Origin: Erysipelotrichales bacterium
Lineage (GTDB): Bacteria > Bacillota_I > Bacilli_A > Erysipelotrichales > Erysipelotrichaceae
Length of the DNA stretch: 64,000 nt
Assembly (NCBI GenBank): GCA_910576345.1
Contig: CAJTIT010000002.1
Coordinates: forward strand, 62,001 to 126,000
Reading direction: 5' to 3'
A program made the translations under genes and the position numbers. Within the stretch, counting starts at the first letter, position 1. The number at the start of each line of letters is the position of its first letter. The notes beneath the pieces were generated by a model. The model ran no database searches, was not told where the DNA came from, and saw nothing but the letters and a program-made list of their open reading frames with translations. Positions 1 to 64,000 of the stretch are shown in pieces.

Positions 1-255
1 TCCACGAAAAAAGATGCACGTATGTTTGTTAGAATGATGACAAGCAAAGCGGCAGAATGCGAAATCGATTCACAAGGGAGAGTGCTGTTGCCATCGACGC
101 TCATTTCCTTAGCTAACATACAAAAAGAATGCCGCATCATCGGTGCTGCCAATCATATCGAGATTTGGGCGAAAGAACAGTGGGAAACGATGGATAACGA
201 AGCAAACGAAAGCTTTGAAGAAATCGCTGAAAACTTGACGGAATTTATTCTATGA
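1..255 (+). CDS. mraZ: Transcriptional regulator MraZ (C-terminal part)
   Basis: The frame is open from the first base, so only the last ~84 residues are present. They contain the signature of the second AbrB-like half of MraZ (DSQGRVLLP, near residues 24-32 of the visible part) and the usual short acidic tail. MraZ is a DNA-binding regulator of the division and cell wall (dcw) cluster that binds repeats upstream of its own gene; that promoter lies outside the window. The stop overlaps the rsmH start in an ATGA arrangement, the usual coupled order of Bacillota. Start and N-terminal half are missing because of the window edge, not through decay. Confidence 0.93.
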   Translation, partial: STKKDARMFVRMMTSKAAECEIDSQGRVLLPSTLISLANIQKECRIIGAANHIEIWAKEQWETMDNEANESFEEIAENLTEFIL

Positions 256-1184
256 AACATATCAGCGTATTATTAAAGGAAAGTGTAGATGCGCTTCATT
301 TAAAAGAGAGCGGCATTTATGTAGATGGCACGCTTGGACGTGGCGGACACAGCCAAGCGATATTACATCGGATTCCCAATGGACATTTATATGCATTTGA
401 TCGTGATCAAAGCGCAATAGAGGAATCAAAACAGCGACTATCGGACATTGGTAAGAATGTAACGTTGATTCATGCCAATTTCTCAACGATGAGGGAGGAA
501 CTGAAAAAACGTGGCGTTACGAAAGTAGATGGCATTTTATTGGATCTGGGTGTTTCTTCACCGCAATTCGATGAAGCAGATCGTGGCTTTTCTTATCGTT
601 TTGATGCGCCACTGGATATGAGAATGGATCGCACGCAGACAAAAACCGCATATGAGATCGTCAATACATGGGATGCTAAAGACTTGGTGAACGTATTGCA
701 TCGTTATGGTGAAGAATCTTTCGCAAAATTGATTGTGAAACAAATTGTGAGCGCACGAGAAAAACAGCCGATTGAAACGACATTGCAATTGGTTGACATC
801 ATACGAAGCGCCTTGCCGGAAAAAATCTTACATAAAAAAGGGCATCCGGCAAAAAAGACGTTTCAAGCCATTCGTATCGCAGTCAATGATGAACTGGAAG
901 AATTACATACGGCATTAAAACAAGGGTTGGATTTATTACATCCAGGGGGCAGATTCTGCGTGATTTCTTTTCATTCTTTGGAAGATCGCATGGTAAAGGA
1001 AGCCTTTAAACAGGTAAGCATGCCACCTCAATTGGATAAGCGACTTCCTATCATGCCTATTGATTTGCCCAAAGCAGATTATCGGCTCGTTTATAAAAAA
1101 CCAATAACGGCAAGTGAAACAGAATTGATATATAACAATCGTTCGCATTCAGCGAAACTAAGAGTAATAGAAAGGATTTCGTAA
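252..1184 (+). CDS. rsmH: 16S rRNA (cytosine(1402)-N(4))-methyltransferase
   Basis: This 310-residue protein has full family length. It shows the SAM-binding loop (VDGTLGRGGHSQAIL, residues 24-38), the DGILLDLGVSSPQFD block (93-107) and the C-terminal motif CVISFHSLEDRMVK. RsmH methylates N4 of C1402 in the decoding centre of 16S rRNA together with RsmI. The start codon overlaps the mraZ stop by 4 bases and ftsL follows after 3 bases, so the three genes are translationally coupled. Nothing is unusual about it. Confidence 0.97.
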   Translation: MKHISVLLKESVDALHLKESGIYVDGTLGRGGHSQAILHRIPNGHLYAFDRDQSAIEESKQRLSDIGKNVTLIHANFSTMREELKKRGVTKVDGILLDLGVSSPQFDEADRGFSYRFDAPLDMRMDRTQTKTAYEIVNTWDAKDLVNVLHRYGEESFAKLIVKQIVSAREKQPIETTLQLVDIIRSALPEKILHKKGHPAKKTFQAIRIAVNDELEELHTALKQGLDLLHPGGRFCVISFHSLEDRMVKEAFKQVSMPPQLDKRLPIMPIDLPKADYRLVYKKPITASETELIYNNRSHSAKLRVIERIS

Positions 1185-1187
1185 ACA

Positions 1188-1484
1188 ATGGCAAAAATTA
1201 TTAGAAAAAAACGCAAATTAAGAATACAAGCATTGATATCGTTGTTTTTCTTTTTTTCCTTTATTTTTTATCTATGTGCCATGACAGGACTGAAATCCTA
1301 TAATGTCACATTGGCAAAAAAAGTAGAGACGAAACAAGAACATCTTGCAGATGTTCAAGAAAAAGTAACCACATTGGAAGCGATAATCAAAGAACTTTCC
1401 AATTATGAGGCTATTGCCAAAATTGCAGAAAAAGATGGTATGCGCGCAATACAGTCCAATGTGAAATTATTGAATGGAGAATAA
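1188..1484 (+). CDS. ftsL: Cell division protein FtsL
   Basis: This is a 98-residue bitopic protein with a short Lys/Arg-rich cytoplasmic N-terminus, one membrane segment (about residues 14-34) and a heptad-like external part (about 40-80). That is the architecture of FtsL, which joins DivIC and DivIB and activates the FtsW/PBP2B septal synthase. Sequence conservation in the family is low, so the call rests on topology, size and its place between rsmH and the class B PBP. It is 3 bases downstream of rsmH. Confidence 0.88.
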   Translation: MAKIIRKKRKLRIQALISLFFFFSFIFYLCAMTGLKSYNVTLAKKVETKQEHLADVQEKVTTLEAIIKELSNYEAIAKIAEKDGMRAIQSNVKLLNGE

Positions 1485-1496
1485 AAAGATGATGGA

Positions 1497-1521
1497 TAGG
1501 GAACCTAAGGTTTCCCTTTTT
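1497..1521 (+). terminator. Hairpin with short U-tract between ftsL and pbpB
   Basis: An inverted repeat (AGGGAACC / GGTTTCCCT, loop TAA, one bulge) is followed directly by five T residues. It sits in the 59-bp ftsL-pbpB gap, 10 bases before the pbpB ribosome binding site (AGAGGT, 1531-1536). It could act as a weak terminator or attenuator that lowers PBP expression relative to ftsL. The T-tract is short, so strong termination is doubtful. Confidence 0.5.
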
Positions 1522-1543
1522 CGACAGAAAAGAGGTAAAAAAC

Positions 1544-3712
1544 ATGAATCCAAAACGTGCCAATCGAACGTTGAATCAAATTCTCATCATCTGTATCGTT
1601 GTCGCAAGTCTTGTGGTCATGAATATTTTATATACGATGATTACGAAAGCGCATTTTCGTAGCGGCATCGGTGTGATGCCATACAGTAGTTCCGCTGATA
1701 AGACACGCTCCATAACAGCGAATCGCGGCTATATCTATGATCGCAATCAAGAAATCATTGCACAGGATATTGATACATATACGATTTATGCGATTTTGGA
1801 TACTTCTCATACCGGCATCGGTGATGTGCCGGCCTATGTTATGGATGTCAAAACTACGGTACAGAAACTCGCGCCCATTTTGAATATGAGCGAAGATGAA
1901 ATGACAAATTATTTTGAAACAGCTTTGGCTGCCAATATGTATCAGACAGAGTTTGGATTAAAGGGTAAAAATTTATCAGTGACGCAAAAGGAAGCCATTG
2001 ATGCATTGGAACTACCCGGTATTGAGTTTAACAAAGCGTCCAAGCGTTTTTATCCAAACGGAAAATTCGCATCCCATTTGATTGGTTATGCTCAATACGA
2101 TGAAGAGTTAAAGCGAACGGTAGGAAAAATGGGAGTGGAACAGTATTTGGATGAGGAATTAAAAGGAACTGATGGAATCGAGCGTTATAATTCTACTGCC
2201 AGCGGTACGATTTTATCCAAAATGGTTGTAGAGAAAGCGGTCAATGGAAAAGATGTTTATCTGACTTTAGATAAAAACGTACAAGTTGCATTAGAAAAAT
2301 GTATGGAGGATACGATGAAATCATTTCATTCACAACGTGCATGGGGTGTTGTGATGGAAGTAGAAACCGGCAGGATTTTGGGGTATTCCGCATATCCAAC
2401 ATTTGATTTGAATCTATTGAATGATATTAAAGATTATACGAATGTGCCAAGTGAATATTTTTATGAACCGGGCTCCGTTATGAAGGGTATCACTTATGCG
2501 GCAGCGATTGATTCCGGTAATTATCCGACCAACAGTTCGTTTAACAGCGGTACGTTTTATATGGGAATCGATGAAAAGGGAAAAGCCTATCGTGCCAGTT
2601 CAAAAGCAGATGCCCAATCGACCATTCAAGATGCGCTTGGAAAAAACTACGGTGTCATCAGTTTTGAGGAAGGATTTGCGCGATCCAGTAATATAGCGAT
2701 TTGTGAAATGTTGACAAAGTATTTGCCGACTGATGTGTTTGAAAAATATCTGGATCGTTTCGGCTTTTTCAAGAAGGTAGGAATGGAAGGTGTCAACGAA
2801 GGTACCGGACAAAAAAACTTTACATATCCGATTGAAAAATTGACAACCGGTTTTGGTCAAGGATCCAGTGTGACGGCAATGCAGATGGTACAGGCGTATT
2901 CTGCTTTGTTTAATGATGGAAAAATGATGAAACCATATTATATTGACCGGATTCAAGATAGCTACAGTGGAGAAATATTGAAACAGAATTCGCCGGAAGT
3001 CGCAGGGGAGCCGATATCTAAAGAAACGGCAGATAAAATGAAAGATTTGATGAAAGATGTCGTTAATGAGAAAATCGGCACCGGTTATTTCCGTTTTCAT
3101 ATGGATGATGTGACGGTCATTGGAAAAACAGGTACCGGAGAAATCGCTAAAAACGGTCAGTACGGAAAGGATACCTATGTGAATTCTTTTATGGCAGCGG
3201 CGCCTGCAGATGATCCAAAAGTTATGATGTATTATGTATTTGAAAGTGCGGATATATTGTACTCCAATGGCGATTATTTTAAATCCGCATTTCGTCAAGG
3301 TTTGATTGCGACCGGTGTAACTGGTGATAATGATGCATCAAGTGAGGATTATTCTGGATGGCAGGAATATCAAATGCCATTACTTGCCAATCACTCTTTG
3401 GATTATGCCAATAACAAAATCAAATCCATTGGTGTAAAGAAAGTCGTTATTGGTGATGGCTCCAATATTATCAAGCAATATCCGGAAGTGGATGATAAGG
3501 TCGTAACGAAACAGAATGTTTTCTTATTGACGGACGGAGCCAATATTACCATGCCGGATATGAAAGGGTGGTCTTTGAAAGATGTGAAGCAGTATGCGGC
3601 ATTGTCGGGTATGAATATCACATGGTCTGGGAGTGGATCGGTAAGTGCTCAGAATATCAAGTCAGGAGAAAACATCACGAATAAAACAGAGATTAAATTA
3701 ACTTTAAAGTAA
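1544..3712 (+). CDS. pbpB: Class B penicillin-binding protein with PASTA domains (PBP2B/FtsI type)
   Basis: This is a 722-residue septal transpeptidase. In order it has an N-terminal membrane anchor (about 12-32), a PBP dimerisation domain, the transpeptidase domain with all three active-site motifs (S311-V-M-K314, SSN in RSSNIA, and K528-T-G), and a C-terminal tail of about 100 residues with PASTA-type repeats (ending in ENITNKTEIKLTLK). The family crosslinks peptidoglycan at the division septum with FtsW, and PASTA domains bind peptidoglycan or muropeptides. ATG 1544 follows an AGAGGT site. Only ftsL precedes it; mraY and murD do not follow, so the dcw cluster is split here. Confidence 0.95.
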   Translation: MNPKRANRTLNQILIICIVVASLVVMNILYTMITKAHFRSGIGVMPYSSSADKTRSITANRGYIYDRNQEIIAQDIDTYTIYAILDTSHTGIGDVPAYVMDVKTTVQKLAPILNMSEDEMTNYFETALAANMYQTEFGLKGKNLSVTQKEAIDALELPGIEFNKASKRFYPNGKFASHLIGYAQYDEELKRTVGKMGVEQYLDEELKGTDGIERYNSTASGTILSKMVVEKAVNGKDVYLTLDKNVQVALEKCMEDTMKSFHSQRAWGVVMEVETGRILGYSAYPTFDLNLLNDIKDYTNVPSEYFYEPGSVMKGITYAAAIDSGNYPTNSSFNSGTFYMGIDEKGKAYRASSKADAQSTIQDALGKNYGVISFEEGFARSSNIAICEMLTKYLPTDVFEKYLDRFGFFKKVGMEGVNEGTGQKNFTYPIEKLTTGFGQGSSVTAMQMVQAYSALFNDGKMMKPYYIDRIQDSYSGEILKQNSPEVAGEPISKETADKMKDLMKDVVNEKIGTGYFRFHMDDVTVIGKTGTGEIAKNGQYGKDTYVNSFMAAAPADDPKVMMYYVFESADILYSNGDYFKSAFRQGLIATGVTGDNDASSEDYSGWQEYQMPLLANHSLDYANNKIKSIGVKKVVIGDGSNIIKQYPEVDDKVVTKQNVFLLTDGANITMPDMKGWSLKDVKQYAALSGMNITWSGSGSVSAQNIKSGENITNKTEIKLTLK

Positions 3713-3742
3713 AGCTATGAGTGTATGATTCATAGCTTTTTG
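3711..3742 (+). terminator. Intrinsic terminator of the mraZ-pbpB operon
   Basis: A perfect 8-bp stem (AGCTATGA / TCATAGCT, 3713-3720 and 3730-3737) is followed by five T residues, starting within the pbpB stop codon. It ends the division operon ahead of the convergent gene at 3778. Confidence 0.85.
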
Positions 3743-3777
3743 TTTGAATTGATCATGTATCCATCATAGAAATCTCA

Positions 3778-4686
3778 TCATGAAGGAAAAAAAGGAAAGA
3801 ACACATATGTGATGCTTGCGGATAAAATTGCTTGCAGTATACGACATATGAAGTATTTACGATAAGATAATGCACATGCATCACACATGCACATAACTTG
3901 AAGATGAACACAGAAACCGCCAAAAGATAGCAATGCGCTTAACAAAGCAAGCTGAAGGCGCAAAGAAATTGGCAATGAGGAAATGAGCAGGGATCCGCTG
4001 GAGAACTCAATCACGATGCGTAAAAACATTTGCAAAACTATCGGAAGAAATTGTACCAACAATGCGCCGATGCTCATACATAGCATCAAATAACCGCCAA
4101 TCAAATACAATGTTTTGCCACTATCGATAATGGATGTTTTCAAAGAAGTCATAAAAGGTAGCGGCGCAGCGCTTGTTTGTCTGCTAGTGATGTCATGTGA
4201 TCTGCTTAAAAACAATAAGATAAATCCACTGAGTAACTGGATACAAAACAGCCATATACCAAGAGTCGAAGAGTGATACAACACCGTTCCACATGTCATG
4301 ATCACAAAACCAGGGGTGGCGAAAGAACATGAAAGAATCAAGCGTTTTGCGTCCTGTGGAAGACATGCGCCTTGTTTTACTTGCTCATTTATAAAAGCCG
4401 CAGAAGACGGAAATCCCAAAAACATCATCGCAAAAACATAAGAAATGCTTTGTTTGGATATATGAAACACATGTGAAAAAATGGGCGCAAACGGTTTTGT
4501 GCACCATGACAATATAGATTGAGAAAACATAAGTTTTACAACGACCATAATCACAAACATAGACGGTACCAGTTTTTCAAACCATATTTTTAAAGCATGT
4601 ATGCTCATATCATAATTCAAATTGCCATATATTAACATAAGCAGAAATACAAGGAGCAGCATCATAGCGCTGATTTTTTTTAACAT
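3778..4686 (-). CDS. YlbJ-like nucleoside-recognition (Gate) family membrane protein
   Basis: This 302-residue polytopic protein has about eight hydrophobic segments. The GFPSSAAFINE block near residue 110 and the FGGFCVHLQV block near 256 match the repeated Gate motifs of the sporulation protein YlbJ. In Bacillus YlbJ is needed for spore formation, but relatives occur in non-sporulating Firmicutes with unknown substrates. The start at 4686 has a GGTGATGA site 5 bases upstream. It stands alone, convergent to pbpB and divergent from the cation transporter. Family assignment is fairly sure; a sporulation role here is not shown. Confidence 0.75.
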   Translation of the reverse strand: MLKKISAMMLLLVFLLMLIYGNLNYDMSIHALKIWFEKLVPSMFVIMVVVKLMFSQSILSWCTKPFAPIFSHVFHISKQSISYVFAMMFLGFPSSAAFINEQVKQGACLPQDAKRLILSCSFATPGFVIMTCGTVLYHSSTLGIWLFCIQLLSGFILLFLSRSHDITSRQTSAAPLPFMTSLKTSIIDSGKTLYLIGGYLMLCMSIGALLVQFLPIVLQMFLRIVIEFSSGSLLISSLPISLRLQLALLSALLSFGGFCVHLQVMCMCDACALSYRKYFICRILQAILSASITYVFFPFFPS

Positions 4687-4796
4687 AAATCATCACCCAG
4701 TAAAGAATATGAAATCTATCATAATTTCATGAGATATCTTTATGAAAAAAATTTTTTATGTTAAAATGATACTCCATGTTAAAGAGGTGAAACACC

Positions 4797-5981
4797 ATGA
4801 TGAAATTTCTGATTGCACATCGTATTCAAGACTATGAAAATGTACAAGACGAAGCAGTAAGAGAAGCATATGGAAGTATATTGAGCTTTGTTGGGATACT
4901 TACAAATCTTTTTTTGTTTGTATTCAAGTTTTTGGCAGGTACGCTGTCTGGTAGTGTATCCATTACAGCAGATGCGATCAATAATCTTTCCGATGCAGGA
5001 AGTTCCGTTATTTCTTGGATCAGCTTTAAATTATCCAACCGTCCGGCTGATGAAGAACATCCTTTCGGACATGCACGTTATGAATATATCGCTTCACTTG
5101 TGGTCGCATTTTTCATTCTGTTTCTTGGCATTGAATTGATCAAATCCTCATTTGACAAGATTGTACACCCGGAAGCTGTTTCGTTTTCTTATCTGAGTGC
5201 AATAATTCTTGCGGTGTCCATTGCGGCCAAATTCTGGATGTTCTCTTATAATCGCAAATATGGAAAATTGTTAAACAGCACTGTAATGGCAGCGACAGCC
5301 GCTGATTCAATTTCGGACTGTATGGCGACCGGAGCCGTGTTATTATCGACTTGTTTATCGCCGCTCATTCATTTTAATCTGGATGGCTATATGGGTGTGG
5401 TTGTCGCATTGTTTATCATCGTTGCCGGAGGAAAAATCGTGAAAGAAACACTGGATATGTTATTAGGGAAATCTCCGGATAAAGATGAAGTAAAGGCGAT
5501 TATCGATTTTATTAAGGCTTACGATGGGGTATTGGGTATCCACGATTTGATGATTCACGATTATGGCCCGGGGAAACGCTTTGGATCGGTGCATGTAGAA
5601 GTAGATGCACATGAGGATATATTTACGTCTCACGATATGATTGATAATATTGAGCGTGAAATGAACCAAGCTTTACAGATTCAAATGGTGATTCATATGG
5701 ATCCAATCGATCTTTTGGATGAGGAAACCAATGAGATGCGCAGTGAAATGAAAATGATCGTACAAAAAATCCACCCGGATTTGTCCATTCATGATTTTCG
5801 TATGGTGAGAGGCACCACACACACGAATTTGATTTTTGATTGTTTGGTTCCCCATCATGTAAATATGGATAATGTGGAAATATTGGCTGGTATCAATGAG
5901 CGTCTAGCATACTTGAATAAGACGTATTATGTCGTCGTGACTTTTGATCGTGCCTATACAACGGATATAAAACAATCATAA
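4797..5981 (+). CDS. Cation diffusion facilitator (CDF) transporter
   Basis: This 394-residue inner-membrane metal/proton antiporter has about six membrane helices. The metal-site aspartates are visible in TM2 (D59 and D66 in ADAINNLSDAG) and TM5 (AADSISDCM), with the HPFGHARYEY loop at residues 88-97 and a cytoplasmic C-terminal metal-sensing domain (about 215-390). The family exports Zn, Mn, Fe or Cd; which one cannot be read here, although the D-xxx-D rather than H-xxx-D type of sites leans towards manganese or broad specificity. The C-terminal part is longer than in short CDFs. It is monocistronic, with AAGAGGTGA upstream of the ATG. Confidence 0.9.
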   Translation: MMKFLIAHRIQDYENVQDEAVREAYGSILSFVGILTNLFLFVFKFLAGTLSGSVSITADAINNLSDAGSSVISWISFKLSNRPADEEHPFGHARYEYIASLVVAFFILFLGIELIKSSFDKIVHPEAVSFSYLSAIILAVSIAAKFWMFSYNRKYGKLLNSTVMAATAADSISDCMATGAVLLSTCLSPLIHFNLDGYMGVVVALFIIVAGGKIVKETLDMLLGKSPDKDEVKAIIDFIKAYDGVLGIHDLMIHDYGPGKRFGSVHVEVDAHEDIFTSHDMIDNIEREMNQALQIQMVIHMDPIDLLDEETNEMRSEMKMIVQKIHPDLSIHDFRMVRGTTHTNLIFDCLVPHHVNMDNVEILAGINERLAYLNKTYYVVVTFDRAYTTDIKQS

Positions 5982-6035
5982 AAATCAGAATGTTTTTTTG
6001 AATTACGATTATGGACATACAAATTTGGTAATCTA

Positions 6036-6044
6036 TGGTATAAT
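6036..6044 (+). promoter_or_regulatory. Extended -10 promoter for the S1 protein/pgi operon
   Basis: TGGTATAAT is a perfect TGnTATAAT extended -10 box 25 bases before the start at 6069. No good -35 box is present, as is usual for extended -10 promoters. Confidence 0.6.
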
Positions 6045-6068
6045 AATTCACATGGAGATGGTGCTTTC

Positions 6069-6455
6069 ATGCAAATCAAAACAGGAGATATCGTAAACGG
6101 AATCATAACCGGTATTCAGCCATATGGTGCATTTGTGACTGTGGAAGGAGGTCACAAGGGTCTAATTCATATATCTGAAATCAGCGGACGATATGTAAAT
6201 GATGTTCATAATTTTGTTCGCTTGAATGAAGTGGTGAAGGTGAAAGTGTTGGAAATAAATCAACAAGAAGAGCATCTTCGGCTGTCCTTAAAAGCAGTTA
6301 CGCCAAACAAAAAACGATTTCATACGATGAAGCGTTATCCTGTTCCATTATTACCAAATTCACAAATTGGATTTTCATCTTTGAAGGAAAAGTTAGATGA
6401 ATGGATCGAACAAGCATACCAAACATATAAGGAGGAAAAGTATGATAACATTTGA
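6069..6455 (+). CDS. yugI: S1 RNA-binding domain protein (YugI/CvfD type)
   Basis: This 128-residue protein is built around one S1 domain (residues 3-73; GDIVNGIITGIQPYGAFVTV and GLIHISEIS are typical) plus a basic tail. Family members such as general stress protein 13/YugI and CvfD bind RNA or ribosomes and act as post-transcriptional regulators. Its last 14 bases overlap the pgi start, so the two are translationally coupled. The same S1-pgi order is seen in other Firmicutes. Its RNA targets are unknown. Confidence 0.85.
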   Translation: MQIKTGDIVNGIITGIQPYGAFVTVEGGHKGLIHISEISGRYVNDVHNFVRLNEVVKVKVLEINQQEEHLRLSLKAVTPNKKRFHTMKRYPVPLLPNSQIGFSSLKEKLDEWIEQAYQTYKEEKYDNI

Positions 6456-7722
6456 TGCGAGTCATGCACATTTGAGAGAAGAAATCAGCGCTTATCAAGC
6501 AAAAGTGGATGCCTGTCATGCGGCGCTCATGAACAAAAGCGGCAAAGGCAATGATTATGTTGGCTGGGTAGAATGGCCTCATACATATGACAAAGAAGAA
6601 TTTGCACGAATCAAGTCATGTGCAAAGCGTATGGCAGATATGTGTGATGTGTTCGTCGTATGTGGCATTGGCGGTTCCTATTTGGGAGCACGTGCTGCGA
6701 TTGAAATGATGAATGGTTTGTTTAGCAAACAAAAAATCGAAGTATTATTTATTGGGAATACGTTTTCATCCACCTATATTGCGCAAATGTTGGACTATTT
6801 GAAAGATAAGGAAGTATGCGTCAACGTCATTTCCAAATCTGGCACAACTACAGAAACTTCGTTGGCATTCCGTCTTTTAAAACAGATGATGGAAGAAAAA
6901 TATGGGAAAGAAGACAGTGCGAAACGAATCGTGGCGACTACAGATAAGGCACGAGGAACGCTGAAGAAAATTGCGGATGAAGAAGGATATGAAACCTTTG
7001 TGATTCCGGATGATATTGGTGGTCGCTTTTCTGTCATAACACCGGTTGGATTACTCCCTATTGCGGTTGCGGGCATTGATATAGATGAAATGATGACAGG
7101 TCTCAAACAAGCGTATGAAGATATGGCAACGTCCGATCTTAAGAAAAATTCAGCGTATGCATACGCTGTGAGTCGCAGAATTCTACAAAACATGGGCAAA
7201 GATGCGGAAATGTTTGTGACATATGAACCAAGCATGTCTATGGTTGCGGAATGGTGGAAGCAGTTGTTTGGTGAAAGTGAAGGCAAAGATGGAAAAGGGA
7301 TTTTACCGTGCAGTGCAACATTTTCTACGGATTTACATTCTTTGGGACAATTCATTCAAGAAGGAAAAAAAGTATTATATGAAACACTTGTTTTAGTGGA
7401 TCAGCCAATGACGGATCTCACATTCCCTAGTGCAACAGAGGATGTGGACGGCATGAACTATTTGGCCGGAAAATCCATTGACTGGGTCAATAAAATGGCT
7501 GCCCAAGGAACATTGGAAGCACATGAAGTGACTGGGAATGTGCCAAATTTGTTAATTACGATTCCGGATATGAGCGCAAAAACATTTGGATACATGTGTT
7601 ATTTCTTCTTCCGTGCATGTGCAATGACTTGTTACCTATTGGATATCAATCCTTTTAATCAACCAGGGGTAGAAGTATATAAGAAAAATATGTTCCGTTT
7701 GCTTGGGAAAAATGAATCATAA
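6442..7722 (+). CDS. pgi: Glucose-6-phosphate isomerase
   Basis: This 426-residue cytoplasmic enzyme interconverts glucose 6-phosphate and fructose 6-phosphate in glycolysis. The sugar-phosphate SIS motifs are clear: GIGGSYLGARAA, ISKSGTTTE, the signature DIGGRFSVITPVGLLP, and the catalytic loop with HSLGQFIQEG. The start at 6442 is chosen because GGAGGAA (6431-6437) lies 4 bases upstream and the homologues begin with MITFDASH; an in-frame ATG at 6397 lies inside the preceding S1 gene and lacks a site. A terminator follows. Confidence 0.96.
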   Translation: MITFDASHAHLREEISAYQAKVDACHAALMNKSGKGNDYVGWVEWPHTYDKEEFARIKSCAKRMADMCDVFVVCGIGGSYLGARAAIEMMNGLFSKQKIEVLFIGNTFSSTYIAQMLDYLKDKEVCVNVISKSGTTTETSLAFRLLKQMMEEKYGKEDSAKRIVATTDKARGTLKKIADEEGYETFVIPDDIGGRFSVITPVGLLPIAVAGIDIDEMMTGLKQAYEDMATSDLKKNSAYAYAVSRRILQNMGKDAEMFVTYEPSMSMVAEWWKQLFGESEGKDGKGILPCSATFSTDLHSLGQFIQEGKKVLYETLVLVDQPMTDLTFPSATEDVDGMNYLAGKSIDWVNKMAAQGTLEAHEVTGNVPNLLITIPDMSAKTFGYMCYFFFRACAMTCYLLDINPFNQPGVEVYKKNMFRLLGKNES

Positions 7723-7729
7723 ATGAAAC

Positions 7730-7757
7730 AGCCTCATATGAACGTATGAGGTTCTTT
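7730..7757 (+). terminator. Intrinsic terminator after pgi
   Basis: A 7-bp stem (CCTCATA / TATGAGG, 7732-7738 and 7745-7751) is followed by TTCTTTTCT. Confidence 0.75.
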
Positions 7758-7861
7758 TCTATAATGAATATATTTGTAGTAAAAATGATCTTATCAATAA
7801 GTTGCATCTATAAATAATGCATGGGATGCGCTATAATATGAGAAGAAAGCAGGTACATTTT

Positions 7862-8710
7862 ATGAAAATATCTAACCAACGTTATGAAATTACATTTTGC
7901 ACAAAAGGTGGTGAAATGCAGTCGTTTTTGGATAAAGAAACAGGCATTGAATATCTTTATCAAGGCGATACGCCGTATTGGAGCGGAAAGAATCCGGCTT
8001 TGTTTCCGATGATTGGCAATACGTATACAAAAGACTATGAAATTGATGGAAAAAAATATGCGATGAAAAATCATGGTTTGATTCGTTATCAAGATTTGAC
8101 ATGCATTGAACAAGATGATCATTCAATTACATTTGCGTTTACAGATACGCAAGAAACAAGAAAGCAATATCCCTTTCCGTTTCAATATCAAGTGCATTAT
8201 GCATTACAAGATCGTCAAGTAACGATTACTTATGAAATCACCAATACAGGAGCCAAAGATATGCCGTTTATGTTTGGACTACATCCGGCATTCTTATGTC
8301 CATTGACAAAATCAGAAACTTTTGAAGATTATCGCTTGATTTTCAGTAACGAAGAACATGTGGAACAACTGAAGTTTAAAAACGGTGTTTCATATGAAAG
8401 CGTGGATGTAAAAGAGATACCGTTACGATATGATTGGATAGTCAATGAAGATACCGTGATTTATAAAAATTGCCGCAGCGCATATGTGACGTTGCAGGGA
8501 AAAGAACATGGCGTGAAAGTTTCTATTGCAGGGTATCCGTTTTTGGCATTTTGGACACCAAAAGAAGGTGCGCCATTTATCTGTATTGAACCATGGTTGG
8601 GTCATGGCGATTTCGAACCAAGCAAAGAAGATTTTTATCATCGAGAGGGTACATTGATTCTTTCTCCTAAGAAGACATTTACCACTTCTTATATAATTGA
8701 AGTTTTCTGA
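7862..8710 (+). CDS. Aldose 1-epimerase family protein (LacX/GalM-like)
   Basis: This 282-residue beta-sandwich protein belongs to the galactose mutarotase family. It has the FPMIGNTYT segment, the putative catalytic HGLIR (H71) and the GLHPAFLCP motif holding the second histidine. It matches the short LacX-like subgroup, whose members probably interconvert sugar anomers, though the natural substrate is often unproven. The start at 7862 (MKISNQRYE) is preferred over the upstream ATG at 7817 because it aligns with the family N-terminus; the ribosome site (AGGT, 7851-7854) is weak. A TATAAT box lies at 7832-7837. It is flanked by terminators on both sides. Confidence 0.85.
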   Translation: MKISNQRYEITFCTKGGEMQSFLDKETGIEYLYQGDTPYWSGKNPALFPMIGNTYTKDYEIDGKKYAMKNHGLIRYQDLTCIEQDDHSITFAFTDTQETRKQYPFPFQYQVHYALQDRQVTITYEITNTGAKDMPFMFGLHPAFLCPLTKSETFEDYRLIFSNEEHVEQLKFKNGVSYESVDVKEIPLRYDWIVNEDTVIYKNCRSAYVTLQGKEHGVKVSIAGYPFLAFWTPKEGAPFICIEPWLGHGDFEPSKEDFYHREGTLILSPKKTFTTSYIIEVF

Positions 8711-8722
8711 TTTCACAGTTTC

Positions 8723-8753
8723 AAGAAGCATGTAAAAGTGCTTCTTTTTTTTG
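8723..8753 (+). terminator. Intrinsic terminator after the aldose epimerase gene
   Basis: An 8-bp perfect stem (AAGAAGCA / TGCTTCTT, 8723-8730 and 8739-8746) is followed by a run of T. Confidence 0.85.
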
Positions 8754-8898
8754 CTTAAATTGAATGAAATTACCAATTTTTAGGAAACAATTTGTTGATA
8801 ATTGAATAAAAAAACACAAAAATGTATATATTTTTTATAATGATAATTGACAAATTCTAAACTATACAATAACATTAAAAACAATGAGGTGACCCATT

Positions 8899-9921
8899 AT
8901 GAAAAACAAAAGTGATACACAGCTTGTATTAGAAGCAAAAAATGGAAATGAATCTGCATTGGAAGAAATCTATCATCGCTATGAAAAAAGTCTTTTTTAT
9001 ACGGCGTATAAGATTACAGGAAACAAAGATGATGCACAAGACGCACTGCAGGATACGTTTCTTCAAATTTCTCGTTCTATCTGTGATATTCAGCGTCCGG
9101 AATTTTTGAAACTCTGGATGAATCGCATCATTGCCGGAAAATGTCGTGATATTTTCAGACGCAATAAAACGGTTACTGTAGATATGGATACGCCTCAATT
9201 TTATAATCAATATGTCGAGGAACGAATTGATCATCTCCCTGAAAAAGAATTGCGGTTTCAGACAGATAAAGAATTAATCGATTATTATATAATGCAGTTG
9301 CCTTATTTACAGCGAGAAGCCATCATTATGATGTACTTTCAAAATTTTTCTTTGCAGCAGATAGCGGATCTTTCCAATGAGCCATTAGGAACGATCAAAA
9401 GCAGAATCCATTTGGCAAAAAAAGCATTACGGCAACATTTAGCTGCTTATGAGAAACGAGAAGATGTGAACGTCAATTTCCAATCGTTGGATGCTTTGTT
9501 GGTTTCCACGTTTGCGGTAGGTTTTGAGAAGACAATCATGAAAATGCAAGCCATTTCTATGACAAATACAAAATGGACAAAACAAATTATTTCTTTTTTA
9601 TGCACATCTGTTGGTAAGATTATCATCGTCACATCCGTATGCGCTGTTTTTGGTATTGTTTCGATCAGTAGGTTTTATGACATCAATCATAATGTTTCCA
9701 ACCAATCATTGATTTTTAAAGGAAAGATCGTTCAAACAGATCATGATGCATATTTTCTATTTATGAATTGGGCAATGAATGAAGATCAACTTCGTTTGAA
9801 AACAGAAAATGAGATTTTGGAGTATCAAGAGCTTTATGAATACTTGAAAGCGCATCAAGGTGCTTATTTTGAATCCTTGGAAAATAGCGGTATTTCCACT
9901 GTATTTGAATCATTGATTTAA
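8899..9921 (+). CDS. ECF-type sigma factor with C-terminal membrane segment and external tail
   Basis: The first ~190 residues are a sigma-70 family ECF factor. Region 2 spans about 20-90 (ALEEIYHRYEKSLFYTAYKI, DAQDALQDTF) and region 4 about 130-185 (LPYLQREAIIMMYFQNFSLQ, then GTIKSRIHLAKKALR). An extension follows: a linker, one hydrophobic segment (about 230-255, GKIIIVTSVCAVFGIVSI) and an ~85-residue Glu-rich tail predicted outside the cell. Ordinary ECF factors end near 170-190 residues and are held by a separate anti-sigma; none is encoded next door. This suggests a membrane-tethered factor that senses directly or needs proteolytic release (inference). GAGGTGA precedes the ATG. It probably controls the surface-protein locus downstream. 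Confidence 0.88.
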   Translation: MKNKSDTQLVLEAKNGNESALEEIYHRYEKSLFYTAYKITGNKDDAQDALQDTFLQISRSICDIQRPEFLKLWMNRIIAGKCRDIFRRNKTVTVDMDTPQFYNQYVEERIDHLPEKELRFQTDKELIDYYIMQLPYLQREAIIMMYFQNFSLQQIADLSNEPLGTIKSRIHLAKKALRQHLAAYEKREDVNVNFQSLDALLVSTFAVGFEKTIMKMQAISMTNTKWTKQIISFLCTSVGKIIIVTSVCAVFGIVSISRFYDINHNVSNQSLIFKGKIVQTDHDAYFLFMNWAMNEDQLRLKTENEILEYQELYEYLKAHQGAYFESLENSGISTVFESLI

Positions 9922-9956
9922 AAAAATCGGATATTTTGAAAAAAAATTAAACCTTG

Positions 9957-9983
9957 TGCAACCCATCGGCGACTCTAGTATAG
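9957..9983 (+). promoter_or_regulatory. Candidate ECF-dependent promoter
   Basis: TGCAACC (9957-9963) and GTATAG (9978-9983) are separated by 14 bases, in the gap just after the sigma gene and upstream of the surface-protein genes. An AAC core in the -35 element is a general hallmark of ECF promoters. There is no matching sigma-A box pair. This is a pattern call only and the -10 assignment is uncertain. Confidence 0.35.
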
Positions 9984-10033
9984 AAATCTGGGATATTTAT
10001 ATTATCACGGATTTTTATAAGGGAAAGGATGAG

Positions 10034-10219
10034 ATGTCAATGATTATGTTATGGAAAACAGGGTTTATTGGGAATGTTTTGAATTATGAAAATTTAAAAG
10101 GTATAAAAAAACATATCATAATACAATTGAATTTATTATATGAATACGGATATTTCTCTCATCTCTTTTTAAATAAAACACAAATAGAAAGGAAAGAAGC
10201 GCTATGTGGAAAAAGCTGA
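10034..10219 (+). CDS. Possible small protein, unrecognised
   Basis: A 61-codon frame starts at an ATG preceded by AAAGGATGAG and overlaps the next gene by 16 bases. It has no signal peptide and no recognisable domain, and its composition is close to that of non-coding AT-rich DNA. It may be a leader-type ORF coupling transcription from the candidate promoter at 9957 to the next gene, or it may be spurious. Confidence 0.25.
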   Translation: MSMIMLWKTGFIGNVLNYENLKGIKKHIIIQLNLLYEYGYFSHLFLNKTQIERKEALCGKS

Positions 10220-10503
10220 TGATTGTTTTATTTGCATTGTTTGGTACTTTTTCTGTGGTATATGGTTATTACAAAATGAAAAAGTTGTTAATAAGAAAAG
10301 AGAATGAATCTGTTTATGATTTGGTATATAGAGTGCATGTGAATGTCTTTGATTATTTTAAATGGTGTTTTCATACAGATAATTTTTCTACAAGTATTGC
10401 GAATAGAAATAAACTTTTCATGTATATTCGGGTATTGAGACATGGAAAAGTAATTGCAGGTTTCCCTTGTTTAAGTAACGAAAGGAAATGTTGTTATGTT
10501 TAA
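10204..10503 (+). CDS. Small membrane-anchored hypothetical protein
   Basis: A 99-residue protein begins with MWKKLMIVLFALFGTFSVVY, a signal-anchor-like helix, followed by a basic soluble part with aromatic residues and a CLSNERKCC end. AGAAAGGAAAG lies upstream of the ATG. The last 8 bases overlap the start of the giant surface gene, indicating coupling. It has no recognised family; its job may be tied to export or folding of that surface protein (inference from position only). Confidence 0.5.
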   Translation: MWKKLMIVLFALFGTFSVVYGYYKMKKLLIRKENESVYDLVYRVHVNVFDYFKWCFHTDNFSTSIANRNKLFMYIRVLRHGKVIAGFPCLSNERKCCYV

Positions 10504-13500
10504 GAAATTATTGATATTAGGCTTTATTTTTCTATGTGTGATTGGTATTGCATATACTCATGATTATTTACAGAATTCTTTATCAGCAGCTAGTGCAGTC
10601 AAAGGTGGGAATGTAACAGGGCGTATAGGTACAGCAGGAAGTTTGCCTGATGGTACGTCAGGGGGGATGGAAAAGGGTGATATCGTAACTTTTTCATCAA
10701 CAACAAGCAATGGTACACCATTAACATGGAGATTGGTTGCGAATTCGTTAAGCAATCGACATAATCCAGGTTCTGTTGTTGTAAATACTTCAAATGATTA
10801 TGGCTATGATGTTATTGCATCCGCACCGGTGACTTATGGTAACAATGTTTGGCATTGTGTTACAGAATTATTGGATCCTATGCCATATATGCCCCAATCT
10901 TTTACATCGTATCGCCGCAAAAACAATCTAATCAAAGATGAAATCAAAAAGATCAATGATAAGGTTGCGGCGAATGTAATTGAAAATTCTTTGATTAAAG
11001 ATCGTTTGGTGTTTAATGTTCTGAATATTGATACCAATTTGAAAAGTGGCGGTCAAAATTATATTGATTACCAAGAGCTTCGGATTTTTGAATTTAATGC
11101 TTTTTATGAGATGGGATCGTATTTAGAAGATCGCTTTACCTTAGGAAGTTTAAATTTACCTGGTTCAGACTTTTCTTTACCTTCATCAAAATGTAGTGGA
11201 ACATTTTGGGCAGGTATCATATATGGAGATGGCAGTATGAAAAATTCTCATGAGTTTCCATGTGCAATCAATGAATCAGCGGCTACCTCATTATATGGAC
11301 CACGAAACTTTAGTGAATCGTTACCATATCGTTTAGGTGTATTTTTAGATCTAGAACAAGTTGTATTTGCGGTATCTGATCATCAACAAATAATACAAAA
11401 GGATGCTTATTATGATGTTACGCAACCAGCAGTAACTACGATGGAAGATTCGTCTGGAGATGCTATGAAATTAAGGCTGTTAGATACTTCTAAAGTAGTT
11501 GATTTTCAGGATATTCTAGATAATAAGGGGGATTCTATTTATACATCTCAGGGATTGTCAAAGACAGATGTTGCAAAAGTTGGAGAAAACAGTACAATCC
11601 GCTTGAAAGTAAATGCAAATGCCGGCAGCGATGCAGAAGGTGTTCATACAGTTTCAGCACTCATATTTGATCAATCAAATAACTTTATTAAATATGCTCC
11701 TCTCGCTACAGCAAATGGTTTGAAAGAATATGAAATTAATGTGGGCGACTTTAATCTTTTAAAAGGGAAAACATATGCGATTCAAGTTGTGAATGAGAGA
11801 TACACAGGTGCAAGCGCTGGAATAACAACTTCTTCATCGATGTCAGATCCATTGAAAATAGAAGTTGTGGAGTCACATAAGGTCACTTATACGAAAGATC
11901 CACAGATTGGAGCTAGCACTGGAAAAGATTATGAGTATCAAATGAATGTGAATGCTGGACAGAAAATAGGTTATGTTACTTTACAGCCTTTGGGAATTCC
12001 ACCGATTTATTATCAAATTACATCTTATGACGGTGTGGACACCTCCTATGAAAATTTTGAAATTCCGAATTTAAGAAGTGATTTCACATCAACTGATACC
12101 ACATTGGATATAAAAATTAAACAAAATGCGAAAGATTTAACGAATGGAAGTTTAAATAGTGGCGACTATAAATTTTGTATAGAAGCTTCTTCATTGATAT
12201 CATTTTCCAAGACATGTACAGTATTTACTGTAGAGAAATTGGAACCGAAGATTGCATTTGATGATCCTAATTTGACAAAGAAAAGTATTGCCCAAGCGTC
12301 TGCAGGATGGAGTGAGACTGCGACCGCAACACCAAATACTAATGTGAAAGTAACCTATGCGAAAACTGGTGGAAGTATTGGTCTTATTGATATCAACCAA
12401 GACACTGGAAAGATCAGTTACACTGGAGGGAATGCATACGGAAAAGTAACAATAAAGGCTACGGCAGATGACGATCCTGCTAATGGAAAAGATAATTATC
12501 AACCCAAAGAAGCAACAAAGGAAATTTTACTGTATCGAGAGGTTGCTGCACATATAACGCCTCATGTAAATTCTTCTGATAAGAGTGTTCCAACTTTTTC
12601 TACCAGTGATGCGAACATAAAGCCAAATGGTGTCGTTGGAAATGTGATTGGAACATTAGGAACTCCTGATGATGCATCAAGTGGTAGTACCACATATTCA
12701 TATGAGATTAAGAATATTGATGATTATAATTATTTCAGTATCAATCCTATAACTGGCGAGATTACTACAACAGCAGATTTATCTACGTCCACCGGGACTT
12801 ATCATATTACGGTAAAGGTAAGTGACCGATGGAGCAGTATAGATCTTCCTATATCCATACATGTAGGAAAAGCACCTGCAGAAAATTTGAAGTTTTATGA
12901 GAATTCTACATCCAATACGATGATTAGCACAAAATCAGTGAATATGACTGATACGAATGTTTCTGTATTTGCGACCGTCAAAGGTAGCTCCAATACCAAT
13001 CCAGTAACTTATCGAATCAAAGATGGCTCTACCAATGTGATCGAAGTCAATACGAACAGCGGAGCGATTACCATTCATGGTGTAGGAACTGTAGTGATCG
13101 TCGCAGAGAAACAAGGAATCAGTGGACAAGCAGACGCGATCACAGAACTAACGTTTACGGTAACGGCAGGTTCTCAACAATTTATCTATACAGATGCTAG
13201 TGGAAATGAACTATCCAAAACGCAGGATAAATACAATGCCTATGAAGAAGTATATGGAAAAGGAAAAACATTTCAGCTATATACTACAGGAAATCCACAA
13301 GGCTCTATTGTTACCTATGCATTAAAGGCAGGAAGTCCAACCGATGTAATCAGTGTAGATTCAAATGGACAAGTATCAATATTGAATGCAAGTCTGAATA
13401 CACAGATGGGAAAAGTGATCGTAGAAGCAACAAGTTATGATCCAAGTGGAAATTATACAGATAAAACGATAGAACTACCTATCAATATCAAAAAAGCGGA

Positions 13501-16054
13501 ACAGACAATTTCATTCGCAGATGTGACGTATGCGATAAGTGGATCAGGAACAGTAACACCAATCATCAATGCACAGGATCTATCCAGTAATGAAGGTGGT
13601 GCAACAGTTAATGACACTAGCTACTATATCACAGTGGATACATCCATCGCTTCTGGTATCGCATGGACCAATGATGGTATCAATATCGAATACAATTACA
13701 GTGGAAATGATGGTTTGGATATACCACTTCATGTAGAGAAACAAGGAAATCGCAATTATAATAAAGCAACCGCCAATGGACAGATGCGGATCATGGGACT
13801 GGATGAAAGCTCATTGGCCATTACGGTACCAGGAAAAATCGTATACGGAGATCATTTCACATTGCGTTCTCTACAAGATGATAGTTTTAGTACGAATGTC
13901 CAATATCAGTTTGAAGTGGACAATACAACATATATCTCAAATCCAATCGTGAATGGAAATCAAGCAGAATTTGACGCATTGAAATACAGTGGAAATACAA
14001 TGATCAAAATCAAGGTCACAAGAACGGCAGATGGAGAAATACCATTAAGTAAAACGGTATCCGTAAAAGTACTTCCAAAAGATATCAATATTGTAATTGA
14101 TGATCAGACAAAACTAAAAGGAGAACAAAATCCAACGTTCACTTATCAAGATTTCAATCATCAATTAGTAAGTTGGAATGGTGTAAAGGACAGTATACTT
14201 CCAGGTGACATTCAGTTAAGTACAACGGCGAAAGATACAAGTCCAACCGGAGATTATCCGATTACTGGTAATACGAATACACTCAATACGAAATATCCAA
14301 ATTACAACTTCACTTTCACAGATGGAACATTAACGATCACAGATGAAGCGGTTGATGATGCATGGTATCACTTAGAATTGGATGATGGAAACAATACACC
14401 ATATAATGGCAACTGGACGAACCAAGATGTGAATATCGTCAGTGATCATCAAGAGTATACAGAATTATCCGATAATCAAAATTCATGGAATCATAACCAA
14501 GTCACAATTTCAAAAGAAGGAAGTTATAATCAAAGTTTCTGGATGAAGAAAAGCAGTACAGGCGCAATCACAAAAGAAAAACAAACAAAGATACAGATTG
14601 ATAAACAAGCCCCAAAAATCAAATCGATTGTTGGCTCAAACGGAAAACGATCGCGATCACAAACCTTCAAACCGGGAATGGTAGTCACAATTCAGGCAGA
14701 AGATACAGCACTTGATCCAAACACACAAATCAGCGGAGTATCTAAAACAACTTATGAAATTATTAAATTGGATGAGCAAGGAAAACCAACAGGAACACCA
14801 AATAAGGTTGATCAAAATGATGATACCGTGGAAGTATCACTGAAAGAAACAGGAACATATGAGATATGCGCAACAGCCACCGATCATGCATCAAATGAAA
14901 GTGAAGAAACATGTGAAAGAGTAACGATACGATCATGGGGAGAAAGCAGTGATGGAAAAGAATTGCCAGACATCAATATCGATATTGATGGTGATGGAAT
15001 ACCAGATATCAATATCACAAGACCGGGAGAAAAGAAGCCATATTTAAATATAGATACCAATGGAGATGGAATACCGGATATCAATATATCCAAAGATGGA
15101 GAAGAAGTAATACCAGGAGTAACCAAACCATATTTGAATATTATGGATCCAAAGGTACCATGGAATCCAACGCAAGAAATTGATTATGATGGAGATGGAG
15201 AACCGGATTTCAGAACAGATCCAAACCTATCCGCAATCTTATCGATTGATTCCAACAATGATCGTATACCGGATTTGAATATAGATTTGGATGGAGATTA
15301 TATCGCAGATGTCAATATCAATGTGAACGGAGATAAAAAAGCGCCGCAAACAAATATCGATACGGATGGGGATGGAAAGCCAGATATCAATATAGATTTG
15401 GATGGCGATGGGAAGCCGGATACAATGATATCGACCAACATTGAATGGAAACCAACCTATATGGTCAAAGATGAAAAAGGAAATGTGATTTATGGAACAA
15501 CGCTGAATATAAAACCGGATGAAAAAGACAGTATCACAGATCAAGGTATTGTGGTAAGACCAAGTGATCCGAATGTAAAATTCTATGATAACACAGAATT
15601 GAAAGTTATCGATATAACAAAACAAAGCGAAAGTGAACACTCTAATATTCTAACAACTGTAACCAAAGGAAAAGTAGAAAAAGTATATGAAATCCAAATG
15701 TTGGTAAATGGAAAAGAGACAGAGCCAGAAGGAAAGATTGAAGTAAGCATTCCATGTGATACAGAACAAAGAGTACATTTGATGAAAAAGAACAAAGATG
15801 GTACATGGACAGAAATCAGCTATGAGCGAAAAGGCAATTACTTAGTTTTTATAACTGACACATTAGGACAATACAGTATTGTCACAGAAACAAGCAATAC
15901 GAGTGTACAAGGAACCTATACACCTAACGTTGGTGGCGCAAATACCGGATATCGTCCAATATTTTCAAGTTATTTGTTTTATTTCTTAATAAGTTTCATC
16001 GTCCTATGTTTACTATTAAAAAAACATCAACAAAATAAAAACGATTGTGCATAA
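10496..16054 (+). CDS. Giant cell-surface adhesin-like protein with Ig/cadherin-like, MBG and Asp-rich calcium-type repeats
   Basis: This is an 1852-residue secreted, membrane-anchored protein. It has a signal peptide (about 1-33, cleaved near LSAASA), an unrecognised N-terminal domain (about 35-300), then beta-sandwich modules: a cadherin-like unit near 720-790 (YFSINPITGEITTTADLSTS), several similar 80-100-residue Ig-like repeats, an MBG-type module near 1195-1285, an Ig-like unit near 1300-1500, and about eight Asp-rich repeats of the DGDGIPDINID kind (about 1491-1641) that resemble thrombospondin type 3/EF-hand loops and should bind calcium. The C-terminus has GGANTG, a membrane helix (about 1821-1842) and a KKHQQNK tail, recalling a degenerate sortase signal. 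Likely an adhesin under the upstream ECF factor (inference). Confidence 0.88.
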   Translation: MFKKLLILGFIFLCVIGIAYTHDYLQNSLSAASAVKGGNVTGRIGTAGSLPDGTSGGMEKGDIVTFSSTTSNGTPLTWRLVANSLSNRHNPGSVVVNTSNDYGYDVIASAPVTYGNNVWHCVTELLDPMPYMPQSFTSYRRKNNLIKDEIKKINDKVAANVIENSLIKDRLVFNVLNIDTNLKSGGQNYIDYQELRIFEFNAFYEMGSYLEDRFTLGSLNLPGSDFSLPSSKCSGTFWAGIIYGDGSMKNSHEFPCAINESAATSLYGPRNFSESLPYRLGVFLDLEQVVFAVSDHQQIIQKDAYYDVTQPAVTTMEDSSGDAMKLRLLDTSKVVDFQDILDNKGDSIYTSQGLSKTDVAKVGENSTIRLKVNANAGSDAEGVHTVSALIFDQSNNFIKYAPLATANGLKEYEINVGDFNLLKGKTYAIQVVNERYTGASAGITTSSSMSDPLKIEVVESHKVTYTKDPQIGASTGKDYEYQMNVNAGQKIGYVTLQPLGIPPIYYQITSYDGVDTSYENFEIPNLRSDFTSTDTTLDIKIKQNAKDLTNGSLNSGDYKFCIEASSLISFSKTCTVFTVEKLEPKIAFDDPNLTKKSIAQASAGWSETATATPNTNVKVTYAKTGGSIGLIDINQDTGKISYTGGNAYGKVTIKATADDDPANGKDNYQPKEATKEILLYREVAAHITPHVNSSDKSVPTFSTSDANIKPNGVVGNVIGTLGTPDDASSGSTTYSYEIKNIDDYNYFSINPITGEITTTADLSTSTGTYHITVKVSDRWSSIDLPISIHVGKAPAENLKFYENSTSNTMISTKSVNMTDTNVSVFATVKGSSNTNPVTYRIKDGSTNVIEVNTNSGAITIHGVGTVVIVAEKQGISGQADAITELTFTVTAGSQQFIYTDASGNELSKTQDKYNAYEEVYGKGKTFQLYTTGNPQGSIVTYALKAGSPTDVISVDSNGQVSILNASLNTQMGKVIVEATSYDPSGNYTDKTIELPINIKKAEQTISFADVTYAISGSGTVTPIINAQDLSSNEGGATVNDTSYYITVDTSIASGIAWTNDGINIEYNYSGNDGLDIPLHVEKQGNRNYNKATANGQMRIMGLDESSLAITVPGKIVYGDHFTLRSLQDDSFSTNVQYQFEVDNTTYISNPIVNGNQAEFDALKYSGNTMIKIKVTRTADGEIPLSKTVSVKVLPKDINIVIDDQTKLKGEQNPTFTYQDFNHQLVSWNGVKDSILPGDIQLSTTAKDTSPTGDYPITGNTNTLNTKYPNYNFTFTDGTLTITDEAVDDAWYHLELDDGNNTPYNGNWTNQDVNIVSDHQEYTELSDNQNSWNHNQVTISKEGSYNQSFWMKKSSTGAITKEKQTKIQIDKQAPKIKSIVGSNGKRSRSQTFKPGMVVTIQAEDTALDPNTQISGVSKTTYEIIKLDEQGKPTGTPNKVDQNDDTVEVSLKETGTYEICATATDHASNESEETCERVTIRSWGESSDGKELPDINIDIDGDGIPDINITRPGEKKPYLNIDTNGDGIPDINISKDGEEVIPGVTKPYLNIMDPKVPWNPTQEIDYDGDGEPDFRTDPNLSAILSIDSNNDRIPDLNIDLDGDYIADVNINVNGDKKAPQTNIDTDGDGKPDINIDLDGDGKPDTMISTNIEWKPTYMVKDEKGNVIYGTTLNIKPDEKDSITDQGIVVRPSDPNVKFYDNTELKVIDITKQSESEHSNILTTVTKGKVEKVYEIQMLVNGKETEPEGKIEVSIPCDTEQRVHLMKKNKDGTWTEISYERKGNYLVFITDTLGQYSIVTETSNTSVQGTYTPNVGGANTGYRPIFSSYLFYFLISFIVLCLLLKKHQQNKNDCA
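14961..15432 (+). repeat. Asp-rich DxDGDGxPDxNI coding repeats
   Basis: Within the surface protein, a short unit encoding variants of DGDGIPDINID recurs about eight times over some 470 bases with irregular spacing, with interruptions near 15030-15180. The DxDxDG pattern is typical of calcium loops. Related copies differ at the base level, so the array is not freshly duplicated. Confidence 0.8.
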
Positions 16055-16070
16055 AAACAATCGTTTTCAT
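16038..16070 (+). terminator. Intrinsic terminator of the surface-protein locus
   Basis: An 11-bp stem (AAAACGATTGT / ACAATCGTTTT) overlaps the stop codon of the surface gene and ends in a T-rich tract. Confidence 0.8.
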
Positions 16071-16136
16071 TTATATCATAGTGCGTGTAAAAACTGAAAT
16101 GCTGCACATCCTATTATAAAGATAGGATGATCCAGA

Positions 16137-16607
16137 ATGAAAGAGGCAACGATACGACCATGGCTTATTTCTGATGCACCCGCACTATATGAGTTATGCA
16201 AGGATAAAACCATAAGAAAACAGTGGCTGTCAAAACTGCCATATCCTTATACAATAATACGCGCAAAGAAATGCATTGCTTACTATCAACATGCAAATCC
16301 GCTTCGTTATTGCATTTTTGCGATTCTTTATCAAGAACAAATCAAAGGTTGCATTCAGTGTGAAGTAAAAGGCTATCACAGTGCAGAATTGACGTATTGG
16401 ATGCGTTACGATGATATCCACAAAGGCTATTTACAGTCGATTATTAAGCATATATGCGCCTATGCATTTTCTAAGTTTTCCATTACCACCATTTATGCAA
16501 AACTTTCCATGGACAATATAGAACTCTCTAAACTTTATTTGGAAAATGGTTTTATTGAAAGTATTGATACGGCACCTATATATCTATATTTTCTTCATCG
16601 TTTTTAA
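16137..16607 (+). CDS. GNAT family N-acetyltransferase
   Basis: This 156-residue protein has the RimJ/RimL-like GNAT layout: N-terminal RPWLISDAPALYELCKD, a central strand-turn (QIKGCIQCEV) and the C-terminal NIELSKLYLENGFIES segment, where side-chain acetyltransferases keep an N-x-x-S-x-x-x-x-x-x-x-G-F pattern. It uses acetyl-CoA; the acceptor (protein N-terminus, antibiotic or metabolite) cannot be told. The usual acetyl-CoA loop (Q/R-x-x-G-x-G/A) is weakly kept. It stands alone and overlaps the end of a convergent small gene by 4 bases. Confidence 0.75.
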   Translation: MKEATIRPWLISDAPALYELCKDKTIRKQWLSKLPYPYTIIRAKKCIAYYQHANPLRYCIFAILYQEQIKGCIQCEVKGYHSAELTYWMRYDDIHKGYLQSIIKHICAYAFSKFSITTIYAKLSMDNIELSKLYLENGFIESIDTAPIYLYFLHRF

Positions 16608-16795
16608 CGCTCATTTTTTAATAACAAGATGCTGATGAATGCGCTGATGCCAATTATGCATGCAAAAACATTCCCCCAAAATTTCATATCCAGAATGCGT
16701 GTCGCCAATAATTCAAATCCCAACAATTGATGAAGACTGAAATCGATACAGAATAGAATAATGATCCATAAAGAAATTGTTTGTGTTTTTTTCAT
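16604..16795 (-). CDS. Small two-helix membrane protein (DUF378-like pattern)
   Basis: A 63-residue protein with two hydrophobic helices (about 7-28 and 40-59) separated by LATRILDMKF. A strong site (GTAGGTGATGA) precedes the ATG, supporting a real gene. Size and layout recall DUF378 proteins, but their usual NW motif is not seen, so the family link is loose. Function unknown. It overlaps the GNAT stop by 4 bases on the other strand. Confidence 0.55.
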   Translation of the reverse strand: MKKTQTISLWIIILFCIDFSLHQLLGFELLATRILDMKFWGNVFACIIGISAFISILLLKNER

Positions 16796-16893
16796 TTCAT
16801 CACCTACTACAATTTATGAAAATCCAGTCATATTATGAATGATTTCTTTGTTTCGTGCATAAATTATGTTGTAAACAAAGGGAGGAAAACCGC

Positions 16894-17883
16894 ATGAAAA
16901 AGAAAGTAATCGCTGGATTGGGCGCGTTGATACTAATCATTGCGCTGTGTTTGACTTTAAAACCGAAATCATTCGATAAAACATTTGATAACACGATGAA
17001 TGATATGGATTCCTACATCATAAAAGGCGATATGGAAATCACAAAAGGGGAGGATGTCAAAACTTATCAAGTAGAAGTCGGTTATCAAAAAATTGATGAG
17101 AATGATTATTTTAAAGTGAGCTTGTTGGATAAAGAATTGAATCAAGAACAATTGATTCTAAGAAATGGAGAAGGCGTATTCGTCATTACACCAAGTTTGA
17201 ATCAAGTTTTCAAGTTTGAAGGCGATTGGCCATTGAATTCACCAAAACCATATTTATTACAGTCCATGTCTAAATTTGTTCAGGATGAGCAAGCAGAAAT
17301 TGATAAAGCAGAGGATGGTTATCATATCGTAACGCCGGTCGTATATCCAAACAATCAAAACTATGTGAAACAGGAAATGGTGTTTGATGAGGACGCAAAA
17401 ATTAAATCAGTACAAATATTTAATCAAGATGGCGCTGCAGAACTCAAAATCATGTTCAATTCCGTTGAATATAACTGCGATATGCCAAAAGACTATTTCC
17501 AAGCGCCGACATCTATGGAAGCGCCAACATCATCTGGCTCGCTAATGGAAGAAGATCTGCCATTGTATCCTTCTGCCGTATTTGATGCACAGCTAAGTGG
17601 AAAAAGCGAAATGAATACGGATGGTGTAAAAAAACATATTCTGGAATTCAGCGGTGAGAAAAACTTTACCATTGTGGAGAATGTAAGACCAATCGCAAAG
17701 ACAACACAGACAGTGATTATGCCGGGACAAATGATCGATGCGACAGATGTTGTTGGATTTTATGACGGCAATCGATTGAGCGCCGTTGTGAATGGTATAG
17801 AATATACCATTTTCAGCGATGATCTGGCACCGGAAGAAATGATGCGTGTGGTGAACAGTATGCAGGTGGCAGTGATGAAGTAA
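16894..17883 (+). CDS. LolA-superfamily secreted protein (YdcC-like)
   Basis: This 329-residue protein has a signal-anchor (about 4-24) and a beta-rich body with the layout of outer-membrane-lipoprotein-carrier (LolA) folds found in Gram-positive secreted proteins, such as Bacillus YdcC and clostridial GerS: a lipid-binding half-barrel domain (about 30-205), then a TSGSLMEEDLPLYPSAVF linker and a second domain. The start at 16894 follows GGGAGGAAAAC. The MazF-type gene overlaps its stop, which matches Bacillus, where ydcC lies upstream of alr-ndoAI-ndoA; here alr and the antitoxin gene are missing. The function of YdcC homologues is not settled. Confidence 0.7.
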   Translation: MKKKVIAGLGALILIIALCLTLKPKSFDKTFDNTMNDMDSYIIKGDMEITKGEDVKTYQVEVGYQKIDENDYFKVSLLDKELNQEQLILRNGEGVFVITPSLNQVFKFEGDWPLNSPKPYLLQSMSKFVQDEQAEIDKAEDGYHIVTPVVYPNNQNYVKQEMVFDEDAKIKSVQIFNQDGAAELKIMFNSVEYNCDMPKDYFQAPTSMEAPTSSGSLMEEDLPLYPSAVFDAQLSGKSEMNTDGVKKHILEFSGEKNFTIVENVRPIAKTTQTVIMPGQMIDATDVVGFYDGNRLSAVVNGIEYTIFSDDLAPEEMMRVVNSMQVAVMK

Positions 17884-18215
17884 TGATAAAGCGTGGAGAT
17901 GTGTTTTATGCGGATTTGTCGCCTGTTGTCGGCAGTGAACAGGGAGGCATGCGGCCAGTGCTGGTCATCCAAAATGATAAGGGCAATAAATTTTCCAAAA
18001 CGATTATCGTGGCGCCAATTTCAAAAAAAATGAGCAAACCGCCCATTCCAACGCATGTGATTTTTACGAATCCAAGTCTGAGTTATGTTTCCATGATTTT
18101 ATGCGAACAACTGCGTACCATTGACAAGCAGCGTCTTTCACAATGGATTTGTACACTGGAACAGTCGACGATGGATCAGGTTGATCAAGCAATCAAAGTG
18201 AGTTTGAATCTTTAA
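17883..18215 (+). CDS. ndoA: MazF/PemK-family endoribonuclease toxin (EndoA)
   Basis: This 110-residue protein begins MIKRGDVFYADLSPVVGSEQ and contains GGMRPVLVIQND, the diagnostic MazF/EndoA N-terminal block, with the catalytic arginine of the GMRP loop and the PTHV and CEQLRTIDKQRL segments conserved. EndoA cleaves single-stranded mRNA, in Bacillus at UACAU. The usual partner antitoxin NdoAI (EndoAI) is normally encoded directly upstream, but here the 5' neighbour is the LolA-like gene, whose stop codon overlaps this start by one base. The antitoxin may be elsewhere or replaced. A terminator follows. Confidence 0.93.
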   Translation: MIKRGDVFYADLSPVVGSEQGGMRPVLVIQNDKGNKFSKTIIVAPISKKMSKPPIPTHVIFTNPSLSYVSMILCEQLRTIDKQRLSQWICTLEQSTMDQVDQAIKVSLNL

Positions 18216-18222
18216 CAAGGAA

Positions 18223-18263
18223 GGCAAGAAACATGTAGACAACAGTTTCCACTGCCTTTTTTT
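18223..18263 (+). terminator. Intrinsic terminator after ndoA
   Basis: An imperfect stem pairs GGCA-AGAAAC with GTTTCCAC-TGCC and is followed by seven T residues. Confidence 0.65.
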
Positions 18264-18342
18264 CATAAAAACTGTATGGATTTTTGCTATATTTTTAGTG
18301 TAAAATAAGATATAATAGTACCATTGAAAGAGAGGAACCGTT

Positions 18343-19356
18343 ATGGCAGTGAAAGATTTAATCATACCGTCTCATTATGAAAATAAATTGGATCTTGTTA
18401 CCACAGAGATCGCAATCAAATATGTGAAGGATTTATTTGAAAAACGCTTAGCGAATCATTTAAATCTGATGCGTGTATCCGCACCGCTGTTTGTGGATGT
18501 GGAAAGCGGATTGAACGATAATTTAAACGGAGTGGAGCGTCCGGTTGGTTTTGACATTAAGGAAATGCAGCGGGATATGGAAATTGTTCATTCGCTGGCA
18601 AAATGGAAAAGAATGGCATTGAAACGTTACCATATCGATGTAAACAAAGGTATATACACGGATATGAATGCGGTAAGAAGAGATGAAGTGTTGGATCATT
18701 TGCATTCTTCCTATGTGGATCAATGGGATTGGGAAAAAATTATCGCGAAAAAAGATCGTAATGAAGATACGCTGAAAATGTGTGTTCACACGATTATGAA
18801 GGCACTTGTGGAAACACAGTCGGAGGTTATCAAAGTATTTGAAAACTTAGAGCCGTTTATTTATGAAGATATTACCTTTGTCACAACTCAAGAACTGGCA
18901 GATCGCTATCCGGATTTGACGCCAAAACAAAGAGAATATATGATTTGTAAGGCGCATAAATCTGTGTTTCTAATGAAAATCGGCGATACGCTTTCCAATG
19001 GTGAAAAGCATGATGGGCGTGCACCGGATTATGATGATTGGAATTTAAACGGCGATATCTTGATTTATTATCCGGTATTGGATTGTGTGGTAGAACTGTC
19101 CAGTATGGGAATTCGTGTGGATGCCGAAACATTGCGCAATCAATTAGAAAAAGCCGCATGTAAGGAACGCGAAGCATTCCCGTTCCATCAGATGTTGTTA
19201 AACGATGAATTGCCGCAAACGATTGGCGGAGGAATTGGACAATCCAGAATTTGTATGGTCTTGTTAAACAAGGCGCATATTGGTGAAGTACAGGTAGGCG
19301 CATGGAGTGAAGAAATGATAGAGACATGCGCTAAAGAAGGAATTCACTTGTTATAA
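18343..19356 (+). CDS. asnA: Aspartate--ammonia ligase
   Basis: This 337-residue enzyme makes asparagine from aspartate, ammonia and ATP (AMP-forming). It has the AsnA features of the class II synthetase fold: N-terminal SHYENKLDLVTTEIAIKYVKD, the SAPLFVDVESGLNDNLNGVE block, RPVGFDIK, and the C-terminal GGGIGQSRICMVLLNKAHIGEVQ segment. Length equals the family norm. It is monocistronic with a TATAAT box at 18311-18316 and AGAGGAA before the ATG, and a terminator follows. Confidence 0.97.
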   Translation: MAVKDLIIPSHYENKLDLVTTEIAIKYVKDLFEKRLANHLNLMRVSAPLFVDVESGLNDNLNGVERPVGFDIKEMQRDMEIVHSLAKWKRMALKRYHIDVNKGIYTDMNAVRRDEVLDHLHSSYVDQWDWEKIIAKKDRNEDTLKMCVHTIMKALVETQSEVIKVFENLEPFIYEDITFVTTQELADRYPDLTPKQREYMICKAHKSVFLMKIGDTLSNGEKHDGRAPDYDDWNLNGDILIYYPVLDCVVELSSMGIRVDAETLRNQLEKAACKEREAFPFHQMLLNDELPQTIGGGIGQSRICMVLLNKAHIGEVQVGAWSEEMIETCAKEGIHLL

Positions 19357-19369
19357 TTGATTGTTTGAA

Positions 19370-19406
19370 TGTCTGTATGCTTTAACATGAGTATGCAGGC
19401 ATTTTC
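19370..19406 (+). terminator. Intrinsic terminator after asnA
   Basis: An 11-bp stem with several G-T pairs (TGTCTGTATGC / GTATGCAGGCA) is followed by TTTTC. Confidence 0.7.
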
Positions 19407-20055
19407 ATTTATGAAAATTGATGCTTTTCAAAATGTTATTCATATAAAAATATGTTTTATGAAGCAGTAAGAGAAATATTTATGCTTGATATGTCAAAGA
19501 GATACGGGCGCAGTCTTTGGCTCATCATTTTTTTTTAAGTCAAATGAATAGATGCGTTCAGAAAGTATAACTGTTCTAGAGGTTTTATATTTAAGAGAGT
19601 TAATGAAAAATGAGGGAACGTTTATTGATAGAGTACCTTATCTATCTGAAATGCAAAGAAAATTTTATATTGTTATATAAAGATATGATCGAATTCTTGT
19701 TTCTGCCTTTGATTTAGCAATAAGACTATAGAAATATGTTTTATCATGGTATAGAACATACGATTGATCAAAGTAAACTTTCATAATCTCACAAAAAACT
19801 TTATAAATATTAGATGGTTCATGTATCCACATATAAACTTTTCTGTCTTTTTGAGCTTTCAAACAAGTATAACATATGATGATTTATCTAAATATCAACT
19901 ATAAGAAATGTATCATCATTATCATAATGTATTTTAAATGAAAAAATAAAATTTTTTTTGTGATTTTGAATTTTTAAGTGAATAAAGTATATAGGGGCAA
20001 AAAAAAGTGTACCGATGTGATGACATATGCACATGACAAAGAAAGGAAAGTGAAC
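19407..20055 (+). other. AT-rich stretch without a supported gene
   Basis: About 650 bases hold only short frames. A plus-strand piece near 19580-19680 encodes a plausible-looking fragment (LRELMKNEGTFIDRVPYLSE) without a good start, and a 65-codon minus frame spans 19665-19862. Both could be remnants of a decayed gene, but neither matches a family I recognise. The poly-A/T runs near 19530 and 19950 are typical of eroded intergenic DNA. Confidence 0.4.
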
Positions 20056-20724
20056 ATGAAAAGAAACGAAGAAACCAACCAGAAAGAATTTATACAAAAC
20101 ATATTGAACAACCCACAATTTTTGGCATACATATTGCAATATTTTATATTTGAATTAAAAGAAATCCCACGTATAGAGATTCCAAAATATATTAAAGAAA
20201 TATCAGATTTATATGTGAAAGATATGCCCACACTACATGATGAACCTATTGGCAATGCATATGTAAAAGAACAGCTCCAATCTAAAGGCGTTTTACTGGA
20301 ACTGAGCTTTCCGAATATAGATGAAACAGCGTATTGTGCATGCTACGTAGAAACAAATCAACGCGATGATTGGCAAGATGATCCATTGAGCATCTCTATG
20401 AATCTTTTTAATAGCATTTATTATAATCAACGAAAAGACGCCAAGAAAAAGGTTTATATTGTTAGCATATGTATGGATCATGATATGGACGCGCAGCATT
20501 CCATCATTTTCTATTCCTTGAAACCTGAGGGTGTTGGTCTGTTTGAACCCTCACCAAGCGATCAGTCCCCAATGAATATTTATGTGGTATTCCCAAATGA
20601 AAACAGTCAAAATGAACAAGTAAATCATTTAATGAAATTGCTTCTATATACTTTTAGCAATCGGCTTGTGATTGAAGACAAACTGTATTTGTTAAAGAAA
20701 CGCTATCATATTTCAACGGAATAA
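20056..20724 (+). CDS. Hypothetical protein, unrecognised
   Basis: This 222-residue soluble protein is acidic in the middle, with no signal or membrane segment. The start at 20056 is chosen for the GAAAGGAAAG site 5 bases upstream; an earlier in-frame ATG at 19978 lies in poly-A sequence without a site. Segments such as VKEQLQSKGVLLELSFPNID and KKKVYIVSICMD have the alternating beta strand look of a PD-(D/E)XK or Rpn-like nuclease core, but no complete catalytic motif can be assigned, so no function is claimed. Confidence 0.6.
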   Translation: MKRNEETNQKEFIQNILNNPQFLAYILQYFIFELKEIPRIEIPKYIKEISDLYVKDMPTLHDEPIGNAYVKEQLQSKGVLLELSFPNIDETAYCACYVETNQRDDWQDDPLSISMNLFNSIYYNQRKDAKKKVYIVSICMDHDMDAQHSIIFYSLKPEGVGLFEPSPSDQSPMNIYVVFPNENSQNEQVNHLMKLLLYTFSNRLVIEDKLYLLKKRYHISTE

Positions 20725-20763
20725 AAGATAAACGCATATGTACTATCACAAAAAACCCCTAAA

Positions 20764-20799
20764 AAACAGTGAGATCGCACAATATTCTCACTGTTTTAT
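20764..20799. terminator. Bidirectional terminator between the hypothetical gene and rqcH
   Basis: A 10-bp perfect stem (AACAGTGAGA / TCTCACTGTT) is flanked by A-runs on the left and T-rich sequence on the right, so it can serve both convergent genes. It overlaps the rqcH stop codon. Confidence 0.75.
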
Positions 20800-22437
20800 T
20801 TGATGTTTCAAAAGGTCGATTATATGATCAGAATCAGGATCGATATAAATGGTCTTATAAGTAGACAAAGATACAAAGCTTCCTTTATTGCCAGGTATTT
20901 TTTTCAGTTGTTTCACCATACAGTAATTCACAGGAACACTGGAAGAATAACGTCCACTAGAAAACCATGCCGCTAGCATTGCTGCATCCCTTAATAACTG
21001 TTCACAAGGATCGCTTGTCGTTATGATGACATGAGAGCCATGTAAATCTTTTACATGAAGCCATGTATCGCTTTTCTTTGCAAGCTTCCATGTAATGTAT
21101 TCATTTTGAACATTGTTCTTCCCAACGTAAACAAAAACATCATCCAAGCGAAAGGACAGATAATGCGGTATATCACTTTTTTTCTTTTTTCTGATTTTAT
21201 GAATACGTGCTTTCATATAACCAAGTCTGCTCAATTCTTCACGAATTTCCATTGCGTCTTGCACCGATGCTTGTTCCAACTGTACTTTCAAACCTTCAAA
21301 ATAGTGCAGTTCTTTTTTGCATTGTGCAATCTGCTCCTGTAAATACAGCTGGGCGCGTTTCAGCTTGTGGTATTTTTGATAATACTTATTGGCATTTTGT
21401 TTGATGTCATAGCGCATATCGATTGGAATCTGCACCAGTTCTCCGGTTTCAAAGGAAGGCAATTCAATGATTTTCTCACGCTTGATTTTGTGCATATAGG
21501 CAAACAGAAGATCTCCATAGATACGAAATCGTTCACAATCATGTGCTTCTTTCAAACTTTCTTTTAGTTTTGGTAATTTGGTATGATTGCGGTTGTATTC
21601 ATGCTTAACGACTTTGAATAAATCACCGCTTTGCTGCTTGATCCGCACTTTTTCTTCTTTTTCATAATATAAAACATCCAATCCCTCCATCAAGGAATAA
21701 GTCTGTACGGATGTATGCAGGTGCGTCAAAGGCAAAACATGAAACTGCATACTGGATGTAATATACATCTGATGGGAATGTGCAATCATATGCATGATGT
21801 CCTCAAAAATTTCACCTGCATGTATACGGTATTGTATCTCTGTGGAAAGCAGCGGTGAGAATCCATGGTATTGTTTTGTCAAAGGCTCGTCAAAATCTCC
21901 ATCAAACTCCACAAACGGATTTTTTTTCTGATGTGGTGTTGGCAGCGCATAGATTGCACCCGGATGAATCGTACGCTTGTTGTTTTCAAACGGTGGGATA
22001 CGTTTCATCGCATCTACGATTTTACCTTGTGCATTGACAAGTACCATATTGGCATATTTCCCCATGAATTCCAAATAGAGATGAAATTCATGAATGTCTC
22101 CCAATTCATTACGTGCTTCGATACGCATATCCAAAATACGGTCTAGTCCCATTTGATCCATTGCCAGAATAATACCGCCATCCAGTAATTTTCTTAGCAA
22201 CATCACAAAATTACCGGGTGTTTCCAGTGTCGTGTATTGTCTAGATGTAAAATGGATGCGATTGTATACGCTGTGTGTTGAAATCATGAGCTTTTGTACA
22301 CCTATGCGTGTGCGTAAAGTAAATATGATCTCCGTATCAGATATCTGTTGAATTTTATTTATTTTGGCAGGAAAATAAGGAATCATTTCCTGATGCAGCT
22401 GATGTAAAATAATACCATCTATTGCCATAAATTTCAC
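20788..22437 (-). CDS. rqcH: Rqc2/NFACT-family protein RqcH (FbpA-like)
   Basis: This 549-residue protein has an NFACT-N domain at the start (AIDGIILHQLHQEM, then NRIHFTSRQYTTLETPGNF), a central helical/coiled-coil arm (about 340-410, rich in Lys/Gln) and a C-terminal NFACT-R domain (about 430-549; SDTWLHVKDLHGSHVIITTS). RqcH binds the 50S subunit with a stalled peptidyl-tRNA and adds C-terminal alanine tails that target the chain for degradation. Older annotations call it fibronectin-binding protein. Length fits. It works in the same ribosome-rescue field as the tmRNA/SmpB and RNase R genes at 55-59.7 kb. Confidence 0.94.
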   Translation of the reverse strand: MKFMAIDGIILHQLHQEMIPYFPAKINKIQQISDTEIIFTLRTRIGVQKLMISTHSVYNRIHFTSRQYTTLETPGNFVMLLRKLLDGGIILAMDQMGLDRILDMRIEARNELGDIHEFHLYLEFMGKYANMVLVNAQGKIVDAMKRIPPFENNKRTIHPGAIYALPTPHQKKNPFVEFDGDFDEPLTKQYHGFSPLLSTEIQYRIHAGEIFEDIMHMIAHSHQMYITSSMQFHVLPLTHLHTSVQTYSLMEGLDVLYYEKEEKVRIKQQSGDLFKVVKHEYNRNHTKLPKLKESLKEAHDCERFRIYGDLLFAYMHKIKREKIIELPSFETGELVQIPIDMRYDIKQNANKYYQKYHKLKRAQLYLQEQIAQCKKELHYFEGLKVQLEQASVQDAMEIREELSRLGYMKARIHKIRKKKKSDIPHYLSFRLDDVFVYVGKNNVQNEYITWKLAKKSDTWLHVKDLHGSHVIITTSDPCEQLLRDAAMLAAWFSSGRYSSSVPVNYCMVKQLKKIPGNKGSFVSLSTYKTIYIDPDSDHIIDLLKHQIKQ

Positions 22438-22521
22438 CTCATTTGGTTTCTTTATTATATCATAGATTCTCTACAACATTGAAAATCACTTGAAAAGTTC
22501 ATGAAAATTTAGAAAAACATT

Positions 22522-22550
22522 TTGACATCGTGTACATAGGCTAGTAAAAT
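22522..22550 (+). promoter_or_regulatory. Sigma-A promoter for gmk
   Basis: TTGACA (22522-22527) and TAAAAT (22545-22550) are separated by an ideal 17 bases, 30 bases ahead of the gmk start. Confidence 0.8.
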
Positions 22551-22579
22551 TATAACCAAAGGACAAGGGGTGCATACAT

Positions 22580-23155
22580 ATGAAAAAAGGACTGTTGATT
22601 ATTATTAGCGGACCAAGTGGTGTTGGAAAAGGAACGATTCGCAATTATTTTATGGATGATGCGTCATTAAAATTGGCTTATTCCATTTCCATGACGACCA
22701 GAGCGCCAAGAGAAAATGAAGTGGATGGAAAGGATTATTTCTTTACAACCAAAGAACAGTTTGAACAGGCAATCAAGCAGGATAAACTGTTGGAGTGGGC
22801 AGAGTTTGTCGGCAATTATTACGGTACGCCTTTGTCTTATGTGGAGAAGTTAAGAAACGAAGGGAAGAATGTTCTATTAGAGATTGAAGTGCAGGGCGCA
22901 ACGCAGGTGCGCACCAAATGTCCCGATGCATTATCCATCTTTATCATACCGCCAAGCATGGAAGAATTGGAAAACCGAATTCGCGGACGTCGTTCTGAAC
23001 CGGAAGAAATCGTACAACAACGTTTGGCAAAAGCAGCCGGAGAAATGAAAATGGTTAAGGATTACAAATACGTGGTTTGTAACGACGATCCGCAATTGGC
23101 AGCTGATATGATTTCGTTGATCATCAAGCGGCATATGAAATCAGAACTGTCATAG
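22580..23155 (+). CDS. gmk: Guanylate kinase
   Basis: This 191-residue kinase converts GMP and ATP to GDP and ADP. The P-loop (SGPSGVGKGT, residues 10-19), the GMP-binding segment (SMTTRAPRENEVDGKDYFF) and GNYYGTPLSYV are intact. In Bacillota gmk is often followed by rpoZ and priA; here it stands alone, followed by a mobile-element remnant, so the neighbourhood may have been broken. Confidence 0.97.
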   Translation: MKKGLLIIISGPSGVGKGTIRNYFMDDASLKLAYSISMTTRAPRENEVDGKDYFFTTKEQFEQAIKQDKLLEWAEFVGNYYGTPLSYVEKLRNEGKNVLLEIEVQGATQVRTKCPDALSIFIIPPSMEELENRIRGRRSEPEEIVQQRLAKAAGEMKMVKDYKYVVCNDDPQLAADMISLIIKRHMKSELS

Positions 23156-23266
23156 AAAAAGAAAACTCAAGCGTTTTTCTCATAGGGCAGATCGTATTTT
23201 TATATTTGCTTTTCATCCATTGTGATGAAGTTCAGCAAGGTATTGGAATATGAATACTCAAAATAT
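23156..23266 (+). other. Spacer after gmk
   Basis: Contains a weak A-rich/T-rich stem just after the gmk stop (AGAAAAA / GTTTTTCT, about 23155-23181) that might terminate gmk, then featureless AT-rich sequence up to the element remnant. Confidence 0.4.
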
Positions 23267-23368
23267 TTATTTGATGGCTGGGATGTGACAATACTCTAGC
23301 CTTGTTTTTTTTAGAATGCTTTTTTTAATAGATAGATGAAAGCGCATGTTTAAAGTTATACTATTCAT
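23267..23368 (-). pseudogene. Truncated transposase N-terminus (33 codons)
   Basis: On the minus strand an ATG at 23368 is preceded at proper distance by AAGGAG (23378-23383), giving a basic 33-residue peptide beginning MNSITLNMRFHLSIKKSILK before a stop at 23267. The basic helical start, an upstream promoter (TATACT at 23403-23408, minus strand) and an adjoining terminal-repeat-like sequence make it the 5' end of an insertion-element transposase that has lost its body. The family (IS3/IS481-like) is a guess. Confidence 0.5.
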
Positions 23369-23421
23369 GCAAGAGGTCTCCTTTCTTGAATGTGATAATT
23401 CAAGTATAGCGTACCTCTTGC
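23369..23421 (-). repeat. Long inverted repeat enclosing the remnant's ribosome binding site
   Basis: GCAAGAGGT (23369-23377) and ACCTCTTGC (23413-23421) are perfect inverted copies, with an inner stem from TCTTGAAT/ATTCAAG. On the minus strand the enclosed loop side carries the AAGGAG site, and the arm is immediately next to the ATG. A transcript entering from outside would form the hairpin and hide the site. One starting at the internal TATACT box would lack one arm. That is the read-through protection design known from IS10/IS50-type elements. Confidence 0.5.
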
Positions 23422-23446
23422 TTTTTGTTTACTCTTTTTGTAACAC

Positions 23447-23464
23447 ATCTATTGTAAACCAACA
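23447..23464 (+). repeat. 18-bp repeat, copy 1 (probable element end)
   Basis: ATCTATTGTAAACCAACA occurs here and again, identical and in the same orientation, at 60095-60112. Read on the minus strand it begins TGTTGG and lies 80-100 bases upstream of the truncated transposase, where a terminal inverted repeat would be expected. Confidence 0.6.
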
Positions 23465-23554
23465 CATTTAGAAACCATGGTGCACAGAAACAGGTGTGTT
23501 ATGGACAAAAGTGTGGTACAATGTATCTCATAAGTGATATGAGGAGGAACATGA

Positions 23555-24454
23555 ATGAATAAGTATATCGGTATCGATCTTGGCGGAACCAATGTACGTG
23601 TAGCAAAAGTAGACGAACAGGGTAATCTGCTTCAAGTGGTAAAAGAAGCGACAGAAATTGAACAAGGCGTCGAACATGTGATGGAGAAGATCATACGCAT
23701 GATCGGATCGATTGATCATGTGGAAGAATGCAAAGGCATTGGTATGGGGGTGCCGGGTCCGGTAGACACCAAGGCAGGCAAGATGGTCATGTCATCCAAT
23801 TTGCCTGGATTCGCACATTATCCGATTGTAGAGCGTATTCAAAATGCATTTCATTTGCCAACATATGTGGATAACGATGTAAATGTGGCTGGTATGGGAG
23901 AAGCTGTATTGGGTGCTGGAAAATCATATGACATTGTGTATTATGTGACGATTTCCACCGGGGTTGGCGGCGCATTGATCATCAATCGCAAAGTGCATTC
24001 CGGAAAAAATGGTCATGCGGGTGAAATTGGCAATATTATTATTGACCGCAACCGTGAAAAAATCAATCATTTGAATGTTGGCGCTGTGGAATGTGAAGCA
24101 AGCGGTATGGCGATCACACGTATTGGTAAACAAGTGTTTGGAGAACATATCCAACATGCCGGTGATGTGTTTGATTTGGCAAGAGCAGGTGATGAAAACG
24201 CACTGAAAATATGTGATGACGCTGCCTATGATTTGGCCGTCGCATTTTCTGTCATTGCGCATGTCGTGGATCCGGAAGTATTTGTGATTGGCGGTGGTGT
24301 GATGAAAGGAAAAGATGTATTCTATGATAAAATGATCAGCTATTATCGCTCTATGATTCATCAAGGCATGCAGTCGGTTGAATTTAAAGACGCACTATTG
24401 GAGGAACCAGGCATTGTGGGTGCGGCAATGTTGCCGATGGCATATGAAGAATAA
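23555..24454 (+). CDS. ROK-family sugar kinase (glucokinase-like)
   Basis: This 299-residue kinase has the ATP-binding DLGGTNVRVAKV (residues 7-18), the sugar-binding DNDVNVAGMGE, the STGVGGALI phosphate loop and HAGEIGNI. It most likely phosphorylates glucose to glucose 6-phosphate, feeding pgi at 6.4 kb. The ROK zinc signature C-x-C-G-x2-G-C-x-E is absent: the equivalent segment reads NVGAVECEASGMAI with only one Cys. Either zinc is not used or the substrate differs, so glucokinase is an inference. The next gene starts 1 base after the stop, so they are probably co-transcribed. Confidence 0.85.
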   Translation: MNKYIGIDLGGTNVRVAKVDEQGNLLQVVKEATEIEQGVEHVMEKIIRMIGSIDHVEECKGIGMGVPGPVDTKAGKMVMSSNLPGFAHYPIVERIQNAFHLPTYVDNDVNVAGMGEAVLGAGKSYDIVYYVTISTGVGGALIINRKVHSGKNGHAGEIGNIIIDRNREKINHLNVGAVECEASGMAITRIGKQVFGEHIQHAGDVFDLARAGDENALKICDDAAYDLAVAFSVIAHVVDPEVFVIGGGVMKGKDVFYDKMISYYRSMIHQGMQSVEFKDALLEEPGIVGAAMLPMAYEE

Positions 24455-24455
24455 G

Positions 24456-25673
24456 ATGAAACAATATGCACGACTGGCAATCCGAAGTGGCGTGCATTTA
24501 CAAGAGGGACAGACACTGTTGATTGATGCAGACATTCATGCGTATGCATTTGTGCGCATTGCCGTAAAAGAGGCATATGAAGCGGGTGCGAAAGAAGTGC
24601 TGGTCAATTATCATGATGCGCTGTTGGATCAATATGCATATGTATATGAAAGTGAGCAAACACTAAGTGAAGTGCATGATTGGCAGGTGATGCGCTATTT
24701 GGATTATCTGAAAGATGGCGCATGTCGTCTGCATATCATTTCTCCGTTGCCGCAGCTGTTAAAAGACTGCGATCCCAATAAAATGGCGGTTCGTGCCAAA
24801 GCAATCGGAAAAGCGATGAAGGAAGTACGTGACTATACGACTGCCAGCAAAGTGCAGTGGTCAATTGTGGCAGTGCCAAATGAAAAGTGGGCAAAACAAG
24901 TGTTTCCAAATGAAAGCGAAACAGAAGCGATGGATCATTTGTGGGATCAAATATTCAAGTGTGTGTACGTTGTTGATACACAGGATCCATTGCATATATG
25001 GGAACAGCGCGATGCCTTGTTTGCACAGCGTATCGAGAAATTAAATCGATATGCATGCAAGCGTCTTCATTTCACAAGCGAATTGGGTACTGATCTTTAT
25101 GTGGGATTGCCTGAAGGTCATTTATGGGCAGGCGGATCGGAAATTGCACAAAACCAAGTGCGTTTTAATGCAAATATTCCAACGGAAGAAGTATTTACGG
25201 CGCCACATTTTCAAAAGGTGGAGGGCGTTGTTTTTGCCAGCAAACCGCTTTTGTATTCCGGAAATCTCATCAAAGATTTTTCACTGCGGTTTTCTGAAGG
25301 TAAAGTGGTGGAATATCATGCGGCACAAGGTGAAGATGTTTTGGACATGCTTTTGAAAATGGATGAAGGTAGCGCCTATTTGGGGGAAGTAGCGTTGGTG
25401 CCTTATGATTCAGCAATCTCTCAAAGTGAAATTCTGTTTTACACTACGCTGTTTGATGAGAATGCATCCTGTCACTTGGCACTTGGCTCTGCTTATCCAA
25501 GCTGTGTGGAAGGTGGGTTGGATATGAGTGATGAACAACTGCGTGCACATGGGCTCAACACATCTCTCTCTCATGTGGATTTCATGTTTGGCACAAAAGA
25601 AATGTGCATTATGGGAGAACTTGATGATGGTACATGGATACCAATATTTGAACACGGCAATTTTGTTATGTAA
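24456..25673 (+). CDS. M29-family metallo-aminopeptidase (AmpS/PepS type)
   Basis: This 405-residue cytoplasmic exopeptidase removes N-terminal residues from peptides. M29 features are present: N-terminal YARLAIRSGVHLQEGQTLLI, the metal-ligand blocks NIPTEEVFTAP, AYLGEVALVP, the histidine of SCHLALGSAYP, and the terminal SHVDFMFGTKE. Two co-frame starts exist, 24444 (inside the kinase stop region) and 24456; the latter gives the usual MKQYARLA start. It is tightly linked to the ROK kinase gene and followed after 18 bases by lemA. Confidence 0.9.
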   Translation: MKQYARLAIRSGVHLQEGQTLLIDADIHAYAFVRIAVKEAYEAGAKEVLVNYHDALLDQYAYVYESEQTLSEVHDWQVMRYLDYLKDGACRLHIISPLPQLLKDCDPNKMAVRAKAIGKAMKEVRDYTTASKVQWSIVAVPNEKWAKQVFPNESETEAMDHLWDQIFKCVYVVDTQDPLHIWEQRDALFAQRIEKLNRYACKRLHFTSELGTDLYVGLPEGHLWAGGSEIAQNQVRFNANIPTEEVFTAPHFQKVEGVVFASKPLLYSGNLIKDFSLRFSEGKVVEYHAAQGEDVLDMLLKMDEGSAYLGEVALVPYDSAISQSEILFYTTLFDENASCHLALGSAYPSCVEGGLDMSDEQLRAHGLNTSLSHVDFMFGTKEMCIMGELDDGTWIPIFEHGNFVM

Positions 25674-25691
25674 CGGAAAGGAGAAGTTTTT

Positions 25692-26249
25692 ATGTCAATT
25701 TATATGATGATTGCGATTGGGATTATCGCACTTATGATTCTATGGTTTATTTTCGGTTATAATCGTTTTGTTCGTTTGAGAAACAAGGTGGAGGAAGCTT
25801 TTTCAACGATGGATGTTTATTTGAAAAAGCGTTATGATTTGATTCCTAATTTGGTTGAGACAATCAAGGGCTATACCAAACATGAAAGCGAAACATTGGA
25901 AAAAGTCGTTGCGGCGCGCAATATGGCAGTGTCAGCTAAAAATACGGATGATAAGATTGCAGGGGAGCAACAAATGCAAAGAATGTTGGGATCTTTATTT
26001 GCGATTAGTGAATCCTATCCGGATTTAAAGGCAGATTCACATTATGTAAAACTGATGAGTGAGTTAGAGCGTGTGGAAGCGGATATTGCGAATGCACGCA
26101 AATATTTCAATGCCGTGGTGAAAAAATACAATGATGCGATTCAAGTATTCCCCAATAATATATTGGCAGCACTGTTTCATTTCAAACAAAAACCACTGTT
26201 TGAAATTCAAGACAGTGTACAAAGAGAAAATGTACATGTGCAGTTTTAA
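25692..26249 (+). CDS. lemA: LemA family protein
   Basis: This 185-residue protein has one N-terminal membrane helix (about 4-24) and a helical bundle with the LemA hallmarks NKVEEAFSTMDVYLKKRYDLIPNL split over residues 32-55, VAARN and ARKYFNAVVKKYN. AAAGGAGAAG precedes the ATG. LemA proteins have an extracytoplasmic N-terminus and cytoplasmic bundle; function is not established. The DUF2207 gene follows at once, and these two families are commonly paired in Bacillota. Confidence 0.93.
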   Translation: MSIYMMIAIGIIALMILWFIFGYNRFVRLRNKVEEAFSTMDVYLKKRYDLIPNLVETIKGYTKHESETLEKVVAARNMAVSAKNTDDKIAGEQQMQRMLGSLFAISESYPDLKADSHYVKLMSELERVEADIANARKYFNAVVKKYNDAIQVFPNNILAALFHFKQKPLFEIQDSVQRENVHVQF

Positions 26250-26274
26250 CAGCGCATCGTTTGGGAAGCGATAT

Positions 26275-28182
26275 ATGAAAAAATTATGGATATGTGTGAC
26301 CATGTTGTTTTTACTTTGGCAAGGCATTCCGACGGTAAAAGCACAGGAAGCATTTGTAATTGATGATTTGCATATTCATATGCGTGTGGAAGAAGACGGT
26401 ACTTATTTTGTGAAAGAAGAGTTTACGTTGGATTTTCGTGCACGTCGTCATGGCTTTTATCGCACCATTCCGGTACGATACGAAATGAAATGGATGGATG
26501 AGGAAAGCGGCAAAGTAAGTCAAAAACGTTATTATTTTCCGATTGATCATATTGCATGCGGTGATACGATTTGCAGTATTGATGTAGACAGCGATGGCGC
26601 CATGATCAAATTGGGAGATCCGGATAAAAAAATCATCGGTGAACAGCACTATACGATCACGTATCGTGTGCATACGAAAGATTTGGATATGGATGGAAAA
26701 CAGATGTTGTATTGGAATTTGATTGGCAATGGTTTTGATACGACGATAAAAAAGATGTCTTATACGATTGAAATGCCAAAATCATTCGATAAAACGAAGA
26801 TTTCTGCCTATAGCGGATCCTATAAGGAAACAAGCGACGATTTATCGTTTCAGGTGGATGGGAATATAATCAAAGGTGAATTGAAAAAGCCACTTTCCAA
26901 TTATGAAAGTGCGACCATTAAATTGGATTTGGAGAATGATTACTTTACGTTTCCCACACCGACCAATTATATGTTCTATATGGCTTTGATCAGCGGAGTG
27001 ATTACGTTCATCTCATTATTGCTGTTTTGGCGGTTTGGCAAAGATGATGATGTGATCGTAACGGTGGAATTTCAAGCGCCGGATGGATTGGACAGCGCTG
27101 CGGTTGGATATATTGTGGATGGGTGTGCCGACAGTAAAGATATTCTATCGCTGATCATCGACTGGGCAAATCGTGGATTCCTTCACATTCATGAAGAAGA
27201 AGGAAAGCATATCAAGCTGGAGAAAATCAAAGATATGGATAGCACAAACGCAAAGCCATATGAACTAACATTTTTCAATGCCATATTTAAAGATAAAGAT
27301 ATCGTAGAAGAAGATGATCTAAAAGAATCACATGTGACCAATGGTTTTGTGACTGCGCAAAAGAAATTAGATAAATATTTTCATGCCAAAACAAGAAGGG
27401 TTTTTACATCTTCCAGTATAATGTTGCAAGTCATCATGACGATTTTATCGCTGATTCCATGTACGATCGTTGTGGCAGCTGCCTATATGCATTATGAGAT
27501 GATAGAATTCTGTATTCCTTTTATATTTTATGCGATTGGACCTTTGGTTGTGATTCTTGTTTCTTACATTGTATTTCGCAAACGGCATGTGATCTCAAAA
27601 GCAAAATTGATGTTTGCGTATATCGCATTTGCGATTTTAAATACAATTGTTTATATATGTGGGGCAATGATCATTGTTATATGGGGAGGTAAGCATGCAT
27701 GGTTGTATGCGCTATTATTTATGGTCATGGAAGTGTTGTTGTTCTTTGTAACAATTTTCATGGATAAGCGCACGCCCCAAGCCAATCGATGGTTGGGTCA
27801 AATTTTGGGACTGCGTGAATTCATCATGACATGTGAAAAAGAGCGTTTGGAATTACTGGTAAATGATCAGCCGGATGCATTCTTTCAGATCTTGCCTTAT
27901 GCATATGTATTGGGTGTCAGTGATGTTTGGGCGAAAAAATTTGAATCCGTCATCACAACACAGCCACAGTGGTATCATAGTACGTATCATGGAAATACAT
28001 TTTCCACTTGGTTATGGTGGAGTAGTTTCCATCATGCATTCAGCAATACGAATCGAGCGCTTCATTATGTGGAACCATCGAAAAGTGGCACTGGTTTTGG
28101 TGGCGGCAGCTTTGGCGGTGGCAGCTTTGGCGGCGGATTCTCCGGCGGTGGTTTTGGTGGGGGCGGCGGCGGCAGCTGGTAA
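26275..28182 (+). CDS. DUF2207 membrane protein (LemA partner)
   Basis: This 635-residue protein has a signal peptide (about 1-23, ending TVKAQEA), an extracellular DUF2207 beta domain (about 24-230), a membrane helix near 238-258, a cytoplasmic part, two more hydrophobic pairs (about 385-425 and 440-500), and a C-terminal Gly/Phe/Ser tail (TGFGGGSFGGGSFGGG...GGGGGSW). Start 26275 is chosen because it yields the signal peptide; the frame runs upstream inside lemA. The Gly-rich end is typical of these proteins. A role in envelope homeostasis has been suggested but is unproven. Terminator follows. Confidence 0.87.
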   Translation: MKKLWICVTMLFLLWQGIPTVKAQEAFVIDDLHIHMRVEEDGTYFVKEEFTLDFRARRHGFYRTIPVRYEMKWMDEESGKVSQKRYYFPIDHIACGDTICSIDVDSDGAMIKLGDPDKKIIGEQHYTITYRVHTKDLDMDGKQMLYWNLIGNGFDTTIKKMSYTIEMPKSFDKTKISAYSGSYKETSDDLSFQVDGNIIKGELKKPLSNYESATIKLDLENDYFTFPTPTNYMFYMALISGVITFISLLLFWRFGKDDDVIVTVEFQAPDGLDSAAVGYIVDGCADSKDILSLIIDWANRGFLHIHEEEGKHIKLEKIKDMDSTNAKPYELTFFNAIFKDKDIVEEDDLKESHVTNGFVTAQKKLDKYFHAKTRRVFTSSSIMLQVIMTILSLIPCTIVVAAAYMHYEMIEFCIPFIFYAIGPLVVILVSYIVFRKRHVISKAKLMFAYIAFAILNTIVYICGAMIIVIWGGKHAWLYALLFMVMEVLLFFVTIFMDKRTPQANRWLGQILGLREFIMTCEKERLELLVNDQPDAFFQILPYAYVLGVSDVWAKKFESVITTQPQWYHSTYHGNTFSTWLWWSSFHHAFSNTNRALHYVEPSKSGTGFGGGSFGGGSFGGGFSGGGFGGGGGGSW

Positions 28183-28201
28183 ACAAAATCTACGCTGTAT
28201 A

Positions 28202-28235
28202 AGCCTGTCTTTCTTTGTGAGGCAGGTTTTATTTT
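28202..28235 (+). terminator. Intrinsic terminator after the DUF2207 gene
   Basis: A 7-bp stem (CCTGTCT / AGGCAGG, 28204-28210 and 28220-28226) is followed by TTTTATTTT. Confidence 0.7.
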
Positions 28236-28288
28236 ATGCAGTCGCTAGAAAAAAAGTGGAAAAATTTACACAAATCATTTGTATAAAA

Positions 28289-28297
28289 TGTTATAAT
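28289..28297 (+). promoter_or_regulatory. Extended -10 promoter for mreB
   Basis: TGTTATAAT is a perfect TGnTATAAT box about 50 bases before the mreB start; a TTTACA-like element lies upstream at 21-base spacing. Confidence 0.6.
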
Positions 28298-28346
28298 ATT
28301 CATGAAATTGGTAAACATGTGTATAGAAGAAATGAAGGAGAATACC

Positions 28347-29318
28347 ATGGTTAAGAAAATAGGAATTGATTTGGGTACGACAAATCTTTTGATATGCGTA
28401 GATTCAGAAGGCGTGATCGTCAATGAACCAAGTGTGATTGCCATTGATCAGGAATCAAAGAAATGCATTGCGGCAGGTCAGGATGCAAAAGATATGGTTG
28501 GAAAAACGCCAAAAAAATTATCAACAATTTTTCCATTGAAAGACGGCGTGGTGGCAGATTATGAAGCGACCGATATGATGTTGGCGCATTTTTTTAAAAA
28601 ATGCAACTTAAAAAAGATGTTTAGTAAAAATGAAATTTTAATATGTTGTCCAACCAATATTACCAGCGTAGAGCGCAATGCGATTCGCGATTGTGCCTAT
28701 CATGCCGGTGCGAAAAAAGTATATATCGAAGAAGAACCAAAAGTAGCGGCTGTTGGCGCAGGTTTAGATATTGGACAGCCGATGGCAAGCTTTGTTTTGG
28801 ATATGGGAGGCGGTACAACCGATATAGCGGTCATATCTTTGGGAGATATCGTATGCAGCGCATCTATTAAAGTTGCAGGAAACCGTTTGAATAAAAACAT
28901 CATCGATTTTATGCGCATCGAAAAGAAAATTTCCATTGGAGAAATGAGCGCAGAAAATATAAAAATCAAAATTGGCTGTGCGTTACAACGCGATGATGTA
29001 ACTACGATGAGTGTCAGTGGACGTGATTTAACAAGTGGTCTTCCTGTATCAGTGGACGTTACATCCAATGAAATTGCGGGTTGCATTTCCAATTGTCTGG
29101 AAGAAATTGTGAAAGCCTGCAAGACGGTATTGGATGTGGCACCGCCGGAATTGGCCGCAGATGTGATGACAAGAGGGCTTGTGATTACTGGCGGTGGCGC
29201 ATTATTGAAAGATTTGGATGAATTACTGAGGCAAGAACTGCATATTCCTGTCAGTATTGCGGAGGAACCACTGAATTGTGTGGTCAATGGTTGTATGAAA
29301 ATGCTGGAAAATCTATAA
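28347..29318 (+). CDS. mreB: MreB-family rod-shape actin homologue
   Basis: This 323-residue actin-fold protein has the phosphate 1 loop (GIDLGTTNLLICV), EEEPKVAAVGAGLDI, phosphate 2 (LDMGGGTTDIAVISLGDIV) and the adenosine motif (VITGGGALLKDLDELL). It polymerises under the membrane and positions lateral-wall synthesis. The start at 28347 has GAAGGAG 6 bases upstream; an earlier in-frame ATG lacks one. No mreC or mreD follows, so it could equally be an Mbl/MreBH-type paralogue. Confidence 0.93.
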   Translation: MVKKIGIDLGTTNLLICVDSEGVIVNEPSVIAIDQESKKCIAAGQDAKDMVGKTPKKLSTIFPLKDGVVADYEATDMMLAHFFKKCNLKKMFSKNEILICCPTNITSVERNAIRDCAYHAGAKKVYIEEEPKVAAVGAGLDIGQPMASFVLDMGGGTTDIAVISLGDIVCSASIKVAGNRLNKNIIDFMRIEKKISIGEMSAENIKIKIGCALQRDDVTTMSVSGRDLTSGLPVSVDVTSNEIAGCISNCLEEIVKACKTVLDVAPPELAADVMTRGLVITGGGALLKDLDELLRQELHIPVSIAEEPLNCVVNGCMKMLENL

Positions 29319-29377
29319 ATCTAGCGTTTTTCTTTTGTGATTATGGAAAATTGGGTTTCGATAGAAAGTAGGTAAAT

Positions 29378-30256
29378 ATGATTCGATTAATTGTGACGGA
29401 TATGGATGGTACTCTGTTAAAAAAAGACAATACGATTTCTCGGCGCACCATCGACGCATTGATTCAGGCTCAAGTGCTAGGTATTAAACTTGTGCTTGCG
29501 AGCGGCAGAACTTATCGTAAACTGATGCCATATGCAAAACAGCTTCAAATGGATCGATTTGGCGGTTATTTTATTGAAGTTAACGGCATCGCTACCTATC
29601 ATCTTGCATCCCATACGCGTATTGTGCATCATCAATTTCAAAAGCAGGATGTGATGCAAATATTTCGATGTTTACAGCCACTGAATTTGGAAATCTTGGG
29701 TATGAAAGATGATGCAATTTATGATTATATACCACCGACTATAATGAAGGAAAAAGAAGCATACAAGAAGCAGCACCATTTACCGGATGATCATCCTTAT
29801 ACCGCAGGCGCTTTTCGTTTTATGGAAGACAATCGCATCGGTTATCCTTTTCAATATCAGATCAATGACGCAAGTCAGCTACCGGAAACATTGAACAAGA
29901 TTGCGGTTGCCTATCATAGTGATGAGTTGGCTAAGCATTTGCCAAAAATCAAGGCGCTTTTGGGCCAAGATTATTGGATTGGTCTTACATCTCCCGCATG
30001 GTTAGAAATCATGCCCAAAAATGTGACCAAAGGAAATGCACTAAAACAGCTTGCCAAGGAATTGCATATTGAAATGGATGAAATCATTGCTTTTGGTGAT
30101 GGTGAAAATGATATAGAGATGATACAAGCAGTCGGATACGGTGTCGTCATGGAAAATGGTTTAAAGCAAGTCAAACAATTTGCCAACCATATTTGTGCCG
30201 ATCATGAGCATGAAGGAATCGCAGAAATAATTGAAACTATGATTTTAGGCAAATAA
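29378..30256 (+). CDS. Cof-type HAD-superfamily phosphatase
   Basis: This 292-residue hydrolase has HAD motif I (DMDGTLLKKDN, nucleophile near residue 8), motif II in VLASGRTY, a C2-type cap domain (about 85-190), motif III lysine in NVTKGNALKQL and motif IV GDGENDIEM. Such enzymes dephosphorylate sugar phosphates, nucleotides or flavin precursors; the substrate cannot be told from sequence. GAAAGTAGGT precedes the ATG. Confidence 0.9.
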   Translation: MIRLIVTDMDGTLLKKDNTISRRTIDALIQAQVLGIKLVLASGRTYRKLMPYAKQLQMDRFGGYFIEVNGIATYHLASHTRIVHHQFQKQDVMQIFRCLQPLNLEILGMKDDAIYDYIPPTIMKEKEAYKKQHHLPDDHPYTAGAFRFMEDNRIGYPFQYQINDASQLPETLNKIAVAYHSDELAKHLPKIKALLGQDYWIGLTSPAWLEIMPKNVTKGNALKQLAKELHIEMDEIIAFGDGENDIEMIQAVGYGVVMENGLKQVKQFANHICADHEHEGIAEIIETMILGK

Positions 30257-30276
30257 GATGTAATTTCATGTAAATG

Positions 30277-30285
30277 TGTTATACT
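30277..30285 (+). promoter_or_regulatory. Extended -10 promoter for trxA
   Basis: TGTTATACT, a TGnTATAmT-type box, lies 23 bases upstream of the trxA start, just ahead of the AAGGAGG site. Confidence 0.55.
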
Positions 30286-30307
30286 ATTCATAAGGAGGTA
30301 TGTAACA

Positions 30308-30622
30308 ATGAAAACAATCAATCAGGCAGAATTCGATCAGATTATAAATAACCAACCACTGGTATTGGTGGATTTCTTTGCGACATGGTGTGGACCATGC
30401 AAAATGTTAGGACCCGTACTGGAAGAACTTGCACAAAAACTAAGCGAAAAAGTGGAAATTGTAAAAGTAGATGTGGATCAAGAACAACAGTTGGCAATGC
30501 AATTCGGGATTATGGCTGTACCAACCATGATTATTTTCAAAAATGGTAAGGCAGTCAAGCAACTGCAGGGATTTCAATCTGCACAACAATTGGAAAGCGT
30601 TTTATCACAGTATTTTCAATAA
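30308..30622 (+). CDS. trxA: Thioredoxin
   Basis: A 104-residue thioredoxin fold with the redox motif W27-C-G-P-C31 and the cis-proline segment MAVPTMIIFKNG. It reduces disulfides in the cytoplasm with thioredoxin reductase, which is not encoded here. A strong AAGGAGG site precedes the ATG. Confidence 0.97.
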   Translation: MKTINQAEFDQIINNQPLVLVDFFATWCGPCKMLGPVLEELAQKLSEKVEIVKVDVDQEQQLAMQFGIMAVPTMIIFKNGKAVKQLQGFQSAQQLESVLSQYFQ

Positions 30623-30629
30623 GAAAACG

Positions 30630-30658
30630 TTGACAAATGATAGGAAGTATTGTATAAA
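30630..30658 (+). promoter_or_regulatory. Sigma-A promoter of the thrS leader
   Basis: TTGACA (30630-30635) and TATAAA (30653-30658) have 17-base spacing and lie just before the T-box leader. Confidence 0.8.
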
Positions 30659-30667
30659 TGTAAACAG

Positions 30668-30889
30668 ATAAAGCGAAGAAAAGGACATGAGCAACGGATC
30701 GCTTCGATTAAGAGAGATGATGGTTTGGTGAAAATCATTGAGAGCGCTGTTGTTTACTCCCTTGGAGCTGCCCCTGAAAAGGTGAGCCGTCGTTACACGT
30801 TATGTAACCGAATGAAGTGCATATAGTTCCTATATGAACAAAGGTGGTACCGCGTAAGACTGACGTCCTTTGACCTCGGTCTTTTTTTC
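30668..30889 (+). promoter_or_regulatory. T-box riboswitch (threonyl-tRNA leader)
   Basis: The leader has the conserved T-box sequence AAGGTGGTACCGCG (30841-30854), a GGTG distal-loop motif with flanking pairing (about 30706-30742), and a rho-independent terminator whose stem AAGACTGA / TCGGTCTT (30855-30884) ends in seven T residues and excludes the T-box antiterminator. An ACT triplet at 30756-30758 lies where the Thr specifier codon is expected; that assignment is inferred. Uncharged tRNA-Thr should allow read-through into thrS and the coupled lipoprotein gene. Confidence 0.95.
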
Positions 30890-30907
30890 ATGGAAGGAGA
30901 ATGACAT

Positions 30908-32638
30908 ATGGTAGATTTTAAAGCAGATGAAAAACTAAGCGTGCTGAATCATTCTTGTGCACATATGATGGCACAGGCAGTCAAACGCCTATATCCACAG
31001 GCAAAATTTTGGGTAGGTCCTGTCGTATCAGAAGGTTTTTATTATGACATTGATCTGGGAGATGATGTGATCAAGGATGAAGATTTAGCGAAAATAGAAA
31101 AAGAAATGAAGAAGATTGCCAAAGATGGCAAGCGTATCATTCGTGAAGAAATCTCCAAACAAGATGCATTGGAATTTTTTAAAGAAGATCCTTATAAAAT
31201 TGAATTGATTCAAGATTTAGAGGATGGAAATATTACAATCTATAAACAAGGCGAATTTGCGGATTTGTGCCGTGGTCCACATGTGGAAAGCGTAAAACAA
31301 TGCAAAAACTTCAAGCTGATCAAACATTCCGGCGCCTATTGGAAAGGCGATGCGAATAATAAAATGTTACAGCGCATATATGGTGTTTGTTTTGAAACAA
31401 AAGAAGCATTGGAAGAACATCTACAAATGATGGAAGAAGCAAAAAAACGCGATCATAAAAAACTTGGCAGAGAAATGGGATTGTTTATGATGAGCGAATA
31501 TGCGCCCGGTATGCCACTTTTTTTGCCAAACGGCATGATTCTAAGGAATATTTTAGAGAATTTCTGGTACGAGGAACATACAAAAGAAGACTATCAATTT
31601 ATCAAAACGCCGATTATGATGAGCAGAGAATTATGGGAAACAAGTGGACATTGGGAAAATTATGCAGAGAATATGTATACGACTAAGGTGGACGATCGTG
31701 AGTTTGCCATTAAACCCATGAATTGTCCGGGAAGTCTTTTGGTATTCAAAAACGGACTGCATTCATATAAGGATTTGCCAATTCGCATGGGTGAATTAGG
31801 TCAGGTGCACCGTCATGAGGCAAGCGGCGCCCTTAACGGCTTATTCCGCGTTCGTACATTTACGCAAGATGATGCGCATATCTATATGCGCAGTGATCAG
31901 ATTGAAAACGAAGTCATTCGACTGATTCAGTTCATCGATCGTGTGTATTCTATCTTTGGATTAACATATGATATAGAACTATCCACAAGACCACAATCCA
32001 AGTATATCGGGGATTTAGCAATTTGGGAGAAAAGTGAACAAGCACTGGCGGCTGCATGTGAGCGTGCCGGTAAATCGTTCAAAGTCAATCCGGGAGATGG
32101 GGCATTTTATGGTCCGAAATTGGATTTTCATATCAAGGATTCTTTGGGACGCGTTTGGCAGTGTGGTACGATACAATTGGATATGAATTTGCCGGAGCGA
32201 TTTGATATTACGTATGTGGACAAAGACGGAGCAAAAACACGTCCGGTGATGTTGCATCGTGTCATTTTTGGGTCGATTGAGCGTTTTATTGGCATTTTGA
32301 TTGAACACTATGCAGGACACTTTCCATTATGGCTGGCACCTTCGCAAATTGTGGTTCTGCCGGTTCATCATGAACGTCATGCGGCTTATGCACAAAAAGT
32401 CAATGATTGTTTGTTAGAGCATCAATTTAGGAGCAAATTGGATGCAAGAAATGAAAAATTAGGGTATCGTATAAGGGAAGCACAAATCCATAAAATTCCT
32501 GTCGAAATCGTTGTTGGCGATGGAGAGGCAGAAAATGGTACCGTTACGATACGACGTGCCCGCTCCAATGATAGCGTGACCCTTTCTTTGGAAGAATGTA
32601 TTGTGCTTTTAACAAATGAGGTAAAGGAGAAACGATAA
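30908..32638 (+). CDS. thrS: Threonine--tRNA ligase lacking the TGS domain
   Basis: This 576-residue class II synthetase begins directly with the editing (SAD) domain (HSCAHMMAQAVKRLYP and the DLCRGPHV motif), followed by the catalytic core (motif 2 RHEASGALNGLFRVR; zinc ligands in MNCPGS and QDDAHIY; motif 3 HRVIFGSIERFIG) and a C-terminal anticodon-binding domain. Usual bacterial ThrRS is about 640 residues with an N-terminal TGS domain, absent here. The leader terminator lies 20 bases upstream, so the short start is real. GAAGGAG precedes the ATG. Shortened forms exist in other reduced Firmicutes and Mollicutes. Confidence 0.96.
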   Translation: MVDFKADEKLSVLNHSCAHMMAQAVKRLYPQAKFWVGPVVSEGFYYDIDLGDDVIKDEDLAKIEKEMKKIAKDGKRIIREEISKQDALEFFKEDPYKIELIQDLEDGNITIYKQGEFADLCRGPHVESVKQCKNFKLIKHSGAYWKGDANNKMLQRIYGVCFETKEALEEHLQMMEEAKKRDHKKLGREMGLFMMSEYAPGMPLFLPNGMILRNILENFWYEEHTKEDYQFIKTPIMMSRELWETSGHWENYAENMYTTKVDDREFAIKPMNCPGSLLVFKNGLHSYKDLPIRMGELGQVHRHEASGALNGLFRVRTFTQDDAHIYMRSDQIENEVIRLIQFIDRVYSIFGLTYDIELSTRPQSKYIGDLAIWEKSEQALAAACERAGKSFKVNPGDGAFYGPKLDFHIKDSLGRVWQCGTIQLDMNLPERFDITYVDKDGAKTRPVMLHRVIFGSIERFIGILIEHYAGHFPLWLAPSQIVVLPVHHERHAAYAQKVNDCLLEHQFRSKLDARNEKLGYRIREAQIHKIPVEIVVGDGEAENGTVTIRRARSNDSVTLSLEECIVLLTNEVKEKR

Positions 32639-32639
32639 T

Positions 32640-33536
32640 ATGAAACGAATATGCATGTCTTTGCTTGCGGGATTTTTACTTCTAAGCGGATGTTCATCTT
32701 CCAAGGAAACAGCCAAAGTAAAAGTGTTGACGCCGCAGGGTGCAACGGCTTTGGCGACCATCAGTATCTATGACAGTGAATATGCGGATGTGACCACAGT
32801 CAACGGCAGCGATCCTCTCACCGCAGAACTTGCCAAGGAAAACAGTGAATATGATGTCATCATTGCGCCAATCAATGCAGGAGCAAAGATGATAGAAAAA
32901 GGCAATACAAACTTTCGTATGGCTGCAATCATTACATGGGGAAATCTTTATCTGGTCGCAAACGAAACCTATCAGGAAGGTGATCCGATAGCTGCGTTTG
33001 GAGAAAATGCCGTTCCTCAGAAAATTTTGGAGACAACGCAATTAGCCAAGAATGTGACCTATTTCAGTGGCGTGCAGGATGCACAAGCACAATTGCTGGG
33101 TAAAAAAACAAATGCGGCTTTATTAGCAGAACCAGCGGTCAGCGCTACGCTGGCGAAGGCTAAAGAAAGCGGAATGCAGTTATCCGTTGTCACTGATTTA
33201 CAAGAGCGGTACGCTAAAGTGCAAGGCGATAAGGAAAATAACGGCTATCCACAGGCAGCGGTATTTGTAAAAATTGGCAGTGAAGAAAATGCAAAATCTG
33301 CGCTGGATAAAATGAAATCCTTCTTAAATGAAGGTGCTGTAGATCAAAAGAACGTAAAATCGTTGATTGAAACAATCAAAGCGGAAAATTTGGGTGTGCC
33401 AAATGCTGATATTGCGATCGCATCATGGGAACGTCAAAATCTTTCTTATAAAGATGCGAAAGATGTGAAAGAACAGATTGCGTCTTTCTTGTCATTGTTT
33501 CAAATCACATTTACAGATGATATGCTCAGCAAATAA
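32640..33536 (+). CDS. ABC transporter substrate-binding lipoprotein (NMT1/SsuA-like)
   Basis: A 298-residue lipoprotein with signal and lipobox (FLLLSGC, Cys at about 18), then a two-lobed periplasmic-binding fold: VLTPQGATALATISIYDS, DVIIAPINAGAKMIEKG and the AAIITWGNLYLVA hinge are like NMT1/nitrate-sulfonate-type binding proteins. The ligand is unknown. The start lies 1 base after the thrS stop, so it is expressed from the threonine T-box leader. A terminator separates it from the next permease gene. No ATPase gene of the system is present in the window. Confidence 0.85.
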   Translation: MKRICMSLLAGFLLLSGCSSSKETAKVKVLTPQGATALATISIYDSEYADVTTVNGSDPLTAELAKENSEYDVIIAPINAGAKMIEKGNTNFRMAAIITWGNLYLVANETYQEGDPIAAFGENAVPQKILETTQLAKNVTYFSGVQDAQAQLLGKKTNAALLAEPAVSATLAKAKESGMQLSVVTDLQERYAKVQGDKENNGYPQAAVFVKIGSEENAKSALDKMKSFLNEGAVDQKNVKSLIETIKAENLGVPNADIAIASWERQNLSYKDAKDVKEQIASFLSLFQITFTDDMLSK

Positions 33537-33563
33537 AAGAACGCAAAACATGCGTTCTTTTTC
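33536..33563 (+). terminator. Intrinsic terminator after the binding-protein gene
   Basis: A 9-bp stem (AAGAACGCA / TGCGTTCTT) is followed by TTTTCTT. Confidence 0.85.
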
Positions 33564-33592
33564 TTGCACAACAAAAAAAAAACTGTTATTCT
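33564..33592 (+). promoter_or_regulatory. Promoter of the ABC permease gene
   Basis: TTGCAC (33564-33569) and TATTCT (33587-33592) have 17-base spacing filled by an A-tract, just after the terminator. Confidence 0.6.
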
Positions 33593-33628
33593 AATAGAAC
33601 AATCGATGTAATAGAGAGGAGCAACGTC

Positions 33629-34390
33629 ATGAAAAAGAAATATTTACGGATCCTTATTTCCTTTTTTATATTGCTTCTTTTATGGCAGATTTTGGCAATA
33701 AAAGTACAAAATGAAATTATACTGCCAAAACCATCAACCGTTTGGAATACGATGTGCGTACAGTTGCAAGATCCACTGTTTTATACATCCATTGTGTTCA
33801 CATTGCTTCGCATTTCCCTTGGATTGATCATTGCGTTTATACTCGCATTCTTCATATCTCTGCTTGCTTATTTTTATCCGTGGTTCAAAGATCTTTTTCA
33901 TCCTGTATTGACACTCATCAGAAGCATACCCAACATTTCTTATATTCTGATCGTATTATTTTGGTTTGGTGCACAAACAAGTGTGATTATCATTTCATTT
34001 TTGATTTTGTTTCCTACCATGTATGCCACCATCGAACAAGGTCTCACTGATATACCGAACGAATATCACGATCTGATGAAACTGTTTCCGGCCAAAAAAT
34101 ATACGGAGATTCGCTGTATTTATCTGCCGTTTTTACGTCCTTATATTTTTACAGCAATTTTGACGGGACTTTCACTGGCATTTAAAGTTGGTATTATGGC
34201 AGAAATCTTAGGTCAAGCAGGAACCGGGATTGGTAGGCAGCTGAATGTCTGTCGTTTGCAACTCCGTATGGAAGGTGTATTTGCATGGACGATCTGGATT
34301 ATTGTGCTGCTTGCGATCATGGAAAAGGGAATATCGATCGTGAAACAGAAAAATCTAGGAAACAAGCAACGCATTGGAAATCAGCGTTAA
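33629..34390 (+). CDS. ABC transporter permease (SsuC/TauC-like)
   Basis: This 253-residue inner-membrane protein has about six helices and the binding-protein-dependent permease EAA loop (near residues 140-165; DIPNEYHDLMKLFPA then YLPFLRPYIFTA). It belongs to the nitrate/sulfonate/taurine class and should work with the lipoprotein encoded just upstream. It has its own promoter. Its 3' end overlaps a convergent gene by 36 bases, and the expected ATPase gene is missing, perhaps displaced by that convergent region. Confidence 0.9.
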   Translation: MKKKYLRILISFFILLLLWQILAIKVQNEIILPKPSTVWNTMCVQLQDPLFYTSIVFTLLRISLGLIIAFILAFFISLLAYFYPWFKDLFHPVLTLIRSIPNISYILIVLFWFGAQTSVIIISFLILFPTMYATIEQGLTDIPNEYHDLMKLFPAKKYTEIRCIYLPFLRPYIFTAILTGLSLAFKVGIMAEILGQAGTGIGRQLNVCRLQLRMEGVFAWTIWIIVLLAIMEKGISIVKQKNLGNKQRIGNQR

Positions 34391-35413
34391 AATTGCGTCA
34401 TCGATTTTCATCAGATCGCCACATAATGCCAGCGTGGCATAAGAATGAAACATATGCAGTTGTTCCAACACCTCATCGACTGAAATCTGATCATGATCAT
34501 CCTCCGTTTGAATTTCGATGGATGGAATGACATTGGCATTGATATTGGAAAGATAGTCTAATTGTCGCCGCATTGATTTCTCGGATAAAAGTCCTTCCAA
34601 CGCATGTTTGGAAAAGTGATGCCCTTCTTCAAAATATTGAAGATAGGCATCATATTCTTTTGACATGCCATTGCATCCTTTGGTAAACATCATTGGCTGA
34701 ACAAAATCCACCAGTTTTCCGATTTCATTGATATTTTGTGATGCGTGATATGCCATTACAGGCGCAAGTACATTCACACCGACAATCAATTTTCTAGAAT
34801 TGAAATATGCAGATAGTTTAAAAATTAAATCGCTGATGATCTGTGCTTTTCGTTTATAAAACATATTGACTTGATAATCCGCAAAATGATAGCGTCCGTA
34901 TTTGTCATATTCACCACGCAATAGATTTTTGTCATGACGCTGAATTAAATCTTTTATATAAGGCAGATCGAGTGAATACATTTGTTTTTCGCAAGAATCG
35001 CAGAAACATCCAAATCCTTGTGCATATGAGGATACAAAAGATGCGCTTTGCAATTCGTCCAAAAAAACACCGTCAAAGGGAAGATTCGCGAATGATGTTT
35101 CATACAGATGGATAATCTCATGCGCATTATGCAGACTGCTGGGACATGCACGCGCTGTTTGTTTTTGTTCCATATCAATCATTGGTATCCTATCTTTTGT
35201 ATTGCCGCATAAAATAGGCAATCGCAGGTAAACACGAATATGATGTTCATGAAAATAATCGATCACATCTTTTGCATAGGTCGTATTTGCATCGCATCCT
35301 AAGATAATGTTTTTTATTGGAATTTTAGATAGTATTTCATTGATTTTTGATTTGATTTTATCAATGGAATAGGAAGGATGATAAGGAAGGGTGAGCGTAA
35401 ATTTCTGATTCAT
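34355..35413 (-). CDS. TIM-barrel glycoside-hydrolase-like protein
   Basis: This 352-residue soluble protein has the layout of glycosidase-like TIM barrels: IKNIILGCDAN and RVYLRLPILCG strands, the FDGVFLDELQSASF segment with a candidate catalytic Asp/Glu pair, a C-x-C-x-x-C cluster (CFCDSCEKQ), and LIVGVNVLAPV and DFVQPMMF strands. No signal peptide is seen. The exact family and substrate are unclear. AGGAGAATCTT precedes the ATG. It overlaps the permease end by 36 bases and is 67 bases downstream of apbE on the same strand. Confidence 0.6.
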   Translation of the reverse strand: MNQKFTLTLPYHPSYSIDKIKSKINEILSKIPIKNIILGCDANTTYAKDVIDYFHEHHIRVYLRLPILCGNTKDRIPMIDMEQKQTARACPSSLHNAHEIIHLYETSFANLPFDGVFLDELQSASFVSSYAQGFGCFCDSCEKQMYSLDLPYIKDLIQRHDKNLLRGEYDKYGRYHFADYQVNMFYKRKAQIISDLIFKLSAYFNSRKLIVGVNVLAPVMAYHASQNINEIGKLVDFVQPMMFTKGCNGMSKEYDAYLQYFEEGHHFSKHALEGLLSEKSMRRQLDYLSNINANVIPSIEIQTEDDHDQISVDEVLEQLHMFHSYATLALCGDLMKIDDAILTLISNALLVS

Positions 35414-35480
35414 AAGATTCTCCTGTTCTATATGGATATAGTATAGTACGATTGGTTTGATTTTTCCAGTAAAAACAGTC

Positions 35481-36581
35481 TTATTTTACCTCTACTTGAT
35501 CCTTAATTCCATCACTGACGATGAGTTGATAATTGCCGCTTTTGATAATGTCGGCATTTTTAGGAATGTCTAAAGTTTCATCAAAGACCCAGATTGCATC
35601 TACGTCCATACCATCTTTTTTTAGTTGTTCCAACAAAGCATTTCCTTGTTCATAAGACATTGTAAACAGCGTTGTGGATAAAATATCCGCAATACCGCTA
35701 TCTTTGGTAATTAGCGTTACAGAACGCATATATGTTGCAGGCATAAGCGTATGAGGATCGATGATATGGTGATATAATTTTCCATCCACTTCATAAGCAC
35801 GTTGATAATCACCACTGGTCACAAAGCTAACATCTTTATCCATGAGAACATTGGCAATAGAACTGTTTTGTTCACTGGATGGTAGCTGAATGCCCACATT
35901 CCACGGTGTGCCGTCTGGTTTTTCTCCGATGATTCGTACATTTCCTCCGGCATTGATAATCGCATGAGACAGTCCTTCGCTTTCCAGCTGTTTTGCGACT
36001 TGCTCGCAAGCATATCCTTTTGCGGCACTTCCTAAGTCAATCGATGCATCCGAATCATCAATATAAATGGTGGAAGCTTCTTCATCAATGATAACATGTT
36101 CCCATCCGGTATGTATTTTGGCTTGTTCCAGTTCTTTCATGGAAGGAATTTGCTTGATATTGTTTTGTGTGGCATTGTTTCGATAGTCATGCCAGATTTC
36201 AAAAACGGCGCCATATGTGACATCATACTGATACGCACTGTACACACCGTACTGTTTTGTTAATTGAATCAGCTTCAACAACTCTTGATCTACCTTAACG
36301 GGTGCGATGCCTGCCTGATCGTTGATCGTTTTCACGTTTTGAACGCCTTCATAGGACTGATAGCGGTCAAACAGCTGATGATAATGCATGAACAATTCTT
36401 TTGCACGCTTTTGATAAGTTTCAAATGTTGCTTCATCTTCCGTATATGCGATGAGTGTGATCACCGTGTCAAATCCGGCATCAAACATCTGTTCACTGTA
36501 TTTTTCAAACGCTGTGTTTGATTTTTCACAACCGAAAAGACATAATATGCATATCAATAAAAAACAATAATTTTTTTTCAT
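35481..36581 (-). CDS. apbE: FAD:protein FMN transferase ApbE (lipoprotein)
   Basis: A 366-residue lipoprotein (lipobox CLFGC, Cys near 18) of the ApbE flavin transferases. It has the FMN/FAD-binding blocks FDTVITLIAYT, GVYSAYQYDVTYG, ASIDLGSAAKGYACE, AIINAGGNVRIIG and HHIIDPHT. ApbE uses FAD and Mg to attach FMN through a phosphoester bond to Thr/Ser of S-G-A-T sites in RnfG, RnfD and NqrB/C on the outer face of the membrane. It is divergent from the rnf operon 235 bases away, which makes the Rnf subunits its obvious substrates. Confidence 0.95.
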   Translation of the reverse strand: MKKNYCFLLICILCLFGCEKSNTAFEKYSEQMFDAGFDTVITLIAYTEDEATFETYQKRAKELFMHYHQLFDRYQSYEGVQNVKTINDQAGIAPVKVDQELLKLIQLTKQYGVYSAYQYDVTYGAVFEIWHDYRNNATQNNIKQIPSMKELEQAKIHTGWEHVIIDEEASTIYIDDSDASIDLGSAAKGYACEQVAKQLESEGLSHAIINAGGNVRIIGEKPDGTPWNVGIQLPSSEQNSSIANVLMDKDVSFVTSGDYQRAYEVDGKLYHHIIDPHTLMPATYMRSVTLITKDSGIADILSTTLFTMSYEQGNALLEQLKKDGMDVDAIWVFDETLDIPKNADIIKSGNYQLIVSDGIKDQVEVK

Positions 36582-36753
36582 AGGATATCACCTTCGCTAT
36601 TATATCATGAATCATCCATTTTCTGTATGCTGACTTTTCGTTGGAAGCACTGTGATTTAAGTGAAAGCGAATACAAATATATGAAAAGTGCATAATAAAA
36701 GGGCAATGATTAAGAAAAATAATCAAATTTTTCTTTTTATCAGATTTAGAAAA

Positions 36754-36762
36754 TGTTATAAT
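36754..36762 (+). promoter_or_regulatory. Extended -10 promoter of the rnf operon
   Basis: TGTTATAAT, a perfect TGnTATAAT box, lies in the apbE-rnfC divergent region 58 bases before rnfC, with a T-rich -35 region. Confidence 0.65.
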
Positions 36763-36819
36763 AGACATGGATTTTTATATGTGATATACACTACAAAAAG
36801 AAAGGTAAGGTGAACTGTG

Positions 36820-38112
36820 ATGTCATTGTTGCTTGGACCAATGCATCATCATATACCCGGACATAAAGATTTGAGCGAACATGGTGAAATCTTAGAAGTG
36901 AAGGCAGGAAAACAAGTATTTATTCCTCTTTATGCGTCTCATTCTACGAAGTTCGACATATTGGTAAAAGAAGGCGACCATGTTTGTGTCGGTACACTGC
37001 TTGCAAAATGCAGCGACCGTATGGTCATACCGATTTATTCCAGCGTGTCCGGAACCGTTACGGGAATTTCCAAAATTATGCATATGACCCTCAAACCAGT
37101 GGATCATATCGTTATCGAAAACGATGGAAAGATGGAAACAAAACCGCCGTTTCATCCCTTAGATTATCAAAAGGCAAGCAGAGAAGAATTGATTGCATTC
37201 ATGAAGGATGCCGGCATGATCGGGTTGGGCGGAGCCGGATTTCCAACCTATATGAAATATCAAGGCAATCAGGAAGTAAAAAAATTGATCATTAACGCTG
37301 TTGAGTGCGAACCATATATTACCGATGATCTAAAGCTGGTTGAGCAGCATTTCGATCTTGCGCTGACGGGAATTTTAGCGATGAAAAAAATGGCGCAGGC
37401 ACAAGAAGCGGTTATCGCAATCAAAAAGAGTCATTCAAGCCATTTGCAATTGGTGGAAACTGCTGTTGCGAATATCAATGGTGTTTCTGTTGTATCCGTG
37501 CCGGATGTATATCCAATGGGATGGGAACGTGTGTTGGTGCGCCAAATTATGAAAAAAGAATACAATCGTCTTCCAATCGAAGCAGGTGCTATCGTAAATA
37601 ATGTAACGACCGCATATGCGTTTGCGAATGCGCTGGTCAATGGCATGCCGTTTGTAAAAAGAACGGTGACGATCAGTGGCAATGCAATCAAAAATCCGCA
37701 GAATGTGTCATGTCCTTTGGGTGTGCCGGCAAGTGAGTTGATCGAGGCATGCGGCGGCTATACTTATGACGATGTGAAACTGATTGCCGGGGGTCCTATG
37801 ATGGGAAAAACAATTGTGAATGACAAATTTGTCGTTGACCGACATATGAATGCCATTACCGTATTGGCCAATCGGCCTTATGACAGCGTCGCTTGTTTGC
37901 GCTGCGGACAGTGCTGCGATGTATGTCCGGCCGGACTTCAGCCGGTAAGAATTGCGCAGGCTGGAAAAATCAAAGATAAGGCGATGATGGAAAAGCTTCA
38001 TGCGCTTGATTGCGTGGAGTGTGGTTTGTGCACTTATATTTGTCCATCCCGTCTGGATGTAACCGAGAACGTAAGAAAAGCAAAACGCCAGTTGACATTG
38101 GCGAAAAAGTAA
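36820..38112 (+). CDS. rnfC: Electron transport complex subunit RnfC
   Basis: This 430-residue peripheral subunit brings electrons between NAD(H) and the complex. It shows the N-terminal barrel (residues to about 120), the NADH/FMN-binding GLGGAGFPTYMK (near 133), the INAVECEPYITDD loop, and two ferredoxin-type clusters near 358-369 (CLRCGQCCDVCP) and 398-410 (CVECGLCTYICP). Starts ATG 36820 and GTG 36817 are both possible after GGTAAGG. First gene of the operon; rnfD follows after 12 bases. Confidence 0.95.
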   Translation: MSLLLGPMHHHIPGHKDLSEHGEILEVKAGKQVFIPLYASHSTKFDILVKEGDHVCVGTLLAKCSDRMVIPIYSSVSGTVTGISKIMHMTLKPVDHIVIENDGKMETKPPFHPLDYQKASREELIAFMKDAGMIGLGGAGFPTYMKYQGNQEVKKLIINAVECEPYITDDLKLVEQHFDLALTGILAMKKMAQAQEAVIAIKKSHSSHLQLVETAVANINGVSVVSVPDVYPMGWERVLVRQIMKKEYNRLPIEAGAIVNNVTTAYAFANALVNGMPFVKRTVTISGNAIKNPQNVSCPLGVPASELIEACGGYTYDDVKLIAGGPMMGKTIVNDKFVVDRHMNAITVLANRPYDSVACLRCGQCCDVCPAGLQPVRIAQAGKIKDKAMMEKLHALDCVECGLCTYICPSRLDVTENVRKAKRQLTLAKK

Positions 38113-38124
38113 GGAGGGTACGAC

Positions 38125-39630
38125 ATGAAATATACATTTAATGTAAGCCCAAACTTGCGGCAGAGTCAAAGTACAAAACGCATTATGCTGGAACTGACCA
38201 TTGCGCTGTTAGGCGTCTATGCCTTTTCTTTATTCTATTATCAGATGGAAGAAGGAAGCGAATATACAGTACAAGCGTTGATTTTAATGGCAACCTCTTT
38301 GATTGTAGCGTTTGTGACAGAAACAATATGGGCGTTATGTAAGAAGCAAAATGTAAAAACATATTTGTCCACTTCATTTGGATGGACGACAGCGATGATT
38401 TTAACATTGATGTGTCCTATTTCTATAACTCCCTATGCACTAGGAATTGCGACATTCTTTGCGATATTTGTCGGCAGAATTCTATTTGGCGGATTTGGAC
38501 AGAATATCTTCAATCCGGCTGCTTTTGGACGCGCTGTATTGTTTGCCAGTTTTGCAGGTGCGACAACGGATATTGTGACAAGCGCAACACCGACGACGAT
38601 TATGGCAAGCGAATATAATTGGTTGACGTTGGATAGTTCCATGATCCAGTCGTTGATGACAAAGACCGGCGGATTATGGAATATGTTTACCGGTTGGTAT
38701 CCGGGTGCATTAGGTGAAACAAGCACGGTGTTGATTTTGTTGCTTGGCGTTATTTTGGCATTGCGTAAAGTTATTGATTGGCGTGTACCACTCATTTATC
38801 TAGGAAGTATATTTGTTCTTAGCAGCGCTATCGCACTGTTTGCGGGAATGAACGATTGGTTATGGTATCCTGTTTTTCATATTTGTACCGGTGGTGTGGC
38901 GTTTGGCGCAGTGTTTATGTTAACGGATCCGGTGACATCTCCGGTCAGTGCACAGGGACGATGTATTTTCGCACTGGGCGCCGGTATCATTACTGTGCTG
39001 ATTCGTGTATTGGCAAATTTGCCGGAAGGATGTTTGTATTCAATTTTGATGATGAATATGTTGACACCGGCTATTGATCAGGCATTGAGTGGAAAGCAAC
39101 TCGCCATGCGTAAAAAAACATGGATCGTTTTGAGCGTTTTGAGCATATTGGGCATTGGTTCTATGGCATTGGCTGTACAAGCGATAGAACCGGCAAAACC
39201 AAAACCGGTGGAAAAGCCAAAAACAGTAGAAATATCAATGAGCGACGAATATGTGAATTCGCTGAAAGCATCGATTGATCAAACAAAAGACAATGGGGAT
39301 GGTACGACGACTTACACCGTTACAGCAGAAGGTTTTGCGGCAAAAGAAGGACCTAATTATCCAGACTACAATCATCCGTTTGAACCAAATGTGTTTGAAA
39401 TCACCATTGAAAATGAGACAAACATTATCAAAAGCGTACGTCCGATTGTGATCAAAGATACGGAATATATCGGAGATAAGATTCAACATGAAAAATATCT
39501 GAACCAGTTTATCGGTAAAGATATCACAACGATGGAACAAGTTGAAAAGAATGATGTCGTTTCCGGCGCCACATTCTCTGTAAAATCCAGTATGCGCGCT
39601 TTGTTGGAAGTGCAGAAAGCATTACAGTAA
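38125..39630 (+). CDS. rnfD: RnfD fused to an extra FMN-binding (RnfG-like) domain
   Basis: Residues 1 to ~350 are a standard RnfD: about nine membrane helices, FGGFGQNIFNPAAFGR, the covalent-FMN region VTSATPTTI (near residue 155) and FMLTDPVTSPVS. Usual RnfD ends near 300-350. Here ~140 more residues follow after a Pro/Lys linker (AKPKPVEKPKTVE): an extracytoplasmic FMN_bind domain ending in NDVVSGATFSVKSSMRALLE, with its own S-G-A-T flavinylation motif. The complex would thus carry three covalent FMN sites (RnfD core, RnfD tail, RnfG). AAGGAGG precedes the ATG. Confidence 0.93.
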   Translation: MKYTFNVSPNLRQSQSTKRIMLELTIALLGVYAFSLFYYQMEEGSEYTVQALILMATSLIVAFVTETIWALCKKQNVKTYLSTSFGWTTAMILTLMCPISITPYALGIATFFAIFVGRILFGGFGQNIFNPAAFGRAVLFASFAGATTDIVTSATPTTIMASEYNWLTLDSSMIQSLMTKTGGLWNMFTGWYPGALGETSTVLILLLGVILALRKVIDWRVPLIYLGSIFVLSSAIALFAGMNDWLWYPVFHICTGGVAFGAVFMLTDPVTSPVSAQGRCIFALGAGIITVLIRVLANLPEGCLYSILMMNMLTPAIDQALSGKQLAMRKKTWIVLSVLSILGIGSMALAVQAIEPAKPKPVEKPKTVEISMSDEYVNSLKASIDQTKDNGDGTTTYTVTAEGFAAKEGPNYPDYNHPFEPNVFEITIENETNIIKSVRPIVIKDTEYIGDKIQHEKYLNQFIGKDITTMEQVEKNDVVSGATFSVKSSMRALLEVQKALQ

Positions 39631-39643
39631 GGAGGTAAGGAAA

Positions 39644-40156
39644 ATGAAAAAAGTATATCATCTCACATTCTTCTTAGCTCTGATTGCGGCCATTGCCGGA
39701 GGAGCACTGGCATGTGCAAATGCACTTACGGCGCCGATTGTGGAAGCGAATGCGCTGGCAGCGGAAAAGGAAAATCTGAAACTGTTGTTTCCCGATGCAA
39801 AGGATGCAGACTTTGAAGAAGTAAGCGTAAAAGACGCTGAAACAATCGAAAAAATATTTAAAGTAAACAATCAGGGAACGGTATTCAAAATGAAAGTCAG
39901 CGGTTATAAAGAAGGAACCAGTTTTATGGTCGCTTTAGATGACGAAGCCAATATCATGGATTTTGTGGTCATATCCAATGGTGATACGCAAGGCATTGGT
40001 ACAAAGGTCACTGAGGAAAGCTTTGCCAATGCATTGAAAAGCAAAAACAGTGTCGAAGATACGCTGGATACCATTTCCGGCGCAACGGTTTCCAGCCGTC
40101 CCATTGTGGATGGTATCAAAGAAGCCGGCGATTATTTATTAAATCAACTGAAATAG
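39644..40156 (+). CDS. rnfG: Electron transport complex subunit RnfG
   Basis: A 170-residue protein with one N-terminal membrane helix (about 6-28) and an extracytoplasmic FMN_bind domain whose T in TISGATVSSRPIVDG is the expected FMN attachment site for ApbE. Short for the family (often 180-210 residues). AAGGAGG lies upstream. It sits directly after the RnfD tail that carries a paralogous FMN_bind domain. Confidence 0.93.
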   Translation: MKKVYHLTFFLALIAAIAGGALACANALTAPIVEANALAAEKENLKLLFPDAKDADFEEVSVKDAETIEKIFKVNNQGTVFKMKVSGYKEGTSFMVALDDEANIMDFVVISNGDTQGIGTKVTEESFANALKSKNSVEDTLDTISGATVSSRPIVDGIKEAGDYLLNQLK

Positions 40157-40168
40157 GAGGATGCAGTC

Positions 40169-40822
40169 ATGAATCGAAAAGAAAACTTTACAGCCGGATT
40201 CATTCGCGAAAATCCTGTTTTCGGATTGTATCTGGGATTATGTTCTACACTTGCCATTACCACAACACTCAATAATGCGATCGGTATGGGCGTTGCGGTC
40301 ATTCTTGTGCTTGTCATGAGCAATGTGATTATTTCCTGCATCAGAAAAATTACACCTAGTGAAATTCGCATTCCTGTCTATATTGTGATCATTGCGACAC
40401 TGGTAAAAATTATTCAGATGCTGATCAAAGCGTATGCACCTGCACTGGATAGTGCACTGGGCGTATTTATACCGCTGATTGTCGTCAACTGTATTATTTT
40501 AGGACGTGCAGAAGCATTTGCGTCCAAAAACAGCATCTTTGATTCTGCGCTGGATGGATTGGGCATGGGCATCGGATATACTTGCTCGATCATTGTTATG
40601 TCGATCATACGTCAAGTGCTGGCGACCGGCATACTGTCGTTTGAAAACCCGTTCAATGTGGAACAAGTGCTCTTTCAAGTACAGATCATACCGGAGGACT
40701 ATATTATTTCCATGTTCTCACAGCCGATTGGCGCATTTATCACATTTGCGATGCTTGCCGGTATTCTGGCCGCATGCAAAAATGCGAAAGCAGCCAAAGC
40801 ACAAGCAAAGGAGGGGAACTAG
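40169..40822 (+). CDS. rnfE: Electron transport complex subunit RnfE
   Basis: A 217-residue integral subunit with six helices, homologous to NqrD. Marks: FIRENPVFGLYLGLCSTLAIT, LVKIIQMLIKAYAP, PLIVVNCIILGRAEAFA. With RnfA it forms the inverted membrane pair that holds a [2Fe-2S] cluster between symmetry-related cysteines, such as the one in VVNC. TAGGAGG precedes the ATG. Confidence 0.95.
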   Translation: MNRKENFTAGFIRENPVFGLYLGLCSTLAITTTLNNAIGMGVAVILVLVMSNVIISCIRKITPSEIRIPVYIVIIATLVKIIQMLIKAYAPALDSALGVFIPLIVVNCIILGRAEAFASKNSIFDSALDGLGMGIGYTCSIIVMSIIRQVLATGILSFENPFNVEQVLFQVQIIPEDYIISMFSQPIGAFITFAMLAGILAACKNAKAAKAQAKEGN

Positions 40823-40825
40823 ACT

Positions 40826-41407
40826 ATGGATCTCAGTAATCTATTTGTGATGTTCATCACTTTCACATTGATCAACAACGTTGTTTTGAATCAATTCTTA
40901 GGTATCTGTCCGTTTATGGGCGTTTCTAAAAAAAGCAGTTCAGCCCTCGGTATGGGCGCAGCCGTAACATTTGTCATTGTCGCTGCCAGTCTTGTCACTT
41001 ATGGTTTGTATTATTGGGTGTTGGAACCGGCAGATTTGGAATATATGGATTTGATTACCTTTATTCTTGTGATTGCTTCTTTGGTACAGTTGGTGGAAAT
41101 GATCATAAAAAAGACAAGTCCCGGACTGTATAAGGCTTTAGGTGTCTATCTTCCACTGATTACCACAAATTGCGTAGTCTTAAATGTAACATTGAATAAT
41201 ATTACTGAAGGCTACAACTTTGCAGAAATGCTGACATATTCTATTGCGATTCCGGTTGGATTCACCTTGGTGCTCTATATATTTTCCACCATTCGTGAGC
41301 GTTTGGAATTAAGCAATGTGCCGCAGGCATTCAAAGGTAATCCGATTGCGTTGATTGTGGCGGGGATGATGGCGCTGGCATTCAGCGGATTGGCGGGTCT
41401 TGTATGA
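40826..41407 (+). CDS. rnfA: Electron transport complex subunit RnfA
   Basis: A 193-residue six-helix subunit, homologous to NqrE. Marks: NNVVLNQFLGICPFMGVS, VQLVEMIIKKTSPGLYKALG, PLITTNCVVLN and RERLELSNVP. GICP and TTNC hold the cysteines expected to bind the membrane [2Fe-2S] cluster with RnfE. GGAGGGG precedes the ATG. The stop overlaps the next small gene (ATGA). Confidence 0.96.
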   Translation: MDLSNLFVMFITFTLINNVVLNQFLGICPFMGVSKKSSSALGMGAAVTFVIVAASLVTYGLYYWVLEPADLEYMDLITFILVIASLVQLVEMIIKKTSPGLYKALGVYLPLITTNCVVLNVTLNNITEGYNFAEMLTYSIAIPVGFTLVLYIFSTIRERLELSNVPQAFKGNPIALIVAGMMALAFSGLAGLV

Positions 41408-41580
41408 TTCTTGCCGTTCTGTTCTTTGTTGCATTAGCGCTGATTTATGCAACGCTGTACTATTTCAATCATCAAACACCACTGCCGAAAGACTGCGAAA
41501 ATATTAAGGCTGAGTGCCATGGCTGTCATGACACCGGCTGTGGCAATCATCCATCGCATGATATAAAGAAAGGAAGTTGA
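41404..41580 (+). CDS. Small Cys/His-rich membrane protein in the rnf operon (NqrM-like layout)
   Basis: A 58-residue frame starts at the ATG overlapping the rnfA stop and ends 4 bases before the rnfB start, filling the gap exactly. It has one N-terminal membrane helix (about 2-21) and a soluble tail with four cysteines and five histidines: C31, C38, C41, C46 in the pattern C-x6-C-x2-C-x4-C, including CHGCH. NqrM (DUF539), the iron-delivery factor for the NqrD/NqrE cluster, is also a one-helix, four-cysteine protein encoded next to those subunits; the spacing differs, so homology is not claimed. Iron or Fe-S handling for RnfA/RnfE is the leading guess. CxxCH also fits haem c, but no maturation genes are seen. 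Confidence 0.75.
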   Translation: MILAVLFFVALALIYATLYYFNHQTPLPKDCENIKAECHGCHDTGCGNHPSHDIKKGS

Positions 41581-41584
41581 ATGT

Positions 41585-41902
41585 ATGGAAGCTATTTTGA
41601 TCGCTATCATTATGATGCTGGTGCTTGGCGCACTACTGGGTTTGGGCCTAGGAATCGCTGATCGCTATTTGCGGGTGGAAGTGGATGAGCGTATTGAAAC
41701 GGTGACTTCCATGCTGCCAAACTATAATTGCGGAAGTTGCGGTTATGCAGGCTGTTTTGGCTTGGCGGAAGCGCTGGTCAATGGCGAAGTGAGCGTGGTG
41801 GGAACTTGTCGTCCGTGTAAAAGCGAACAAAGAGAAAAAATCGCAGAATATTTAAACACGACACCAGGTACCGATGGTACTTGTGTGAAAGTAAAACCTT
41901 AA
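41585..41902 (+). CDS. rnfB: Minimal RnfB: membrane anchor plus one [4Fe-4S] module
   Basis: A 105-residue protein with an N-terminal helix (about 3-23) and the RnfB-type cluster C49-x2-C52-x4-C57-x17-C75 in YNCGSCGYAGCFGLAEALV. Normal RnfB continues with two or more ferredoxin clusters (180-330 residues); here the gene stops 25 residues after the first module and a terminator follows immediately, so nothing has been cut off by a frameshift nearby. RnfB is the entry point for ferredoxin electrons, so the route must be shorter in this complex. Confidence 0.88.
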   Translation: MEAILIAIIMMLVLGALLGLGLGIADRYLRVEVDERIETVTSMLPNYNCGSCGYAGCFGLAEALVNGEVSVVGTCRPCKSEQREKIAEYLNTTPGTDGTCVKVKP

Positions 41903-41926
41903 GATCCTGTCACAGGATCTTTTTAA
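41900..41926 (+). terminator. Intrinsic terminator of the rnf operon
   Basis: A 9-bp perfect stem (AAGATCCTG / CAGGATCTT, loop TCA) overlapping the rnfB stop is followed by TTT. Confidence 0.85.
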
Positions 41927-41982
41927 ATGCGCGATTGTGACAAAAATGAAACGCGCTACCTGTCGCCTTACACGTCTATTTG

Positions 41983-41991
41983 TGATATAAT
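41983..41991 (+). promoter_or_regulatory. Extended -10 promoter of the glycosyltransferase operon
   Basis: TGATATAAT, a TGnTATAAT box, lies 50 bases before the first glycosyltransferase gene. Confidence 0.6.
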
Positions 41992-42040
41992 ATGCATCGC
42001 AGGGAAAATAAGACTGATGAAATGAGTCAGGAGGAATATC

Positions 42041-43138
42041 ATGGACAAAATCAGAATTAATATGTTGTCAAGCGCAGATAAAGTAGACGGTCAAGGAGTT
42101 GGCAGTGCTTATCTAGAACAAGTCCACTTAATCAAAGAGGGTGCTAGCGATTTGTTTGATGTTACAATTAATGGATCAACCGATTGTGATATTCAGCATA
42201 TCCATACTGTGGACCCGCAGAATTATTTAAAAATGAAAGCCACAAAAGCCGCAAACGTCTGTTATGTGCATTTTCTTCCGGACACATTAGATGGCAGTAT
42301 CGAACTTCCCAAAGCAATTTTTAAGATCTTTAAAAAATATGTGATTGAAATGTATAAGGCAGCGGACTATCTTATTGTGGTCAATCCGATCTTTATGGAT
42401 GCGCTCAGTGCATATGGCATCAAGCGAGAAAAAATGGTGTATATACCCAATTACGTATCCAAAGATGATTTTTATGCAAAATCCAAAGAAGAAGTCACAG
42501 AACTGAAAAAGAAATATGATTTGGACGAGCAATCCTTTGTGGTCATTGGCGTTGGGCAGGTTCAAACAAGAAAAGGCGTGCTGGATTTTATTGAGGTTGC
42601 CAAAGCATTACCGCATATTACGTTTGTATGGTGCGGTGGATTTTCTTTCGGCAGAATCACCGATGGGTATGATGAACTGAAAAAAATTGTCGACAACCCA
42701 CCGACAAATGTGAAGTTTTTGGGTATCATTCCAAGAGAAGAAATGAACGATATGTACAATCTAGCGGATGTATTGTTCATGCCTTCCTACAACGAATTAT
42801 TCCCTATGGCCATTTTGGAAGCTGTCAATCTTCATAAGCCTTTGGTGCTGCGCGATCTTACATTGTATCAAGATATTTTATTTAAGAAATATTTGGCAGG
42901 TAGCGACAATGAAACTTTTGCATCATTGATTGATCAATTATATCAAAATAAGGAAATGTATCAAACAAGCAGTGTATGGTCGAAAGAAATCAGTGAATTT
43001 TATTCCAAAGAAAATGTATTGAACATATGGATAGATTTTTATACCAAAGTACATGAAGAACATCAAAAGAATAAGAAACAAAAGCGAAGAAGAATGAAAA
43101 AGAAAAAAGTATTCAATGATGAACAGAAACAAAAGTAG
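42041..43138 (+). CDS. GT4-family glycosyltransferase (glycolipid type)
   Basis: This 365-residue GT-B enzyme has an N-terminal acceptor domain (INMLSSADKVDGQGVGSAYL, DIQHIHTVDP) and a C-terminal nucleotide-sugar domain (GVGQVQTRKGVLDFIEVAKA; E-x7-E in NELFPMAILEA). It lacks membrane helices but has a basic C-terminal tail (KKQKRRRMKKKKV) suited to binding acidic lipids. It resembles the diacylglycerol glycosyltransferases that build membrane glycolipids in Gram-positives, and its neighbours support that. The sugar and acceptor are not proven. Confidence 0.85.
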   Translation: MDKIRINMLSSADKVDGQGVGSAYLEQVHLIKEGASDLFDVTINGSTDCDIQHIHTVDPQNYLKMKATKAANVCYVHFLPDTLDGSIELPKAIFKIFKKYVIEMYKAADYLIVVNPIFMDALSAYGIKREKMVYIPNYVSKDDFYAKSKEEVTELKKKYDLDEQSFVVIGVGQVQTRKGVLDFIEVAKALPHITFVWCGGFSFGRITDGYDELKKIVDNPPTNVKFLGIIPREEMNDMYNLADVLFMPSYNELFPMAILEAVNLHKPLVLRDLTLYQDILFKKYLAGSDNETFASLIDQLYQNKEMYQTSSVWSKEISEFYSKENVLNIWIDFYTKVHEEHQKNKKQKRRRMKKKKVFNDEQKQK

Positions 43139-43146
43139 GTGAGGAT

Positions 43147-44211
43147 ATGAATAAAGGCTCCAAACGTTATTTCTTGAATTTTCTGCTCATCATCGGTTTT
43201 GCGGTTGCCGTATTATGGTTTGCGTTAAAAGATGATTTTGAAGATATTATGAATCTCATGGGGAATGTTTCATGGTATTGGTTTCTTATCATTATCAGCT
43301 GGGGATTGATTTACAACTGCATCATCGCATGGATCTATAAGATCATGGGCAGAAGATATAAAGCGAATTATTCAAATACAGAAGCAATCGAGAATGCATT
43401 CATCGGAACATTTTTCAGCGGTATAACGCCTAGTGCGACCGGTGGACAGATCGGACAAATGTATGTGATGAAAAAACAAGGTATTAAAATGAGTGATGCG
43501 GCTAGTCTGTTGTGGGCAGATTTTATTATCTATCAAACGACCATGATGATTTATGTAACGATTTTATATTGTTGCGTATTTGCGACTGTATATGAGCGAA
43601 ATTTATTTTTCTTTTTGGTTTTGATTGGTTATATCATTAATGCCTGCATTATTGGCGCCTTATGGACGATGGCGCTGTTCCCAAAAGTATATGTGAAACT
43701 ATCGCATATTAGCGTACGTCTTTTAGCGAAACTGCATTTAGTGAAAGATAAAGAGGTCACACTTCAAAAATGGACAAATCAGCTTCATTCATTTACAGTG
43801 GAAATCAAACAGCTGAAAAATGATAAAAAACTGATTTTCCAAACGGTATGTATCAATATTCTTCGCTTAACGATGCTTTATGCACTTCCTTTTGTCGTTT
43901 GTTATGCGATGGGAGAAAAACTGCCGATGAACTTGTTTGTGACGGTGATTGCGATGTCCTCGTTTGTCACCATGGCAAATACATTTATTCCCATACCTGG
44001 CGCCAGTGGTGGAACAGAGTGGGCATTTGTTGCTATATTCTCAACGATCATTGACAGTACGCTGGCAAAAAGCGTAATGATTTTTTGGCGCTTTTCCACT
44101 TATCATTTTGTAATGGTAGTCGGCGGTTTGATTTTTGTGCTCGCAAAACGCAAATACGATAAGCAGAAATTTATGCGGCAGAAAGCATCTTTTGAAATAG
44201 ATAAGGAGTGA
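43147..44211 (+). CDS. Flippase-like UPF0104/lysylphosphatidylglycerol synthase transmembrane-family protein
   Basis: A 354-residue protein with about eight membrane helices and the family hallmarks GTFFSGITPSATGGQIGQMY and FIPIPGASGGTEWAF. This is the integral-membrane domain of MprF-type proteins without the lysyl transferase part. Stand-alone members probably move glycolipids or related lipids across the membrane. It is flanked by two glycosyltransferases, 8 bases after the first and overlapping the second by 4. Confidence 0.88.
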   Translation: MNKGSKRYFLNFLLIIGFAVAVLWFALKDDFEDIMNLMGNVSWYWFLIIISWGLIYNCIIAWIYKIMGRRYKANYSNTEAIENAFIGTFFSGITPSATGGQIGQMYVMKKQGIKMSDAASLLWADFIIYQTTMMIYVTILYCCVFATVYERNLFFFLVLIGYIINACIIGALWTMALFPKVYVKLSHISVRLLAKLHLVKDKEVTLQKWTNQLHSFTVEIKQLKNDKKLIFQTVCINILRLTMLYALPFVVCYAMGEKLPMNLFVTVIAMSSFVTMANTFIPIPGASGGTEWAFVAIFSTIIDSTLAKSVMIFWRFSTYHFVMVVGGLIFVLAKRKYDKQKFMRQKASFEIDKE

Positions 44212-46208
44212 TTCCAATGCGTATTGGATTGTTTTCAGATACCTATACACCGGATATCAACGGTGTGGTATCTTCGATTGTGACTTTACAAAAGGAACTG
44301 GAAAAAAACGGACATGAAGTGTTTATCATTACCAATCATAAAGCATTGATCACTACACAACGGGATGGAAACGTCTTACGTTTGCCAGGTTTGGAACTGA
44401 AATGGCTATATGGATATAAATTATCCACCCCTTATCATTTCTCTGCCAGAGATGAAATTAAGAAAATGAATTTGGATGTCATTCATGTGCATACAGAATT
44501 TGGTGTTGGAATGTTTGGGCGCATTGTCGGCAGATATCTCAATATACCGGTTGTGTCTACTTATCATACGATGTATGAAGATTATACGCATTATATCAAT
44601 CGTTTTGAAATTGAAGAAGTGGAGGCTTTGGGTAGAAAAGTCGTGACCACATTTTCGCGAAAGCTGTCCGCACATGTACAGGCACTCATCGCACCTAGTG
44701 TAAAGACAAAAGAAACATTGATCAATTATGGTGTAAAAACACCGATCTATGTGATTCCTACAGGATTGGATCTAGACAAATTTGAACCAGCGAATATGGA
44801 TCAGGAGAAAGTCGAACAATGCAGGCAGGCATGCGGATTACAAAAAGAGGATCATATTATTTTATATGTTGGCAGAATCGCCAAAGAAAAAAGCATCGAA
44901 GTACAAATAGAAGGTTTTCGCTATATCGATGATCCGCATATCAAATTGTTGATCGTGGGCGGAGGACCGCAGTTGGATGAGTTAAAACAGTTGGCGAAAA
45001 GCTATGGAATTGAACAGAAGGTCATCTTTACTGGCGCTGTGTCAAGAGAAGAAGTACCTGTTTATTATGCGCTAGGGGATGCATTTGTTTCTGCTTCACT
45101 AACCGAAACACAAGGCATGACCTACATTGAGGCAATGGCATCACATTTGCCTGTATTCGCAAGGCCGGATGATGTTTTGCGTGATTTGATTATTGATGAA
45201 TTAAATGGTTATTTGTTTGAAACGCCAAAAGAATTTGCGCAAAAGGTACAGGAATATTTAAAACTGTCAGATGAAAAACAGGGAGTCATGCGCGCGCAAG
45301 CCAGAAAAGCTGTGGTGCCTTATGATGGAAACATGTTTTATTCAAAGGTGATGAGTGTGTATTATCAGGCGATAGATGATTATGAAGATGCGTATGAAGT
45401 CATTAAAGTGAAAGCGCTGGAAGATCACATGCGTATCTATGTCATTAATGACAAAGAAGATGAACCGATGAAGATTTTTATTTCGTTGGATGATTATTTC
45501 AATTTAAAAATTCGCAAAAGTACATTGTTGGATCGATCAACAGTGGAAGAGTTGTTACATAAAGAACAGCTTCTTTTGGCATACCGCGGCTGTATTCGTA
45601 AACTACGCTTGAAAGATTATACGACGAAGGAAATGAAGCGATATGTAAGCGGATACGCATCCATATCAGAAAAAGAATGCGCTCAATTGGTTGATGACCT
45701 AGTACAAAAAGGGTATTTGGATGATTATCAGTATATGATGTCCAAAATCGATAAAATGCAGTATTCTCTCCAAAGCAAAGGAAAAATCATTCGCACTTTG
45801 GTTGAAAAAGGGATACCACACGATGATATCGCCAAAGCGGTTGCGCAGCTGGATGATGAAGAAGAACGTGAAAAAGCCATTAAAATTGCGGAAAAGCTGA
45901 AAAACAGCGTGAAAGATAAATCACAAAGCATGAAACGAAATTTGATTGCGCAAAAACTGATTCGCCAGGGATTCGATAGTTCTATTGCACGCAATGCAAG
46001 TGAACAAATTGAATTTGAAGATAATGATGAATACCGGGATTTGTGTCGGGTTATTGAAAAAGCCTATCGTGTTCACAGCCGTAAATATAAAGGAAGCGAA
46101 TTGAAAAACAAAATCATACGTACATGTATGCAAAAAGGTTTTCATAATGCGCAGATAATGGAAACAATGGAAGGAATGGAGTGGTATCATGAAGAAATGG
46201 ATCAATGA
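44208..46208 (+). CDS. GT4 glycosyltransferase fused to a RecX-like domain
   Basis: Residues 1 to ~395 are a GT-B glycosyltransferase of the diacylglycerol-glucosyltransferase kind (FSDTYTPDINGVVSSIVTLQ, HVHTEFGVGMFGRI, VGRIAKEKSIEVQIEGF, TETQGMTYIEAMASH). From ~400 to 666 the sequence is a RecX-type protein of three-helix repeats (LLAYRGCIRKLRLKDYTTKE, LVDDLVQKGYLDDYQYMMS, RQGFDSSIARNASEQ). RecX inhibits RecA filaments. There is no start codon with a ribosome site at the junction and the frame is continuous, so this is a true fusion. It overlaps the gene before by 4 bases and yhaM by 20. Confidence 0.9.
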   Translation: MIPMRIGLFSDTYTPDINGVVSSIVTLQKELEKNGHEVFIITNHKALITTQRDGNVLRLPGLELKWLYGYKLSTPYHFSARDEIKKMNLDVIHVHTEFGVGMFGRIVGRYLNIPVVSTYHTMYEDYTHYINRFEIEEVEALGRKVVTTFSRKLSAHVQALIAPSVKTKETLINYGVKTPIYVIPTGLDLDKFEPANMDQEKVEQCRQACGLQKEDHIILYVGRIAKEKSIEVQIEGFRYIDDPHIKLLIVGGGPQLDELKQLAKSYGIEQKVIFTGAVSREEVPVYYALGDAFVSASLTETQGMTYIEAMASHLPVFARPDDVLRDLIIDELNGYLFETPKEFAQKVQEYLKLSDEKQGVMRAQARKAVVPYDGNMFYSKVMSVYYQAIDDYEDAYEVIKVKALEDHMRIYVINDKEDEPMKIFISLDDYFNLKIRKSTLLDRSTVEELLHKEQLLLAYRGCIRKLRLKDYTTKEMKRYVSGYASISEKECAQLVDDLVQKGYLDDYQYMMSKIDKMQYSLQSKGKIIRTLVEKGIPHDDIAKAVAQLDDEEEREKAIKIAEKLKNSVKDKSQSMKRNLIAQKLIRQGFDSSIARNASEQIEFEDNDEYRDLCRVIEKAYRVHSRKYKGSELKNKIIRTCMQKGFHNAQIMETMEGMEWYHEEMDQ

Positions 46209-47127
46209 ATTAAAGGATGGAGAACGTACCTATCTGTTGGTATTGCTTCATGATGTCGCACGCGGCATTACCAATAAGGGCGTACCATATTTATCGCTTA
46301 ATATGCAGGATAAAACCGGTACGATTGAAGGAAAATACTGGAATATTCCACAAGAAGATTTGAATTTGTTTCATCCCGGAATGATCATTGAAATAAAGGG
46401 AGATGTTCTTTCTTATAAAGATCAGCTTCAGATAAAGGTGTTCCAAGCAAGACCTGCCACGAAAGAATATGATATTCGAGATTTCGTAAAATCGGCGCCA
46501 TTGACAAAAGACGATATGAAGAAAAAAATCGAAGATGCGCTGCATCACATACAAAATGAACAAATACGTTCCTTATGTCACATTGTCTATGAGGAAGTGG
46601 AAAAGGATTTCTATGAGTATCCTGCCGCAACCAAAAACCATCATGATATGGTCGGCGGACTTGCGATGCATGTATATGGAATGATGAATTTGGCATCTTC
46701 GATTTGTGAATTGTATCCGCTACTAGACCGCGATTTGTTAATGGCCGGCGTATTTTTGCATGATATTGGAAAATTAGTGGAATTGAGCGGACCGATAGCC
46801 AGTGAATACACGATGGAAGGAAAGTTGCTTGGTCATATTTCTATCATGCATGCAAAAGTTAGTGAATTGGCAAAAAGCATATCGATGGACAAAGAAACGG
46901 AAGTATTGTTAAGGCATATGATTTTATCACATCATGGTTTAAAAGAATATGGAAGTCCCGTGCAGCCGATGATACCGGAAGCGGAAGTGCTGTATTATAT
47001 CGACAATCTGGATGCGAAGATGCATATGCTGGAAAAGGCAATGGATAAAACGGAGGAAGGACATTTTTCTACGCGCATTTATGCGATGGATAATCGCAGT
47101 TTTTACAAAAAGAAACAGACGTCATAA
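46189..47127 (+). CDS. yhaM: 3'-5' exoribonuclease YhaM
   Basis: This 312-residue protein has an N-terminal OB-type nucleic-acid-binding domain (about 10-90, KGVPYLSLNMQDKTGTIEGK) and an HD phosphohydrolase domain (about 130-300; HHDMVGGLAMHVYGM, HDIGKLVELSG, LSHHGLKEYGSP). YhaM trims single-stranded RNA and DNA from the 3' end with Mn. The start overlaps the RecX part of the upstream gene by 20 bases. A terminator follows. Confidence 0.93.
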   Translation: MKKWINELKDGERTYLLVLLHDVARGITNKGVPYLSLNMQDKTGTIEGKYWNIPQEDLNLFHPGMIIEIKGDVLSYKDQLQIKVFQARPATKEYDIRDFVKSAPLTKDDMKKKIEDALHHIQNEQIRSLCHIVYEEVEKDFYEYPAATKNHHDMVGGLAMHVYGMMNLASSICELYPLLDRDLLMAGVFLHDIGKLVELSGPIASEYTMEGKLLGHISIMHAKVSELAKSISMDKETEVLLRHMILSHHGLKEYGSPVQPMIPEAEVLYYIDNLDAKMHMLEKAMDKTEEGHFSTRIYAMDNRSFYKKKQTS

Positions 47128-47129
47128 AA

Positions 47130-47158
47130 AAAAGTATCCATCTGGCGGATACTTTTAT
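47130..47158. terminator. Bidirectional terminator between yhaM and the convergent gene
   Basis: A 9-bp stem (AAAGTATCC / GGATACTTT) is preceded by an A-run and followed by TTA, usable from both sides. Confidence 0.75.
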
Positions 47159-49083
47159 TCTGATTTCGCTTTGATACTCGCAAATATCAAATACGGTATT
47201 TCACATATAATGCCAATAATCAATGCGATCACAAAGATAAGCGGAAAGAAAATAATCTTAACAGTGGTATTCCAGTTTCTGATTGGTTTCTTTAAAATCG
47301 TATATCCTGTATGAAGGCTTGCGGTAATATATGCTACAAACAATGTGATAAGGCCTGCATATATAAGAATCGTAGGTACGATATCAGAAGACACATTGGA
47401 GAATTTGTTGAAGAAAGCTGTATATACAATCGAAGAAGTTGCGAACGATACGATGGCGGCATCCAATAAGGTAATAAAGAAGATGGTCAGATTTTGTTTT
47501 ACATAAGATTTATATTGTTTTGGTTTGGAAACAGTCGCCTGATTCATTTTTGCGTCATCGTATGCATAGGAATCATTGCTTGTGTTATCAAAATCGAATG
47601 CATCATTCTTGGAACGTTTGCTTTTCTTTTCTTTTTTCTTCTTTTCCTTTTTCTTCTTTTTTGGTTCTTCCATTTGCCGGAAACGTGCTTCCGGATCCAT
47701 TTGATTCCTGTTAAAATTTGGCTGTGACTGTGTATCTTCCATTGGGACCCTTGACTCATTCATAGAAGAACGCTGGTTTAAAAAGCTTGGTTCTTCTTCA
47801 GGGAATGGTTTTGCGTCCGGATAGCTTTGTGGATCAGGAAATGCAGAAAGCGGTTCCTGATATGCAGGTTGGGAAAGAAATGGATCTGTATTCATATTGT
47901 TTCTTGGCTCTGTACTTTGTGAAACACTTGGAGAGCGACGTGAGAAAGATGAAGTCTTATTGCCTGCATCTCTTGATTCATCCATTGGTTTGCGTGCAAA
48001 CCAAGTTGGATCCAAATCCATATTCTCATTCACGGAGGATGGCATATCATTTCGTTTGTTCGTATTGTCTTCATACATTGGAAATGGATCATTGCTCAAT
48101 GATTTGTTCATTTCGTCAAAATCTCGCTGCACATCGCTGCTGTGACGACGAAACGAAGGATTCGCATCTTCACGGTTTCTGCGAAATCCTGGCTGTTGGT
48201 AATCAAATGAACGCTCCGTATTGCTTGCGTTGGAATCACCAAATGAATTTTTTTGATTGTTTCTGTTAAATTCTCTGTCCATAAGTTGTTGATACCCCGT
48301 TCCTTTCTGAACTTTGCTGATGTGCGCTTTCAATGTGTCAATTAAACGTTTTGAACGCTCATCATAAACAAACTGTTGTGTTCTTTGCAAATATTCTTCC
48401 CATTGAGGATGGTCTTTGTCAAATAAAACCCTTGTCATAATAAAGTAAAGATGCCATCCTAGCGGTTTACTCAGCGCTTCTGTCTGCATCAGGAATTTTT
48501 CAAAATATATTTTGACCATGTGCCTATCCGTTCCGTAATAGGCTTCTATTCCTTGCCGCAGGTTTTGATACAATGCGTATTCTTTGCGTTTGGTATAAGG
48601 TTTCTTTTTCGTTTGCGTTTCTTTAAAAAAAGCGACCGGTGCTTTGGTAGCGGTTAATGCAGTTTCAAGATCTTTGAGAATGCCCAATATGTAGCGTCCA
48701 AGCGTGCTGCATTCATTGATATCATTCATATATTCTTGATAGAGACGCTTGAAGTTTGCACTGTCACCGCAATGGAACAGTGCCAATAACTTCAATTCCC
48801 ATAAGTATTTCATCTCTCTGCTGTTTTCATTGATTCTGCGCTCTACATCACGATAACAGCCGCGATTCAACATTTCCCATAATTCTTCTTTTCGCTGCTT
48901 TTTTTGATAAAAATGAAAGCAGATGAAACAGAAAGTCAAGGCTGTAAATGTGAGGATGCCGCTGCAAATCAGATATTCTTTTCCCCAATTAGGGACAAGC
49001 ATATTGGCAGATATAAACCCGAAAAAACCGGAAGCAATCAGAAAAAGAATGAACCAGCCGATATTTTGACTGCGATCTTTCAC
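47155..49083 (-). CDS. Large membrane protein with charged low-complexity linker, unrecognised
   Basis: This 642-residue protein has two N-terminal helices (about 8-60), a soluble alpha-helical part (about 65-265, TPR-like in look), a long disordered Asn/Ser/Pro/Arg-rich linker (about 265-460), a lysine block (KKKKKEKKKKEKKSKRSK near 470-488) and three C-terminal helices (about 525-635). No family is recognised. The start is GTG at 49083 with TGAGGAATC upstream; the nearby ATG is out of frame. It may be a membrane-linked scaffold; that is inferred from topology alone. Confidence 0.75.
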   Translation of the reverse strand: MKDRSQNIGWFILFLIASGFFGFISANMLVPNWGKEYLICSGILTFTALTFCFICFHFYQKKQRKEELWEMLNRGCYRDVERRINENSREMKYLWELKLLALFHCGDSANFKRLYQEYMNDINECSTLGRYILGILKDLETALTATKAPVAFFKETQTKKKPYTKRKEYALYQNLRQGIEAYYGTDRHMVKIYFEKFLMQTEALSKPLGWHLYFIMTRVLFDKDHPQWEEYLQRTQQFVYDERSKRLIDTLKAHISKVQKGTGYQQLMDREFNRNNQKNSFGDSNASNTERSFDYQQPGFRRNREDANPSFRRHSSDVQRDFDEMNKSLSNDPFPMYEDNTNKRNDMPSSVNENMDLDPTWFARKPMDESRDAGNKTSSFSRRSPSVSQSTEPRNNMNTDPFLSQPAYQEPLSAFPDPQSYPDAKPFPEEEPSFLNQRSSMNESRVPMEDTQSQPNFNRNQMDPEARFRQMEEPKKKKKEKKKKEKKSKRSKNDAFDFDNTSNDSYAYDDAKMNQATVSKPKQYKSYVKQNLTIFFITLLDAAIVSFATSSIVYTAFFNKFSNVSSDIVPTILIYAGLITLFVAYITASLHTGYTILKKPIRNWNTTVKIIFFPLIFVIALIIGIICEIPYLIFASIKAKSE

Positions 49084-49118
49084 TTTGATTCCTCATTTCC
49101 GTTCTATCGTTCAGTGGC

Positions 49119-49154
49119 ATTATATCAAAAAATAGTTTAAAAATAAACTATTTT
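49119..49154 (-). promoter_or_regulatory. Extended -10 promoter with a 26-bp palindrome over the -35 region
   Basis: On the minus strand TGATATAAT (49119-49127) is an extended -10 box. Immediately upstream a perfect palindrome, AAAATAGTTTA-AAAA-TAAACTATTTT (49129-49154), covers the -35 position. Such placement fits a repressor operator, although a hairpin is also possible. The rest of the gap to 49386 is AT-rich with no other feature seen. Confidence 0.5.
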
Positions 49155-49386
49155 CCTGTATTTATTGAAATAACATCTCATTATTTCTTTCAAATCAGCG
49201 TTTCATTCTATATTTGGAAAAATTAATTGCTTTTTATTTGTAACTTAGATGAAACAGGTAAAGGCGTATGTGTTTTTCTTGTATGGAATGATGCATGCCT
49301 TTAATGATTATGAATGGAGCGGTTGAGAAGATTATCAAATCGACAATATCTATGATATAATTATATTAATGATGAAAGGAATTTAT

Positions 49387-49962
49387 ATGATGTTAGAACA
49401 ATTGTTTTTAAAATATCTTGCGCTTTGTGAACAATCAAGACATGGATATGTGAATAGTTTAAACACAGCGCATGTTGATTGGCAATCCAAGCTCACCAAG
49501 ATCATGGATCCAATCCCGGAATTATTACAAGTATTATATCGCACATGCCAAGGAACCTATCGAACGATAGAAGATCAAACACGCATGGATTTTGTGCCTG
49601 GCTATCGTTTGATACATATCGATGAACTTTATGAAACATGTATTTTATTAAATGAAATGATCACCAAACAAGAATGTCAAGCATGTAATATCGCACACAT
49701 AATACCTTTTCTCTCAGATAATGCATCCAACTACATTTGTTATGTAAAACAAAAGGACGCTCAAGAATGCATCTATGATTATGAAACAGAAGATGGTCTA
49801 CAATTGATGCATACATCAATTCAATCTTTCTTTGAAACATTGATTGCCTTTTATGAACAACATGTGTATTTTTTGGATGAAGACGGTTATTTAGATTATG
49901 ATGTTGAAAGAGAAGGCATCGTGGGAGCAAAATACAATCCAGATGTTGCTTATTGGAGATAA
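49387..49962 (+). CDS. SUKH (SMI1/KNR4)-like protein
   Basis: A 191-residue acidic soluble protein. The central pattern VPGYRLIHIDELYETCI followed by IIPFLSDNASNYICYV and a C-terminal FLDEDGYLDYDVER resembles the SUKH fold, in which a WxxG/DGxG strand pair and a late Glu-rich helix recur. SUKH proteins are often immunity proteins against contact toxins, but no toxin is adjacent. The start at 49387 (GAAAGGA 6 bases upstream) is preferred over 49369. Solitary gene. Confidence 0.6.
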   Translation: MMLEQLFLKYLALCEQSRHGYVNSLNTAHVDWQSKLTKIMDPIPELLQVLYRTCQGTYRTIEDQTRMDFVPGYRLIHIDELYETCILLNEMITKQECQACNIAHIIPFLSDNASNYICYVKQKDAQECIYDYETEDGLQLMHTSIQSFFETLIAFYEQHVYFLDEDGYLDYDVEREGIVGAKYNPDVAYWR

Positions 49963-50075
49963 ATTCTTTTTATTGAAAAAAATGTAGTAAAATTCATCGT
50001 TTTTTATCTTATACGTTCTTTATGAAAATAGGATTTCATGTTATATTATTAGACAGTAAAAAAAAGGTGATACAT

Positions 50076-51386
50076 ATGAAAGTAGGGTTTATATCCTTAG
50101 GATGCAGTAAAAATTTAGTAGACAGTGAAAAAATCATGGGTATGCTTGTGTCTGGCAATCATCAGCTCGTCACAAACCCAAAAGAAGCAGATGCCATTAT
50201 TATCAATACATGCGGTTTCATCAATTCTGCGAAAGAAGAAGCCATACAGACAATTTTTGAAATGGCGACCTATAAACAACATGGATTAAAAAAACTGATC
50301 GTCGTTGGATGCTTGGCGCAGCGATACAAAGAAACATTACAACAAGAAATACCGGAAATTGACGCCGTTATTCGCATTCAGGAATATCCAAATCTCCATG
50401 AAAAATTAAAAGAATTGCTTCATGAAACGATTGCACCTTATGCAAAAAGTGAACGCGTGCTTTCCGGCAAACCATGGACTGCTTATCTAAAAATCGCGGA
50501 AGGTTGTTCCAATCGCTGTACCTATTGTGCCATTCCTTTGATCCGCGGAGATAATGTATCAATACCGATGGAACATCTGGTAGAAGAAGCAAAACAGCTG
50601 GCTCAAAAAGGTGTGAAGGAGCTTGTTTTGATTGCACAAGATACGACCAAATATGGATTGGATCTATATAAAGAATTGTCATTACTTCCACTTTTGCAGA
50701 AACTGCATGAAATCGAAGGATTTCATTGGATCCGTATTTTATATATGTATCCGGATGAAATACATGATGAACTCATTCAAGGAATGGCAAAATTAGATAA
50801 AGTGTTACCTTATTTTGATATACCGATGCAGCATGCAAACAACGAAATGCTGAAAGCGATGAATCGACGCGGAACAAAAGAAGATGTCATACAACTGATG
50901 GCCAAAATTCGCAAAACGTTTGACCATCCGACACTACGCACGACATTCATAGTGGGATTTCCACAAGAAAGTGAAGCGCAGTTTAAAGAACTCAAAGACT
51001 TTATCAAAGAAGCTCAATGGAATCGCATGGGGGCATTTACATATTCAAGAGAAGAAGATACGCCGGCATACGCACTCGATGGCATGATTGATGAAACAAC
51101 GCAAGAAAGACGATTACAGGAATTGATGCAGCTGCAAGAATCAATATCATTGAGCAATCAAAAAAAATTGATTGGACAGACCATAGAAGTGCTGGTGGAA
51201 GCCCAAGATGGATTAAGCGGCATGTACCGCGGCAGAGGAAGTTCCAGTGCACCGGATGAAGTCGATGGGTTCGTCCTGTTCACGAGTGAGCGCGCCATTC
51301 CCATGGGTTCGTTTGTATATGTGAAAATCACAGAAGCGATGCCGCATGATGTAAAAGGAGAAGAAGTTGTCTTTACACGGGTTTGA
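50076..51386 (+). CDS. rimO: Ribosomal protein uS12 methylthiotransferase RimO
   Basis: This 436-residue radical SAM enzyme adds a methylthio group to the conserved Asp of ribosomal protein S12. It has the N-terminal cluster-binding domain (LGCSKNLVDSEKIMG, NTCGFINSAKEEA, VVGCLAQRY), the radical SAM motif CSNRCTYC (near 153-160) and a C-terminal TRAM domain. AAAAAGGTGA precedes ATG 50076; an upstream in-frame start at 50022 has no site. Its end overlaps the next gene by 20 bases. Confidence 0.95.
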   Translation: MKVGFISLGCSKNLVDSEKIMGMLVSGNHQLVTNPKEADAIIINTCGFINSAKEEAIQTIFEMATYKQHGLKKLIVVGCLAQRYKETLQQEIPEIDAVIRIQEYPNLHEKLKELLHETIAPYAKSERVLSGKPWTAYLKIAEGCSNRCTYCAIPLIRGDNVSIPMEHLVEEAKQLAQKGVKELVLIAQDTTKYGLDLYKELSLLPLLQKLHEIEGFHWIRILYMYPDEIHDELIQGMAKLDKVLPYFDIPMQHANNEMLKAMNRRGTKEDVIQLMAKIRKTFDHPTLRTTFIVGFPQESEAQFKELKDFIKEAQWNRMGAFTYSREEDTPAYALDGMIDETTQERRLQELMQLQESISLSNQKKLIGQTIEVLVEAQDGLSGMYRGRGSSSAPDEVDGFVLFTSERAIPMGSFVYVKITEAMPHDVKGEEVVFTRV

Positions 51387-51858
51387 TCCAATTATTGCAA
51401 AATCCCCGAAAGCAATGATATTAGGATCCATGCCAAGTGTCGTTTCACTAGAAAAACATGAATATTACGGTTATCGGCATAATCGTTTTTGGAAAATCAT
51501 GGCGGCGTATTTTCAAGTGGAACTTACAAACTATAAACAGAAACAACAGCTGATTTTGGATCATTCCTTGATTTTGTGGGATGTGATCGCATCCTGTGAG
51601 CGGGAAGGATCGTTAGACAGCGCGATAAGACATGTTAGCGTCAATGATATTGCGGCACTGACACAAACCTATCCAAAGATAAAGCGCATTCTGTGTAACG
51701 GCAAAAAGAGTTGGGAACTATATCAGCGCTATTTTGGCAAGCGTATCGATGTATCCTGTATTTGTCTTCCAAGTACAAGCAATGCCAACCGTACGATAAA
51801 AGAAAGTGAGCTGTTTGCACAATGGTTTACGCAGTTGGATCGAATCATGAAAGAATAG
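51367..51858 (+). CDS. DNA-deoxyinosine glycosylase family protein (UDG superfamily)
   Basis: A 163-residue protein of the uracil-DNA glycosylase superfamily. It has the LILGSMPSVVSL-type motif I (ILGSMPSVVSLEKHEYYG), HNRFWKIM, and the PSTSNAN motif II near the end, the pattern of the HDG hypoxanthine-DNA glycosylase group. It should excise hypoxanthine or uracil bases. The start is TTG at 51367 with AAAAGGAG 6 bases upstream, inside the rimO end; no ATG gives the full motif I. Confidence 0.85.
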   Translation: MSLHGFDPIIAKSPKAMILGSMPSVVSLEKHEYYGYRHNRFWKIMAAYFQVELTNYKQKQQLILDHSLILWDVIASCEREGSLDSAIRHVSVNDIAALTQTYPKIKRILCNGKKSWELYQRYFGKRIDVSCICLPSTSNANRTIKESELFAQWFTQLDRIMKE

Positions 51859-51871
51859 AAGGGAAATCATT

Positions 51872-53242
51872 ATGATAGAAAAAAAACAGGCAGAGCCAAA
51901 GAAACCCAAAAAGTGGCGAAAAAAATTTCTATTTGTAAGCTTTTTCTTTGCCGCTACTATTGCTTTGCTTGTTATTGCATATGAGGATTTCTATCATAAG
52001 AAACCTATATTAAAACAAGCAGAGTTCACCTTCGCATATGGTGAAACTATACCTACCAACAGTGATTACTATCTTCGTTATGGTGAAGCGTATACAGATA
52101 TCGACTTTGATAAAAGCCAATTCCAAATGCGTGAAATCGGAGATTATCAAGTCAATGTCACGTTTGACAACCAAGCGTTTGTACTGCACATTCACATCAT
52201 TGATAAACAACCGCCCATCATTACGTTTGTGGAAGAACAAGAAACGATCGCATATCGATGCGGTAATCAGTCATATTTTGACACCTTGTTTGAAATCGAA
52301 GATGAAAGCAAATATACATATGATGTTACAACCAAAGATAGTGAAAAGGAAGAAAATCGCAAAGAAATCTGTGTTAGCGCAACTGACGCATTCCAAAATC
52401 AAAGTAAGGCTTGTAAATCATTTTCTTTGCAGTATGTCGACTTAGACGAATTTGAGAACTTGCCAGATTATGCATCTGTAGAAGCACTTGTACAAACATT
52501 CATGCAAGAAAAGAAACTGAATGAAACATCTTTTGGTTTCTATTTTGTATCCGTGCATGACAATGAAGAATACATATATAACAAAAGCAAATCTTTCAAT
52601 GCGGCCAGTATAATCAAATTGCCGATGAATATGTTATATTATGATGCTTTCAAAAACGGAACCCAAAAAAAAGAGGACACGATCACATTGTTGAAACAGG
52701 ATATTGAGCCAGGTGGTGGCTTTACATCAATCAAACATAAAATCAATGAAAAAATCAGCGTTAATTATTTATTGGAACAAAGCATTGTGTACAGTGATAA
52801 TACTGCCAGTAATATGTTGATTAGAAATCTGGGTGGATTTTATAAATTTCGAAAACTTCTAGAACAATATACGTCAAATAAATTAGCAAAAGATTTTTAC
52901 TATCAGAATGTGGTCACAATGGAGTATATGCGAGAAGTCATGAAACACTTATACAATGATAAGGAGAATTATCAAGAACTGATCGAGCATATGAAGCAGG
53001 CAAATGAAGGAGAATATCTGAAACAAAGCAGTGATGTTTTTCCCATTGCGCAAAAGTATGGCTCATTTGAAAAAAACCTGCATGCGACCGGAATTGTTTT
53101 TACACCCAAACCATATATTGTCGGCATTTTTACATATGATCGTGCAGATGCGTTGGAACTGATGAAAGAGTTGAACAAACGTTTGATGAATTATCAGCTT
53201 CATAAAAACTTGGAAATATCAAAATCAGAAGATTCAAAATAA
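51872..53242 (+). CDS. Membrane-anchored class A beta-lactamase-fold serine hydrolase
   Basis: This 456-residue protein has a basic N-terminus, one membrane helix (about 19-41), two small beta domains (about 50-190, the second like an Ig/bacterial repeat ending in CVSATDAFQNQ) and a class A beta-lactamase-type domain (about 210-430). The serine motif S-I-I-K (NAASIIKLPMN) and S-D-N (VYSDNTASN) are present. The third KTG motif is not clear: KYG in IAQKYGSFEKN is the best candidate. It may be a peptidoglycan or cell-surface amidase/esterase rather than a true resistance enzyme. Follows the glycosylase by 13 bases. Confidence 0.8.
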   Translation: MIEKKQAEPKKPKKWRKKFLFVSFFFAATIALLVIAYEDFYHKKPILKQAEFTFAYGETIPTNSDYYLRYGEAYTDIDFDKSQFQMREIGDYQVNVTFDNQAFVLHIHIIDKQPPIITFVEEQETIAYRCGNQSYFDTLFEIEDESKYTYDVTTKDSEKEENRKEICVSATDAFQNQSKACKSFSLQYVDLDEFENLPDYASVEALVQTFMQEKKLNETSFGFYFVSVHDNEEYIYNKSKSFNAASIIKLPMNMLYYDAFKNGTQKKEDTITLLKQDIEPGGGFTSIKHKINEKISVNYLLEQSIVYSDNTASNMLIRNLGGFYKFRKLLEQYTSNKLAKDFYYQNVVTMEYMREVMKHLYNDKENYQELIEHMKQANEGEYLKQSSDVFPIAQKYGSFEKNLHATGIVFTPKPYIVGIFTYDRADALELMKELNKRLMNYQLHKNLEISKSEDSK

Positions 53243-54172
53243 AGTCAGCTGACAATCTTTTGGATCTTTGTCATTACGAAAGCCACGGCATACAGGCTGT
53301 CGCAAACCGCCCTGTGGTGTACGTTCCATATAAGAAACGACGCATACCGGCATGGGAGATAACCATACCGCATGTTCATTTCCGCTAGGAACGATATCAA
53401 AAGGGCATTTTGTTTTCACAAATGTATGGTCATGGAATAAATGTCTTCCGGCACCCATGGTCACATGTCCTTGATATACCAGTTTGTCTTTATCATATTG
53501 ACCAAGTACAAAAGAAAGAATGCCTTTTTCTTTTTCAATGTATCCGCAAACGACAAAATCATCTTCTTCCCAATGTTTGCATTTGATCCATTGTTTGGTA
53601 CGCTTGCCAATTTCATAACGGCTGTTTTTCTTTTTGGCGACAATCCCTTCTAAATGCTTTTCTTTCGTTAAAGCAAATAAGGATGTGCCTTGTTCTTCAA
53701 TATAGCGAGAAATGGAAAATCGATCGTTTTCTTCTTTAATGATACGTTCCAGACGTTTTTTTCGTTTCATGAGCGGTTCATCGACCACATATTGATCTTG
53801 ATCATAGAGAATGTCAAATGCCGTAAATGTGGCAGGGTATTGTTTGGATGCCAGTTGAATGCGAAAATGATTGTTCATCAAAGAACGACGCTGTGATGCA
53901 AAAAAATCAACGTTTCCATCATGATATACAAACAGTTCTCCATCCAAAACACATCGACGCTTGACCATCGTATGCAGTTTACAGAGTTCCGGAAATTTAT
54001 GTGTGATGGATAATTTGCGTTTGTTGTAAAGACGTGTTTGATCATCCAAATAGGCAAGACAGCGCGTACCGTCCAGTTTTAATTCAAAAATGAATTGCGG
54101 ATCGTCAAATGCCGGTTGTTCTATGCCAATTAGCATAGGTTCCAAATATGGATTCAAAAATGGATCGCTCAT
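53234..54172 (-). CDS. ligD: ATP-dependent DNA ligase (LigD ligase domain)
   Basis: This 312-residue protein is the stand-alone ligase domain of bacterial NHEJ ligases. It has motif I FELKLDGTRCLAYLDD with catalytic Lys near 31, motif III DGELFVYHDG, motif IV (LEGIVAKKKNSRYEIGKRTK) and a C-terminal OB domain. LigD in many bacteria also has polymerase and phosphoesterase domains, which are absent here and not nearby. It starts 1 base after the ku stop. Its 3' end overlaps the convergent hydrolase gene by 9 bases. Confidence 0.93.
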   Translation of the reverse strand: MSDPFLNPYLEPMLIGIEQPAFDDPQFIFELKLDGTRCLAYLDDQTRLYNKRKLSITHKFPELCKLHTMVKRRCVLDGELFVYHDGNVDFFASQRRSLMNNHFRIQLASKQYPATFTAFDILYDQDQYVVDEPLMKRKKRLERIIKEENDRFSISRYIEEQGTSLFALTKEKHLEGIVAKKKNSRYEIGKRTKQWIKCKHWEEDDFVVCGYIEKEKGILSFVLGQYDKDKLVYQGHVTMGAGRHLFHDHTFVKTKCPFDIVPSGNEHAVWLSPMPVCVVSYMERTPQGGLRQPVCRGFRNDKDPKDCQLTLF

Positions 54173-54173
54173 A

Positions 54174-54965
54174 TCAATGCCTTACGCTGCGTTTTCTTGG
54201 CACGCTTTTTTTCTTTATCGCCACACTTTGTTTTAAAGCATCCATTAAATCCGCAATATCGGCTGTTTCATTGTGCGAAGGCGTCGTAACTGCATGTCCT
54301 TGTATTTTTTCTTGAATCGCTGTCATCAGACGCTGTTGGTATTCGTCATGATATTGTTCCGGATGGAATGGTTCACTCATTGCACGAATCAGTTGCTTGG
54401 CCATGGTGATTTCGTTTTTCTTGACAACCGGTCGCTGAAAGGATTTTGGTAAATCTGTGATTTCATCATGATAAAACAGTGTTTTCATTAAAATGTAATT
54501 TTCTGTAGGACAAAGTGCCATCAAGGTTTCTTTTGTACCAAGCACGGTTTTCGCAACGGCAACTTTATGTTCGGAAAACATGGCATTCCTTAACAACTCA
54601 TATGCCTTCTCACTTCCGCTATCGGGAATCGCATAATAATTTTTCTCATAATAAATATCATCAATATCCAAAAGATCGCAAAATTGAAGAATGTGAATTG
54701 TTTTATCTTTTTCGCTTTTCAAAGCTTCCAATTCTTCATTGCTCATGATAACGTATTTGTCTTTTTCGTATTGATATCCTTTAACAATGTCACTTGGTTT
54801 CAATTCTTTTTCGCAGTTTGCACAGTATTTTTTATAATGCACACGCTGGTTGGTTTGTTTGCACAGCTGATTGAATGAAATATCATGATCTCTATTTGTA
54901 CGATATAAAGATATCGGTATATGCACCAGTCCAAATGAAATTGCGCCTTTATGAGCTGTTGGCAT
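54174..54965 (-). CDS. ku: Ku protein for non-homologous end joining
   Basis: This 263-residue protein has the bacterial Ku core: KGAISFGLVHIPISLY at the start, ANCEKELKPSDIVKGY, a zinc-like C-x2-C, KYVIMSNEELEAL and the IDDIYYEKNYYAIPD loop, then a basic C-terminus (KSVPRKRSVRH) suited to DNA/ligase contact. It forms a homodimeric ring on DNA ends and recruits the ligase encoded just downstream. AGGTGATACG precedes the ATG. Confidence 0.95.
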   Translation of the reverse strand: MPTAHKGAISFGLVHIPISLYRTNRDHDISFNQLCKQTNQRVHYKKYCANCEKELKPSDIVKGYQYEKDKYVIMSNEELEALKSEKDKTIHILQFCDLLDIDDIYYEKNYYAIPDSGSEKAYELLRNAMFSEHKVAVAKTVLGTKETLMALCPTENYILMKTLFYHDEITDLPKSFQRPVVKKNEITMAKQLIRAMSEPFHPEQYHDEYQQRLMTAIQEKIQGHAVTTPSHNETADIADLMDALKQSVAIKKKSVPRKRSVRH

Positions 54966-55144
54966 CGTATCACCTCGTAAGTGTAGTATGCGCCATATCT
55001 TGCTTGTATATGCGCATGAATCAATAGTAAGGATTCAAACCGATGGATTCAATTACTGATTTGAAGCACTCCTTTTTTTAAATTTTGTTTGCCTTATTCT
55101 TATTTTTATGTTAAAATTTTTTGGTAAAAGCAGAAAGGAAGATT

Positions 55145-55378
55145 ATGATGGGCTTTTTAGATATCATATTAATTATATTTGCGGTCGTTTTGATTATTCT
55201 CTCCCTCTTGCAGAGTGGTAAATCCGATGGATTGAGCAGTGCATTCAGCGGTGGAGACGGATTGAATTTGTTTGCGAATGTAAAAGAGCGCGGCGCAGAA
55301 AAAGTGATGTCAAATTTGACACTGGGCGTCGGAGTGATCTTTTTCATCCTTGTCATTCTTTCCAGAATATTAAAATAA
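55145..55378 (+). CDS. secG: Preprotein translocase subunit SecG
   Basis: A 77-residue protein with two membrane helices (about 5-23 and 55-75) separated by LLQSGKSDGLSSAFSGGDG, the SecG signature loop. It supports SecYE/SecA export. Two consecutive ATGs (55145, 55148) follow GAAAGGAAG. Gene order secG-rnr-smpB-ssrA is conserved in Bacillota and confirms the call. Confidence 0.93.
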   Translation: MMGFLDIILIIFAVVLIILSLLQSGKSDGLSSAFSGGDGLNLFANVKERGAEKVMSNLTLGVGVIFFILVILSRILK

Positions 55379-55379
55379 T

Positions 55380-55402
55380 GGACCGTCGAGGTCTTTTTTT
55401 AT
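55380..55402 (+). terminator. Intrinsic terminator after secG
   Basis: A short stem (GGACC / GGTC, loop about GTCGA) is followed by seven T residues. It may only partly stop transcription into rnr. Confidence 0.55.
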
Positions 55403-55449
55403 TTAGAAACCAATCATGAGAGAATACTAAAGACAGAAAGGAGTGTCTT

Positions 55450-57630
55450 ATGGAATTAGATGATCAAATATTAGCATGCATTGCGCAGCCCAATTATAAA
55501 GGCATGGACGCACAACAGTTGTCGAAGCGTCTTGGAATGCAAGATAGCGCGTCTTTCACAGCGTTATGCAAAGAACTGAATCGCATGGAAGATGAAGGCA
55601 TATTGTTTGTGGATCATGCTTATCATTATTTCAACGCCGAACAAATGGGATATATCAAAGGTAAATTGCGTTTGAACGCAAAAGGCTTTGGTTTTGTAGA
55701 AACGCAAGATCAAAGTATTTATATCAACAAAAACAGTCTTCAAAACGCATTTCCTGATGATATCGTTATTGCGCATGTTTGGCAGAATCCGGATGGAACC
55801 AAAGAAGGAGAAGTTGTGAAAATCATCTTTCATACATTGAAAAGAATTGTTGGTACCATCAAAATTAAGCATCATCAAAAAATCTTTTTAAGTGACAGAG
55901 ATTTCAATCAAAGAAGATTCAACATTACCAATATGGATGCATTTCCTTTAATCAACGATACAAAAGTATTGGTTGTGATTGATCGCTATGATAAAGAATG
56001 TAGCGCTCATATCGAAAAGGTCATTGGATTTAAGTATGATCCCGGTGTCGATATTTTATCAACGTTGTATGAACATGATATATGGGTAGATTTTCCTCAA
56101 AACGTTATGAAGGAAGTCGCAAAAATACCGGATCATGTATTGGAAAAAGATAAAAAGGGAAGAACATCATTATTGGAAGAACAGATCATTACCATCGATG
56201 GCGAAGATTCCAGAGATTTGGATGATGCGATTCATGTCGTACCGATAGAAGGTGGTTATCGTTTGGGCGTTCATATTGCGGATGTTTCCCATTATGTCAA
56301 AGAAGGCAGTGAAGTCAATGCGGAAGCATATGCAAGAGGTACATCCGTATATGTGAGCGATCGTGTCGTGCCGATGCTGCCGCAAGTATTAAGCAACGGC
56401 ATCTGTTCTTTGAATCCCCATGTGGAACGTTTGACACTCACATGTCAAATGGATATTGATGAATCAGGCAATGTGATGCGTTATGAAATTTTTCCGTCTT
56501 ATATCAAGACTTGTGAGCGTATGACCTATACGAAAGTCAATGAGATTTTAAATGGGAATGAAGAAGCATGTAGAGCATATGCACATCTGGTGCCTATGTG
56601 TGCATACATGAAACAGCTGTCTCATATTCTACGCAAACGCAGAACGCAACTGGGCGCCATTGACTTCAATACAAGAGAAGCGAAAATCATCGTGGATGAA
56701 AAAGGAAAACCGTTGGACATCAAAGTAAAAGAAAGAGGAGAAGCTGAGCGCATCATTGAAGACTTTATGATCGCCGCCAATGAGTGTGTGGCGACACATA
56801 TGAAGTGGATGGAATTACCAAGTATGTATCGTATTCATGAGATTCCGGAAGCAAAAAAAATGCGTGAATTTGCCAGAATATCATCGACTTTGGGTTATCC
56901 AATGAAAGGGGATGTTAGTCATGTTTTTCCAAAACAACTTCAACAGTTGTTAAAACAGGCAGAAAAAGATGAAGCGTATCCGATTTTATCGACATTCATG
57001 TTGCGCAGTATGCAGAAGGCACGCTATGACAATCAGTGTTTGGGACATTTTGGTTTGGGGCTACAAGAATATCTGCATTTTACATCACCCATTCGCCGTT
57101 ATCCGGATTTATTGGTTCATCGCATGCTGAGAAAGCATCTGTTTCATGGTCTATCGAATGCGGAAGAGATGAGAAAAGATGAAGTATGGCTGGAATCGGC
57201 GGCAAAACAGTGTAGCAGTCGTGAACGAATTGCCGTGGAAGCAGAACGTGATGTCGAAGATATGAAAAAAGCAGAATATATGGAAGATTTTATCGGTCAA
57301 ACATTCCTTGGAGTGATATCCGGTGTTGTGAAATTTGGATTTTTTGTAGAATTGGACAATACTGTGGAAGGTCTTGTGCATGTTTCATCAATGCACGACG
57401 ATCACTATCATTATGATGAGCGAAGCTATATGTTGATAGGAGAGCGAACCGGAAAAAAATATCGCATGGGGCAAAGCGTAAAAGTAAAATGTGTGGATGC
57501 CAGTCGTTTCAAAAAACAAGTGGATTTTGAAATCATAGCGACAAAAAATTTAAAAAAGCGGCAGAATGAATCAAAGCCATTTCATAAAAAAACAAAGTAC
57601 AAGAAAACGGTGAAACGAAGGAGAATATAG
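55450..57630 (+). CDS. rnr: Ribonuclease R
   Basis: This 726-residue hydrolytic 3'-5' exoribonuclease has an N-terminal helix-turn-helix-like part, cold-shock domains (KGKLRLNAKGFGFVET), the RNB catalytic domain (IDGEDSRDLDDAIHVV with metal-binding Asp residues near 250-262), an S1 domain near 620-700 (LGVISGVVKFGFFVELDN) and a lysine-rich tail. It degrades structured RNA, including mRNAs released by tmRNA, and it is grouped with smpB and ssrA. AAAGGAGTG precedes the ATG. The CapA-like gene follows after 2 bases. Confidence 0.96.
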   Translation: MELDDQILACIAQPNYKGMDAQQLSKRLGMQDSASFTALCKELNRMEDEGILFVDHAYHYFNAEQMGYIKGKLRLNAKGFGFVETQDQSIYINKNSLQNAFPDDIVIAHVWQNPDGTKEGEVVKIIFHTLKRIVGTIKIKHHQKIFLSDRDFNQRRFNITNMDAFPLINDTKVLVVIDRYDKECSAHIEKVIGFKYDPGVDILSTLYEHDIWVDFPQNVMKEVAKIPDHVLEKDKKGRTSLLEEQIITIDGEDSRDLDDAIHVVPIEGGYRLGVHIADVSHYVKEGSEVNAEAYARGTSVYVSDRVVPMLPQVLSNGICSLNPHVERLTLTCQMDIDESGNVMRYEIFPSYIKTCERMTYTKVNEILNGNEEACRAYAHLVPMCAYMKQLSHILRKRRTQLGAIDFNTREAKIIVDEKGKPLDIKVKERGEAERIIEDFMIAANECVATHMKWMELPSMYRIHEIPEAKKMREFARISSTLGYPMKGDVSHVFPKQLQQLLKQAEKDEAYPILSTFMLRSMQKARYDNQCLGHFGLGLQEYLHFTSPIRRYPDLLVHRMLRKHLFHGLSNAEEMRKDEVWLESAAKQCSSRERIAVEAERDVEDMKKAEYMEDFIGQTFLGVISGVVKFGFFVELDNTVEGLVHVSSMHDDHYHYDERSYMLIGERTGKKYRMGQSVKVKCVDASRFKKQVDFEIIATKNLKKRQNESKPFHKKTKYKKTVKRRRI

Positions 57631-57632
57631 GG

Positions 57633-58781
57633 ATGAAAGCATGGAAGAAACATATTCTGTTATTGGGGGTATGCGCATGGACGTGCATTGGCTGTCAAAG
57701 TCAAGATGTTTCAAAACAACCTGTGCAGGAACCGATAGAGAAACCAAAGGTGGAAGATATTCGTGTTTCCTTTGCGGCGGTCGGCGATAATCTGATTCAT
57801 GGGGCAGTGTATTATGATCCTATGCATCGCTTTGATATGGATTATCGTTCTGTTTATGATCCTGTCAAACCATATTTACAAGGTGTGGATGTAAAAAACA
57901 TCAATCAAGAAACCGTATTGGGTGGTAAAGAACTGGGTCTGTCTCATTATCCTTTGTTCAATGGACCGCAAGAAATTGGCGAAGCGGTGGTGGAGGCAGG
58001 ATTTAATTGGATCTCACAGGCCAGCAATCATGCGATGGATGCAGGTGAAAAAGCCATTTTGAATCAGTTGTCACTGTGGGATCGTTACGATCATGTTATT
58101 GCGACCGGAATGAACAGAAGTCAAGAAGAAAAAGACAGACCACGCATACTAACGGTGCGAGGAATGAAGATCGGCTTGCTCAATTATACATATGGTCTTA
58201 ATGGTCTTGTAACACCGCAAGGAAAAGAGTATTTAATTAACATAATCCATGAGGATGCGATCAAAGCGGATATAGCAAAACTGAAATCTAATTGTGATGT
58301 CATCATTGCCAGTATGCATTGGGGAGTTGAGTATGCCTATGTGCCTAATGAAGAACAGAAACAGTTGGCGCAGTTATTGAATGAACAAGGTGTGGATGTG
58401 ATCATTGGTTCGCACCCGCATGTATTGGAACCAGCAGAATTTTTAACCAATAAAGAAGGCAAAAAGACACTTGTATACTATTCTTTAGGGAATTTTCTTT
58501 CTGCACAGGATCGCGGCGATACGATGTTGGGCGGCATGGCAAAATGGGAGATCGTTAAAGATGGAACGGATGGTTCCATACGCATCGAACATGCGTGTTT
58601 GTATCCAACCGTGACGCAGTATAATCATGATCTGGCAGATTTCAAAGTGTACCTGTTAAAAGATTATAACAATGATTTGGCAAGTTCACATTATTTATCA
58701 CAAACGATTTCAAAGCAGTATTTGATTGATTTGACCAATCAAATTATGGAATCGGTAGAAGGTATTGATATTATTTATTAG
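57633..58781 (+). CDS. CapA-family lipoprotein (PGA synthesis CapA-like)
   Basis: A 382-residue lipoprotein (lipobox WTCIGC, Cys near 21) with the CapA metallophosphatase-like motifs AAVGDNLIHGAVYY, WISQASNHAMDAGE, IIASMHWGVEYAYVP, IIGSHPHVLEPAEF and VYYSLGNFLSAQD. In poly-gamma-glutamate producers CapA acts in polymer export with CapB and CapC, which are not present here; stand-alone relatives have unknown roles. It lies inside the translation-rescue block between rnr and smpB, coupled to rnr. Confidence 0.88.
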   Translation: MKAWKKHILLLGVCAWTCIGCQSQDVSKQPVQEPIEKPKVEDIRVSFAAVGDNLIHGAVYYDPMHRFDMDYRSVYDPVKPYLQGVDVKNINQETVLGGKELGLSHYPLFNGPQEIGEAVVEAGFNWISQASNHAMDAGEKAILNQLSLWDRYDHVIATGMNRSQEEKDRPRILTVRGMKIGLLNYTYGLNGLVTPQGKEYLINIIHEDAIKADIAKLKSNCDVIIASMHWGVEYAYVPNEEQKQLAQLLNEQGVDVIIGSHPHVLEPAEFLTNKEGKKTLVYYSLGNFLSAQDRGDTMLGGMAKWEIVKDGTDGSIRIEHACLYPTVTQYNHDLADFKVYLLKDYNNDLASSHYLSQTISKQYLIDLTNQIMESVEGIDIIY

Positions 58782-58798
58782 TAAAGGAGTTGAGCGAG

Positions 58799-59251
58799 AT
58801 GCCTAAAATGATCGCCGTCAATCGTAAGGCGCATCACGAATATTTTCTGTTGGATCGCTATGAAGCCGGAATCGTGCTTTCCGGAACGGAAATCAAGTCC
58901 GTGCGTGAAGGGCGGGTGCAGTTGAAGGATGCATATATCTCTTTTATGAATCATGAAGCATTTATTAAGGAAATGCATATTTCACCTTATACGTTTGGTA
59001 ATCGCTTTAATCATGATGAGACCAGAATTCGAAAACTGTTATTGCATAAAGAGGAAATCAAAAAACTGAGCGAAAAAGTGAAAATTAAAGGATTTACAGT
59101 GGTACCTGTTTCTATCTATTTAGAGAAAGGCTTGGCAAAAATGGAAATTGCGCTTGCCAAAGGTAAGAATCTGCATGATAAACGGGAAACGGAAAAAGAG
59201 CGTGACGCAAAACGAGAGATCCAAAAAGCATTAAAGCATTCTTTTGAATGA
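58799..59251 (+). CDS. smpB: SsrA-binding protein SmpB
   Basis: A 150-residue protein with the SmpB barrel (NRKAHHEYFLLDRYEAGIVL, GTEIKSVREGRVQLKDAYIS, IKGFTVVPVSIYLEKG) and the basic C-terminal tail (KGKNLHDKRETEKERDAKRE) that enters the decoding channel. It carries tmRNA to stalled ribosomes. ATG 58799 is preferred over a TTG at 58790 because AAAGGAG (58783-58789) is properly spaced. The tmRNA gene follows 61 bases on. Confidence 0.96.
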   Translation: MPKMIAVNRKAHHEYFLLDRYEAGIVLSGTEIKSVREGRVQLKDAYISFMNHEAFIKEMHISPYTFGNRFNHDETRIRKLLLHKEEIKKLSEKVKIKGFTVVPVSIYLEKGLAKMEIALAKGKNLHDKRETEKERDAKREIQKALKHSFE

Positions 59252-59269
59252 AAATTTGTTTTAAAACAG

Positions 59270-59298
59270 TTGTAGTACACATGTAATTGTGGTACACT
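59270..59298 (+). promoter_or_regulatory. Sigma-A promoter of ssrA
   Basis: TTGTAG (59270-59275) and TACACT (59293-59298) have 17-base spacing, 15 bases before the mature tmRNA 5' end. Confidence 0.7.
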
Positions 59299-59312
59299 AA
59301 CGCTGTTCAACA

Positions 59313-59699
59313 GGGGGTGTATTGGTTTCGACAGGGACATGTTTGATATGGATTTCAGTCGAGTGGTTACGTTATAACCAAACAAATTTAAACGCAAAAA
59401 ACAATTTTGCTAACGTGTTCGGTGGAAACCGTGCCGTTGCATTCGCTGCCTAATAACCGATATAGGTTCGCAGCCGTCCATGAACTGTTTCATTCTGCGC
59501 AGTCCATCTGACGCTTAACCTTAGTAGGATGTAAGGTAATCGCTTTGCTCATAGACGATTGCACGAAAATGATTTGAGCGCATCCGGCAGATGTTTGCCC
59601 ATGCACAAGCTGTTGGATTATGAAGACATGGGATAAACTGTAAATATCCATATGTGGAACTGTTTCTGGACAGGAGTTCGATTCTCCTCACCTCCACCA
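59313..59699 (+). ncRNA. ssrA: Transfer-messenger RNA (tmRNA)
   Basis: The 5' end GGGGGTG pairs with CACCTCC of the 3' acceptor arm, and the molecule ends in a genomically encoded CCA (59697-59699). TATTGGTTTCGACAGGGA follows the 5' arm, as in most tmRNAs, and GTTCGATTC is the T-loop. The tag frame starts at GCA 59394 and reads AKNNFANVFGGNRAVAFAA before two stops (59451-59456). The tag directs stalled proteins to ClpXP-type proteases. Length is 387 bases. Confidence 0.96.
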
Positions 59700-59712
59700 A
59701 ATAAAAGTGCCA

Positions 59713-59777
59713 GGATGGATGTCATCGCAAAAAAGCCGATAAATAAAGGCTTATTCGATGATTAATCCGTCTTTTTT
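59713..59777 (+). terminator. Probable tmRNA terminator (long branched stem)
   Basis: Nested pairings GGAT/ATCC, CATCG/CGATG and AAGCC/GGCTT fold 59713-59768 into one long stem, followed by GTCTTTTTTAAT. It begins 14 bases after the CCA end. Confidence 0.55.
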
Positions 59778-59849
59778 AATTTCCGCTTCACCGTGGATGT
59801 CATCAATATTTTTTGAAAAATAAGCCGTTTTTGAGGTCGGAATTTTAAA
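59751..59849 (-). pseudogene. Gene fragment (C-terminal 32 codons)
   Basis: On the minus strand a frame with coding-like composition reads SKTAYFSKNIDDIHGEAEIK and then KDGLIIE before a stop at 59751; upstream it is closed by a stop at 59850. It loosely resembles the end of DUF4357-type domains. No start, no site and overlap with the terminator-like stem indicate a remnant. The motif TGGATGTCAT occurs three times here (near 59717, 59794, 59864). Confidence 0.3.
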
Positions 59850-59957
59850 TCAAAGTATCGGTTTGGATGTCATAGATGTAAGTACGTTGTTTTAGAAAAT
59901 AAATTATTGTAAAATGAAGTGAGTAAATAGATTAAATAGAAAGGAATGAAATGTTAA

Positions 59958-60083
59958 ATGGAACAAATCGATTAGATTATAGAATTGATTAATAGCAAAG
60001 CTGAAGGAAACTATTGGAATTTTAAACAGTGCTGGTACGAGAGTAATGTTGATCTTCTTCATGATGTTATCTGTATGGTGTAG
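59958..60083 (+). pseudogene. Broken AlbA_2-domain (Schlafen-like) gene, 5' fragment
   Basis: ATG 59958 follows AAAGGAATG and opens MEQID, then an in-frame TAG, after which the same frame continues IIELINSKAEGNYWNFKQCW and ends YESNVDLLHDVICMV. This is the start of AlbA_2-type putative DNA-binding/ATPase proteins (usually EGNYWDFKQ..., HDIICMAN). The gene is cut off about 12 bases before an 18-bp element-end repeat, so insertion and deletion probably removed the rest. Confidence 0.7.
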
Positions 60084-60094
60084 GTTTGTCAATG

Positions 60095-60112
60095 ATCTAT
60101 TGTAAACCAACA
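60095..60112 (+). repeat. 18-bp repeat, copy 2 (element scar)
   Basis: ATCTATTGTAAACCAACA is identical to 23447-23464. It lies directly at the break point of the AlbA_2 pseudogene and ends in ACA, as expected for the outer end of a TG...CA-type insertion element. No transposase lies beside it. The following bases up to 60275 are AT-rich with a TATAAT-like box near 60165 and no other feature. Confidence 0.6.
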
Positions 60113-60275
60113 ATTTCTTAAAAGAAAATGTACACAATAACTTTAAAAAGGATATGAAAAGTATTATAATATTTATATAAGTTCAACTATTATTTGTGTA
60201 CAAATAGACTAATTATATTTTTTGCTAATCTATCATACAAAATAGTAATTTGTCAAGATGATTGGAGATGAAGCA

Positions 60276-60875
60276 ATGCCTAAAATTATATGGAAAGGTA
60301 TAATAAAAAGTGAGAATGATTTTCCTACTGCTGATATACCTGAAAATGCTAAAAAATTAGATAGCGAAGAGGATATGAAGAAAATGCAAATAAAAGCATT
60401 ACCATTTATGATACCATCTGTTCTAATTTGTTTTATATGTATGCTTACAAAGACATTTATAGCAAATGAAAAACTAATAAGTGTAGGATTTCTATTTCTA
60501 GGAGTTATTATAGGATTTTTATTGATACTTGTTCATGAATTGCTACACGCTATTGCTTTTCCAAAAAATGCGACGGTATGCATAGGTATAATGCCTAAAA
60601 GTTTCACAGCAGTAGCATTGTCATCAAGCTCTGTAAAAAGAAATCGTTTCATATTCTTAAGTATATTACCAATTATTTTAGGATTGATTCCATTAGTTAT
60701 ATTTTGTTTTAGTAGCAATGAGCTAAAGGAGTTAAATGGAATATTATTTGGAATGTCTATAATGGGAATGATAAGTGTTTATCCTGATATTTATAATATA
60801 TTTAATATTTTAAAAGTAGTTCCCAAAAATTCAATAATTCAAAATAACAAAAATGAAACCTATTATTTTGAATAA
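60276..60875 (+). CDS. DUF3267 putative zincin membrane peptidase
   Basis: A 199-residue protein with four hydrophobic segments (about 42-62, 70-92, 120-142, 160-175) and the metalloprotease motif H87-E-L-L-H91 in LVHELLHAIAFPK, the DUF3267 hallmark. Members are predicted site-2-like membrane zincins with unknown substrates. Start 60276 follows GGAGATGAA; an ATG at 60258 lacks a site. Its AT content and codon use (many ATA, TTA) are more extreme than those of neighbouring housekeeping genes, and it lies in a scar zone, so it is probably acquired. Confidence 0.82.
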   Translation: MPKIIWKGIIKSENDFPTADIPENAKKLDSEEDMKKMQIKALPFMIPSVLICFICMLTKTFIANEKLISVGFLFLGVIIGFLLILVHELLHAIAFPKNATVCIGIMPKSFTAVALSSSSVKRNRFIFLSILPIILGLIPLVIFCFSSNELKELNGILFGMSIMGMISVYPDIYNIFNILKVVPKNSIIQNNKNETYYFE

Positions 60876-60933
60876 AAAATTACAATTTCTCTCAAAGATT
60901 AGATTATTAGGTACAAAACTATATAAATGATGT

Positions 60934-61036
60934 TATAATTGATTTAGTAATTAGCCTGTATGCGAATTTCCAAATGTGGTTACTCACGCACCAATAAAAT
61001 GATCAAGGAACTGTAAACTATAAGGTTTTCGGTTCT
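60934..61036 (+). ncRNA. Candidate small RNA with strong terminator
   Basis: A TATAAT box (60934-60939) is followed by ~90 bases without an ORF and then a 12-bp stem with one mismatch (GAACTGTAAACT / GGTTTTCGGTTC, 61008-61019 and 61024-61035) and six T residues. The transcript would be about 90 nt. It could be a stand-alone sRNA or antisense, or simply the late end of the DUF3267 transcript. No good -35 box is present. Confidence 0.35.
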
Positions 61037-61224
61037 TTTTTAATAGAATTATAGGTTGCTTGTTTATTGTAAAAAAATGATTTATTTATAAATAAAACAT
61101 CTTTTTTTTTAAAATTTTATAAATAAATTTTAATATTAAAAATATTTTTTTCACCTTGTTTCATTAGCACTTTCATGATGACATTTTTCTTTAAAAAAAT
61201 ATGATTTTCTCATAGAAAAAGATG
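61037..61224 (+). other. Very AT-rich spacer
   Basis: About 190 bases with long A and T tracts (ATTTATTTATAAATAAAA, poly-T near 61100 and 61145) and no supported gene. It may be bent or scaffold-like DNA upstream of the large secreted gene. Confidence 0.4.
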
Positions 61225-61253
61225 TTGCAAAGGTAAAATCAGCATGGTAAAAT
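61225..61253 (+). promoter_or_regulatory. Sigma-A promoter of the NPCBM gene
   Basis: TTGCAA (61225-61230) and TAAAAT (61248-61253) have an exact 17-base spacer, giving a leader of about 120 bases. Confidence 0.7.
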
Positions 61254-61262
61254 AAGGTGAAA

Positions 61263-61322
61263 GAAAGCATACATATCGTTTTTATGTGCTTTCTAAAATC
61301 GTCATATCACAGGGGATGTGAC
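61263..61322 (+). promoter_or_regulatory. Two tandem hairpins in the leader of the NPCBM gene
   Basis: AGAAAGCATACAT pairs with ATGTGCTTTCT (61262-61294), and GTCATATC pairs with GATGTGAC (61301-61322). Neither is followed by a T-run, so they are not terminators. They could stabilise the mRNA or bind a regulator. Confidence 0.4.
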
Positions 61323-61382
61323 TTCAATACAAAGCTTGTTTTACTAAAACTTTATGTATTTGATGAAAGAGGAGAGTCGAGT

Positions 61383-64000
61383 ATGAAAAGGATTTTAAAG
61401 TCGAAATTATTTCATTTGCTTTGTTGTTGCATCGTATTGTTGACCTTAATGAATATCGATGTAAAAATTGATGAAGGTCATGCGCAAGAAAGCTTGATGA
61501 TGAATCAGAGCAATGACGCAAGTCAAGAAGTTTTGTATTTGTCAGATATTCCTTATCATTATGCGAAGGTAGGATATGGGACAATTGGATTAAATAAAAC
61601 ACAGTCGAATACTTCGTTGGCCTTAATCTTAGATGGTTATTCTACTGTATTTAAAAAAGGTATTTGGGCGCACGCTACTTCCACAGTGGATTATGATATT
61701 AGTGAATATAATAATGATTATGATTATTTTACTACTTATTATGGTTTAAATAAAACTGCCGGAAGTAATGGAAACGGGGTTAAATTTTATGTTTATACCT
61801 CAGTAGATGGTAAAACATGGGATTTAAAAACGGAAGAAAATCCAGTTGCGTTGAAAGGCAATAACAATGCTGCTAGAGTAAAGATTGATATTAAAGGAGT
61901 AAATTATATCAGACTTTATGCACACGACAATGGCAGCAATGCATCTGATCATGCAGTATGGGCTGATGCAAAGCTTGCAAAAAACAGCTATAACGAAAAT
62001 GTAACAAAAACTGTTGAAGAGTTTGATGCAGAAATCAAAGCAAAATATAATGGCGGAGCTGTCGATTCCGATTTACGATTGACGCTACTTCAAAGAAATT
62101 TGATCAAACGTATCGGACAATATAATCTGCGCAACTATGTTGAAGGTAATGAACAACATCGTGAAACGCTAGAATGGTTTTTAAATAATGAGGAAGCGTT
62201 GCGTTTATGGACAGTCGGTGGAACTCCATTAGGTTCTTATTTAAGATCATTGGAGGTATTAAGTGACCTTTATCATACGTATAAAGCAGATTTGAGTGAT
62301 GAAACTCCGGCACATGGTGGTACTGCAGGATTGAAAAGCAAGGATGTTTATTTAAAAATGATGTTGTCCTTGTCTTTGACCCATTCATCGAATATTGGTT
62401 TATGGATTGGTGGCGCGCAGTATTCTAATGCAGTGAATCGTTATAAAATTTATAAGGATATGTATTTGAGTAATATGTTAGCCAATCCTGCTATATTTGA
62501 ATCTTTAACAGTAGAGGAAATGCGTTGGGTTATGCATGTTAATATTGATGACGAGGAGATTAAATGGCTGCGTGATTATTCAGCAAAAAGATATTCAACC
62601 GAAGCTGATCGTTTTAATCCGTATAAGTATATTAAATACACAATGGGTTATGGCTATTATAGACCAAAGTATTACTCTCAGGCAAACTATGCGACATGGG
62701 ATGCAAAATACAACTTATCAAAATATGGTGTTCCATATGTATCAGGAAAACCAAAACTATGGATTGTATTTGAGGAAGGTGCCGTTTGTGGAGGTCTGTC
62801 TAAAACAGCAGCCAATCTTTGGGGTGTATGGGGCTGGCCGACAAGTACGGTAGGACAGCCAGGACACTGTGCTTATATCTATATGTATCATGCCGGTGGT
62901 GGAAAAATGGCATGGCAACTGGCAAATAGCGTTGTTACTACCGGTTGGGCCAATACTTCACCATTAGGTTATATGCCAAATGGATGGGGTGGCGGTGGCT
63001 ATTATGCTACAAACGGCGGTTCCATCAAATCAGCTTCTTATTTCTTCTTGGCTCAGGAAGCACAAAACGAATATGAAAAATATGAACAGGCAGAATTGAT
63101 TCTGATGCTGGCTGATGTTTATAAAGGTGATAAAGCAAAACTGAATCAAATTTATCAAGATGCATTAGATGAAGAAATTATAAATCTTGATGCTTGGTTA
63201 GGAATTATCAATGCGGCAATTGCAAAAGACTCTACAATGACACAGGTTGAATTGATGGAATTAGCTGAACAAGTAGCAGATGTATTTACTTACCACCCAC
63301 TTCCGATGTACGACTTGACACGTAGAATTGGAACAAAAATTACCGCTCCTGAATATAAAGCAAATTTATTAATGCTTCAAAATGAAACCTTGAATAAGGC
63401 AAAAGGAGCAACTTTCTCAAATACTGTACAATATAAAGAAGTACCGGTTGTCGCTTCCGCTATTTTAGGAGAGGTTGACTCTAGAGTTGCGACTTTCTCT
63501 TTTGATGGTGCCAATGCAGGTAAGATAGTATTATCAAAACAGTTGCAGAGTACGCAAGTAACTTGGAGCTATAGCTTAGACGGGGGTAATTCATGGAAGG
63601 ATTGTTATGAATCTTCCGTTCAGCTTACGCAGGAAGAAATTGATAGTATTGATATAAACAAGGACATCAAGGTTCATATTGTAGGTCTTCCTAGAGAGGA
63701 TAAGAATATTTATACGATTAATATTACCAAAGGTACATTCCCATCCGGCAGCGTTAGTACCAATGATGACGAAGACAAGATTTTTGGTGTCACTGACCAT
63801 ATGGAATGGACATTCGATGTAAGCCAAGGGTGGAATTCATTCGCAGATTCTAATCCTATATTGAGTGGCAATAAAAGGCTTCATGTGAGAATGATTGCTT
63901 CTGGTACCAGCACAGCCAGTGATTCTGTCTATTACACATTCACAGATAATCGCGCGGATGATAAAAAGGCTTATATTAAAACGCAATTCTTAAATGTTTC
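61383..64000 (+). CDS. Large secreted NPCBM protein with transglutaminase-like domain (partial)
   Basis: The frame is open to the window end (872 residues seen). It has a signal peptide (about 1-36, MKRILKSKLFHLLCCCIVLL then a GHAQES cleavage region) and an NPCBM carbohydrate-binding module (about 51-200; YLSDIPYHYAKVGYG, IWAHATSTVDYDI, VNYIRLYAHDNGSNASDHA). A helical/catalytic region follows with C469 in AVCGGLSKTAANLW and H495 in GQPGHCAYIYMYH, a transglutaminase/cysteine-protease-like pair, and then Ig-like repeats from about 680. It probably binds mucin or wall glycans and crosslinks or cleaves proteins (inference). AGAGGAGAG precedes the ATG. Confidence 0.87.
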   Translation, partial: MKRILKSKLFHLLCCCIVLLTLMNIDVKIDEGHAQESLMMNQSNDASQEVLYLSDIPYHYAKVGYGTIGLNKTQSNTSLALILDGYSTVFKKGIWAHATSTVDYDISEYNNDYDYFTTYYGLNKTAGSNGNGVKFYVYTSVDGKTWDLKTEENPVALKGNNNAARVKIDIKGVNYIRLYAHDNGSNASDHAVWADAKLAKNSYNENVTKTVEEFDAEIKAKYNGGAVDSDLRLTLLQRNLIKRIGQYNLRNYVEGNEQHRETLEWFLNNEEALRLWTVGGTPLGSYLRSLEVLSDLYHTYKADLSDETPAHGGTAGLKSKDVYLKMMLSLSLTHSSNIGLWIGGAQYSNAVNRYKIYKDMYLSNMLANPAIFESLTVEEMRWVMHVNIDDEEIKWLRDYSAKRYSTEADRFNPYKYIKYTMGYGYYRPKYYSQANYATWDAKYNLSKYGVPYVSGKPKLWIVFEEGAVCGGLSKTAANLWGVWGWPTSTVGQPGHCAYIYMYHAGGGKMAWQLANSVVTTGWANTSPLGYMPNGWGGGGYYATNGGSIKSASYFFLAQEAQNEYEKYEQAELILMLADVYKGDKAKLNQIYQDALDEEIINLDAWLGIINAAIAKDSTMTQVELMELAEQVADVFTYHPLPMYDLTRRIGTKITAPEYKANLLMLQNETLNKAKGATFSNTVQYKEVPVVASAILGEVDSRVATFSFDGANAGKIVLSKQLQSTQVTWSYSLDGGNSWKDCYESSVQLTQEEIDSIDINKDIKVHIVGLPREDKNIYTINITKGTFPSGSVSTNDDEDKIFGVTDHMEWTFDVSQGWNSFADSNPILSGNKRLHVRMIASGTSTASDSVYYTFTDNRADDKKAYIKTQFLNV

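Follow-up and report, generated by a model that had tools for sequence, protein, structure and literature searches.

A small cysteine-rich membrane protein accompanying RNF complexes with a short RnfB: a candidate metal or assembly factor

What is encoded between rnfA and rnfB in an Erysipelotrichales genome, and does its product serve the RNF pump? RNF drives ferredoxin-based energy metabolism in many anaerobes. In our window, the whole stretch of 64,000 nucleotides that was analysed (GCA_910576345.1, contig CAJTIT010000002.1, positions 62,001 to 126,000), the gene order is rnfC-D-G-E-A, a 177-base frame and rnfB. The features of the locus, in window coordinates, are as follows.

35481..36581, minus strand: apbE (flavin transferase), divergent, upstream of the rnf operon (PF02424, E 2.2e-68)
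36817..38112, plus strand: rnfC (PF01512, PF13375, PF10531)
38125..39630, plus strand: rnfD (PF03116, E 1.1e-79)
39644..40156, plus strand: rnfG (PF04205 FMN_bind, E 1.9e-11)
40169..40822, plus strand: rnfE (PF02508, E 2.4e-60)
40826..41407, plus strand: rnfA (PF02508, E 1.7e-55)
41404..41407, plus strand: ATGA, in which the stop of rnfA and the start of the small gene overlap (from the sequence)
41404..41580, plus strand: small Cys-rich membrane protein gene, an ATG...TGA ORF of 58 aa between rnfA and rnfB
41407..41475, plus strand: predicted transmembrane helix, residues 2-24 (AlphaFold2)
41494..41541, plus strand: Cys motif C31-x6-C38-x2-C41-x4-C46 (alignments)
41585..41902, plus strand: rnfB, short form of 105 aa with a helix and one FeS domain and no C-terminal ferredoxin domain (PF04060 only, E 1.2e-11)

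An earlier, sequence-only reading of this DNA held that the frame fills the rnfA-rnfB gap exactly, and the sequence confirms it: beyond the ATGA overlap, four bases (41581-41584) lie between the stop of the small gene and the rnfB ATG (41585). The encoded protein is MILAVLFFVALALIYATLYYFNHQTPLPKDCENIKAECHGCHDTGCGNHPSHDIKKGS. The membrane helix and the cysteines C31, C38, C41 and C46 described in that reading are all present in the ORF, as are the five histidines it counted (23, 39, 42, 49 and 52), but the histidines are not conserved among members of the family. The window rnfB is barely above the cut-off of TIGR01944, covering profile positions 1-92 of 190. RnfD has 501 aa and a possible C-terminal FMN-binding-like extension (FMN_bind E 0.0031, below the cut-off).

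The small frame is a conserved gene. It was detected by tblastn in 6/6 other genomes of the same genus that were searched (70-71% identity), and also in most genomes of the family. A hand-made consensus peptide, a type of query that reaches close relatives only, recovered 74 named genome loci, and in all of them the gene is flanked by rnfA and rnfB; they belong to Dielma, Faecalitalea, Faecalicoccus, Floccifex, Anaerorhabdus, Catenisphaera, Solobacterium and other genera, and in one (L136) the frame was visible only in the later profile alignment. A Ka/Ks analysis, which had been proposed as a check, gave a median dN/dS of 0.27 (267 pairs, none above 1), with values of 0.03-0.15 in most close pairs. 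Conservation and dN/dS together show that the frame is a genuine gene that codes for protein and is held by purifying selection. Loss of the frame or of its cysteines in related rnf operons, which would have refuted the earlier interpretation, was also looked for and not found; the frame and three of the cysteines are kept. A chance ORF, as so short a frame might be, is ruled out by the conservation across the class and by dN/dS. Profile searches that included PDB gave no match of the protein to any Pfam, NCBIfam or PDB family, and for this reason the members are probably annotated as hypothetical in databases or were missed.

The members have in common one membrane helix, an N-x5-P motif and C-x2-C-x4-C, with N22, P28, C38, C41 and C46 invariant in alignments of 25, 41 and 64 rows. 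C31 is found in 108 of 134 distinct members and is missing in 26. A Cys in the C-terminal tail is present in 17/26 members lacking C31 versus 6/108 members that have it (p 1.4e-10, with kinship ignored), and the swap is seen in two or more family groups. Such loss of C31 with gain of a tail Cys is what one would expect if a metal site had four ligands and the fourth could move, and nine of the 134 members retain three Cys only. AlphaFold2 predicts a helix at residues 2-24, with pLDDT >90 across the first 20 residues, and a poorly defined tail (pLDDT ~53-76) in which the Cys motif forms two short helical turns. The positive charge is greater after the helix than before it in 72 members, against 20 with the reverse, and from this more positive C-terminal flank the tail is predicted to be cytoplasmic. 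The Cys compensation suggests a cytoplasmic metal site in the tail of this small protein. The window protein reads CHGCH, noted earlier as a match to a haem c motif, but only 20 of 134 members have CxxCH, which is conserved in c-type cytochromes, and with a tail predicted on the cytoplasmic side the haem c assignment was dropped. Taken with the conservation and dN/dS, these results make a chance ORF or a haem c protein hardly conceivable.

The distribution was surveyed in an even sample of 247 genomes of the class, which, judging by the named relatives and GTDB taxonomy, we take to be Bacilli. The profile was built from 41 diverse members; the searches covered the class and, with less sensitivity, close relatives elsewhere. 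The small protein was found in 123 of the 247 genomes, PF02508 (RnfA/E-type) in 143 and PF04060 (the RnfB FeS domain) in 141. Both domains are present in 133 genomes, 120 of them with the small protein. Most RNF genomes of the class have an RnfB of ~92-130 aa without a C-terminal ferredoxin domain. Among RNF genomes with this short RnfB, 120/128 encode the small protein, versus 3/119 of the other genomes (2x2 table 120, 8, 3, 116; odds ratio 580; Fisher p 4e-56, kinship of genomes ignored). Co-occurrence and selection are thus those of an RNF-associated accessory protein. Because in this class little more than a helix and one FeS domain is nearly always left of RnfB, the small protein appears as the companion of a stripped-down RNF. 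No paper on a short RnfB, or on RNF in Erysipelotrichia, was found in the literature.

There are 13 RNF genomes without the small protein. Five have a long RnfB of 267-277 aa with ferredoxin domains; three of them were read directly (G133, G180 and G193), and the other two (G238 and G277) were assigned because of their genus, which all five share. Of the rest, four are tiny genomes of family f12, two are incomplete (G094 55%, G271 82%), and in G280 a contig end cuts the RNF locus. The last, G284, has a divergent frame at this position, with identical overlaps and the motif CMNCKEKC. A further 10 genomes have PF02508 but no RnfB; none of the 10 has the small protein, and seven have an NqrF-type protein, that is, NQR. 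Family f9 (L157:5628-6188; G088, G109, G117) has an RnfB of ~183-194 aa with two tandem PF04060 domains, and the small protein is present there too. Two extra copies of the small protein (L140:5269-5460 and L151:5008-5151) adjoin genes resembling those for a copper-transporting ATPase and metal-binding domains; the L151 copy is without the last Cys.

The gene is not always in the operon. In ~30 of the 120 genomes, judged by contig positions, it lies away from rnf (families f17, f22, f6, f20 and f4), and where the rnf locus of such genomes was read, rnfA directly adjoins rnfB. The neighbours in these cases, read by eye, are aspS, a ThiF/TcdA-like gene and dCMP deaminase, or ung. One conserved arrangement, also read by eye (L237-L241, L245, L247-L251), consists of aspS, the ThiF/TcdA-like gene, the small gene, dCMP deaminase, membrane genes and lspA. 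On the RnfA tree the cis and trans states each account for ~3 changes, and NQR forms a separate clade. As the small gene is kept with RNF also when outside the operon, its co-occurrence with RNF is more than operon hitch-hiking. The conservation and this link to RNF bear out one part of the earlier suggestion, namely a Cys-rich membrane protein that had been overlooked and is dedicated to RNF.

The small protein probably either helps to load metal into the pump or is an overlooked small subunit. Our best reading, put forward tentatively from sequence comparisons, is that it may be a dedicated RNF-specific metal or assembly factor. Anchored in the membrane by one helix, it would serve the short-RnfB RNF of class Bacilli, and in its cytoplasmic tail C-x2-C-x4-C, with a fourth Cys before or after this core, would bind a metal, most likely iron. 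While RNF is being assembled, the iron, or a nascent cluster, would then go to one of its subunits. In the RNF core, RnfA and RnfE have a [2Fe-2S] cluster between them (PMC12174285), and the target could be this site or, in the short RnfB, the lone [4Fe-4S] domain. The near-restriction to short-RnfB genomes, the purifying selection and the three invariant Cys with a compensated fourth favour such a factor, as does the predicted position of the tail on the cytoplasmic side, where iron is loaded. A gene that has moved into unrelated operons fits a maturation factor better than a stoichiometric subunit, and there is the precedent of NqrM beside apbE, a gene that also adjoins the rnf operon of the window. 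Against an assembly factor stand the nine three-Cys members, the long-RnfB RNF of the same class that does without the small protein (5 genomes, one genus), and the seven NQR-only genomes, which have the same core module. In these seven genomes both the small protein and NqrM were undetected, and no small Cys-rich ORF adjoined nqr in the loci read, so a cluster of the RnfA/E type shared by the two pumps apparently forms even when no such factor is present. This weakens iron delivery to RnfA/RnfE as a function that RNF and NQR would have in common.

A class-wide family tied to RNF can be tested directly as a candidate maturation factor of RNF or as a candidate missing subunit. Omitting the small gene could also make heterologous expression of such RNF complexes fail.

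Among known proteins, RnfB offers one comparison, and with it comes the main rival to an assembly factor. In a normal RnfB the C-terminal domain has two to seven [4Fe-4S] clusters and accepts electrons from ferredoxin (PMC12174285). The small protein could be an extra electron-carrying subunit offsetting the shortened RnfB, which we consider possible although not the better supposition: tethered near RnfB, it would use one Cys-ligated cluster to relay electrons among ferredoxin, RnfB and RnfA/RnfE. Its occurrence with the short RnfB and absence with an RnfB of 267-277 aa would fit this role, as would its absence from NQR-only genomes, a gene that adjoins rnfB and a fourth Cys that is kept or replaced; yet the long-RnfB contrast comes from one genus, nine members have three Cys only, and ~30 genomes encode the protein away from rnf. 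In RnfB, C-x2-C-x4-C is part of the FeS domain in which its [4Fe-4S] cluster is bound. The small protein resembles the N-terminal part of RnfB in having a helix followed by motif cysteines of the same spacing and in belonging with the same complex, but differs in having no fixed downstream fourth Cys. PF04060 did not match the window protein or the 25 members in hmmscan. An hhalign comparison with RnfB gave 51%, with the helices and three Cys in register, a point for the electron-carrying subunit, but 142/150 tail-shuffled RnfB profiles score as high or higher. Homology to RnfB is for that reason not demonstrated, and paralogy, attractive as the register is, lacks significance. Going further, it is possible, but less likely than not, that the RNF of class Bacilli is a distinct form of the pump, in which RnfB would be trimmed to a single FeS domain and the ferredoxin domain would be replaced by the small protein, as a genuine electron-carrying subunit with a four-Cys cluster.

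RnfH is a second comparison: an accessory RNF subunit with no cofactor and with no homologous subunit in other complexes (PMC12174285). Like RnfH, the small protein is an accessory RNF component found in some lineages only; unlike RnfH, it has a Cys site. By analogy its part might be structural, as a small subunit, or that of a chaperone in assembly; its Cys site would hold zinc or structural iron, and it would do no more than stabilise the short-RnfB complex. This we judge unlikely: the same co-occurrence figures (120/128 and 3/119) and the precedent of an extra small subunit without a cofactor would accord with it, but three invariant Cys and a compensated fourth point to a specific site, and the gene often leaves the rnf operon.

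FeoB-associated proteins are small, single-helix, Cys-rich proteins common in Firmicutes, and their motif Cx3-5Cx2-3Cx6-8C is described as commonly tied to iron binding (PMC8749426). The small protein is alike in size, single helix and Cys content. PF12669 gave weak matches in 8/25 members, the best with E 0.0052, none reaching the gathering cut-off; two separate PF12669 genes above the cut-off are present elsewhere in the window's genome. By eye, no feoB was recognised near the small gene in the rnfA-rnfB or other operons fetched. The hhalign score (62%) is above full column shuffles, but 36/150 tail-only shuffles score as high, so that it rests on the helix. With these three results the FeoB-associated family was rejected.

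Insertion of the [2Fe-2S] cluster of NQR apparently requires NqrM, a small membrane protein encoded beside apbE (PMC12174285; PMC6209661). The likeness in shape to NqrM noted in the sequence-only reading holds, and apbE is a neighbour in both cases, but a relationship is not supported. PF04400 (NqrM) matched 0/25 members at E up to 1 and found nothing in the window's genome or the 247 class genomes, while the same search found NqrM in 4/4 records known to carry it. An hhalign probability of ~10% was equalled or exceeded by tail-shuffled columns in 25/150 cases. Since tail shuffles so often match the scores (25, 36 and 142 of 150 for NqrM, FeoB-associated proteins and RnfB), no kinship to any of the three is established. 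NqrM sequences have GSCGG, 9 residues and C-x(1-2)-C, in contrast to C-x6-C-x2-C-x4-C in the small protein; NqrM occurs with NQR genes, usually after apbE, whereas the small protein is linked to RNF. The membrane-proximal Cys (C31) is the one most often lost in the small protein, while the first Cys of NqrM is reportedly the essential one (Kostyrko, 2016). In 12 NQR loci of the class no NqrM-like small Cys-rich ORF was seen beside nqr; these operons (L255-L266; families f11, f14, f15 and f22) encode an NqrF-like subunit of 360-370 aa, and NqrM was undetected. NqrM homology was thus rejected. That the small protein is a divergent NqrM (PF04400) serving RnfA/RnfE is, despite the same shape, the apbE neighbour and homologous target subunits, very improbable given the profile and hhalign results, the other Cys spacing and a dispensable membrane-proximal Cys. 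To our knowledge, NqrM is the sole factor known for building an intramembrane [2Fe-2S] cluster, and this for NQR alone. As a dedicated metal or assembly factor, the small protein would be NqrM's counterpart for RNF, their kinship not being demonstrable: both have one N-terminal helix, a short tail with four Cys and apbE nearby, and each is linked to a pump with a homologous core, in which NqrD/NqrE correspond to RnfE/RnfA.
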